DNA of 37,776 nt, from contig JAGQMJ010000007.1 of assembly GCA_020428685.1 (NCBI GenBank), positions 1-37,776 on the forward strand, written 5' to 3'. Shown here piece by piece: positions 1-37,776 of the stretch. The notes beneath the pieces were generated by a model. The model worked only from the letters and a program-made list of their open reading frames with translations. It did no database searches and was not told the origin of the DNA. Position numbers and translations under genes: made by a program. Origin of the DNA: Candidatus Kaiserbacteria bacterium (GTDB taxonomy: Bacteria > Patescibacteriota > Minisyncoccia > Phycocordibacterales > UBA918). Numbering within the stretch: position 1 is the first letter of the stretch; every line of letters starts with the position of its first letter.

Positions 1-28
1 AATAGTCGCTTACGCTCTTTTGCTCATT

Positions 29-664
29 TTACATTCTATATGTATGTGAAGTCACTTCATCCTTTACGCCAATCTTGTCGACCAGAACCTGATGGTTGTA
101 ATCAAAGAAATCTCTAGTTAACTTGTCGTACATCCCTACTCTATACATCAAATCTTCAGAAGACATGGCAGCAAACCGAATCTCAATCCCTACTTCAGCC
201 TCAAGCGAGCGGATTGCTTTTTCTACTTTAGACTGAGAAAACTTCTTCATTGAAAGAAGAACATCGAGACGTTGTTCAAAGTCTCGCACAAACACACCTG
301 CAATACCGACAAAATCCAATACACCTGCTTGTCGTAGGTGCTTTAGTAAATTTTTCCCATCGATTGGTGCGGTTTCAAATAGAAAAGTTTGTAATGCTTG
401 GAGTTCCTGAAAATCCTTGTTTAGTACATAGCCAACCGCTTTCATCTTCTTTGACTTACCCTCCACCTCTATGTACATGGTCTTTTGCTTAATAACACCT
501 GCTTTTTCAAGTGCAGAAATTTCTGTCCGAGCAGTCCGACGCACCAGCTTAGCTCGACGACTAATATCATCAAAAAGAAATTCCTTAGAAGGATTAAACA
601 AGAAAAATCGGAGGAGTTTTACTCTTGCAGTGCTACCAAACAGGATTGAAAGTGGGTCTGCCAT
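29..664 (-). CDS. Winged-helix transcriptional regulator (ArsR-like HTH)
   Basis: The protein has 211 residues. Residues 1-75 read as a winged helix: a short N-terminal segment (LFGSTARVKLLRFF), a recognition region rich in Arg (RRAKLVRRTARTEISALEKAG) and a wing around residues 60-80. Residues 95-200 look like an alpha/beta domain with acidic positions, similar to the nucleotidyltransferase-like second domain often seen with such HTHs in Patescibacteria; that second assignment is inference. A consensus extended -10 lies 17 bases before the ATG, so the 5' leader is only about 10 nt. It is a single-gene unit that faces away from the rpl genes, with a strong hairpin upstream. The regulated genes cannot be deduced. 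Confidence 0.7.
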   Translation of the reverse strand: MADPLSILFGSTARVKLLRFFLFNPSKEFLFDDISRRAKLVRRTARTEISALEKAGVIKQKTMYIEVEGKSKKMKAVGYVLNKDFQELQALQTFLFETAPIDGKNLLKHLRQAGVLDFVGIAGVFVRDFEQRLDVLLSMKKFSQSKVEKAIRSLEAEVGIEIRFAAMSSEDLMYRVGMYDKLTRDFFDYNHQVLVDKIGVKDEVTSHTYRM

Positions 665-681
665 ACTGTGATTATGAGGCG

Positions 682-690
682 ATTATATCA
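682..690 (-). promoter_or_regulatory. Extended -10 promoter (TGATATAAT)
   Basis: On the minus strand the sequence reads TGATATAAT, a perfect -10 hexamer with the TG extension. It lies 17 bases before the ATG of the winged-helix gene. No convincing -35 is visible, as expected for extended -10 promoters. Confidence 0.65.
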
Positions 691-741
691 CAAAGGGTCT
701 GTAGACAGCTTTTAAGGAAAATGTCGTAACTGACGTAATAA

Positions 742-772
742 AAAGGCGCGAACCTTAAGGTTCGCGCCTTTT
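742..772. terminator. Palindromic bidirectional terminator
   Basis: GGCGCGAACC and its perfect complement flank a TTAA centre; the stem is bordered by A and T runs on both sides, so it could work in either direction. It lies between the wHTH gene and the duplicated rplL tail. Confidence 0.7.
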
Positions 773-790
773 TATTAACTTAAGAGAAAC

Positions 791-850
791 TTATTTCAAA
801 GTAACTTTAGCTCCGGCACAAGTCCTCAGAAATATATTCCTTGCAGTCAT
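791..850 (-). pseudogene. Duplicated 3' end of rplL fused to a short foreign start
   Basis: Read on minus, the last 27 bases encode GAGAKVTLK-like residues (C-A-G-A-K-V-T-L-K-stop), the same C-terminus and stop context as the intact rplL 190 bases away. Upstream of this the open frame continues to an ATG giving a 19-residue ORF starting MTARNIFLRTC. The tail retains synonymous differences from rplL, so it is an old duplicate rather than an assembly echo. It is probably not a functional gene. Its 5' part resembles a sequence near position 14500. Confidence 0.6.
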
Positions 851-928
851 TATTTTCTGGGCTCGCGACCCCGCCTCGCGCTATTTCGTCCCCCGGACGA
901 AGCGCTCCGACCCTGGAGCTAAGGTCAC
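801..928. repeat. Imperfect inverted repeat derived from the rplL tail
   Basis: The 16 bases at 801-816 recur inverted at 912-928 with two or three differences. Both arms match the region encoding GAKVT of rplL (996-1011). The roughly 95-base loop contains a further hairpin, TTCGTCC/GGACGAA near 886-899. No ORF of note lies in the loop apart from the 5' part of the 19-residue frame. Confidence 0.55.
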
Positions 929-930
929 AC

Positions 931-964
931 AAAGAAAAAACGGACCGAAGTCCGTTTTTTCTTT
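931..964. terminator. rho-independent terminator after rplL
   Basis: A fully paired hairpin: A-rich arm plus CGGAC, a CGAA tetraloop, GTCCG and a T-rich arm. It sits 18 bases downstream of the rplL stop on the minus strand and is symmetric enough to stop transcription from both sides. Confidence 0.8.
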
Positions 965-981
965 GTCATAGTGTGTAAACA

Positions 982-1461
982 CTATTTCAATGTAACCTTA
1001 GCTCCAGCTTCTTCAAGCTTAGCCTTTAGTTCTTCTGCATCTTCCTTCTTAAGTCCTGCCTTTACTTCAGCTGGAGCTCCGTCTACCATTTCCTTAGCTT
1101 CCTTTAGACCTAGTCCAAGCACTTCCTTCACAACCTTGATAACAGCAATCTTCTGTGCGCCAGCCTCTGTAAGTTCTACAGTGAATTCTGACTGCTCTTC
1201 TGCTGCGTCACCTCCGGCTGCTGGTCCAGCTACTGCTACTGCAGATGCTGATACACCAAATCGCTTTTCTAGCACCTTTACAAGTGTGTGTAGTTCTAGA
1301 ACTGACATCTTTTCAACCTGCTCTACTAGTGCAGCAAATTCTGCTGGCACCTCTACTGATTCATCAACACCTGTTGCTGACTCTTCCTTTACTTCTGCTG
1401 CTGGAGCAGCTGCTTCTTCTACTACTTCTGTAGTTTCTTCTACTTTAGTATCTTCTGACAT
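982..1461 (-). CDS. rplL: Ribosomal protein bL12 (L7/L12) with acidic N-terminal extension
   Basis: This is the stalk protein that recruits translation GTPases. The 159-residue product contains the usual dimerisation domain (about 41-75, [22 protein letters not shown]), an Ala/Gly hinge, and the C-terminal domain with the conserved region [20 protein letters not shown]. bL12 proteins are usually about 120-130 residues; the first 38 or so here are an extra acidic segment rich in Glu, Ala and Val. No internal Met would give the standard length before residue 52, so the extension seems real. It lies downstream of rplJ in the classic order. Confidence 0.93.
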
Positions 1462-1551
1462 AATAATTTGTTAGTTTCTATAAATTTCTATCTTCAAATT
1501 TTAAAAGGTGGAATTTTGCTTTAACTACTAGACGTTCCAAAAATTATCGAG

Positions 1552-1567
1552 CTGTACGAACGTACAG
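1552..1567. other. Short hairpin between rplJ and rplL
   Basis: CTGTACG and CGTACAG form a 7-bp stem with an AA loop in the 147-base rplJ-rplL spacer. On minus it is followed by a T-richer stretch, so it may be a weak attenuator or processing site that sets the rplL:rplJ ratio. No gene is seen in the spacer. Confidence 0.4.
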
Positions 1568-1608
1568 TGAAGTATTTTTTACCGATCAACGTTGTAGATG
1601 AAGTGAAA

Positions 1609-2094
1609 TTACGCCTTCTTTTCTGCAATAGCGTTCAAACCTAGAACCAAACCTTGGATTGGTGAATTAATAACATTCACGAACATTCCTCGGAGAACCG
1701 GTAGAGCTGGAATAGAAGCGATTTCAGTCATCTCTTCAGCGTTTTTGAAAACACCTTGGAAAATACCTCCTGCAATCGATAGATTATCCTTGTACTTACC
1801 AGCAAATTCTTTGATTTGTTGAGCTGGGGTAATTGCGTCAGCACTGTATGCGACAGCAATTTCTCCATCCAGAGTTGGCATTTCACCTTCATAAGATCCA
1901 TCAAACGCTCGCTTCATGAGTGTCTTCTTGGCTACGAAGTAACCTACTCCCTTCTCTCGCAAGTCGGCTCGCATCGCTGTTGTGTTGGCAACGGTCATAC
2001 CATTGAACTTCACAAATACGATTGATTCAGAATCATTTCGGACTCCTTCCAACTTCGCTAGAATTGTTTCTTTTTTTGCTTTTGTAATTGCCAC
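1609..2094 (-). CDS. rplJ: Ribosomal protein uL10
   Basis: The protein anchors L7/L12 dimers to 23S rRNA at the base of the stalk. Recognisable features are the N-terminal AITKAKKETILAKL, the RNA-binding LREKGVGYFVAKKTLMKRAF region, and a C-terminal helix (INSPIQGLVLGLNAIAEKK) that binds bL12. I chose a GTG start at 2094, giving 161 residues, because the family begins at (M)AITK; an ATG 14 codons upstream gives an unlikely MPWAWIF segment. It is co-transcribed with rplL and probably autoregulated through the leader upstream. Confidence 0.9.
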   Translation of the reverse strand: MAITKAKKETILAKLEGVRNDSESIVFVKFNGMTVANTTAMRADLREKGVGYFVAKKTLMKRAFDGSYEGEMPTLDGEIAVAYSADAITPAQQIKEFAGKYKDNLSIAGGIFQGVFKNAEEMTEIASIPALPVLRGMFVNVINSPIQGLVLGLNAIAEKKA

Positions 2095-2149
2095 GTTATG
2101 TAGTTTTACGTGATTAAATATCCAGGCCCATGGCACGAAAAATACTTAG

Positions 2150-2258
2150 TATTTTCATACCCTAGGCTTCGACCCCAAACTAAAATAGATTGGACCTCGG
2201 CCGGTGCTTGCGCATTATCCCGCAGTCTATCTGCAGGACCGACTGTCATGAGCCTGAT
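2150..2258 (-). ncRNA. Probable ribosomal L10 leader (autoregulatory RNA)
   Basis: The transcript upstream of rplJ contains CCGGCCGAGGTCC, resembling the conserved CCGAGG core of the L10-L12 binding leader. It also has GACAGTCGG, GACTGCGG and AATGCGC segments able to form the stacked helices, closed by AGGCT/AGCCT pairing. L10(L12)4 binding to such leaders represses rplJL in Firmicutes and Proteobacteria. Edges are approximate; covariance-model scoring was not possible. Confidence 0.55.
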
Positions 2259-2265
2259 GCCTGCT

Positions 2266-2274
2266 ACTATAACA
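2266..2274 (-). promoter_or_regulatory. Extended -10 promoter of rplJL (TGTTATAGT)
   Basis: On minus the sequence reads TGTTATAGT, placing transcription start near 2258, just ahead of the putative L10 leader. It is directly downstream of the terminator of the preceding gene. Confidence 0.5.
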
Positions 2275-2283
2275 GACTTATTT

Positions 2284-2323
2284 AAAAAAGCCAGCCAAGC
2301 ACAAAGCACTCAGCTAGCTTTTT
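2284..2323 (-). terminator. Strong terminator of the b5-d1 gene
   Basis: On minus an 18-bp hairpin (A-run, GCTAGCTGAGTGC, TTT loop, GTGCTTGGCTGGC, T-run) forms with several G-U pairs and no bulge. It starts 11 bases after the stop of the 780-residue protein. Confidence 0.8.
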
Positions 2324-2334
2324 CGGAAGTTACG

Positions 2335-4677
2335 CTACAACCCTTTTTCTTCAATTCTCAACCCAACATTTGACACTGCTGAAGGCGTCTCAGCCTCAAT
2401 TCGTTTAATCAAATCAAATGGTTCGTTGGCATCATAAACTTCAATTTCGTTGGCAGTCTGTGACACAACATAAACAAACTGACCGTTCAAGGTAAATTCT
2501 GGATGCCAAGAACTTTCACCCGGCACTGGCCTAATAGTCTTTACGATCTCATCTACTCGAGCATCAATTACATAAATTTCGTCATGAAATTCCCCGAAAG
2601 CAGTCTCAGCCCACACGTAAGGATAGGCTGGATCTGGCTGGTAAGAGCGAATAAATAATCCCGGGCCAGATGTCTTGATATATGATACCGGCTTCCAGGT
2701 ATTCATATCAATCGCTGTAATCAGCCCTTCACCAAGAGCTGGCACATACACCTTATCACCCCAAGTCGCTCCTGGACCAGTATGTGGAGTTTCTCCGGTT
2801 ATCACTTCGGTTACTGGTTGCCAAGTATTAGTATCCATCACCCAGACAGTATTAGAACCCATCGAAGCGACAATGTAGAATTTGCCGTCAGCCGACAGGA
2901 AGGCATCATGTAGAGGGGTCGCATTCTCACCAATGTTCCAATGCTTTTCAATTACTGGAAAATCTGGCTTTGAGGTATCAATCACCCAGACACTATTCAA
3001 ATCTTTCAAGGCTGCGATTACTTTGTCTCCAGCTTCCACCATCGCCCCCACCCGCGACTCGACCTCCTCCCCGTCAATCTCGCCGACAGTCGGAATAGTC
3101 TTTAGTACATCCATCGTGACTGGATCTATCATCACCACGTTACCAGGAATATAGTTTCCGACAGCGATGTACTTGCCGTCATCGGTCAGAGCGGTACCAC
3201 GAGAACTATCACCCACTTTAATAGACTTAACCGGCTCTAGGGTGTTGAGATCAATCTTGGTCAGCCAACCATCACGAGCAATCAAAAACATGTAGTTAGC
3301 ATCCGCAGTGTAGACAGAAGTGTGTGGCTGAAAACCAATATCGTGAATACGGCCTAATTCGGTATGTGTCTTGCCATCCATGAAGAGTAATTTCTCAGCG
3401 TCTTTTTCGACTATAACCATAAGTTCATGATTGTCCCAAGAACCAGCTTCTACATACAACTCTCCGTATGGTTTTAATTCAGTCACTGGTTCATCTGGAT
3501 TACCTGACTCCATCGACACTACACCATCATCAATCGCACCTATAAAGAACTTCATTTGCTTATCACTAATCCCTTTGCCATGGTTGTGATGATAGTTTTG
3601 TGAAGCATCTGTTCCGCAATGAAAAGCGGCTGGATGCAACTTAGCCTCATCGGTCATGTCGAATACCAGACCGTCAATCACTAACCAACAGCTCTCCTTG
3701 TTATTAGCGGCAGCAACTTCGTCAGCTGAAAAACCAAGCAGACCAATCTCGTACGATTTCACTCGATCACTGACTCCCTCTGGAGTGATTGTTCTATAAT
3801 TTTCTGTTGTATCGGTACCACAAGCGTAGATGTCTGGGTACTTCTCGGCAGCTGGAGTAGCATCGTACACTCGACCATCAATCGCTACCCAACAATCCTC
3901 AATATTACTGTGCATGGCCACTTCTCTTAGCGTGTAGGTAGTATTTTCTGGCCCACCCTCTACTTCAGCAGCCGCTTCTCCTCCCGTACTTAAGACTGGA
4001 GCCACTTTGTCTTTAGACTGCAGACCATCCATCGCCGATACCCCAAACACTACTGAAAGTGCAATTCCAATCAGGGCAAAACCCTTCAATACGCGCTTAT
4101 TACTCGTAGTGAGAACATTGATGGTCGTTAGGAAAAATAGAATCCCTACCAAAACCACAAACAGAAAATAAGCAGACATGACCAGTGAATAGTCACCTGG
4201 GAAACGGAACATGGCATGATGCAAAATAATAAATACCCAAGACGCGACCGAGACCGCTTCGCTCACCACCAAGTAGGCAGAAAGATTTGATGAAGTCACA
4301 CCCGAGGCTGGGTCGATCGTTGTTTCCCCTACCAACCCTCCTAGCTTTGGCAGATAAAAATACTGGAAAATAAAAGCATTAATTATCATTAAAGTAGCAA
4401 TGGTCATGTCGGCGTAAAAGATACCGATACCAAGCATCGCTTCCGCCGATAGAGTAAACAGACCTACCCCAGAAAATACGTACAGAATTATCCCTACCCA
4501 CACCACCGCACGAGAGTGACGTAAAATTCTAAATTCATCTTTAGAAATTATCCCGTCTCGAACACTAGTAACAAAAAGTAAGTTACTGAGGATTGCTGCC
4601 CCAGCAGCAATCGACAAACCTAGCGAAAAAATCACTAAATAAATCAGGTGCAGATCAAAATATGCTAAAAGTTCCAT
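2335..4677 (-). CDS. Membrane cytochrome b5-like / cytochrome d1-like fusion protein
   Basis: The 780-residue protein has three parts. Residues 8-217 form about six membrane helices with His at 10, 54, 153 and 154. Residues 247-385 hold two cytochrome b5-like repeats (YTLREVAMHS, EDCWVAIDGRVYD; then SCWLVIDGLVFD). Repeat 2 keeps LHP (His348) and a His cluster at 363-366; repeat 1 lacks these. Residues 405-775 form a propeller like the d1-heme domain of NirS: PHTSVYTADANYMFLIARDG (His452), LHDAFLSADGKF (His590), TPHTGPGATW (His632). NirS uses one proximal and two distal histidines with 145 and 42-43 residue gaps; here the gaps are 138 and 42. The FAD dehydrogenase upstream in the same direction may supply electrons. 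Whether it binds heme d1 or reduces nitrite is inference. Confidence 0.75.
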   Translation of the reverse strand: MELLAYFDLHLIYLVIFSLGLSIAAGAAILSNLLFVTSVRDGIISKDEFRILRHSRAVVWVGIILYVFSGVGLFTLSAEAMLGIGIFYADMTIATLMIINAFIFQYFYLPKLGGLVGETTIDPASGVTSSNLSAYLVVSEAVSVASWVFIILHHAMFRFPGDYSLVMSAYFLFVVLVGILFFLTTINVLTTSNKRVLKGFALIGIALSVVFGVSAMDGLQSKDKVAPVLSTGGEAAAEVEGGPENTTYTLREVAMHSNIEDCWVAIDGRVYDATPAAEKYPDIYACGTDTTENYRTITPEGVSDRVKSYEIGLLGFSADEVAAANNKESCWLVIDGLVFDMTDEAKLHPAAFHCGTDASQNYHHNHGKGISDKQMKFFIGAIDDGVVSMESGNPDEPVTELKPYGELYVEAGSWDNHELMVIVEKDAEKLLFMDGKTHTELGRIHDIGFQPHTSVYTADANYMFLIARDGWLTKIDLNTLEPVKSIKVGDSSRGTALTDDGKYIAVGNYIPGNVVMIDPVTMDVLKTIPTVGEIDGEEVESRVGAMVEAGDKVIAALKDLNSVWVIDTSKPDFPVIEKHWNIGENATPLHDAFLSADGKFYIVASMGSNTVWVMDTNTWQPVTEVITGETPHTGPGATWGDKVYVPALGEGLITAIDMNTWKPVSYIKTSGPGLFIRSYQPDPAYPYVWAETAFGEFHDEIYVIDARVDEIVKTIRPVPGESSWHPEFTLNGQFVYVVSQTANEIEVYDANEPFDLIKRIEAETPSAVSNVGLRIEEKGL

Positions 4678-4748
4678 ACAAGTAATTAAATTAATTTCTA
4701 CCTACATACTACATTAACGCCCCATTCCTTTTGTTTATAACTAACAGC

Positions 4749-6395
4749 TTAATCTTTAGCCTCCTTTTTAATCGAAGCAAACAAAAGCTCCATATCACCA
4801 TCGACTTTTTTGTGCGGATTGAAGATTCTGTCGGGGTCAAAGGTGTTTTTGACCTCAGCAAAAACCTGCAACATATCGGCGGAAAACATTTGGTCTAGGA
4901 ACGGAGTGCGAATCAAGCCATCGTTGTGTTCACCAGTGATAGACCCTCCGTACTCGCCCACCAGAGCATAGACTCGTTTTGAAAGATCTCGGATAATCTC
5001 GATAAAATCGGGTCTAGAATAATCCATCAACGGGATAATATGAAAATTTCCGTCACCAATGTGACCAGCGATGGTAAACACTAATTTGTAATCGGCCATG
5101 ATGGCGTAAAGCTTTGGTAAAAATTCTGGCAATCTTTCTGGACGGACCGAGATATCATCGATAAATGGCGCAGTGTGTTTGCCGTGGACATTTTCGCGCA
5201 ACAACTTAAAGCTCTCGCGGCGGATCGTCCAGAATTTTTCGCCTTCTTTTTGCGACTTGGTCACGTGAGTAGATACTTTATACGAAGCCTGCACCGACGC
5301 CTCGGCTCTGTCTGCCGCTGCGACCACTTCTGCTTCAGAGTCTCCAGTAAACTCGGCCATCAAAACTAACTTGGGAATACCCCCAGTGAGAATCATTTTT
5401 ACCTCGGGCAAAAAATCCATCATCAACTTGAAAGGATTACCTCCGAGCTTCTTCAGTAGCTTAGGGAAAATCCGCAACATAATACCGAAGGTTTTGTCAT
5501 CGTATGATTCAAAACTTTCGGGCTTTTCTTTAAGCACTGTATTTACCAAATCCCCCAGCTCGCTCATGTTGCTCTCACGCAAAAACATTACCATCATACG
5601 TGCGTGTTTTTTGGGCTTGATTAAGCCAAAGGTAATCTCAGTTATTAATCCGAGCGTCCCCTGCGAACCAACAAACAATTGCGTCAGGTCGAAAGTGTCT
5701 GAGGCTTCATCCCACACATTCCAAATATTGTATCCGGCAGAATTTTTGGAAACGGTCGGTTTTTCATTCTTAATCAACTCAATTTGTTCGTGGATAATCC
5801 AATCTATATCTCGGTATAATTTTCCTTCAAAACCATCGAGTGACTTTTTTTCTTCCAGTTCTGCTCGCGATAGTTTTTTGAATTCATATTCATTACCGTC
5901 ACTCAGCACCACCTTAAGCGCTCGTACCCACTTTTCGGTTTTTCCATAAGTGAGAGATTTTTCTCCAGCGGAGTTGTTGGCTACCATGCCGCCCATCGCG
6001 TTTAATTCTTTTGACGCTGTATAAGACGGCAGTATCGCGTCGTGTTTTAGAGTTTCAACTTCAAAATCTCGGTAAAAGACTCCTGGCTGTGTCACAGCCT
6101 GCTCTCCGTCAACAGACAGTATTTTGTTGAAGTGTTCTGTCATGCTGACCACTACCGAATCCGTCAGCGGCCCCCCGGACATGTCTGTCCCAGCGGCCCG
6201 CGCAGTAAGACTGACACCCGGATTATTTTTAGCAAAGCCGACCAACGCTTTGATGTCCGCCACACTCTTTGGCATCACCACACAGGCAGGCTGAATATGG
6301 AACAAACTAGTATCTTCACTACATTCCTCTATCTTTAGACCGTCAGTCACCACTTCCCCAGAGAATACGCCTTCTAATTCTTTCTTATAATCCAT
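4749..6395 (-). CDS. FAD-linked oxidase, GlcD/D-lactate dehydrogenase family
   Basis: The 548-residue protein has the FAD_binding_4 fold at 35-260, with the phosphate-binding RAAGTDMSGG at 66-75 and GGMVANNSAGEKS near 135-147. The FAD-oxidase C-terminal domain has AGHIGDGNFH (443-452), GEHNDG (488-493; usually GEHGDG) and FDPDRIFNPHK (519-529). These enzymes oxidise 2-hydroxy acids such as D-lactate or glycolate and pass electrons to quinone or cytochromes. There is no C-terminal iron-sulfur domain of the long DLD type, so an external acceptor is needed. The next gene, 71 bases downstream, is the b5-d1 membrane protein, a plausible partner. Exact substrate is unknown. Confidence 0.85.
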   Translation of the reverse strand: MDYKKELEGVFSGEVVTDGLKIEECSEDTSLFHIQPACVVMPKSVADIKALVGFAKNNPGVSLTARAAGTDMSGGPLTDSVVVSMTEHFNKILSVDGEQAVTQPGVFYRDFEVETLKHDAILPSYTASKELNAMGGMVANNSAGEKSLTYGKTEKWVRALKVVLSDGNEYEFKKLSRAELEEKKSLDGFEGKLYRDIDWIIHEQIELIKNEKPTVSKNSAGYNIWNVWDEASDTFDLTQLFVGSQGTLGLITEITFGLIKPKKHARMMVMFLRESNMSELGDLVNTVLKEKPESFESYDDKTFGIMLRIFPKLLKKLGGNPFKLMMDFLPEVKMILTGGIPKLVLMAEFTGDSEAEVVAAADRAEASVQASYKVSTHVTKSQKEGEKFWTIRRESFKLLRENVHGKHTAPFIDDISVRPERLPEFLPKLYAIMADYKLVFTIAGHIGDGNFHIIPLMDYSRPDFIEIIRDLSKRVYALVGEYGGSITGEHNDGLIRTPFLDQMFSADMLQVFAEVKNTFDPDRIFNPHKKVDGDMELLFASIKKEAKD

Positions 6396-6482
6396 ATCTT
6401 AATTTAGAGCTTAGTATGAAATTAATTCTATAACTATAAGAATAGCATGATTATTTGCTAAAATAATTCATCCATTATTGTA

Positions 6483-6517
6483 GAAATGGCCGGTTCGCTG
6501 CGCGAACCGGCCATTTC
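6483..6517. terminator. GC-rich hairpin after the DUF1360 gene
   Basis: GAAATGGCCGGTTCG pairs perfectly with its complement around a 5-base loop. It begins 9 bases past the DUF1360 stop on minus. The T-tract is weak on both sides, so it may be a terminator, an mRNA-end stabiliser or a REP-like palindrome. Confidence 0.55.
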
Positions 6518-6525
6518 ATCCTCCC

Positions 6526-7002
6526 CTACTCATTCTCCAGCTTCGCCTGCTCTGCCTTATGTCCAACCAAGTTACTAAGAATCTGTAGAAAAGTTGCCAC
6601 ACTTGATAGCGCCAATAAGATCGTCGGAAAAACTGCATACGGAGTAACCAAGTAAAAGAAAGTGACCGTAGCTGAAGCCCACACCCCAATACACCAAGGA
6701 CAAGATAGCAAATCAGCAATGGTACGCCGCGGGCCAACCTTCGGCTTTTCCAACTGATACCCTCTCCCCACCTTCTTCAAATCCCAAAACTGCTCTCGAA
6801 AAAACTTTGTGATAGCGTCATAAACAAAAAGTCTCACCACCCGCCAGGTAGCCAAAGTTATTAGAACATAATCCACCAGTTCCAAATCAGACAAAGGAAT
6901 ACGTGCCTCAGTCTCGAGAATTATTGCTCCCATAACAATAAGCACTATGAAAAATAGAGAAAAAACAAAATTCCAAAAATACTGATCGGTAATCCGTAAC
7001 AT
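6526..7002 (-). CDS. DUF1360 membrane protein
   Basis: The 158-residue protein carries the DUF1360 hallmark: TLATWRVVRLFVYD followed by GPRRTIADLLSCPWCIGVW. Membrane segments are visible at about 10-30, 44-58 and 105-145. DUF1360 proteins (for example Bacillus YjcA) are small membrane proteins of unknown biochemical role; the paired Cys in CPWC is invariant in the family. The ATG lies 5 bases after the stop of the 52-residue membrane peptide upstream, so the two are very likely co-transcribed. Confidence 0.8.
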   Translation of the reverse strand: MLRITDQYFWNFVFSLFFIVLIVMGAIILETEARIPLSDLELVDYVLITLATWRVVRLFVYDAITKFFREQFWDLKKVGRGYQLEKPKVGPRRTIADLLSCPWCIGVWASATVTFFYLVTPYAVFPTILLALSSVATFLQILSNLVGHKAEQAKLENE

Positions 7003-7007
7003 TTTAA

Positions 7008-7166
7008 TTATTGTACATTACCACTTACGCCCAGCGACAAAATAATAAACAACGCACAAGCCACCACAGCAATAAAACTAAACAAGAAACGCAAAAACGA
7101 CTTATTAATAAGCTTGCTTTTCTTACCCAAAGAACTTGGTGTGAAATTACGCTGAGGCAATACCAT
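7008..7166 (-). CDS. 52-residue single-helix membrane peptide
   Basis: This frame starts MVLPQRNFTPSSLGKKSK, has a basic stretch to about residue 26, then one membrane helix (FLFSFIAVVACALFIILSL) and ends GVSGNVQ. The basic-then-hydrophobic layout predicts an N-in single-pass protein. An extended -10 sits 8 bases before the ATG and the stop is 5 bases before the DUF1360 start, both arguing that the frame is real. The family is not recognised. Confidence 0.65.
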   Translation of the reverse strand: MVLPQRNFTPSSLGKKSKLINKSFLRFLFSFIAVVACALFIILSLGVSGNVQ

Positions 7167-7174
7167 GTACTAAT

Positions 7175-7183
7175 AGTATATCA
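7175..7183 (-). promoter_or_regulatory. Extended -10 promoter (TGATATACT)
   Basis: On minus TGATATACT ends 8 bases before the ATG of the 52-residue peptide. A start site 7 bases downstream would leave essentially no 5' untranslated region. Confidence 0.6.
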
Positions 7184-7286
7184 GATATGCAGAACTACGT
7201 GACACCACCAACAAAGAGCGTCGCAATCACTTTACCAGACTAACTTTCACAAATTCACACTCTTGCAGGTAACTAAAAACCACGCG

Positions 7287-7694
7287 CTAATCACCAATGC
7301 CCTCCCTCTTACTAAGAAGAACAAAAGGTACCGTGATAATAGCCAAGATAACCATTCCCCATAGCACAACCTGACTTCTATCTAGAGACAGTATATTTGA
7401 TGAATGTACAGGAGTGGTTGCCACTAGCAAGAAAAGTACAATGGCGTACCACCAAGCAATCTTTTTCAACCACTTTTTAAAAATTCTCTCTGGAAAGAAT
7501 AGAAAGAAGCTTGTGATAAACACCAGTAGCAGTCCAAGCCAGAAAGAAGGGACCACCCATCCATCTAATAACTCAGTACCGCAAGATGAAGAGAAGCATT
7601 TTGTCTTAAAAAACGTATACGAGATTGCTAGCACCAAAGCACTAATAAACAATGATGTGAATGCATATTTTTTTTCTGCTAGATAGTTTTTCAT
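7287..7694 (-). CDS. Four-helix membrane protein, paralog family member 1
   Basis: The 135-residue protein has four hydrophobic segments (about 10-28, 47-68, 79-95, 108-127). Between helices 2 and 3 it has FPERIFKKWLKKIAWW, and between helices 3 and 4 SLDRSQVV then GM. The same plan occurs at 7876-8316, 8352-8744 and 35109-35519, so this is a paralog family; SLDRSQVV is identical in the 35.1-kb copy. The loop 31-45 holds Cys residues (TKCFSSSCG), as in the 35.1-kb copy (QSSCTGGGC). Its ATG overlaps the stop of a small upstream ORF by 4 bases. Function unknown. Confidence 0.75.
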   Translation of the reverse strand: MKNYLAEKKYAFTSLFISALVLAISYTFFKTKCFSSSCGTELLDGWVVPSFWLGLLLVFITSFFLFFPERIFKKWLKKIAWWYAIVLFLLVATTPVHSSNILSLDRSQVVLWGMVILAIITVPFVLLSKREGIGD

Positions 7695-7825
7695 ATATTT
7701 TTTGTATTTACTTTATCTATTAATGAAGATATGTTGATTCGCACACTCTCCCCTTCGACACTGGATATCAACCCTCTTTTTTCATACTGGGAAATAGTCT
7801 TACTTAAGCCACCTAAGAGTATCAT
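7691..7825 (-). CDS. Small charged ORF translationally coupled to membrane protein 1
   Basis: From the ATG at 7825 the frame encodes 44 residues (MILLGGLSKTISQYEKRGLI, then a Ser/Val/Ile-rich helix). The frame stays open 24 codons further up with sequence (AEKFLNKSKGYRFNRIS) that aligns with the N-terminus of the ORF at 35523-35693, but no start codon is present there. So the gene may use a rare start or have lost its 5' end. Shared signature with the other copy: K-Y-x-x-R-G-L-I. The ATGA overlap with the next gene implies coupling. Function unknown. Confidence 0.5.
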   Translation of the reverse strand: MILLGGLSKTISQYEKRGLISSVEGESVRINISSLIDKVNTKNI

Positions 7826-7875
7826 GGAGATTCTGTTAAATCTGTATCCCTTAGATTTATTAAGGAACTTCTCTG

Positions 7876-8316
7876 CTAGACTGATCTGGAGGTTTTATTT
7901 TTTCTATAGTCGTAAACCATATGGCCAATAACAAAAATAATTGTCACGATTACGAGCACGTACATACCATTTTCGGCCATCTTGGCACGAGTAGGATTCA
8001 GTAAGTTGCCCGAATATACCGATATGTCTTGTACCAAGTAATGAGTGAGCAATAGAATAATCGGAGCAACGTAAAGCAGCCATTTTTTGAAAATATGGGT
8101 GGGTACAAATAGTAATACGCCGAGGATGCCTGCGAGCCACTTAACTGTAACCATAACCGGGTGATACACACCATCAAACACCTTGTAAATGAAGTATATA
8201 TCTTTATCTTGAAACCAATTATTATAGTTTGTACTCATAACGCCAAACGCACTTAATAATAAGATGAATAGCCCAATATTTACTAGCTTATATTTCTCAC
8301 AAAGAATTCTTTTCAT
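7876..8316 (-). CDS. Four-helix membrane protein, paralog family member 2
   Basis: The 146-residue protein has four hydrophobic segments and the family motif FVPTHIFKKWLLYVAP after helix 2, with NPTRAKMAENGM before helix 4. It corresponds to SLDRSQVV...GM in the members at 7287 and 35109. The C-terminal tail is basic (DYRKNKTSRS), suggesting it faces the cytoplasm. It is the third gene downstream of the lipase on the same strand, with 35 bases between it and member 3. Role unknown. Confidence 0.7.
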   Translation of the reverse strand: MKRILCEKYKLVNIGLFILLLSAFGVMSTNYNNWFQDKDIYFIYKVFDGVYHPVMVTVKWLAGILGVLLFVPTHIFKKWLLYVAPIILLLTHYLVQDISVYSGNLLNPTRAKMAENGMYVLVIVTIIFVIGHMVYDYRKNKTSRSV

Positions 8317-8327
8317 ATATAAATTAG

Positions 8328-8359
8328 TTTTTTTGATACCAGGAAACAGTCTTACTTAA
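8328..8359 (-). pseudogene. Decayed fragment of the small charged ORF
   Basis: On minus the 32 bases read as L-S-K-T-V-S-W-Y-Q-K then a stop, and match 27 of 31 positions of 7777-7807, which encode L-S-K-T-I-S-Q-Y-E-K of the intact small ORF. It overlaps the stop of the 8352-8744 gene and sits just before the start of the 7876-8316 gene, exactly where a small ORF would be expected. Confidence 0.55.
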
Positions 8360-8744
8360 CCTTAAAGTAAAACCGCTGCGCAAATGCAAAGACAATCGTA
8401 ACTGTAACCATTATTACTCCCATATTAATCGCAGCATCAGTACGTGTTGGCCAGCCGAAATTAACCTCCTCTGCACCAATCGCAACCATAATTAATGCAA
8501 GCGGAGTAAACCAAATCATAATTTTTTTAAGCCAGAGTTTGAATATTTTATCGCTTAAGCAGAGTAATACAATATTTGAAATTAGTAAGAATACTAATAA
8601 ATAAAAAGAAGTTAAGATCATATCTCTGACCGAAACTCTGTTTACAGAATCACCTAAAGCAAGTTTAGAATAATAAAACAAGGTGAAGTCTAAGATTGTA
8701 GCTAGCGACAATACTAGAAAAGATTTTATTTTTAATTGGTTCAT
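8352..8744 (-). CDS. Four-helix membrane protein, paralog family member 3
   Basis: The 130-residue protein has four hydrophobic segments. The family loop appears as LSDKIFKLWLKKIMIWFTP, followed by WPTRTDAAINMG in the position of SLDRSQVV...GM. This copy lacks the Cys pair of members 1 and 4. Only 4 bases separate its ATG from the stop of the lipase gene, so the lipase and this protein are surely on one mRNA. Confidence 0.7.
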   Translation of the reverse strand: MNQLKIKSFLVLSLATILDFTLFYYSKLALGDSVNRVSVRDMILTSFYLLVFLLISNIVLLCLSDKIFKLWLKKIMIWFTPLALIMVAIGAEEVNFGWPTRTDAAINMGVIMVTVTIVFAFAQRFYFKVK

Positions 8745-8748
8745 AATA

Positions 8749-11256
8749 TTACTGCAAATTATTAATAATCACTTCAATAGATCTAACATCATTACCATCA
8801 ATTATACCCTTTCGCTCTAGTTTCTTTAGATTCAATAAGACTAACTTGAGCGCTCTAGCCTCTAATCTCACAAACACTTTTTTCTTTTGAGATTTTTTGG
8901 CAAAGAGTTCTGCTAAACCCACTTTCAATAATATTTTCTTTTCTTGTTGCTTTGTAAGCTTTAAATCTTTGACGGCTATTCTTAAATCACCGTAATTATA
9001 AACAACTTCTGGTTCAAGAATTATCTCGCCGTTCAAAGACTGTATTAAGTCAATTTCGCCATCACCATCTTGGTCGGTTTCTAGTGGGCTGTATTCACCA
9101 TCCTTAACAGAGAATTCTGCTGTCATACCCACACTAGTTGTGGAGTTTTTTAGTATTGATATTTGCACTTGCTTACCAGATTCATCAATCTCGTCTACAC
9201 TTAACGAATAAATACCATCATCAACCCCAGTTACTTTTACATTAACATTCACCTCACTTGGTAATACCAAGAATTTGCTACCGCCAAGTTCGAAATATTG
9301 TGCATTATATATCTCTTCTTTAATCTCACCACCAATCATACCAACCTGTCTTCCATTATCATCAACAGCAAGCAAGGAAACCGGCGAAAAAGCGGCAATG
9401 ATTCTGTACCGACTAGATACCCCAGTGTACTCAGGAACTATTATTGAATCGCTGAGATAGGGATACTTAATAACTGATCCAATAAAATCTTGCACTGGTC
9501 CACTCTCTGTCAGATTTGCGTGCGTTTTAGGTTTTAAAAATGAAGCATCGTACAAATTCACAACAGCCAAGATCTTATCTCCTTCATACGCTGCTGCAGA
9601 AATTTCTGTGACCGTCTGATCACCATCATTACTCATTATTGGAAAAGGCTTTAGATATGAATGCAAAACACAATCTGGATGACTCTCTTTACAACCATAT
9701 TCTCTATAATCGTAACCTTTTATAGTCGCCAAACCAGTACCGACAACCTCATAGACATCAACTCCTTCTGGCGCACCCCAATTATCTAAGATGCTTTGCC
9801 AACCGATAGTATCCAATAACATCTGAGGGTTCAGTGCAATTGGTTCATTCAGTCCAACCGACCCATCTCTATTATCTAAACTATTGATAAGGAAACTGTG
9901 CAACCTAGCTGAGGAATCAATATCTCCATAAGCGGAAACTGCTTCGGACAACAATGAGCCGTCAGTGGTTATCATTGGTTCAGAAATCTCCTCAAAATAC
10001 TTAGGCGAAGGCAGAAGTGTATAAGCTCCCGCTAAATTTTTAGTTATTTGCCTCACAGTACTGGCTGTAGCTATAATGCCCGAACCTATACTTTGATCAA
10101 GACCGTGCAACATTGAACCTATAGCTTTAGGGGTACCAAGTTGAGGTGTACCTATCATTATCATTTTATCAATCTTTCCTGCCAATTCAGCCTCCCCATA
10201 TTCATAAAGTAACGCCTTAGCAACCAAGCCGCCATTTGAGTGACCAATTAAAGTAACCTTGCCGGTATAAGAATCATCAGCTAAAGCCAACACTTCATCA
10301 AGTAGCTTTTTAGATTCATCTTCATACAACACTTCTTTTGTAGCAACATCAAAAACACTGTACCTCCAATCATACGGGAATGACGCAAAGTCTTTAACAA
10401 CTTCATCTCCCTTTAAATCTTCCAACATCCTAAGAAAACCTTTATAAATATTTCCTTGAGCAACTGGCAATACATTCACCTCATCTATCACATCCTTAGT
10501 ATAAATATCATAAATACTCACCCCTTCATCAGTCATAGCCAACTTTTCTACATCAGCATTCACATTTGGCTCCCAAAGCTGGTTTTCGGTTCCAAACACA
10601 CCTTTTGTATACAACCTACTCGCCTGAATACCGGGCAAAAACAGCACGCTCGAGGCGCCGGCCGGGACTTCTATAGACTCATACTTAATCGTAAATGGCA
10701 CAGCCACAATCTCTACATAATCTTCGTAATAAGCATTTGCCACTTGCGGTTGCAATAATTTAATCAGAAACTGTTTCCAAAGAGGAGTAGCCTCAACTTG
10801 GAGCACTGGGGGTAATTCAAATTTTAAAACGGCTACATACTCACCTTCGACCAATGCATCAATAGCAAAATCACTTCCATTTAGAAAAGTGACTGAGGAA
10901 ACCTGCTCATAGTCATCTCCTACTTTCTGAAAAAAGCTTAGCGGTTCAAAAGAAAAATTACTTCCTTTGTTTATTGAGAAGGTGCCAGTAGCCGTGCCAG
11001 ACTCATTTATTGTGATAACACTATTTTCTGTTACCAGCTGACCACTAAAACCTAAAGTTAGATTGTATGTAAATGGGTTTGGAGAGTCAGCATTAAACGG
11101 ATTGTCGCAATCTTCAATCGGAGAAAATTCCTCAATCGGGCCGTCGCCGTAGTTTACTGTGGTAATGATGTTGCCGCAGGCGGCAAGGGTGTCCGATGCA
11201 GAAATTAAACTAATAAATGCAAACACGCTGACGAAAGCTAGATTGAAAAATTTCAT
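8749..11256 (-). CDS. Secreted LCAT/PGAP1-like alpha/beta-hydrolase (lipase)
   Basis: The 835-residue protein starts with a signal peptide (residues 1-26, ending LAA-C; Cys27 could be a lipobox-like position). Residues 200-590 form the hydrolase: FLPGIQASRLY (oxyanion region), FPYDWRYS, the nucleophile elbow GHSNGG (Ser340), GTPQLGTPKA, then NDGDQTV (Asp544/546) and KTHANL (His579) in the order expected of LCAT-family acyltransferases/lipases. The N-terminal 30-190 is beta-rich. The C-terminal part has DQDGDGEIDL (about 710-720), a calcium-loop pattern, and a basic helical tail. It probably acts on lipids outside the cell, perhaps of a host. It heads an operon with three four-helix membrane proteins. 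Confidence 0.8.
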   Translation of the reverse strand: MKFFNLAFVSVFAFISLISASDTLAACGNIITTVNYGDGPIEEFSPIEDCDNPFNADSPNPFTYNLTLGFSGQLVTENSVITINESGTATGTFSINKGSNFSFEPLSFFQKVGDDYEQVSSVTFLNGSDFAIDALVEGEYVAVLKFELPPVLQVEATPLWKQFLIKLLQPQVANAYYEDYVEIVAVPFTIKYESIEVPAGASSVLFLPGIQASRLYTKGVFGTENQLWEPNVNADVEKLAMTDEGVSIYDIYTKDVIDEVNVLPVAQGNIYKGFLRMLEDLKGDEVVKDFASFPYDWRYSVFDVATKEVLYEDESKKLLDEVLALADDSYTGKVTLIGHSNGGLVAKALLYEYGEAELAGKIDKMIMIGTPQLGTPKAIGSMLHGLDQSIGSGIIATASTVRQITKNLAGAYTLLPSPKYFEEISEPMITTDGSLLSEAVSAYGDIDSSARLHSFLINSLDNRDGSVGLNEPIALNPQMLLDTIGWQSILDNWGAPEGVDVYEVVGTGLATIKGYDYREYGCKESHPDCVLHSYLKPFPIMSNDGDQTVTEISAAAYEGDKILAVVNLYDASFLKPKTHANLTESGPVQDFIGSVIKYPYLSDSIIVPEYTGVSSRYRIIAAFSPVSLLAVDDNGRQVGMIGGEIKEEIYNAQYFELGGSKFLVLPSEVNVNVKVTGVDDGIYSLSVDEIDESGKQVQISILKNSTTSVGMTAEFSVKDGEYSPLETDQDGDGEIDLIQSLNGEIILEPEVVYNYGDLRIAVKDLKLTKQQEKKILLKVGLAELFAKKSQKKKVFVRLEARALKLVLLNLKKLERKGIIDGNDVRSIEVIINNLQ

Positions 11257-11315
11257 GAGACCGACTTAACCTATAAGATATTTTTATACTAGCACAGCCA
11301 CCAATAGGCAGTTTT

Positions 11316-11345
11316 AAAAATCCGCTAGTAAACTAGCGGATTTTA
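11316..11345. terminator. Bidirectional terminator
   Basis: TCCGCTAGT and ACTAGCGGA pair around an AA loop with A and T flanks. It lies 44 bases downstream of the CopG-like gene on minus and ahead of the lipase gene. Confidence 0.75.
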
Positions 11346-11388
11346 TTTAGCCAGATTTGACTGATGTTCAAAACTTAGCTTCCTAAAC

Positions 11389-11655
11389 TTAAGTATTCTT
11401 TTGTATGAGAGAAGTGATAAAGGTTTGGTATGGTATACCCTCTCGGGCGGCGGCGGCCTTGAGGCGCATCAGATTGCGTTCAGAGACACGAATGGTAATA
11501 GCTTTATTTTTAGCTAAAGTGTTGCGAGCAATAGCTTGAAGTTCTTGCAGCCTATCAAAACTCACAGGCACTGATTCTAAATCACCACGCTTAAATTCCG
11601 CCTCTATTTCAAGCTCCTCAGGGGTAAGGTTAAATACGGGTTTAATTTTTGTCAT
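11389..11655 (-). CDS. CopG/BrnA-like ribbon-helix-helix antitoxin without visible toxin
   Basis: The 88-residue protein ends with a ribbon-helix-helix domain: beta strand ITIRVSE, helix 1 RNLMRLKAAAAREG and helix 2 PYQTFITSLIQKN. The N-terminal 45 residues are acidic and helical, as in CopG antitoxins that wrap a RelE- or BrnT-like toxin. No toxin gene is found on either side: upstream there is only 195 bases to the next gene, downstream a terminator. It may act on a toxin elsewhere or as a stand-alone repressor. An extended -10 ends 6 bases before the ATG. Confidence 0.75.
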   Translation of the reverse strand: MTKIKPVFNLTPEELEIEAEFKRGDLESVPVSFDRLQELQAIARNTLAKNKAITIRVSERNLMRLKAAAAREGIPYQTFITSLIQKNT

Positions 11656-11661
11656 ATTTAA

Positions 11662-11670
11662 AGTTTAGCA
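11662..11670 (-). promoter_or_regulatory. Extended -10 promoter (TGCTAAACT), leaderless start
   Basis: On minus TGTGCTAAACT ends exactly 6 bases before the antitoxin ATG, putting the predicted start site at the A of ATG. Confidence 0.55.
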
Positions 11671-11745
11671 CAATCACATTATTCGTTATCTAAAATTTTT
11701 TCAAAAGACACAGTGCAAGACAGTCATATTCATTTTATCAGGTAC

Positions 11746-11777
11746 GCAAAAAGCCCCGCTTGCGCGGGGCTTTTTGC
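11746..11777. terminator. Strong terminator of the S-layer-like gene
   Basis: GCAAAAAGCCCCGC and its perfect complement flank a TTGC loop, with T and A runs inside the arms. It lies 74 bases downstream of the surface-protein stop on minus. Confidence 0.85.
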
Positions 11778-11850
11778 TTCTACTGACTTAGGCTCTCGCC
11801 CTTGTCATTCCTAACTTAAACTTTCGTTCAAATAAGTACCTCAGTTAAAA

Positions 11851-13848
11851 CTAGTTAACTAGAGTTACGATACTTGTTCGGTAGTCAGTTTCTGGAAGTG
11901 TAGTTTGAGTCTGATCTGGTGTCTGAGCTGCGTCAGAGAACTTGATTGAATCAAGTCGTAGTCGAGCTGCAGCACCTGTAGATGCAGAGTCAAATGTTAC
12001 TTGTAGAGTGATAGTTTCTGTTTCACCTTCGTTGATTTCGAAGTATCCAGAGTTTTCATCAGCTGATGAAGATAGTACTGGAGTTGTAGTTCCAGTTACT
12101 GGAGCACCTGCACCATCTACGATTGAGTAAACAATTGAAGTAGCAACGTTTGTTGAGATGAATACATCTTGTTCAAATGCAGTTACTTCTACTTCGATTT
12201 CGAATGTAGCGTAGTCATCACCAGCGTTGTCACCTGTAGTAACAGTTGCTGAAGTTGATTCCTTTGATACAGCGATACCTGTAGTTCGTAGAGTATGAGC
12301 GTCTCCTGTAGCAGCTCCACTTAGGTCTGTTACGTCATCAGCGCCTTCAGCGTCGATGTTGTTTCGGTTACCTGCTGTAACTGAACCTGTAACTGTTGTT
12401 CCTTCATCACCTGTAGCAAGTGACTTGAATCGGAGCATAAGCTCAGCAGCCACTCGGTCTCCAGCGTCGATAGTAACGTCTCCGTCAACATCGAATGTTA
12501 GAACAACTGTAGCACCATCTGTGTACTTACCAGCTGTAGCTCCGTTGTTGTCAGCAAGAGTATCAATTGTTACTCCGTCAATAACTAGTTCATAATCATC
12601 TACTAGACCGTTGAATGTTGATGAACTAACAACAACTGTAACTTCAACCTTGTTTAGTGTGATGTCATTTACTGAGTCATCAGTATCTAGGTCAAATGTG
12701 AATACATTGTACCAGTCTGACTTCTTGTTGTCTTCAACTTGTAGAGTTGAAGCGTCTGGGTCGTTTGATGAAGTCTTTACAACCACTTCGTCATCAGCTC
12801 CAGCTACTTCCAATGTGAAAGTTTCTGTGTCTGAAGTTACAAGTGAACCATCTTCTGTTGTAGCAACTCCGTCAGCATCGAAGAATCGAACTGAATCAGC
12901 ACCAAGAGTCCATGTTGATAGCTCTTCAGCATCAAGGTTACCTTGGATAGTTGCAGCAACTACGATTTCTACTTCTTCATCATCCATACCAATGATGTCT
13001 AGACCTGAGAATCGGATGATTCCGTTGTCTTCGTCACCTAGGTAATCTGACTTTCGGTCAGCATCTTCTTCAGCCACCTTGTCACCATCTACCCATAGAG
13101 AGATAGTTTCGAAAGCGTTCCATGCATCAGCACCTACTGTTGCATTTGTTAGAGCAACGTCAATTCGAGAAATTGAAGCGTCTCCATCTGAGAATGTTAC
13201 TTGGAAAGCTCCGATCTCAGCATCTTCTGAACCTTCTTCGATAGTGTCATCTGAAGCTGATTCAACTTCAAATGTATCTAGAGAAGCTTCTCCTGAAAGG
13301 TCCTTTGAAGTTTCCTCCTCTTCACCTTCTTCAGTTTCTTCTCCTTCTTCTGTTTCATCTACAACTGGAGCTGACACACATAGTGCGTTAGCCTTAGCTC
13401 GTGATGAAGGGCCGAAGTAACCTGTTGGATTCACTAGACCAGCTGGTGAAAGAGTTTCTGATCGGTACTTTACTTGGAACTTTGAAACAGCTGCTGCTGT
13501 TGCTGGTCCGAAGTACATTGTTTCCATTCCTGCTGAACCTGCACCTGAAACTGATACTCGTGTATCTGCGTCAGAGTTTAGGAACTCTTGTAGAGCCTTA
13601 ACATCAGCTCCTTCTGAACCTGATGAAAGGTCACGTGTCCATGTGTATGGGCAAACACCTGCTGCCATAGAAGATCCCTGTCCAACTTGTGATTGTAGAG
13701 AAGCAACTTGTGCTAGTAGGTCATTAATCATCTTCTGTAGGTCTTCTGAGCTTTGTGCCTTCGCTGAAGGTGCAAATGCTGAGACAACCATAGCTACTGC
13801 TACGAAAGCTACTGCTAGCTTCGAAGCAAAATCTTGTGCTTTAGTCAT
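11851..13848 (-). CDS. S-layer-like secreted protein with peptidoglycan-binding domain
   Basis: The 665-residue protein has a signal peptide (1-31, ending AKAQ), a short coiled-coil (34-56), then a peptidoglycan-binding-like region at about 66-157 (DLSSGSEGADVKALQEFLN, YFGPATAAAVSKFQ, NPTGYFGPSSRAKANALC). This layout is common in abundant Patescibacteria surface proteins. A Glu/Thr-rich linker (about 163-183) leads to a long beta-rich, acidic region resembling repeated Ig/cadherin-type modules. Composition is strongly acidic with almost no Lys in the C-terminal half. Codon use is sharply biased (Arg nearly always CGA), a sign of very high expression. It is probably the main cell-surface or S-layer protein. 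Confidence 0.75.
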   Translation of the reverse strand: MTKAQDFASKLAVAFVAVAMVVSAFAPSAKAQSSEDLQKMINDLLAQVASLQSQVGQGSSMAAGVCPYTWTRDLSSGSEGADVKALQEFLNSDADTRVSVSGAGSAGMETMYFGPATAAAVSKFQVKYRSETLSPAGLVNPTGYFGPSSRAKANALCVSAPVVDETEEGEETEEGEEEETSKDLSGEASLDTFEVESASDDTIEEGSEDAEIGAFQVTFSDGDASISRIDVALTNATVGADAWNAFETISLWVDGDKVAEEDADRKSDYLGDEDNGIIRFSGLDIIGMDDEEVEIVVAATIQGNLDAEELSTWTLGADSVRFFDADGVATTEDGSLVTSDTETFTLEVAGADDEVVVKTSSNDPDASTLQVEDNKKSDWYNVFTFDLDTDDSVNDITLNKVEVTVVVSSSTFNGLVDDYELVIDGVTIDTLADNNGATAGKYTDGATVVLTFDVDGDVTIDAGDRVAAELMLRFKSLATGDEGTTVTGSVTAGNRNNIDAEGADDVTDLSGAATGDAHTLRTTGIAVSKESTSATVTTGDNAGDDYATFEIEVEVTAFEQDVFISTNVATSIVYSIVDGAGAPVTGTTTPVLSSSADENSGYFEINEGETETITLQVTFDSASTGAAARLRLDSIKFSDAAQTPDQTQTTLPETDYRTSIVTLVN

Positions 13849-14660
13849 AATTTTAATTATCTGTAATTGTGCGCAATTACTACGCGTCCCCTCTCGGGGC
13901 TTATTTGATAAGTTCTAATAATATGAATTAATTCATATTCGCAAATGGACTATCAAATCCACTTACGTATATCACTAACTCCACACTAGCTTCTTATGAG
14001 GGAAGCTTGCGTGGAGGTTAGCTGCGGTGTAGGACTGCTTGTCTGTCGGGCGGATAGCGTCTGGGAAAAAGTGAAGCGGTGGTCTCGGTCGAAACCGAGA
14101 TAGTATGAGATATGAAATTACCTGACTCTATCAAGCAACCATATATATGTAGAGATAATCACCTACCGATATATATGTCTGTAATGAACACGTTCACACC
14201 CTATGCCTTTTCTTCTGCGGTGCGTTGTCGTGGTCTACACGAAACGTTTGTCCGACTTAGAAAAAAAGCGCATAGGCGCGTATCTAAATAGTAGCATTCT
14301 TTTATAAAACTGTAGAGTTCACAGGTTGTGGATACATGGTGTTATCGAACACTTGATGTATGCAAAATACGTGAAGCTACAGAGTTATCTTATAAAAGAA
14401 ACACCCTCTAGATATACCTGCTGTTGATGACGATGTACTTACAGCTTTCTTACCGCCATAAATACTACAAAACAAAAAACTATTGTCGGCAAATATTTCT
14501 CCTTGCGGTCATACCCGGGACAAGTCCCTGAGCAAAACTTAAAGACAAGAGTCGACTGCTAAGTGTGTATCGGTCAACGGTGCAGGAACACCGCTTGTCC
14601 TATTTATAAAGACAAGCTATCAGAACATAGTGAAAGACAATGCTCTAAAAGTCAATACCT
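13849..14660 (-). promoter_or_regulatory. 812-base gene-free region upstream of the S-layer-like gene
   Basis: No credible gene was found on either strand. Visible structures are TAATTG/CAATTA (13865-13882), a 20-base palindrome AATATGAATTAATTCATATT (about 13919-13938), CTCGGT/ACCGAG with a CGAA loop (14084-14101), two ATATATATGT boxes near 14145 and 14170, and an inverted pair TTCTTTTATAA/TTATAAAAGAA (14297 and 14388). Possible minus -10 boxes with TG extension occur (TGCTACTAT near 14290). The ATG of the surface protein has no Shine-Dalgarno. A long structured 5' leader is likely, but its start point is unknown. Confidence 0.4.
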
Positions 14661-15398
14661 TTACTTCTTTACTGAGTATCTAGACCAACGTCTTTCTCCC
14701 TCTCTGACAACTTGTCCTTTTTCTATGAGACTATTAAGTTCACGTTGAATTGTCTTTTCACTAACATCAGTAATCACTTCGGCGATGTCTTTAATTGTTG
14801 CTTGGGGTTTTGCTTCTAGGACAGTCTGGATGCGCTCAGCTCTATCGGTCAGCTGACTGTATACAAGGTATGCGTCGGTACTAATGTCCCCTGCCGGAAT
14901 CTGTATTCTTTGTTGTCTTCTAGGTGCCACTGCTTTTGGCTTGGTCGAAACTGAAGATGTTGATTTTGGAATCGCCACTTCTGTCAGCTCTTCTACTGAG
15001 ACACCGTCATTCTTTAAGTAGTGATTGTTGATGAAGCGAAGGACTGAGTCGAGCTGATCAGCCAGCAGCATGAAGATGTCCTGAGGTATCACTCCGGCCA
15101 TCTGAGCCACGCGAAGTGTACTTTCTAAAGAGACGAGTTCGTACTGGAACTCCAAAAGACCCTCCTTGTATTCGTGCGGCTGAAGAGACAGAGTCTTTAA
15201 TGACCACTCGTGAGTCTTTAATGCTCTGTCCTTGATAGTCTGTATATGGACATCTACATTTGCATTTGTCCTTGTCTCAGACAAAATATAGAAAATAACA
15301 GACACTGTTTTCTCAGTTCTTTTAAAGACATTGTTATAGTAATTACCATCACTTGAAAGTCTTTTAATTTGTATTGTTTTGTCTTTTTCAGTTTCCAT
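14661..15398 (-). CDS. Winged-helix (DeoR-like) regulator with helical N-terminal domain
   Basis: The 245-residue protein has an N-terminal all-helical domain (about 20-135) of a four-helix-bundle look, a Lys/Arg/Pro linker (about 145-165), and a C-terminal winged helix (185-245: DRAERIQTVLEAKPQATIKDIAEVITDVSEKTIQRELNSLIEKG). The recognition helix is SEKTIQRELNSLIE. A perfect palindrome overlaps its promoter, suggesting autoregulation. It is transcribed away from ftsK. Target genes are unknown; the TAAAGACA motif scattered on both sides could be its site. Confidence 0.7.
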   Translation of the reverse strand: METEKDKTIQIKRLSSDGNYYNNVFKRTEKTVSVIFYILSETRTNANVDVHIQTIKDRALKTHEWSLKTLSLQPHEYKEGLLEFQYELVSLESTLRVAQMAGVIPQDIFMLLADQLDSVLRFINNHYLKNDGVSVEELTEVAIPKSTSSVSTKPKAVAPRRQQRIQIPAGDISTDAYLVYSQLTDRAERIQTVLEAKPQATIKDIAEVITDVSEKTIQRELNSLIEKGQVVREGERRWSRYSVKK

Positions 15399-15445
15399 AC
15401 CGTAGCTGTTCTTTAGATTTTATTAAAGACTAGATTGCGTTTGTA

Positions 15446-15463
15446 CTTTATACCACTATAAAG
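15446..15463 (-). promoter_or_regulatory. Candidate operator palindrome CTTTATA-N4-TATAAAG
   Basis: Two perfect 7-base half sites separated by CCAC lie about 50 bases upstream of the wHTH gene. They overlap possible -10 hexamers on minus (TATAGT, TATAAA). Half of it continues into TATAAAGACA, which also occurs near 14606-14615 on the other side of the gene. Nature of the binding protein is inferred. Confidence 0.5.
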
Positions 15464-15589
15464 ACATTTCTCTTACTTTGCAAGGGTTTTTTAACTATCG
15501 GACACGGACGTCCTTTCTGTCGATTGGGGTTTTACGTGATATTATGTGGGTATAAATTACTGAATAGATTCAACCAAGAATTAGCAATT

Positions 15590-17806
15590 ATGGCCCGCAA
15601 GAAACAAAAAAACACCGTAGAGAAAAAACCACTTTTTGACGATCTTTCCCCTCATGCCAAGCAGGCTATCTGGGCAGTCATCATGGGTATCTTGGCCGTC
15701 TTTTTTCTGTTCTCGCTTTTGGATTATGCGGGACCAGTCGGAGGCTACACCAAGCTAACCCTCGATGTGTTGTTTGGGACTGGAGCCTGGTTAGCTCCAC
15801 TCATCTGTAGCATTTATATATATGTACTACTAAATCCTCGAGAGGAAGACCAGCAAGTAAGTGGCGCCAAAATCACTGGGACCGTTTTGCTGTTTGTTTC
15901 ACTTTTAGCTGGACTTGAGCTGTACAGCGAAGGACTCGGTGGGTGGACCGGCTGGCTCCTTGAAGCTCCCCTAGCCTACCTCCTTGGCAACGCTCTTGGT
16001 GGCGTGATTATTTTTGGACTGGTGATGATTTCTGTATTCCTACTCTTCAACACTGGCTTGCGAATGCCAGGCAGAAAAGTAGTCCCAGATGACGCCGACG
16101 ACTTTAGCGACATCGAGGCGCTAGATCTGCCCGAGGTTTCAGACGCGGAGGGAGAAGGAGAAGCCGACGCCGATGAAGACCGGGAGGACGAAGAATCATC
16201 CGGCCTTGCTTCAATGAAGAAGAAAGTCGCCAGCCTAACCAAAATCAAGACCAATGACATCGTTGTCAAAAACTTTAGTGGGACATACATTGCTCCCTCT
16301 CTCACACTCTTGAACAAAGAAAAAGGGAAAGCTCAGATCGGTGACGTCAAAGCCAATGCCAACATGATTAAGCGCACTCTTAAAGAGTTTGGTATTAGTG
16401 TCGAAATGGATGCGGTTGAGAGTGGTCCAACCATCACCCGCTACGCCCTCAAGCCGGCTCAAGGTGTAAAAATTTCGCGCATCGTCGGACTTCAGCAAGA
16501 GCTTCAGCTCGCCCTCAAGGCCAGCTCAATCCGTATCGAAGCACCGATCCCTGGTAAGTCACTGGTAGGTATCGAGGTACCAAACCAGACCCGAGCGACT
16601 GTTGGACTAGCCTCAATGCTGGCTACCCCAGAGTACACAGATTCACCTCACCCACTTATCGTAGCTCTTGGTAAAGATGTGACTGGTCATGTCCACTTCG
16701 CCAACGTTGCCCGTATGCCACACGGACTAATCGCCGGTACAACTGGTTCTGGTAAGTCGGTTTCGATTCACAACCTCATCATCTCACTTCTATACCGCAA
16801 CTCCCCTGACCAACTTCGTTTTATCCTGGTCGACCCAAAACGAGTTGAGCTGACCCTATACAACAAAATCCCTCACCTTCTGACACCAGTTATTACTGAC
16901 GCCAAGAAAGCTATTCGTGCATTGTCTTGGGCAGTAAAAGAAATGGAAAGGCGGTATGACATCCTAGAGGCAGAACAAGTCCAAAACCTCACTTCATACC
17001 ACAAAAACATCTACCAGCCAGCCAAGGAAGCTTGGGTAGCAGCCGGCTCAATCGAAGAAGACCGTCAATCACTACCAGAATCACTTCCATACATCGTTAT
17101 TATTCTCGATGAGTTGAACGACTTGATGCAAGCCTACCCTCGAGAACTAGAGGCCTGCATCGTGCGTTTGGCACAGATGAGTCGAGCGGTCGGTATTCAC
17201 CTCTTGTTGGCGACTCAGCGACCTTCTGTAAACGTTATTACTGGTACTATCAAGGCCAACGTGCCGACCCGTATTGCTCTTGCGGTAGCGTCCCAAATCG
17301 ACTCTCGTACTATTATTGATGGTGTCGGAGCCGAAAAACTACTCGGCCAAGGCGACATGCTCTACTTGTCTTCTGATAGCCCACGCCCTATCCGTCTCCA
17401 GTCTGCCTATGTATCTGAGGAAGAGATCAAGAAAGTGGTGGATTATTTGAAAAACCAAGACGCTCATGAGCTAGACAGTATCAACCTAGACGAAGCTCAA
17501 GACCAAAGCAACGACGCCGTCTTCAACTCAATGGTCGGAGATGATGCTGATGACGACCTGTACAACGATGCCAAGCTGGCTGTGATGGAAGCTGGCAAAG
17601 CTTCTACTTCATACATCCAGAGAAAGCTTCGCGTGGGTTACTCACGAGCGGCCCGCTTGATGGATCTACTGGAAGAAAACGGCGTTATCGGGCCAGCTGA
17701 CGGCTCTAAGGCTCGAGAAATATTGGCCACTTCCTCACAAGAAGAGAGCTACGAAAGTGACGATGAGAGCGAAGATAACGAAAACAACCCCAACGAGAGG
17801 TTCTAA
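15590..17806 (+). CDS. ftsK: DNA translocase FtsK/SpoIIIE
   Basis: The protein pumps DNA through the division septum. I chose the ATG at 15590 (738 residues, MARKKQKNTVEKK) because the alternative start 22 codons upstream adds an unrelated segment. Four membrane helices cover about 25-160, an acidic Glu/Asp linker 165-205, then the alpha/beta motor: Walker A GTTGSGKS near residue 385, Walker B VIILDELNDLM near 505. The C-terminal gamma DNA-reading winged helix is present (ASTSYIQRKLRVGYSRAARLMDLLEENGVIG, about 665-700). It overlaps the next gene by one base (TAATG), implying coupling. Confidence 0.95.
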   Translation: MARKKQKNTVEKKPLFDDLSPHAKQAIWAVIMGILAVFFLFSLLDYAGPVGGYTKLTLDVLFGTGAWLAPLICSIYIYVLLNPREEDQQVSGAKITGTVLLFVSLLAGLELYSEGLGGWTGWLLEAPLAYLLGNALGGVIIFGLVMISVFLLFNTGLRMPGRKVVPDDADDFSDIEALDLPEVSDAEGEGEADADEDREDEESSGLASMKKKVASLTKIKTNDIVVKNFSGTYIAPSLTLLNKEKGKAQIGDVKANANMIKRTLKEFGISVEMDAVESGPTITRYALKPAQGVKISRIVGLQQELQLALKASSIRIEAPIPGKSLVGIEVPNQTRATVGLASMLATPEYTDSPHPLIVALGKDVTGHVHFANVARMPHGLIAGTTGSGKSVSIHNLIISLLYRNSPDQLRFILVDPKRVELTLYNKIPHLLTPVITDAKKAIRALSWAVKEMERRYDILEAEQVQNLTSYHKNIYQPAKEAWVAAGSIEEDRQSLPESLPYIVIILDELNDLMQAYPRELEACIVRLAQMSRAVGIHLLLATQRPSVNVITGTIKANVPTRIALAVASQIDSRTIIDGVGAEKLLGQGDMLYLSSDSPRPIRLQSAYVSEEEIKKVVDYLKNQDAHELDSINLDEAQDQSNDAVFNSMVGDDADDDLYNDAKLAVMEAGKASTSYIQRKLRVGYSRAARLMDLLEENGVIGPADGSKAREILATSSQEESYESDDESEDNENNPNERF

Positions 17807-18189
17807 TGTACGGCATAGACATGGATGATTCAGTACCATTTCGTACCATTGTAAAAATATCCTTTGGTGTCATGGGACTACTCTTCATACTTATATATGT
17901 AGTGTTCCAAGCCAGATTCTTGATAAGTGGTCCACAAATAGTACTAAACGAGGAGCCGTCCGTAACCCAAAACCAACGACAAATCTTCCTGACCGGAGAC
18001 ACCCACAACATTTCCCACCTCTGGCTCAACGATAGACCAATTTATACTGACGTTAAGGGGAATTTCAAGGAAGCATTAGTGCTAGAAAACGGCTATACTA
18101 TAACCACCCTCCGCGCTGAAGATAGGTATGGACGAGAAACCACCATTACCCGTTCGTTCGTTTATACCCCAGCAAGTTTTAACCAATAA
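17806..18189 (+). CDS. Single-pass membrane protein with Ig-like domain
   Basis: The 127-residue protein has one membrane helix (about 15-38), then a beta-rich outer domain with the pattern of a glucodextranase-B/Ig-like module: [40 protein letters not shown] and DRYGRE (quoted in parts, residues 62-112). The start overlaps the ftsK stop as TAATG, so the two are translationally coupled. It may be an envelope partner of the division machinery, but this is only a guess from position. Confidence 0.75.
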
Positions 18190-18199
18190 AATTATACCC

Positions 18200-19291
18200 A
18201 TGGCAGCAAAAGCAAAAAAAACTACCAAAGAGACCGTTAAGAAAGAGGTTACCGAGTCAGACAACAAGACCAACAGCTCTAATGAGATTATTGAAACAAT
18301 CCGAAGTATCAAAACTAAATTTGGTGATGAGGCCATCATGACGCTCAACCAAAGTCGGAAAGTTGACGTCGAGGTCATCCATACTGGCTCAATCGGACTT
18401 GATGACGCACTTGGTATCGGGGGCTATCCTCGAGGTAGAATCTTGGAAATTTATGGACCAGAATCTTCTGGTAAGACCACCCTATCCTTGCATGCCGTAG
18501 CTGAAGCACAAAAAGCTGGCGGTATCTGTGCATTTATTGACGCAGAACACGCTATGGATCCAGAGTATGCCAAAAATCTTGGCGTAAATTTGGATGAACT
18601 TTTGATTTCTCAGCCAGATAATGGAGAACAAGCACTGGAGATAGTTGAATCTCTCGTTCGTTCGGGCAAGCTGGATGTAATAGTGGTTGACTCTGTAGCC
18701 GCTTTGACACCAAAAGATGAAATCGAAGGAGAAATGGGAGCACACCATGTCGGAAAACAAGCTCGATTGATGAGCCAAGCCTTGCGTAAATTAACCTCAA
18801 TCGTATCAAAGAGTAAGACGGTAGTAATCTTTATCAACCAAATCCGTATGCAGATTGGTGTGATGTTTGGTAACCCAGAGACTACCCCAGGTGGAAAGGC
18901 ACTCAAATTCTACACCTCAGTTCGACTTGATATTCGTAGAATTGCTCAGATTAAAAAAGGTGAAGAAGTTGTTGGCGGTCGGCACCGAGTCAAGGTAGTA
19001 AAGAATAAGGTCGCTGCCCCATTCCGTACAACTGAGTTTGATTTGATTTACGGAGAAGGTATCAGTAGCGAGGGTGAACTTCTGGCACTGGGAGAAAAGT
19101 ACAAAATCATCTCAAAAGCTGGTTCTTCATACTCTTATACTCCACCTGGAGGTGATGAGTCTACTATCGTAAAACTTGGTCGTGGATACGACGCAGCTCG
19201 AAAGTCTCTAAAAGCAGACAAAAAGCTCAAGACAGAAATCCTCAAGCATATCCGTAAATCATTGAAGGAAGAAGGGGCGAAGGTTGATTAG
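18200..19291 (+). CDS. recA: Recombinase RecA
   Basis: RecA forms filaments on single-stranded DNA and drives homologous strand exchange. The ATG at 18200 gives 363 residues starting [11 protein letters not shown]; the open frame extends 24 codons upstream into the previous gene and is not used. Diagnostic parts are the Walker [10 protein letters not shown] (about 86-94), [28 protein letters not shown] (Walker B), [21 protein letters not shown] (L1), and the L2 region with [22 protein letters not shown]. The N-terminus carries an extra Lys/Thr-rich stretch of about 20 residues. It follows the Ig-like gene with a 10-base gap; a terminator follows. Confidence 0.97.
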
Positions 19292-19310
19292 GTAGAGAGA
19301 CAGATGAGGG

Positions 19311-19341
19311 AAAGGGCCGCTGACGAAGTCAGCGGCCCTTT
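19311..19341. terminator. Terminator between recA and the convergent membrane gene
   Basis: AAAGGGCCGCTGAC and its perfect complement flank a GAA loop, with partial A/T tails. It is placed between convergent genes and could serve both. Confidence 0.8.
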
Positions 19342-19357
19342 CTCTACTTACTAAAAG

Positions 19358-19696
19358 TTAAGCGTGCAAAATTCTACCCTCTTCAAAGAAAATATGTGCC
19401 AACCTATATCCGCACGATAAAGTAACCCCACCCGCCAGCACAAGAACCAACGCTGTCATAAACTCACCATGAGTAATAGCATTAACAAAAGAATTTGCTA
19501 AGTAACTTGGTACGCCGCCGACTGGTATCGCCAAAAAATTATTAAAAATACTCGCCACGTGCAACCACTTTGCCAAAAGGGCCGCCGAAACCGCCAAGAA
19601 TATCCCCTGCCAAAACATCACATGGGTCACAATACTAACAGCGTAACTATAATAAACTCGCCGCATGATGTTTTTTTGTATGACTAATGAATCCAT
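19358..19696 (-). CDS. Small membrane protein next to the sigma factor
   Basis: The 112-residue protein has three hydrophobic segments (about 17-40, 48-62, 78-100) and ends HIFFEEGRILHA. It starts 31 bases after the ECF sigma gene on the same strand. Membrane proteins coded beside ECF sigma factors are often anti-sigma factors, but there is no zinc-binding anti-sigma motif or cytoplasmic domain of useful size here, so that role is uncertain. Family not recognised. Confidence 0.65.
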   Translation of the reverse strand: MDSLVIQKNIMRRVYYSYAVSIVTHVMFWQGIFLAVSAALLAKWLHVASIFNNFLAIPVGGVPSYLANSFVNAITHGEFMTALVLVLAGGVTLSCGYRLAHIFFEEGRILHA

Positions 19697-19727
19697 ATCA
19701 ATATATAACTAAATTGTATGCAATAAG

Positions 19728-20336
19728 TTACAACAATGCCTCTGCCTCGCCATCCCTACTCTCCTTTTTAAAAGCTGCTTTTGCCCGATGGATTCTGGCT
19801 TTAATCGTTCCGACATTTTCACCGGTCTTATCGGCGATGTCCTGATGTGACCAATGGTCCAAATAATGAAGCTTCAAGACTATAGACAGATGCTCAGGCA
19901 TCCTGTCCAAGATACGCAGAATACCATCCCTCTTCTCCGCAAAACCACTATGCTCTTTCATTTCTCCATACATCTGTTCATATTCTGGATCCATGGCCGT
20001 ATAGCGCTGACCGTCTTTAACCAATTTTTGATAACGGGTGAAAGCTGTATTCAGCAGGATGCGGTACGCCCAGGATGAGAATTTGGCGCCAGACTGAGGC
20101 TCGTATTTGTCGGCGTTGACGTATATTTTGGTAAAAGCATCCTGCACCACCTCCTCAACATCTAGCGGATTTCGGACAATAGCGCTCACCTTTCTCAAAA
20201 AAGGCACCTGGTATCTCTCCACTAAAATGGCAAAAAGCCACGGCTTATTTTGCGCTTCGAGTAGGATTTTTTCGTCGCTCCAATCCTCTGCTTCAGATGA
20301 GGTAGTTATTCCTAGCATGTTTTTGAATAGTATCAT
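19728..20336 (-). CDS. RNA polymerase sigma factor, ECF type
   Basis: The 202-residue protein has sigma region 2 (about 35-105: VERYQVPFLRKVSAIVRNPLDVEEVVQDAFTK in two parts, KFSSWAYRILLNTAFTRYQK) and region 4 (about 140-193: MPEHLSIVLKLHYLDHWSHQDIA, GENVGTIKARIHRAKAAFKK), with no region 3 in between, typical of ECF sigma factors. An extended -10 ends 9 bases before the first ATG, supporting that start. The neighbouring 112-residue membrane protein may control it. Confidence 0.9.
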   Translation of the reverse strand: MILFKNMLGITTSSEAEDWSDEKILLEAQNKPWLFAILVERYQVPFLRKVSAIVRNPLDVEEVVQDAFTKIYVNADKYEPQSGAKFSSWAYRILLNTAFTRYQKLVKDGQRYTAMDPEYEQMYGEMKEHSGFAEKRDGILRILDRMPEHLSIVLKLHYLDHWSHQDIADKTGENVGTIKARIHRAKAAFKKESRDGEAEALL

Positions 20337-20345
20337 TAATACTAA

Positions 20346-20354
20346 ATACTAACA
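20346..20354 (-). promoter_or_regulatory. Extended -10 promoter of the sigma gene (TGTTAGTAT)
   Basis: On minus TGTTAGTAT ends 9 bases before the sigma-factor ATG, predicting a leader of only 2-3 bases. Confidence 0.5.
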
Positions 20355-20360
20355 GTTGTA

Positions 20361-20563
20361 CATATTAGCTTTTTAGGTTGAATCTGGTATAAATATGCAG
20401 TTCCAAATATTATTTAACACGTAGCTTTTGACCGTTCCAGGAATCCGTCCTAGGAAAGGGATGGATCCGGAACCAAATTCACCCCAAGGGCACTTCCATT
20501 TTATGGTCGTAACCTTCCTAAAAAATAGGGTGCAAATAATCGCTACGCTCATTTTTTCATTCA
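20361..20563 (+). promoter_or_regulatory. Region upstream of efp with imperfect inverted repeat and dispersed repeat copy
   Basis: No gene is seen. GGTATAAAT near 20386-20394 is a possible plus -10. An imperfect inverted repeat (TTCCAGGAATCC / GGATCCGGAA) spans about 20434-20472. Immediately before the ATG lies AATAATCGCTACGCTCATTT, a copy of the short repeat also found at positions 1-30 and about 27174-27200. There is no Shine-Dalgarno for efp. Confidence 0.35.
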
Positions 20564-21139
20564 ATGGCAAAAGTCGAATACAATCAAGTCCTACCTAAAA
20601 AAACTGTCGAAATGGACGGCGACCCGTACTTGGTGTTGTCATCTAATATTGCCAAAAAGGACCGTCAAAAAGCTAGTAACAACGTACGCATGAAAAACTT
20701 GCGCACTGGTAACGTTATTGAGCGCACTCTGCATCAGTCTGATGTACTGCAAGACGCGGATATTTCAAAGCGTGATGTTAAGTATCTATACGAAAACCGT
20801 GGCGAATTTTGGTTTTGTGAACCAAACAATCCAAGCGCTCGCTTCAACCTAGCCGCAGACGTAGTAGGTGAACTAAATAAATTTGTTAATGGCAACAGTA
20901 TTGTCGAAGCACTGGTTTTTGACGATGTTATCATGAGCATCAATATCCCTATCAAGGTTGAGCTGAAAGTAAAAGAAGCTCCAGATGCTGTCAAAGGTAA
21001 TACCTCAAGCGGTGCCACCAAGGAAGTGGTCCTTGAAACCGGACTAAAGATTCAGGCGCCGCAATTCATAAATAAAGGCGATGTAATCGCCGTAAACACT
21101 GAAGACGTGGTCTACTCAGAGAGAATCAGTAAAGCGTAG
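20564..21139 (+). CDS. efp: Translation elongation factor P, with Arg at the modified-Lys position
   Basis: EF-P relieves ribosome stalling at polyproline. The 191-residue protein has the three beta domains of the family: N-terminal KOW-like domain (1-65), OB domain (about 66-130: LYENRGEFWFCEPNN) and C-terminal domain (130-190, ETGLKIQAPQFINKGD). Anchoring on the conserved KNLRTGNVIERT, the loop that is usually PGKGQA reads KDRQKA here, so the site normally held by the modified Lys holds Arg. No EarP, EpmA or EpmB gene is nearby. Start context shows no Shine-Dalgarno. Confidence 0.92.
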   Translation: MAKVEYNQVLPKKTVEMDGDPYLVLSSNIAKKDRQKASNNVRMKNLRTGNVIERTLHQSDVLQDADISKRDVKYLYENRGEFWFCEPNNPSARFNLAADVVGELNKFVNGNSIVEALVFDDVIMSINIPIKVELKVKEAPDAVKGNTSSGATKEVVLETGLKIQAPQFINKGDVIAVNTEDVVYSERISKA

Positions 21140-21149
21140 CGAGTATAGG

Positions 21150-21183
21150 AAAAGGCCAGTCGAAAACATCGACTGGCCTTTTT
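21150..21183. terminator. efp terminator
   Basis: AAAAGGCCAGTCGA and TCGACTGGCCTTTT pair around an A-rich 5-base loop, then continue into T residues on plus. It separates efp from the convergent 65-residue gene. Confidence 0.85.
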
Positions 21184-21186
21184 GTT

Positions 21187-21384
21187 TTAGAAGAAAATGG
21201 CATAAACCACGGCCCCTAAAACAACAAAACAAAATGCCTTGAATGAAGGCTTCAGGAGCCACGACTGCTGATCGAACATCATGCGTCTGGGGTGACCATG
21301 TTCGGGTCCCCTTGCCTTCACAGCATCATCATAATCTTGATGCGCTTGTGCCAAGCGTGCATCAGCGAACAATTTAAATCCCAT
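21187..21384 (-). CDS. 65-residue tail-anchored-like small protein
   Basis: The ATG at 21384 is preceded by AAGGAGAGCATC, a strong Shine-Dalgarno at good spacing, which fixes the start inside a longer open frame. The product begins MGFKLFADARLAQAHQDY, has a charged middle (KARGPEHGHPRRMM) and ends with one membrane helix (FKAFCFVVLGAVVYAIFF) reaching the C-terminus. It therefore looks like a C-tail-anchored membrane protein. Family not recognised. Its clear ribosome-binding site contrasts with neighbouring housekeeping genes. Confidence 0.65.
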   Translation of the reverse strand: MGFKLFADARLAQAHQDYDDAVKARGPEHGHPRRMMFDQQSWLLKPSFKAFCFVVLGAVVYAIFF

Positions 21385-21450
21385 GATGCTCTCCTTACCT
21401 GTTGTCCATCTAGTATTATTACAGCATGATGCTGCTGATTTTGCAATTAG

Positions 21451-21481
21451 AAAAGGGCGGCCCCGAGGGGGCCGCCCTTTT
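21451..21481. terminator. rpsR operon terminator
   Basis: AAAAGGGCGGCCCC and its complement flank a short GA(G) loop; on minus the T run follows. It begins 11 bases past the rpsR stop. Confidence 0.85.
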
Positions 21482-21491
21482 CTTAACATCC

Positions 21492-21692
21492 TTATCGGTT
21501 GATGTATGGCACCAAAGCCATGAATCGTGCGCGCTTGATAGCACGAGCGAAGTTTCTCTGTCCTTTTGCAGTCATACCTGTACGACGACGATTCATCATA
21601 CGTGCATGTGGATTCACATTACTCTTAAGGCGTAGAATATCCTTAAAATCAATATGATGCATCGGCAAATTTACTGTTTGTTCTTTTTCCAT
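21492..21692 (-). CDS. rpsR: Ribosomal protein bS18
   Basis: The 66-residue product (MEKEQTVNLPMHHIDFKD) contains the core IDFKDILRLKSNVNPHARMMNRRRTGMTAKGQRN (two segments) and ends IKRARFMALVPY, as expected for small-subunit protein S18 that binds next to S6 on 16S rRNA. A Met 13 codons upstream would add a hydrophobic MDYSKIVTLIFHS stretch and is unlikely. It is the last gene of the rpsF-ssb-rpsR operon. Confidence 0.92.
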   Translation of the reverse strand: MEKEQTVNLPMHHIDFKDILRLKSNVNPHARMMNRRRTGMTAKGQRNFARAIKRARFMALVPYINR

Positions 21693-21782
21693 TGAGTGAA
21701 AAATTAGTGTAACTATTTTGGAATAATCCAATCAGTTACAAATTGATAATGAAATATTAGAATCTAATTCTGTATTCTAAGG

Positions 21783-22229
21783 CTAGAATGGGATATCCTC
21801 AGGATTGATTTCTTCCTCTGGATAGTCTGGAACTGACGGTGCCTTGGAATCATCCGACCCGCTAGCAGCTGGCGCTGATGACGCTCCACTTGAAGAAGCG
21901 CTGCCATTTTTTGGTCCGAACTGAACTCTATCAGCGACAATCTCTGTTCGATATTGCTTCTGACCATCCTTTTCCCAACTTCGAGTCTGAATTCTTCCTT
22001 CGATGTAGACTCCATTTCCTTTTGAAAGATACTTGGCGCTGTTTTCTGCCTGCTTGCCAAATACTACTACATTGTGAAAGTCAGTTAGCTCTTGTCTTTT
22101 GCCGTCTCGGTCGTTGTAAACGCGGTTGGTAGCAATAGATAGTGAACAAACCTGGATTCCACTTGGAAGTGCTTTCAATTCTGGATCACGGGTTAGATTC
22201 CCGTAAATCATTGCCTTATTTAGATACAT
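21783..22229 (-). CDS. ssb: Single-stranded DNA-binding protein
   Basis: The 148-residue protein has the OB fold (1-105: MYLNKAMIYGNLTRDPELK, FHNVVVFGKQAENSAKYLSK, VYIEGRIQTRSWEKDGQK) and a disordered Ser/Ala linker. It ends PEDIPF, the acidic-hydrophobic tip that docks partner proteins such as RecO and PriA. It lies between rpsF and rpsR in the common bacterial order, 37 bases after rpsF. Confidence 0.95.
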   Translation of the reverse strand: MYLNKAMIYGNLTRDPELKALPSGIQVCSLSIATNRVYNDRDGKRQELTDFHNVVVFGKQAENSAKYLSKGNGVYIEGRIQTRSWEKDGQKQYRTEIVADRVQFGPKNGSASSSGASSAPAASGSDDSKAPSVPDYPEEEINPEDIPF

Positions 22230-22266
22230 AATTTAGATACAAAGTATTTAGATGAATATAGACCTA

Positions 22267-22791
22267 TTATACCTTGTCTTCTGCTTCTTCTCCATCTTCA
22301 GCCTCGACATCGTCTGAATCTTCATCTTCATCTGATTCGTCAGCTTCAGCCTCATCGACATCAACTGTCTTTACCATAGTTTCTGCCAAAGCTTCGTGGA
22401 AGAAAAATGGATTTGCCTCCTCAACCTTAGTCAATTTGACCAATAGGTGACGCAGAAGTTCATTTACACCATCAATTTCATGATTCAAACCTTCAATAAT
22501 AGAAGCATCTGCTTGAAATCGAACCCAACCAAAGTACGCGCTTGTGAACTTTCGGTTACGTCCTTCAAGATACTTGATGATTTCGTATGCTAAATCGAAA
22601 CGAGCTGGTTCTTCTTCAGTAGTGATAACACCACCATCTTTTGTAATGATGTCCTTCAACTTCTGAAAGACATTAGCTACTTCCCCTTCAGCAACCGTTG
22701 GAAGTACGTGGAAAGCTAGTTCGTAACTATGAAGCTCTACTTCATGAGTTTCGACACCGGCTTCAGTTGCTGGCATTTTTGTTTCTGACAT
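22267..22791 (-). CDS. rpsF: Ribosomal protein bS6 with acidic C-terminal tail
   Basis: I chose the ATG at 22791 (MSETKMPATEAGVE; 174 residues). The S6 ferredoxin-like fold covers about 20-130 (YELAFHVLP, DGGVITTEEEPARFDLAYEI, NRKFTSAYFGWVRF). Beyond it a very acidic Asp/Glu tail of about 35 residues follows (ADESDEDEDSDDVEAEDGEE). S6 tails vary (E. coli polyglutamylates its own), but one this long and acidic is notable. The protein partners with S18 from the same operon. Confidence 0.92.
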   Translation of the reverse strand: MSETKMPATEAGVETHEVELHSYELAFHVLPTVAEGEVANVFQKLKDIITKDGGVITTEEEPARFDLAYEIIKYLEGRNRKFTSAYFGWVRFQADASIIEGLNHEIDGVNELLRHLLVKLTKVEEANPFFFHEALAETMVKTVDVDEAEADESDEDEDSDDVEAEDGEEAEDKV

Positions 22792-22896
22792 TAATTTATT
22801 TTTGTTATGAGCAGTCAAACCATCGGTCTGGCCACTCATTACGGATAACGGGACAACGTTACCACAGTTTTTTTAACTATTCAATACACTATCTCA

Positions 22897-22905
22897 TGCT
22901 AGAAT
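22897..22905 (+). promoter_or_regulatory. Extended -10 promoter (TGCTAGAAT), leaderless start
   Basis: TGCTAGAAT ends exactly 6 bases before the ATG of the VanY-like gene, so the predicted transcription start coincides with the start codon. Confidence 0.6.
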
Positions 22906-22911
22906 AGTCCC

Positions 22912-23838
22912 ATGAAAGATTGCTCAAATACTTATGTTTACTTATGTGGAGTCATTGCCATTATCGGCATCATTTCCACCAGCTACTTCTATCTCCAGTC
23001 TGAAGAGCAAAAAACAAACATCGAGAGTCTTCGACAAGACCGAAACCTTTTCTTGAACCAAACTAAGCAGAAAGACAGCCAGCTTTTGGTCGCTAGTACC
23101 ACTATAGATGAGCTCACTTCTCAACTCTCTGACCTCAAAGACGATTTAGAAGATTTGGCTGATGATTATCGTGACGAAAGAAACCGCAATGAAGACTTTG
23201 AAGACCAAATCCGTTCTCTATCTGGAACACTGGGAGATTTAGATAAATTAGCTAAAACAGACAAGGAACTACTCCAAAAGTACTCAAAAGTATACTTTTT
23301 AAACGAAAACTATATTCCCGAAAGAGTTTCTAAGATTGATGACAAATATATCCAAGACGGCAAGCCAGACCAATACTTCCATGCTCGAGCCATCGACCAT
23401 CTAGAAGACATGCTTAAGGCCGCCAAGCGCGATGATATAGATTTAAAAATAGTTTCAGCCTATCGCTCTTTTGATGAGCAAACCAGTCTCAAAGGTCAAT
23501 TTACACAAGTTTATGGTACTGGCGCCAACACTTTTTCAGCTGATCAGGGCTACTCCGAGCACCAACTAGGTACCACTATCGACCTGACGGTTGATTCGGT
23601 AAACGGCACGTACGGCAGTTTTGCTGACACCGAAGCCTACGAGTGGCTTCTAGACAACGCCTACAAATACGGCTTTATTCTCTCCTACCCTGAAGGAAAT
23701 GAGTTCTATGTATATGAGCCATGGCACTGGAGATTTGTCGGTACCGATCTAGCTCGTGATCTGCATCGCGGTAAAGATACTTTCTACGAACTGGACCAAC
23801 GCAAGATCAACGAATACTTGCTAGATTTCTTCGATTAA
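22912..23838 (+). CDS. D-alanyl-D-alanine carboxypeptidase, VanY/M15B family
   Basis: The 308-residue protein has an N-terminal membrane anchor (about 8-27), a long coiled coil (about 30-120, charged heptads) and a C-terminal M15B peptidase. Zinc and catalytic motifs are complete: SAYRSFDEQ, SEHQLGTTIDLT (His and Asp ligands) and EPWHWRFVG (catalytic and third-ligand His). Such enzymes trim the terminal D-Ala of peptidoglycan stems at the outer membrane face. The coiled coil suggests oligomerisation or a spacer. The gene stands alone. Confidence 0.88.
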   Translation: MKDCSNTYVYLCGVIAIIGIISTSYFYLQSEEQKTNIESLRQDRNLFLNQTKQKDSQLLVASTTIDELTSQLSDLKDDLEDLADDYRDERNRNEDFEDQIRSLSGTLGDLDKLAKTDKELLQKYSKVYFLNENYIPERVSKIDDKYIQDGKPDQYFHARAIDHLEDMLKAAKRDDIDLKIVSAYRSFDEQTSLKGQFTQVYGTGANTFSADQGYSEHQLGTTIDLTVDSVNGTYGSFADTEAYEWLLDNAYKYGFILSYPEGNEFYVYEPWHWRFVGTDLARDLHRGKDTFYELDQRKINEYLLDFFD

Positions 23839-23864
23839 AATCAATCACTTTTTTAAACCCAACC

Positions 23865-23893
23865 TTGACACCTAGTCACGGATGTCTTATTGT
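23865..23893 (+). promoter_or_regulatory. Canonical sigma-70-type promoter (TTGACA-17-TATTGT)
   Basis: TTGACA at 23865-23870 is followed after exactly 17 bases by TATTGT. It drives the IMPase-like gene with a roughly 30-base leader containing AGGAG. This is the most textbook -35/-10 pair in the window. Confidence 0.65.
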
Positions 23894-23929
23894 CCTCAAC
23901 AGAAGCACTTCTCAACTCAGGAGATCGCC

Positions 23930-24757
23930 ATGCCTAGTCTTCACAAAACCTTTCCGGACCTTGCAAACATTGTTGGGCACTGCTCAACGTTAGTCGCTTC
24001 GCACTATCATGAGAACAACAGCAATGTACAAGCCACAGATGTGTCGGAGGGTCTGTTATCACACTGGACTATTAACAGAGGTATTCTTTTTTTGAATAAC
24101 TTAATCGATCATGTACCGACGTCTGGTATTGGTCAACTAGCCCTCTTTGCAGACACTCTCAACGGGGAAAAAAGTTTTAAGTCCCATACACCGACGGCTA
24201 CGGTGACTGCAGTATTACTGCGACAGGACGACGTATTGTTCAGTCCTGTAGCAGCAGTAATTCAAAACCCTGTCACCGGCGAGGTGTGGTCGGCCATCAA
24301 AAACAACTTCGTGAAGTACAGTTTCAAACCGTCATACACTCCAAGAAATACCAGAACCAGGCTATATGATGATAATGACCCCATACGTGTCGCAATCTGT
24401 CAGTCTAAAGCACCAGACCTTGCATTCAGCAGATTTAGTTCTGCGATCGCAGGCAACAGTCGCTTTGAAGTGATACACACTGACAGTACTGGGCACTATG
24501 CAGGGGCACTGGCCCTTGGCCAGCTTGATGCAGTAATCTGCCCCAAGCTTGACGCTGCCACCTTGGCCGGGGCGCTGATCGCATACGAAGCTGGAGCCAC
24601 AGTGGGAAATATGTGGAAAGCATTGTACGAAACGGGGTTTACGCTCGATGAGCTGCGAGCTGAAGGTAAAAACGCCCTACCTAACGGCGTTATCATGGCC
24701 GCCAACCTTGAAATAGCCAGCATTATTCAAAAAATCTTCTTGGATCATTATAAGTGA
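23930..24757 (+). CDS. Divergent inositol-monophosphatase-fold protein
   Basis: The ATG at 23930 follows AGGAGATCGCC and gives 275 residues (MPSLHKTFPD). The outline of the IMPase superfamily is visible: FADTLNGEKSF (75-83 region, in place of DPIDGTxNF), VTAVLLRQDDVLFSPVAAVI, then LDAATLAGALIAYEAGATV (207-225, in place of WDxAAGxxIxxEAGG) and a terminal AANLEIASIIQKI helix. Of the metal ligands, Asp75 and Asp208 seem kept, but the second Asp of DxxDGT is Asn78 and the upstream GEE motif is not evident. Activity may be altered or lost. Promoter and ribosome site differ from neighbours, so transfer is possible. Confidence 0.6.
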   Translation: MPSLHKTFPDLANIVGHCSTLVASHYHENNSNVQATDVSEGLLSHWTINRGILFLNNLIDHVPTSGIGQLALFADTLNGEKSFKSHTPTATVTAVLLRQDDVLFSPVAAVIQNPVTGEVWSAIKNNFVKYSFKPSYTPRNTRTRLYDDNDPIRVAICQSKAPDLAFSRFSSAIAGNSRFEVIHTDSTGHYAGALALGQLDAVICPKLDAATLAGALIAYEAGATVGNMWKALYETGFTLDELRAEGKNALPNGVIMAANLEIASIIQKIFLDHYK

Positions 24758-24766
24758 TTTAAGGAG

Positions 24767-24797
24767 AAAACGCGCACCCCTGGGTGCGCGTTTTTTT
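24767..24797. terminator. Terminator shared by the IMPase-like gene and tatD
   Basis: AAAACGCGCACCC and GGGTGCGCGTTTT pair around a CT loop followed by more T on plus. The T run overlaps the tatD stop codon region on the opposite strand. Confidence 0.85.
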
Positions 24798-25611
24798 AAA
24801 TTCTATAAAGCTTTTTGGCATTTTGGATCAGCTGTTCCCTGACCAGTTCTTCATCAAGACCTTTGACGGTGGCGATTTTTTTATACACCTCCTGCACCAT
24901 CCAGGGTTCGCAGCGCCGGCCCCGGTACGGGGCCGGCGCCACATACGGACAGTCTGTCTCACCATGAATCATATCGAGAGGCGCATAATCAACTAAATCC
25001 TCATAATCCTTAGCAAAGGTTACCACCCCAGTAAAAGAGATAGTATAACCAATATCGAAAAACTTTTTTGCTTGTTCTTTTGTCCCAGCATAGAAGTGAG
25101 CATTGCCAAGCACTTTTGCTTCACTACGAAGAATTTCGAGAGCATCCTCGTAAGCATTCCGCCCCTTGCCATCTTTGCTGTTACGCAGGTGCAACATTAG
25201 AGGCTTACCGACTTCATTGGCCAATGCTATCTGTGCCAAAAAAACTTCCCTTTGCTCTTGGTAAGTTTCATCGCTGTTGTGCCAATAGTCAAAACCGCAT
25301 TCGCCAATCCCTACCGTGCGACCAGCCTCAGCTAAGGGCTTATAAAAATCATAATCAAAAACTGATTCTACCGTGGCATCAGCATCGTCTGGATCGGATG
25401 ACAGGACATTGATTGGATGAAGGCCAATTATAGACCAAGCGTTGGCGTGCTTTTCTGACAACTCTACAGCCAACTGACTAGTGCTTTTATGTGTACCCAC
25501 ATTGATCATGGCAACATTTTGCTCAGCACATTCGCCGAAGACCGCTTCGCGGTCTTCGGCGAATTGAGCCAAATTCAAATGAGCGTGAGTATCAATGTAT
25601 TTATAATCCAT
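24796..25611 (-). CDS. tatD: TatD-family metal-dependent hydrolase (DNase)
   Basis: The 271-residue TIM-barrel protein shows the TatD landmarks: DTHAHLN (His-x-His), GLHP, the metal-bridging Glu in GIGECGFDYW, LMLHLRN (His), NAHFYAGT near the second-His site, and HGETDCPYVAPAPYRGRR. TatD proteins are Mg-dependent 3'-5' exonucleases or related hydrolases. It begins 2 bases after metG, an arrangement very common in bacteria. Its coding sequence holds two perfect GC-rich palindromes inside conserved segments. Confidence 0.93.
   Translation of the reverse strand: MDYKYIDTHAHLNLAQFAEDREAVFGECAEQNVAMINVGTHKSTSQLAVELSEKHANAWSIIGLHPINVLSSDPDDADATVESVFDYDFYKPLAEAGRTVGIGECGFDYWHNSDETYQEQREVFLAQIALANEVGKPLMLHLRNSKDGKGRNAYEDALEILRSEAKVLGNAHFYAGTKEQAKKFFDIGYTISFTGVVTFAKDYEDLVDYAPLDMIHGETDCPYVAPAPYRGRRCEPWMVQEVYKKIATVKGLDEELVREQLIQNAKKLYRI
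24913..24939. repeat. Perfect palindrome inside tatD (12-bp arms)
   Basis: GCGCCGGCCCCG and its exact complement flank a 3-base loop. On minus this encodes APAPYRGRR, the conserved TatD motif before the C-terminus, with no extra residues compared with the family. Unlike the rest of the gene it is nearly all G and C. Confidence 0.75.
25530..25564. repeat. Perfect palindrome inside tatD (16-bp arms)
   Basis: ATTCGCCGAAGACCGC and its exact complement flank a TTC loop (GAA on the coding strand). It encodes FAEDREAVFGE, aligned with the common EDR-x-x-V segment of TatD proteins. The loop triplet is the same as in the ileS palindrome and the recA terminator. Confidence 0.8.
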
Positions 25612-25613
25612 AT

Positions 25614-27044
25614 TTAAGAATCCAATCTAGCAAAAAGGTTTTCTGGTTTTTTGTTAATCTTGATAGCTTCAAGAATTGTCTCAGCAGTACTCGGCATGAA
25701 AGCAATCAGTGAAATCGCCACTTCATGCAAATCATTGACTAGTTTGGTTATCATTTCTTTCGCTTCTTCTTTATTTACCTTCACCAATTTGAATGGTTCA
25801 TTCTCGGTAATATATTCATCCATAGCTCCGATTCCGGCCCATACACCATCGAGGACAGTTTGGAACTGGTAATGATTAAGAGCGATAGCATCCAACGTCG
25901 TTTTATCCTCTGTATCAACCGGCATCTCGAGGTGCGTCTCAGCCATCTTCATAATTCTAGCGGTAAGATTGCCCAAACCATTCACGAGATTGGCGGTATA
26001 CATTTCATCCATTTTTTCCCAAGTCAGGTCAGAGTCGTCTACCGGATGCACGTGTCGCAACATAATGTACCGCGCAGCGTCAGTACCATAGCGCTCTACC
26101 AACTCGGCTGGATTTATCACATTTCCAAGTGACTTACTCATTTTGTGACCACCACTATTGATAAAACCATGGTAAAAGACTGTATCCGTCGCCCGTACTC
26201 CAGCACTCTTCAACATCGCCTGCCAAATGACAGACTGAAAACGAATCTGATCTTTCCCGGCCAATTGAAGAGTCTGGCCTTCAGCCCAAAACTTTGAAAA
26301 CCTTCCTTCTTTATCCTCCGGCCAACCTAAAGTCGAGATGTAGTTGGTCAATGCATCAAACCAAACATACATGACATGACCATCATCACCAGGAACATCA
26401 ATCCCCCAATCCATGCGAGTTTTTTCACGAGAAATACTTAGATCATCCAATCCGCCCTGAACGAATTTCAGTGCTTCGACTCGACGCCATTCTGGCAATA
26501 CCGAACCTTCCTTGCCTAAGTATTCCTCTAAATAACCTTGGTAGTTTGATAACTTAAAGAAATAGTTTTCTTCCTCGATTTCTTCAGGAGCAACCAGGTG
26601 TTCCGGACACTTTCCCTCCACCAAATCTGACTCAACCTTGAAAGATTCACAACCAACACAATACAAGCCTGTGTACTTCTTCTTATAAATATCTCCAGCT
26701 GCATCGCAACGGCGCCACATTTCTTGGGCAGCAGCTTTATGACTCGAGTCTGTAGTACGGATGAAGTTATCGTAACTGAGGTTTAAAGCCTGCTTTAAAC
26801 CGTCAAACTCCGCCGCGTATTTGTCTACGTAAGCCTGTCTGTCTACACCTGCCTCATCGGCTTTTCGAGCAATTTTTTGACCATGCTCATCTACTCCCAC
26901 ATTAAAAAAAACATCTTCTCCAACCAGCCGCCAGAAGCGAGCCAAAGTGTCACCTTGTACAAATTCAAGCGCATGCCCCATGTGTGGCGAAGCGTTTACA
27001 TACGGCAAAGTAGTAGTGATGTATTTTGGTATATTTTCAGACAT
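25614..27044 (-). CDS. metG: Methionyl-tRNA synthetase
   Basis: The ATG at 27044 gives 476 residues (MSENIPKYITTTLPYVNA); an open frame 33 codons upstream lies in a leader repeat and is not used. HMGH (21-24) is the HIGH motif and HKMSKSLGNV near residue 300 the KMSKS loop. The zinc knuckle has CVGC and CPEH spacing. The anticodon-binding helical domain follows, without the C-terminal tRNA-binding domain found in long MetRS. It is followed after 2 bases by tatD. A TGCTACAGT extended -10 ends 9 bases upstream of the ATG. Confidence 0.95.
   Translation of the reverse strand: MSENIPKYITTTLPYVNASPHMGHALEFVQGDTLARFWRLVGEDVFFNVGVDEHGQKIARKADEAGVDRQAYVDKYAAEFDGLKQALNLSYDNFIRTTDSSHKAAAQEMWRRCDAAGDIYKKKYTGLYCVGCESFKVESDLVEGKCPEHLVAPEEIEEENYFFKLSNYQGYLEEYLGKEGSVLPEWRRVEALKFVQGGLDDLSISREKTRMDWGIDVPGDDGHVMYVWFDALTNYISTLGWPEDKEGRFSKFWAEGQTLQLAGKDQIRFQSVIWQAMLKSAGVRATDTVFYHGFINSGGHKMSKSLGNVINPAELVERYGTDAARYIMLRHVHPVDDSDLTWEKMDEMYTANLVNGLGNLTARIMKMAETHLEMPVDTEDKTTLDAIALNHYQFQTVLDGVWAGIGAMDEYITENEPFKLVKVNKEEAKEMITKLVNDLHEVAISLIAFMPSTAETILEAIKINKKPENLFARLDS
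26780..26801. repeat. Palindrome inside metG (10-bp arms)
   Basis: GGTTTAAAGC and its exact complement flank a CT loop. On minus it encodes G-L-K-Q-A-L-N, just before the conserved SYDNFIRTT of MetRS. It is AT-rich, unlike the tatD and ileS palindromes. Confidence 0.5.
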
Positions 27045-27053
27045 AATGAAATT

Positions 27054-27062
27054 ACTGTAGCA
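27054..27062 (-). promoter_or_regulatory. Extended -10 promoter of metG (TGCTACAGT)
   Basis: On minus TGTGCTACAGT ends 9 bases before the metG ATG. The TGTGCTA core is shared with the antitoxin (11662) and lipase (about 11295) upstream regions. Confidence 0.5.
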
Positions 27063-27099
27063 CAAACCTGGTGATTTGGAACAAGAGATTGAATGTTGC

Positions 27100-27250
27100 C
27101 AATACTCTGATATGGACCCAACCGCCCTGCATTCTCTAGACACGAATCAAGTTCTCCGCTCAAAATTATAAACAATAGTCGCTGTGCTCCTTTGTTTATT
27201 TAATTTCTCCGCGAGGTCTAGCGAATGCCGGACGATTGGATTCTCATGAG
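27100..27250. repeat. Large imperfect inverted repeat between glyS and metG
   Basis: The centre is ATAAACA-N-TGTTTAT, whose loop contains AATAGTCGCTGTGCTCC, a dispersed short repeat. On each side, reading outwards, lies a related segment: TCTAGAGAATGCAGGGCGG (minus) and TCTAGCGAATGCCGGACGA (plus), identical at about 21 of 27 positions over the longer stretch. The left arm forms the metG leader; the right arm reaches the 3' end of glyS. No gene is seen here. Confidence 0.5.
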
Positions 27251-27282
27251 TGGCACAAGCAGTACTGGGGGGCAGCCGTACA

Positions 27283-28662
27283 CTACTTCAGGTACGCCAA
27301 CAAATCCGCAATCGCCACTCTTTCCTGCTCTCCTGTGTCTCGGTTGCGGACGGTGACTGTGTCGGCCAATTCTGGCTTTTCTTGACCGAGGGTTTCAAAA
27401 TCAATAACAATGCAGTATGGTGTTCCGATTTCGTCTTGTCGACGGTATCGCTTGCCGATATTTCCGTTTTCATCGTAAGCCACATTTCCAAACTCAGCCT
27501 TCAAAAGACCGAAGACCGTCCTAGCCTTATCAACTAGCTCTGGCTTGTTCTTCAACAATGGAGACACTGCCACTCGGTAAGGTGCCAAGTGAGCTGGCAA
27601 CTTCAAGAAAGAACGCACTTCTCCATTCATCTCATCTTCGGTGTAAGCTTCGCACAACACCGCTGTAATAGCTCGACCAACTCCAAAAGATGGTTCGAGT
27701 ACGTGAGGCAAAAACCTTGAACCGTCTGGTTCGATGTATTCCATAGACTGACCTGAAGCGTCCATGTGATTCTTAAGATCATGGTCAGTGCGGTAGGCAA
27801 AACCAGCCAGTTCGTCAAAACCTTTTCCTGGATAATTGTATTCAAAATCAATCGTTCTCTTACTGTAGTGAGCCAAGTCATTTTCAGGTACTTCGTACTC
27901 ACGGATATTTTCAGCAGCTAGACCAAGATGCTCGTGCCATTTCACAATATCAAGTCGGAGTTTTTCGTATTCAGCTTCCCAGTCAGACTCTTTTACAAAG
28001 TATTCAATTTCCATTTGTTCAAACTCACGAACTCGAAAAAGAAATTCCCGTGGAGCGATTTCATTACGAAAAGCCTTTCCAATTTGAGCGATTCCAAAAG
28101 GGATTTTTGGTGACATGGTGTCCACCACATTTTTGAAATTCACAAAAATTCCTTGGGCTGTTTCTGGACGTAGGTAGACTTTTCCTTCGGGGCCGGCCGT
28201 CGCGCCAATGCGACTCTCAAACATCATGTTGAATTGGCGCGACGGTGACAGATCATTTCCCTTTGGACTCTTCAGATTGTTTTTAGAAATCTCAGCATCA
28301 ATTTCTTCTAAAGACATTCCATCAGCATCAACTCCAGCATCTTTTAGTAAGTGATCAGCTCGAAATCTCTCTCCAGTTTTTACGTCTTCTACTAAAGGAT
28401 CAAAAAAACCAGCTACGTGACCACTCGCCTCCCAGACTTTTGCGTTCATCAAAATAGCCGCATCAAGGCCGTACATGTCTTCACGGTTATCAACAAACAT
28501 TTTCCACCATTCACGTTTGATGTTGTTGTTTAAAGATACTCCAAGCGGACCCAAATCCCAGGTTCCTTTCAATCCGCCATAAATCTCACTGCCCTGAAAG
28601 ACAAAACCACGACGCTTACAAAGCGACACGATTTTTTCCATTGTATCTGCTGACTTTTCCAT
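27283..28662 (-). CDS. glyS: Glycyl-tRNA synthetase, dimeric class II type
   Basis: The 459-residue protein is the alpha2 (eukaryote/archaeal-like) GlyRS found in many Gram-positives and CPR. Landmarks: CKRRGFVFQGSEIYGGLKG at the N-terminus, QFNMMF, YLRPETAQGIFVNF, motif 2 FRNEIAPREFLFRVREFEQ, FEYNYPGKGFDELAGFAYR, and motif 3 HVLEPSFGVGRAI, then the anticodon-binding domain from about 365. It starts 10 bases after the DUF11-like gene and belongs to the ileS-recO unit. An inverted repeat lies within the coding region for QFNMMFESRIG. Confidence 0.95.
   Translation of the reverse strand: MEKSADTMEKIVSLCKRRGFVFQGSEIYGGLKGTWDLGPLGVSLNNNIKREWWKMFVDNREDMYGLDAAILMNAKVWEASGHVAGFFDPLVEDVKTGERFRADHLLKDAGVDADGMSLEEIDAEISKNNLKSPKGNDLSPSRQFNMMFESRIGATAGPEGKVYLRPETAQGIFVNFKNVVDTMSPKIPFGIAQIGKAFRNEIAPREFLFRVREFEQMEIEYFVKESDWEAEYEKLRLDIVKWHEHLGLAAENIREYEVPENDLAHYSKRTIDFEYNYPGKGFDELAGFAYRTDHDLKNHMDASGQSMEYIEPDGSRFLPHVLEPSFGVGRAITAVLCEAYTEDEMNGEVRSFLKLPAHLAPYRVAVSPLLKNKPELVDKARTVFGLLKAEFGNVAYDENGNIGKRYRRQDEIGTPYCIVIDFETLGQEKPELADTVTVRNRDTGEQERVAIADLLAYLK
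28197..28245. repeat. Inverted repeat inside glyS (13-bp arms, 23-base loop)
   Basis: CCGTCGCGCCAAT at 28197-28209 is exactly complementary to 28233-28245. The arms encode SRQFN-side and IGATA-side residues around the conserved FNMMFES; the loop is about 23 bases. Adjacent bases (GGGGCCGGCC) extend the GC-rich patch. Confidence 0.7.
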
Positions 28663-28672
28663 AAAAATATCT

Positions 28673-30637
28673 TTACCGTTCGACTAATCCATTATCTTTT
28701 TCAAATCCCATTTCTCTTGAGAGTTCAGTTGTAACAGCTGGAGCATCATCTTGCAAGAGGGCGCCAGTGAAGCGGTCGTTGGCCCTGATTGTTTGGCGAT
28801 TTACCAAAGCAGGAGTTTTGTTTACCTGAGACACACTCGGCAAAATACTTACCTGAAAATCAAGCTGCTTTCTTTGTCCAGATGAAATATCTCCGATTGA
28901 CCACTCCAGCTTCTTCGAGACAGTATTGTATGAAACTGTCCCGTCTCCCTCTGACACATCAAGCCAGTTTGAATGAAGAGGTAGCGAAGTTTCTACCACG
29001 GTATTCACCATATCGTTTGCGCCGGCTTCTGCAATCAGAGTCAGCTTATAGCTTGTGGTTTCTCCCACTTTTGGAGGAACTGGTCCAGATACAAAACTAG
29101 CCTGACTGCCGACAGCTATACGAGAAGAATACTTTGCTTCTGCCCTCACCGAACCAATCAAGGTTTCAAGCGCGCTACTTTCTGCTACTCGTCTTGCGTA
29201 GACATTTACTACCAAGTCATAGGATGAGGTGGTTCGATTTGAGCCTGGCACTACTTGGAACTCCAGTGTACGAGTACCGCCTGGCAAAATCTGATCAAAG
29301 GATGAGTTATTGGACACTTCCCATCGCACCGTCTCGGTGTTTGAGTCATAAAATCCTGAGTTACTTTTGATTGAATTTTCATCAAGCGCGTTTCCGCCCG
29401 GAATCACCTCAACCGTCATATCATAAACAGTTTCATCTAAAGTATTTTTTATATCAACTTTTACAAGTGATTCCTGTCCTTCTGATATCACCGCTGTTTT
29501 GCCAACACTTCCATTTATAGCTACTTTTACATCAATAAACGGCCGCTCAATTTCAAAGTCAGCTTTTGCTTCAGCCAGGGTCGCTCCCACAATAAATTGA
29601 TTGTCTGGCTCGGACGGGCCAGCATCAAAATTAATTCGGAAAGTTTCTTCAGTTAGACCGGTTACTACTCCTTGCAATTTAATTGTCGCTGTACCTTCAG
29701 GCAAAAGTTCTTTTATCTTCCAGACATTATCTCCAAAAATCGGTTCTGGTTCTGACTTTTCTAATCTAAAGCCATTTGGATATGAAGCACTAATCAAAAT
29801 ATCATTAAGTGGTGAGGAAGCATTTGAAACTGCGGTCAGGGTGATATCTACCAATTGTCCAGATGCTACTTTTTCAATACTCTTGATTCTCAAAACCAAA
29901 GGCGAAGACGTAATGCGAAAAGCTAGAGCATCCGCATCTTTGTAAAACATGCTATTTGAACCTTCGATTCTATACTCAACCGTAGCTTCAATATTCTTCT
30001 CGGCATGCTCTTCACCAAAAATCGCCGCTCGCACCGGAACATTTATAACCTCACCTGGACCAATGTCATCAACCGGAATTCTCTCCTCGTAAAGATTGCG
30101 AGGATTATCACCAACAGACCTTGTGCCACTTGGGTATTTTACAATCAACGTCACAGATTCAATCGGTACAGAATTGTGATTGGTGACACCTATTTGTGCA
30201 GCTATCACCTCTCCTCCACCCACAGTCGAAGGACCACTAACCGCCACCAAGATATTTTGGCTGGAGATTTGATTGCCTCCAAAATACAAAAACATTGAGG
30301 AGATACCAGCCACCAATACAAAAATAATCAAACTTCCAAGCAGGATGAAAGTGCGATAGTGTCGCTTTGGCTTTTCTTCTTCAGCTTCCGCCTCACTCAA
30401 GTCCATGTCTTCAACCGGCTCTACTGGAGGTGTTTCTGACACAATCTGCTCCGGCTTTATACTTTCGCGCAGATCTTCTGTGGCAGTTTTTTTAGGTACA
30501 GAAATAGTCCAGTCGCGAGACACGTTTACCTTTGTATCAGTCAGCTTATGTCTAACCGATTCTTTTACATCTGCCCCACGATCGTATAGACGCCTTCGCA
30601 TCTCATCAATCTGTTCTTGAGTATGGAGATCTTTCAT
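28673..30637 (-). CDS. Single-pass membrane protein with DUF11-like beta repeats
   Basis: The 654-residue protein has a charged cytoplasmic N-terminus (1-92), one membrane helix (about 96-119) and a long outer part made of repeated Ig-like modules: VSGPSTVGGGEVIAAQIGVTN (cut here), ASGQLVDITLTAVSNASSPL, SEGQESLVKVDIKNTLDETV and VPPKVGETTSYKLTLIAEAG, each ending in a GT/PGG-type turn and beta strand. The pattern resembles DUF11/CARDB modules of surface proteins. It lies between recO and glyS, an arrangement I associate with Parcubacteria. Probably an envelope structural or adhesion protein. A perfect TGTTATAAT promoter ends 6 bases before the ATG. Confidence 0.75.
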   Translation of the reverse strand: MKDLHTQEQIDEMRRRLYDRGADVKESVRHKLTDTKVNVSRDWTISVPKKTATEDLRESIKPEQIVSETPPVEPVEDMDLSEAEAEEEKPKRHYRTFILLGSLIIFVLVAGISSMFLYFGGNQISSQNILVAVSGPSTVGGGEVIAAQIGVTNHNSVPIESVTLIVKYPSGTRSVGDNPRNLYEERIPVDDIGPGEVINVPVRAAIFGEEHAEKNIEATVEYRIEGSNSMFYKDADALAFRITSSPLVLRIKSIEKVASGQLVDITLTAVSNASSPLNDILISASYPNGFRLEKSEPEPIFGDNVWKIKELLPEGTATIKLQGVVTGLTEETFRINFDAGPSEPDNQFIVGATLAEAKADFEIERPFIDVKVAINGSVGKTAVISEGQESLVKVDIKNTLDETVYDMTVEVIPGGNALDENSIKSNSGFYDSNTETVRWEVSNNSSFDQILPGGTRTLEFQVVPGSNRTTSSYDLVVNVYARRVAESSALETLIGSVRAEAKYSSRIAVGSQASFVSGPVPPKVGETTSYKLTLIAEAGANDMVNTVVETSLPLHSNWLDVSEGDGTVSYNTVSKKLEWSIGDISSGQRKQLDFQVSILPSVSQVNKTPALVNRQTIRANDRFTGALLQDDAPAVTTELSREMGFEKDNGLVER

Positions 30638-30643
30638 AAAGTA

Positions 30644-30652
30644 ATTATAACA
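30644..30652 (-). promoter_or_regulatory. Extended -10 promoter (TGTTATAAT), leaderless start
   Basis: On minus the consensus TGTTATAAT ends exactly 6 bases before the ATG of the DUF11-like gene. It provides an internal promoter within the ileS-recO-glyS unit. Confidence 0.7.
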
Positions 30653-30667
30653 CCGTGAGCCAAAAGC

Positions 30668-31246
30668 TTATAAATGACTGACCGTAATTGCCTGTGTATA
30701 GAGACTTTCTATAATTTTGGCTGATTTTTCGCTCTCAAAGCTAGTGATATTGGAAGGGTTGGCCTCAAGTAATTCTGCGGGAACATTCTTAACATCCACA
30801 TAACCCAAATGAGCTAGTATTTTTATCTGTACTACCATCTGCAAAAACATTCTCCCCTCTTGCTCTTTGGCTAATTCATCCATACTAGCAACGGCAAAAT
30901 CAAAAAGATCTGGCGAAGCTTCTTCACCTTTCAAAAAGCGCCGAAGTAGCCTAAAAACACTAACCACACTACCTCGGGCCGATTTGTCTGCCGCTTGATG
31001 GTAGTAATTTTTCAATGCCTCAATACTGCCAACTCTCCAGCCGGCCTCTCCTTTTACCAAAGACACCCGCACCAAAGAGAAGTCCTGCAAAGCATAACGT
31101 TGCCTGGAACGCTCCTCTCGAGCGCTCTTGGCTTCTGCAAAAAGCATCCCCGCCTCACGAGTAAACATCAGGTATGAACGGTCGGCAGTGTTGCGGTTTT
31201 TGGTGCCGCAGACTAACGCCGTTGTGGTGTATGTTTTATAGGCCAT
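30668..31246 (-). CDS. recO: DNA repair protein RecO
   Basis: RecO helps RecR load RecA onto SSB-coated DNA. The ATG at 31246 (MAYKTYTTTALVCGTKN) gives 192 residues, shorter than the usual 230-250. The N-terminal OB fold is clear (TALVCGTKNRNTADRSYLMFTREAGMLFAEAK in two parts; SLVRVSLVKGEAGWRVGSIEA). The C-terminal helical part ends FESEKSAKIIESLYTQAITV. No zinc Cys cluster is present. It follows ileS by 62 bases. ssb and recA are also in this window. Confidence 0.8.
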   Translation of the reverse strand: MAYKTYTTTALVCGTKNRNTADRSYLMFTREAGMLFAEAKSAREERSRQRYALQDFSLVRVSLVKGEAGWRVGSIEALKNYYHQAADKSARGSVVSVFRLLRRFLKGEEASPDLFDFAVASMDELAKEQEGRMFLQMVVQIKILAHLGYVDVKNVPAELLEANPSNITSFESEKSAKIIESLYTQAITVSHL

Positions 31247-31308
31247 AGATACTACCCACCCTGAAGCCAACACTTGTCTTGCAAGGATGTCTACTTAAGG
31301 GACCTTGA

Positions 31309-34300
31309 TTATTGTTTCTGAATTGAGAAAACGAAAGTAAACTCACCAGCCTTCACCTCCTCTCCTTCTGTCTTTGCAAACACTAATTCAGCTGCTCCTA
31401 CTGTCTTTGTGAGCAATTCTTGATGGAGACCAACTGCAGCTTGACCTGCTTCTTCAGTGGCGATGGTGAGGACGATGTTGTCCTGCGGCGCAAGGCCTTC
31501 GGCCTTGCGCCGCCCCTGCACTGCCCGCATCAATTCACGCACCGCCCCTTCGGAGATAAGTTCAGTAGTAAGAGTGGTATCAATTTGGATTGTATCTGCG
31601 GTCAAATATGACTTGGCGTTTAACTCATCCAAAACCACAGACTGTAGCTCCACAGATAATTCTGGACCACTAACACTTTCGATTGGCTGACGCACCTTGA
31701 TACCTGCCTTAGTTCTGGCTTCTAAAGCTGTTGTCACCACATCGCGGACCAGCTTCATCTGCTCAAACACAGACTCATCCACTTCGCCTGCTTCTGGCCA
31801 AGCCGCCAGATGGACACTCTCTGCCTCGTCTTCTTCCTTTACAGCTTGCCACAAATACTCAGCGTAGAAAGGCATGGATGGTGCCATGGTGAGCGCGAGC
31901 GTACGGAGCGTGTAGCGGAGTGTAGCGAGCGCTCGCACTTTGTCATTCACATCTTCCCCCTTCAGTCTTTCTCGACTGCGACGCAAATACCAGACAGACA
32001 AATCATCAATAAAATCAGTCACCGGCCGAGCGGCTTTATCCAGCTCATAGCTTTTAAAGCCTTCGGTAGCTTCAGAAACTAATTGATTGAGTCGAGCGAT
32101 TATCCATCTATCCAACACATTGTCAGAATCTGCTGTGGCTTTAGTTCCGTCAGCAAACATCTCGTACATCGCTAATACATTGTGTAGTCTACCAATATTC
32201 TTGCGCTGTAGTTCCATCACCTCCTTTTCTGAGAAGTTCAAATCCTCCCCTCGCATAATCGGCGAAGTAAGCAAATAGAAACGCATCGCATCAGAACCAG
32301 CTGTATTGGCCATATCTACTGGATCAGGATAATTCTGAAGTGACTTACTCATCTTACGACCATCTTCAGCCAAAACTGTACCGTTCACAATCACATTCTG
32401 ATACGGTGACTTACCAAACAAAGCTGTTCCGAGCACTATCAATGAATAGAACCAACCTCGGGTCTGATCCAAGCCCTCAGCAATAAACTGGGCTGGAAAA
32501 TGTTCTTTCTCGAAATTTTCACTATTTTCGAACGGATAATGATGTTGTCCATACGGCATTGATCCGCTTTCAAACCAGCAGTCAAATACATCTGGTACTC
32601 GCTCCAACTTCACCTCGTTTTCATAGAGCTCGACATTATCAATGTATGGTCGATGGAAATCGAGTTCAAAATTATCATTGTGTGGAATACGCACAAAATC
32701 TAATTTTCTAACCTCCGCATTGTCGAAGTAAATGGTTTCGTGCTGATTATGGAACTCTTCTGCTTGCTCAGGAGTCCTTCCTTCCATTGCCGACTCAAGA
32801 GCAAACAACGGTCCAGCGTGACTGATTATCAAGATATTTTTTCCGGCGCGCTTGGAATCTACATCGTACAAGAACTCGCCCATGCGCACCTGCACATCAC
32901 GACGGTTTTCTGAACCTGGCAGCGGCACCCGATAACGGTCTGTCCAAGTTGGGAATTTTTGATTGTAACTATCCCAATGCTTACCTTCAAATTCATCAGC
33001 GATATCGAGCTCACGAATACGGTCATCTTCTATCACTTCAACACCGCTTAAGGCCGCTGCTACTATTTCGGCTGTAGCGCGTGTTCGTTCAAACCCAGAG
33101 TGGATTATCAGATCAATCTTCCTTTCAGACAGCGCCGTAGCAGCGGCCTTCACCTGCTCCTTCCCAAGCTCAGTCAAACCATCTGCATTATCTTTGTTGC
33201 AACTAATTTCGTGACGAGTGTTGCTCTCACTTTCACCATGTCGCATCAAGAAAAACTGATTGGTGCTTTTAGGCACAAACTCTTGTAGTTCAGCTAAAGA
33301 ACCAAATACTTTGTATTCTTTAGTTTCGGGGTTACGCCAAATCGGCAACGGTGCGCCCCAGTATCGCTGACGGCTAATCGCCCAGTCACGCGCCCCTTCG
33401 AGCCATTTACCAAAACGATTAGTGCCGACATGCTCTGGCACCCAATTCACTTTATTATTTGCTTCCACCAAATCACCTCTAATCTTGGTCACTTCTACAA
33501 ACCACGAGGTAGTCGCGTAGTTCAAAAGTGGAGTCTGACAACGCCAACAATGCGGATAACTGTGAGTAATATTTTCTTTTCTCAAAATCTTACCAGCCGC
33601 TTGCAGAGCCTTGAGGATTTCGATATCGGCGTCCATGTGACCAACGCCAGACTCTTCGTCATCCTTTGGCTTCACTAGTTGTCTAGCAAAATCAGTCACA
33701 AAATCCATAAAGTGACCAGCCTCATCCACATGGTGAACTATCGGCACTCCGTGTTCTTGCGCCAACTTCATATCATCGTCACCATAGGCCGGAGCGATGT
33801 GTACTGCGCCAGTACCTTCTTCACCGATTTCTACATAGTCCGCATGATAGATAGTCCAAGCTTTGTCTCGCCCTTCAAACTTCTGCCCCGCCATATAGGC
33901 AAACGGCGGCTGATACTTTTTACCAATCAGTTCGGTGCCTTTGAATTCTTCTACTATTTCATGCTCTATATCTCCCAGCTGAACCAAACGAGCTTTAGCC
34001 AAAATCGCAAAACCAACCGACTCATCGTCTGCCAGCAGCTTCACCTTCACGTAATCCATTTCTTCATGTACCGCCGCCGCCATATTGCCAGGCAATGTCC
34101 ATGGTGTAGTCGTCCATACGAGCAGACTCGTGTCGGTCGTTGCTCCAGCTTCGTCCAAAAGTGGCAGCTTTACGGTCACTGCAATATCTTTAATGTCTTT
34201 GTAACCTTGATTTACCTCAAAGTTGGATAAGGTTGTCCCACAGCGCGGACAGAGATGCATGCTTTTGAAACCTTCATAAACCAACCCCTTTTCATGGAGA

Positions 34301-34839
34301 GATTTGAAAACCCACCACACACTTTCAGTGTAAGTGCTGTCCATAGTTTTGTAGTCATTTTCCATGTCAGCAAAACGACCCATACGTGGAATAATCCTTC
34401 GCCAGTCATCAGCGTACTCCATTACTGCATCGCGCGCGGCCTCATTAAAATTCTGAATACCGTACTCTTCAATATCACGCTTGGTCGCTAGGCCAAGCTT
34501 CTTTTCTATCAAGTTCTCAAGCGGCAAACCATGGCAATCCCAACCCCACTTACGACGGACGCGATAACCATTCATTGTCCAAAACCTTGGTATCGCGTCC
34601 TTGATAGTACCAGCCAAAATATGTCCGTAGTGCGGCAAACCAGTCGCAAACGGCGGACCATCATAAAATACAAAATCTCCTTTTGCTTCTGCTCCAGCTG
34701 GAGCTTCCAGACTTTTATTAAAAATATCGTTTTGTTCCCAAAGAGCCTGCATTGCCTCTTCGCGCAAAGCGACTTCAGACTTCTCGACTGCGTCTACTGA
34801 CCCACCCTTCTCGTTTTCACGTCCATGTTGTTTGTTCAT
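31309..34839 (-). CDS. ileS: Isoleucyl-tRNA synthetase with inserted histidine-phosphatase domain
   Basis: The 1176-residue protein is a eukaryote-like IleRS: PHYGHILAG is the HIGH motif (about 70), CPRC and CWRCQTP zinc-like pairs, editing-domain segments (LLVWTTTPWTLPGNMA), DLHRPYID-like FHRPYID (about 725), FDCWFESGSMPYGQ, and DGRKMSKSLQNYPDP (KMSKS). Between FGSLAELQEFV and FHRPYID a domain of about 190 residues (roughly 528-715) is inserted. It has every mark of the phosphoglycerate-mutase/histidine-phosphatase superfamily: LMRHGESESN (His534), HSGFERTRATAE, RELDIADEFEGKHW and ISHAGPL. The insert keeps the reading frame. The C-terminal anticodon-binding domain is complete. A GC-rich palindrome lies near the 3' end. 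Confidence 0.93.
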   Translation of the reverse strand: MNKQHGRENEKGGSVDAVEKSEVALREEAMQALWEQNDIFNKSLEAPAGAEAKGDFVFYDGPPFATGLPHYGHILAGTIKDAIPRFWTMNGYRVRRKWGWDCHGLPLENLIEKKLGLATKRDIEEYGIQNFNEAARDAVMEYADDWRRIIPRMGRFADMENDYKTMDSTYTESVWWVFKSLHEKGLVYEGFKSMHLCPRCGTTLSNFEVNQGYKDIKDIAVTVKLPLLDEAGATTDTSLLVWTTTPWTLPGNMAAAVHEEMDYVKVKLLADDESVGFAILAKARLVQLGDIEHEIVEEFKGTELIGKKYQPPFAYMAGQKFEGRDKAWTIYHADYVEIGEEGTGAVHIAPAYGDDDMKLAQEHGVPIVHHVDEAGHFMDFVTDFARQLVKPKDDEESGVGHMDADIEILKALQAAGKILRKENITHSYPHCWRCQTPLLNYATTSWFVEVTKIRGDLVEANNKVNWVPEHVGTNRFGKWLEGARDWAISRQRYWGAPLPIWRNPETKEYKVFGSLAELQEFVPKSTNQFFLMRHGESESNTRHEISCNKDNADGLTELGKEQVKAAATALSERKIDLIIHSGFERTRATAEIVAAALSGVEVIEDDRIRELDIADEFEGKHWDSYNQKFPTWTDRYRVPLPGSENRRDVQVRMGEFLYDVDSKRAGKNILIISHAGPLFALESAMEGRTPEQAEEFHNQHETIYFDNAEVRKLDFVRIPHNDNFELDFHRPYIDNVELYENEVKLERVPDVFDCWFESGSMPYGQHHYPFENSENFEKEHFPAQFIAEGLDQTRGWFYSLIVLGTALFGKSPYQNVIVNGTVLAEDGRKMSKSLQNYPDPVDMANTAGSDAMRFYLLTSPIMRGEDLNFSEKEVMELQRKNIGRLHNVLAMYEMFADGTKATADSDNVLDRWIIARLNQLVSEATEGFKSYELDKAARPVTDFIDDLSVWYLRRSRERLKGEDVNDKVRALATLRYTLRTLALTMAPSMPFYAEYLWQAVKEEDEAESVHLAAWPEAGEVDESVFEQMKLVRDVVTTALEARTKAGIKVRQPIESVSGPELSVELQSVVLDELNAKSYLTADTIQIDTTLTTELISEGAVRELMRAVQGRRKAEGLAPQDNIVLTIATEEAGQAAVGLHQELLTKTVGAAELVFAKTEGEEVKAGEFTFVFSIQKQ
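31485..31513. repeat. Perfect palindrome inside ileS (13-bp arms)
   Basis: GCGGCGCAAGGCC and its exact complement flank a TTC loop (GAA in coding sense). It encodes GRRKAEGLAPQ, the conserved R-K-x-A-G-L region of IleRS. Same loop triplet and GC-rich style as the tatD palindrome at 25530. Confidence 0.8.
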
Positions 34840-34870
34840 ATTTAAAATTAGTTATGTATATCAGACATAT

Positions 34871-35065
34871 GTGACCACTATCAAAAACAGCAGTCACCAT
34901 CGCGCAACGTATCAGGCTGCCTAGGCATGGTAACAAAAAAACCAGCCGCTGGGTAGCGACTGGTCTGAGCTGTCCTGACACACTCGAGTTAATTGAGCCT
35001 ACGAGAGAGCCGATCCTTTTCAGCTCAAGCTATACATGTAACTGAAATAAAATGCCTCTGGTAAG
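34871..35065 (-). repeat. Cassette repeat copy A (deleted form)
   Basis: This segment matches 35699-35839 plus 36027-36077, but lacks the 187 bases between. It keeps the shared terminator and the 3' ends of two small ORFs: R-L-S-R-R-L-N-stop, matching R-L-S-R-K-I-N-stop of the 61-residue ORF, and S-V-T-C-I-A-stop, matching S-V-T-S-I-A-stop of the 73-residue ORF. It is best explained as an internal-deletion copy. The rest of 34840-35108 holds nothing else I can support. Confidence 0.7.
34935..34963 (-). terminator. Terminator in cassette copy A
   Basis: On minus CCAGTCGCT-ACCC-AGCGGCTGG forms a 9-bp stem (one G-U) followed by seven T. Nearly identical to the hairpin at 35763-35790. Confidence 0.75.
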
Positions 35066-35108
35066 TTTCTAACACTGAAGCTATTTGTACTCATATTGTA
35101 AACATCAC

Positions 35109-35519
35109 TTAATCAACTTTTGACCGGGATTTATAGATAAAGAACAGAGCTTGGATCAAGCCTAATACCCCAAGGACAATCACCACTTGTGAACGATCTA
35201 ATGAACCGATCGAGTCGCCCACAGGCTTACTGGCCAAAGTAATTGAGAAAGACATGATGAATAGCCACCAAAACCAAACTTTCATGTAGCGTTTGAAATA
35301 ATTTTGTGGAAAGAAAACGAAGATTGAGAATATTAGTGTAAGGATTATACTCATGTTTTTTACAGAAGATAAAACCCCTTCCATAAAATAATAACTGCAC
35401 CCCCCACCTGTACAACTGCTTTGCCAATATACTTCTGATGTAAAATATATAACTATAGAAATAACTATAGAAATAACATTTACGAGTTTCCACAGGTTGT
35501 CTTTTGAGAAAATTTTCAT
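35109..35519 (-). CDS. Four-helix membrane protein, paralog family member 4
   Basis: The 136-residue protein has the same plan as the 7.3-kb cluster: helices at about 12-28, 52-70, 82-97 and 110-128, the loop FFPQNYFKRYMKVWFWW, and SLDRSQVV before the last helix, identical with the member at 7287. A Cys-containing outer loop (QSSCTGGGC) matches that of member 1. Immediately upstream is a charged small ORF, again as in the 7.3-kb cluster. It is enclosed by cassette copies A and B. Confidence 0.75.
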   Translation of the reverse strand: MKIFSKDNLWKLVNVISIVISIVIYFTSEVYWQSSCTGGGCSYYFMEGVLSSVKNMSIILTLIFSIFVFFPQNYFKRYMKVWFWWLFIMSFSITLASKPVGDSIGSLDRSQVVIVLGVLGLIQALFFIYKSRSKVD

Positions 35520-35522
35520 ATT

Positions 35523-35693
35523 TTATTTTAGCTCACTGATAATATCAGAGATATTTTTAAGTTCTTCATCAGTAATTAAACCTCTACTATTATACTTCTT
35601 CAATCTTTTATTTAGACCAAATAAATTTATTCTTTCCAATCGCTTGTATAGTTTGCGATCATGTTTTTTATGTAGCTTTTCTATGAATCTCAC
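35523..35693 (-). CDS. 56-residue charged small protein paired with membrane protein 4
   Basis: From GTG at 35693 the frame encodes VRFIEKLHKKHDRKLYKRLE, then a second basic helix and KYNSRGLITDEELKNISDII, ending 3 bases before the ATG of the membrane protein. It aligns with the small ORF at 7691 (E-K-x-L-x-K, L-G-G-L or F-G-L, Y-x-x-R-G-L-I), which also precedes a SLDRSQVV-type membrane protein. The pattern suggests short helical hairpins, perhaps cytoplasmic partners. No Shine-Dalgarno is seen. Function unknown. Confidence 0.55.
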   Translation of the reverse strand: MRFIEKLHKKHDRKLYKRLERINLFGLNKRLKKYNSRGLITDEELKNISDIISELK

Positions 35694-35762
35694 ATATTGT
35701 GACCACTATCAAAAACAGCAATCACCGTCGCGCAACGTATCAGGCTGCCTAGGCGTGGTAAC

Positions 35763-35790
35763 AAAAAACCAGCCGCTGGGTAGCGACTGG
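35763..35790 (-). terminator. Terminator in cassette copy B
   Basis: On minus CCAGTCGCT-ACCC-AGCGGCTGG then six T, 26 bases after the stop of the 61-residue ORF. Confidence 0.8.
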
Positions 35791-35815
35791 TTTGAGCTGT
35801 CCTGACATGCTCGAG

Positions 35816-36001
35816 TTAATTGATCTTACGAGAGAGCCGGCCTTCGATGACCTTCTCGGGCGACGGAGGTGCCTGCTCTGCTGGCTGAGCACCCTCCCCA
35901 CAATTGCGCTCAAACATCTGACTGACAGGAGTCTTCGTCAAGAGAGCCCCAATTGCGTAAGAAGTCTCAGCTGGACCAAGCGGACGCTGGTGTTTCGACA
36001 T
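35816..36001 (-). CDS. 61-residue small protein with strong Shine-Dalgarno
   Basis: The ATG at 36001 is preceded by AGGAGG, a perfect ribosome site about 9 bases upstream. The product begins MSKHQRPLGPAETSYAIGA, has a Pro/Glu/Ala-rich middle (GAQPAEQAPPSPEK) and a basic tail (RLSRKIN). No membrane helix or known domain is evident. It is 36 bases downstream of the 73-residue ORF and followed by a terminator, forming a compact two-gene unit. The tail is preserved in the deleted copy A. Confidence 0.6.
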   Translation of the reverse strand: MSKHQRPLGPAETSYAIGALLTKTPVSQMFERNCGEGAQPAEQAPPSPEKVIEGRLSRKIN

Positions 36002-36037
36002 ATCATTCCCCTCCTATTACCTACGGCCTTTTACTGC

Positions 36038-36259
36038 TCAAGCTATCGATGTAACCGAAGCGAGATGACTATGGTAAGCACCACTTCGCCTTACCTGGCT
36101 AGGAAACTGACATACATTTGACCCGTCCTTTACGCCAGTCGTCGACTCTTCGGAACTAACGTCTCTTCCGTAAAGACAGCTAAAAGGCATCCATGTCGCT
36201 GCATACACCTCGAATGAGGCCGCCACAAAAAGAAGAAAGGTCTGCGTAGGATAAAGCAT
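36038..36259 (-). CDS. 73-residue small protein, possibly secreted
   Basis: The ATG at 36259 follows GGGGAGGACATC, a strong Shine-Dalgarno. The first 21 residues (MLYPTQTFLLFVAASFEVYA) look like a weak signal peptide or anchor; then comes a Ser/Val-rich region with two Cys (SCLYG, NVCQF). The last residues recur in the degraded copy A. A plausible TTGAAA-17-TAAGGT promoter lies about 50 bases upstream. Family not recognised. Confidence 0.5.
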   Translation of the reverse strand: MLYPTQTFLLFVAASFEVYAATWMPFSCLYGRDVSSEESTTGVKDGSNVCQFPSQVRRSGAYHSHLASVTSIA

Positions 36260-36342
36260 GATGTCCTCCCCTGTTCAAGAATAACTTCAATCCAAATACA
36301 ACCTTACGCCCATCGGTAAATATTTTCAAGCTGATTGTGTTG

Positions 36343-37422
36343 CTATTCAATTTCGGTCACCAGCCTACCAGTCGGACCGATAGTGATTATTTGAAACACC
36401 TCTCGCCCCAACACCTGCCCTCTTTCAGTCTCTACCGTACAGCGCCAAATACCAGCTCGATAATTTTGCAGCACGGTGTATCCTCGATACCCGCCTTGGT
36501 TAGAACCAGCTATGTCGTAGCCAAAACGAAACTGCTCGTGCCAGCTTCCCTTTTCATCCTGAAATTCCCAGCGATGAAATATTTTTGTAGATAATTTGGT
36601 TGGCGCATAAACCCTAGCAAAACACGCAATCGAGTCATTCTTTGGATGGATAACCGGATGAATAAACGGGAGATGGGTGTACCAAGCTTGCTCCTCTAGT
36701 TCAATTCTGTAGTTGCCGTTTGTTTGCCTGACGACAGACTGTGCCACCTCGAGCTTGGTCAGAGATAGCGGGATCGGTGGAATAGCATTTGTAAAATACA
36801 GAACATTAAACCCGATATAAATACCGCCCAAAGTTACGATAATTCTCTTGGTATTCAGATTCATAAAATTCGGGATGATTTTGTACAAAATCTGAACTAC
36901 GAAAGTCACCCACATCAAGGCGACTATTCCACTCAAGATAAAAATCCAATCTCCCATCTTCCCTAGCAAAACTGGCGTCACCAAAACCACGTAAGAATAA
37001 ATCCCAGTGAAGTACAACGCTAGGTGAAATATCAGCTTGTCGGAGCGCTTACCAATGAATTCATTTCCGACCACCACCGCTACTATCAATAATAAAAAAG
37101 GCCAACTAGCAAGCCAGTCACCGCTGCGGCCATAGAAAATCAACATCCCAGACAAGAGACCACCAAAAGAATACTGCATCAAAAGCGGAGCAAATCTCTT
37201 TAAGAAGTTGTAGAAAAATTGCGGTCCTCTTTCTGCAATACCAGTATAAAAAAGTAAGACGGAAACTGAAGACAAAAGTGCATAAAACAAAAGCACTAGA
37301 TTATCAAACAAATCATCAATGCTATTTAGCAATATGTAATCCGTCACAAACCCTAGCAAGAAACCAACCGTGAGCCAGTGCTGTTTGATAGTTTTGAAAG
37401 TTTTGGTTAGAGCGCTCGACAC
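36343..37422 (-). CDS. Multi-pass membrane protein with C-terminal DUF2914
   Basis: The N-terminal two-thirds holds about eight hydrophobic helices. The C-terminal about 100 residues match the DUF2914 pattern: CFARVYAPTKLSTKIFHRWEF, GYRGYTVLQNYRAGIWRCTVET and GQVLGREVFQI. I place the start at GTG 37422 (359 residues, MSSALTKTFKTIKQH) since the longer frame from 37560 runs back through the glyA terminator, and an extended -10 (TGGTATGAT) ends exactly 6 bases before this GTG. DUF2914 is often found in envelope or stress-linked membrane proteins; function unknown. Confidence 0.75.
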   Translation of the reverse strand: MSSALTKTFKTIKQHWLTVGFLLGFVTDYILLNSIDDLFDNLVLLFYALLSSVSVLLFYTGIAERGPQFFYNFLKRFAPLLMQYSFGGLLSGMLIFYGRSGDWLASWPFLLLIVAVVVGNEFIGKRSDKLIFHLALYFTGIYSYVVLVTPVLLGKMGDWIFILSGIVALMWVTFVVQILYKIIPNFMNLNTKRIIVTLGGIYIGFNVLYFTNAIPPIPLSLTKLEVAQSVVRQTNGNYRIELEEQAWYTHLPFIHPVIHPKNDSIACFARVYAPTKLSTKIFHRWEFQDEKGSWHEQFRFGYDIAGSNQGGYRGYTVLQNYRAGIWRCTVETERGQVLGREVFQIITIGPTGRLVTEIE

Positions 37423-37428
37423 ATCAAC

Positions 37429-37437
37429 ATCATACCA
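37429..37437 (-). promoter_or_regulatory. Extended -10 promoter (TGGTATGAT), leaderless GTG start
   Basis: On minus TGGTATGAT ends 6 bases before the GTG chosen for the DUF2914 gene, and it is just downstream of the glyA terminator. Confidence 0.55.
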
Positions 37438-37451
37438 AAGATAATTTAAAT

Positions 37452-37512
37452 AAAAAAAACCCGCTGTCGGCGGCGGGTTGAGGGAGTGATTGAAAAACAC
37501 CGACAGCGGGGT
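37452..37512 (-). terminator. glyA terminator with alternative hairpins
   Basis: On minus CCCGCTGTCGG pairs with CCGACAGCGGG (11 bp) across a 29-base loop and is followed by eight T. An alternative short hairpin (CCCGC/GCGGG) can form inside the downstream half. It lies 92 bases past the glyA stop. Confidence 0.7.
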
Positions 37513-37603
37513 GGGACCCTGTGAGGTCAAAGACTGGAGGTGAGGTACTACTAATTCCAAGCATACTCCTGATACGCCTTAGACTCAAGGTGGTTATGCA
37601 CAA

Positions 37604-37776
37604 TTAAGAAAACTGCTCTGGCACAGGGAAAGCTTCACACAGAGCCTGAACCTCCCTTCTTATTTCAGCTTTTACGACCTCATCATCTTTGGCTTTTAGA
37701 GTTCTAACCATCAATTCAGCCAATGCTGCAGCCTCCTTTTCCTTCATGCCACGAGTAGTCATCGCTGGTGTACCAA
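37604..37776 (-). CDS. glyA: Serine hydroxymethyltransferase, C-terminal end (partial)
   Basis: The last 57 codons of a gene running off the window. The frame reads GTPAMTTRGMKEKEAAALAE, matching the conserved GTPAxTTRG region of SHMT, then a helix and the ending EAFPVPEQFS. SHMT interconverts serine and glycine with tetrahydrofolate. The catalytic Lys lies upstream of the window. Confidence 0.85.
   Translation of the reverse strand, partial: GTPAMTTRGMKEKEAAALAELMVRTLKAKDDEVVKAEIRREVQALCEAFPVPEQFS

Follow-up and report, generated by a model that had tools for sequence, protein, structure and literature searches.

The closest described relatives of the protein considered here are propellers of the heme d1 kind, namely the nitrite reductase NirS, the dihydro-heme d1 dehydrogenase NirN, and NirF. 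In NirS, His182 is the ligand of heme d1, and His327 and His369 bind nitrite (PMC7278500). Patescibacteria are thought ancestrally to have been without electron transport chains (PMC7507113), a Parcubacterium being an exception (PMC5220378). Given that NirK has previously been reported in CPR genomes (PMC7906910), and that nirS annotations occur in metagenome-assembled genomes (MAGs) of Saccharimonadia (PMC12577380), nitrite reduction in this lineage is not wholly unexpected.

The window, that is, the whole 37,776-nucleotide stretch of DNA analysed here, encodes a 780-residue protein (Table 1) that is a new architecture and a new clade among propellers of the already known d1 kind. Pfam matched PF02239 (Cytochrom_D1) to residues 414–771 with 222.8–224.6 bits (E 6e-66) against a gathering cut-off of 25.5, and PF00173 (Cyt-b5) to two stretches (E 5e-16); no cytochrome c family was among the Pfam matches of the protein. 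The leading PDB sequence matches were NirN (E 5e-50), NirF (4e-43) and NirS (8e-19). An AlphaFold model computed from an alignment of 11 relatives has six long helices, two b5-like parts and a propeller, with a mean pLDDT of 74.7 that rises to about 80–90 in the propeller. Structural alignment of this model ranked NirS, NirN and NirF first (Z 42–45, rmsd mostly about 2.4), with unrelated propellers at Z 34 or below, in keeping with an eight-bladed d1-type fold; the near tie between NirS (Z 45) and NirN (Z 43.7) means that the fold cannot choose between these two. An earlier, sequence-only reading of this DNA had proposed a d1-like propeller in which six membrane helices and b5 modules replace the usual cytochrome c domain, and the Pfam match, the model and the fold comparison with NirS, NirN and NirF all bear this out. 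Its own stated alternative, a better match to a non-heme YncE or lactonase propeller, fell away, as these scored 18.5 and 17.8 bits, under their cut-offs and far below PF02239. A lactonase-type N2O reductase was likewise rejected, its match being at the level of repeats (38.8 bits against a cut-off of 700).

Table 1. Positions in the window of the b5–d1 gene, its domains and key codons, and the adjoining dehydrogenase gene
Feature	Coordinates	Strand	Basis or remark
TM6–b5–b5–d1 protein, 780 aa	2335..4677	minus	ATG start
Six transmembrane helices, residues 9–223	4009..4653	minus	AlphaFold helices
b5-like module 1, residues 249–312	3742..3933	minus	Pfam, alignment
b5-like module 2, residues 316–382	3532..3732	minus	axial-ligand positions His348, His366
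Cytochrom_D1 propeller, residues 414–771	2365..3438	minus	PF02239 and structure matches
His452 codon, counterpart of NirS proximal ligand His182	3322..3324	minus	alignment
His590 codon, counterpart of NirS distal His327	2908..2910	minus	alignment
His632 codon, counterpart of NirS distal His369	2782..2784	minus	alignment
FAD-linked 2-hydroxyacid dehydrogenase	4749..6395	minus	PF02913, PF01565; 71 bp upstream of the b5–d1 gene

An assembly chimera or a contaminant was rejected as the origin of the gene, as the same architecture recurs in MAGs obtained independently from several lineages of Paceibacterota and the gene lies, as in its relatives, between a 2-hydroxyacid dehydrogenase gene and ribosomal protein genes. 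The genome is of the Patescibacteria type (808 kb, with relatives in the Paceibacterota), as the reading from sequence had supposed. Neither phage records nor PHROGs gave a match, and a literature search whose coverage left out most subscription papers found no description of a b5–d1 fusion. Elsewhere in the window (31309–34839, minus strand), a class I aminoacyl-tRNA synthetase of the Ile/Val/Leu/Met type carries a histidine phosphatase domain (PF00300, residues 530–700) inserted mid-protein.

The three histidines that had been singled out as those of the NirS site fall column by column in register with the NirS triad in the sequence alignment, and their spacings, 138 and 42 residues against 145 and 42 in NirS, had been given correctly. 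Across an alignment of 11 homologs the triad never varies, and when 13 CPR proteins were lined up with NirS, NirN and NirF sequences taken from denitrification clusters, every one of them had it, including the homolog in G234, a genome from another family of the phylum. At the position of His590 there is His in NirS, Asp in the sampled NirN and Tyr in the sampled NirF, and at the place of His725, which is common to NirN and NirF, NirS has Gln. Six propeller histidines altogether (His438, His445, His452, His590, His632 and His725) are invariant in the 11 homologs. Arg468 aligns with NirS Arg198, NirS Arg372 is replaced by Pro635, and NirS Arg156 by Lys425. Judged from these alignments, the propeller has a d1-type site, and its occupancy by heme d1 is putative.

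Positive charge is concentrated in the loops between helices 1–2, 3–4 and 5–6 of the anchor, which by the positive-inside count predicts that the N-terminus, the b5 modules and the propeller all lie outside. The main clade retains His10, His153 and His154, all predicted to lie close to the outer face; the G234 homolog is without the last two. Because this conserved cluster lies on one face only, no full transmembrane electron path is evident; that a further heme sits at His10 and His153/154 is possible, as a guess. No Foldseek match to the anchor had an E value below 0.3, and the matches from VIA-align, which reached Z 11, are inside the range about which the tool warns for helical bundles. 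In another genome (G013, L066:4077–5450 and 5463–6248), a multicopper-oxidase-like protein is encoded next to a free-standing homolog of this anchor, on the same strand.

As the sequence-only reading had it, candidate heme-ligand histidines are confined to the second b5 module. In module 1 YP replaces HP and the second ligand is missing, which removes both axial histidines; in module 2, whose loop is 5–6 residues shorter, His348 and His366 align with the axial ligands of cytochrome b5 and flavocytochrome b2, and this pair may bind a b5 heme. Each module has a pair of cysteines (Cys330 and Cys354 in module 2), a possible disulfide. Just one b5 module is present in another branch of the family and in the G234 homolog, and it is module 1 that is absent in the single-b5 clade.

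The strongest functional clue, absent from the sequence-only reading, is an FAD-linked dehydrogenase common to the b5–d1 gene and to NirK. The enzyme belongs to the GlcD/D-lactate/D-2-hydroxyglutarate superfamily, its nearest PDB entries being glycolate oxidase and D-lactate dehydrogenases, and close orthologs (63–76% identity) are present in 14 of 38 genomes of the genus, two of them fragmentary. It adjoins the b5–d1 gene in four of the five same-genus carriers (G000, G024, G027 and G030) and is paired with a TM-anchored NirK in G001, G010, G018, G022, G032 and G034, with two small genes separating the pair in G022; neither reductase adjoins it in the remaining four. NirK was called by a score over the NCBI equivalog cut-off of TIGR02376, and its catalytic and copper-ligand motifs align with those of Neisseria AniA. 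A close dehydrogenase is found in 10 of 12 genomes with either reductase versus 4 of 26 others (Fisher p 1e-4, uncorrected for relatedness); for d1 alone the association is marginal (p 0.05), and several carriers have no dehydrogenase adjoining the b5–d1 gene. At a single site, between a membrane-protein gene with DUF1360 and rplJ, the window has the dehydrogenase with d1, G010 and G022 have the dehydrogenase with NirK, and G026 has the dehydrogenase alone.

Strict exclusion between the two reductases, which is true within the genus (d1 in 5 and NirK in 7 of 38 genomes, none with both), fails outside it. Three carriers also have NirK: Azambacteria RBG_16_47_10 (G054), where NirK, split by one assembly frame change, lies directly downstream of the b5–d1 gene, and two with NirK elsewhere in the genome. 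Gene context and this co-occurrence together indicate that the two reductases are linked, not strictly exclusive. Two further genes, for an ArsR-like regulator and a PNPOx-like protein, are direct neighbors of NirK in G002 and G022 and are found close to the d1 gene in G234, and ribonucleotide reductase genes assigned by eye from sequence to the anaerobic type are nearby in G018 and G234. Among other genes around these loci, an LCAT-like lipase/acyltransferase (PF02450) is encoded at 8749–11256 of the window (minus strand) and also stands by the same dehydrogenase locus in G026. In G010, which alone among the listed genomes has a heme-copper oxidase, a malate:quinone-oxidoreductase-like gene and one for a small membrane protein lie upstream of NirK (L058:3522–4943 and 5019–5474).

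The best explanation, to which we give about even chances, is that we have here a nitrite reductase that lies outside the cytoplasm, forms NO and receives its electrons from the dehydrogenase, with cofactor and substrate both presumptive. It would be anchored in the membrane and act as the terminal reductase in a short respiratory chain. The flavin dehydrogenase would oxidize a 2-hydroxyacid of the lactate, glycolate or 2-hydroxyglutarate type, and its electrons would reach b5 module 2 either via the helical anchor, possibly with the help of the further heme suggested above, or via a small carrier. From module 2 they would go on to a d1-type heme, acquired by import and bound in the propeller by His452; there His590 and His632 would hold nitrite in place while it takes up one electron and yields NO. 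The outward topology is that predicted by the positive-inside rule; the electron route, the import of the cofactor and nitrite as the substrate we infer.

Several observations favor this explanation: the PF02239 and fold matches, the conserved NirS triad, a His590 that sets the sampled NirS apart from NirN and NirF, the counterpart of NirS Arg198, a dehydrogenase context held in common with NirK, the predicted location outside, and the lack of both heme-copper oxidase/NOR and cytochrome bd in 12 of 13 carriers examined. On this last observation, any NO that is made would be released or handled otherwise. Counting against the explanation are the loss of the NirS arginines at Pro635 and Lys425, the carriers that have no adjoining dehydrogenase, the three that also have NirK, the marginal association of d1 with the dehydrogenase, and an anchor histidine cluster that is on one face and incomplete in G234. 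A sequence nearest to NirN and NirF, in a clade of its own, and an unexplained cofactor supply count against it as well.

This supply is the first point at which another reading enters. Genes for d1 synthesis, for which the sequence-only reading had proposed searching the rest of the genome, did not turn up: NirDLGH-type proteins were found in none of 38 genus genomes, NirJ in none of 12 carriers (which gave just generic radical SAM matches) and ferrochelatase in none of 13 carriers, all of these being incomplete drafts. The agreement across drafts makes a real absence likely, and the making of d1 by the organism itself, a mark of NirS, is thus without a counterpart here; any tetrapyrrole must then be imported. 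It is conceivable, if somewhat unlikely, that the propeller binds something else on its conserved histidines, whether copper, a tetrapyrrole of the siroheme type or heme b that has been imported, and does a related redox job. The missing d1 and heme synthesis genes would fit such a cofactor, as would the six invariant histidines and a context partner, NirK, that is a copper enzyme, but the propeller keeps the proximal histidine, Arg468 and both distal histidines of NirS in register, as expected of a d1 site, and the weak match to lactonase-type N2O reductase lends such a cofactor no help.

A second reading arises from the phylogeny. In a tree of 25 d1-domain rows that included NirS, NirN and NirF, the CPR domains group together in a clade apart from these (support 99/97) and NirS in a separate one (100/100), and the long branches make the deeper branching order unsafe. 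Over its whole sequence the d1 domain is nearer to NirN and NirF than to NirS. With no cytochrome c domain and a different clade, the protein is outside the NirS family as defined; it likewise departs from NirN, which has its own clade and a cytochrome c domain, and from NirF, a single-domain protein in its own clade. The protein might handle heme d1, as a dehydrogenase, carrier or scavenger resembling NirN or NirF, and not be a reductase itself. The NirN/NirF-type His725 and the adjoining separate reductase, NirK, in Azambacteria are consistent with such a role, yet no other d1-synthesis gene and no NirS to be served turned up in its own genome or in the phylum sample, His590 stands where NirN has Asp and NirF Tyr, and the clade is separate from both, which leaves a d1-handling function rather improbable.

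That oxygen and not nitrite is reduced, for respiration or detoxification, is less probable again: cytochrome cd1 slowly reduces O2 to water, the active site is the same as in that enzyme and 12 of 13 carriers are without heme-copper and bd oxidases, but the gene context is common with a nitrite reductase and the ribonucleotide reductase genes near the G018 and G234 loci are of the anaerobic type as assigned by eye.

The b5–d1 family is real and patchy, and in one scan of a genome collection, made with patterns from the b5 part, is confined to the CPR. Homologs are present in 5 of 38 same-genus genomes, in one further genome of the family and, among Paceibacterota records, under the names Kaiserbacteria, Wolfebacteria, Azambacteria and Elulimicrobium as well as others; among 380 genomes of a phylum sample, the window genome and G234 alone had a strong PF02239 match, the G234 homolog scoring 174 bits. 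A haloarchaeal d1 propeller on the Natrinema thermotolerans plasmid CP031304.1 (L101:5632–7145), unannotated and with a broken reading frame, shares the motifs APHS, TLHDA and PPHPTPGA and suggests by its sequence that d1 propellers of the His590 type extend beyond the CPR. Separately, plasmid p4 of Azospirillum brasilense Sp7 (L103) encodes two Cytochrom_D1 proteins, one NirS-like and one NirN-like, next to NapC/NirT and TcuAB; the 19 kb stretch contains no gene for d1 synthesis.

Returning to nitrite reduction, a broader proposal may be advanced tentatively, and with less confidence than the assignment of the protein itself. With this fourth d1-propeller clade, bacteria that synthesize no heme and no heme d1 may have a complete minimal nitrite-respiring unit, composed of a flavin dehydrogenase and one membrane b5–d1 protein, whose tetrapyrroles would be taken from other cells and which copper NirK could replace or be replaced by. 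If so, some CPR bacteria would not be purely fermentative, and a two-gene module would couple hydroxyacid oxidation to nitrite reduction with release of NO, using heme d1 (or a stand-in) that is acquired, not made. An independent d1 clade would also be a test of the residues that separate nitrite reductase from d1-maturation propellers.

Compared with known systems, the protein is like NirS in its eight-bladed d1 propeller with the proximal and both distal catalytic histidines in register, and unlike it in having six helices and b5 modules in place of a cytochrome c domain, Pro and Lys in place of Arg372 and Arg156, a separate clade, and no d1-synthesis genes found. NirN is the best PDB sequence match and has Arg468, Arg677, Trp689 and His725 in common with it, whereas Asp at the His590 place, a cytochrome c domain and occurrence in d1-synthesis clusters are features of NirN; NirF, the second-best match, is also a d1 propeller and differs in its Tyr at the same place. 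The C1–C2–NirS fusion of Chloroflexi likewise joins an unusual electron-input domain to a NirS propeller (PMC8756737), and its C1 cytochrome is also found paired with NirK (PMC8756737), but its domains are of the cytochrome c type, its propeller is of the NirS clade and it has no TM6–b5 anchor. Flavocytochrome b2 (L-lactate dehydrogenase), whose b5 core aligns with module 2 (E 4.5e-5), is a precedent for cooperation between a b5 module and a flavin dehydrogenase of 2-hydroxyacids; in that enzyme the flavin is FMN and the two are fused, whereas here an FAD enzyme is encoded by a separate gene and the b5 module is fused to a d1 propeller.
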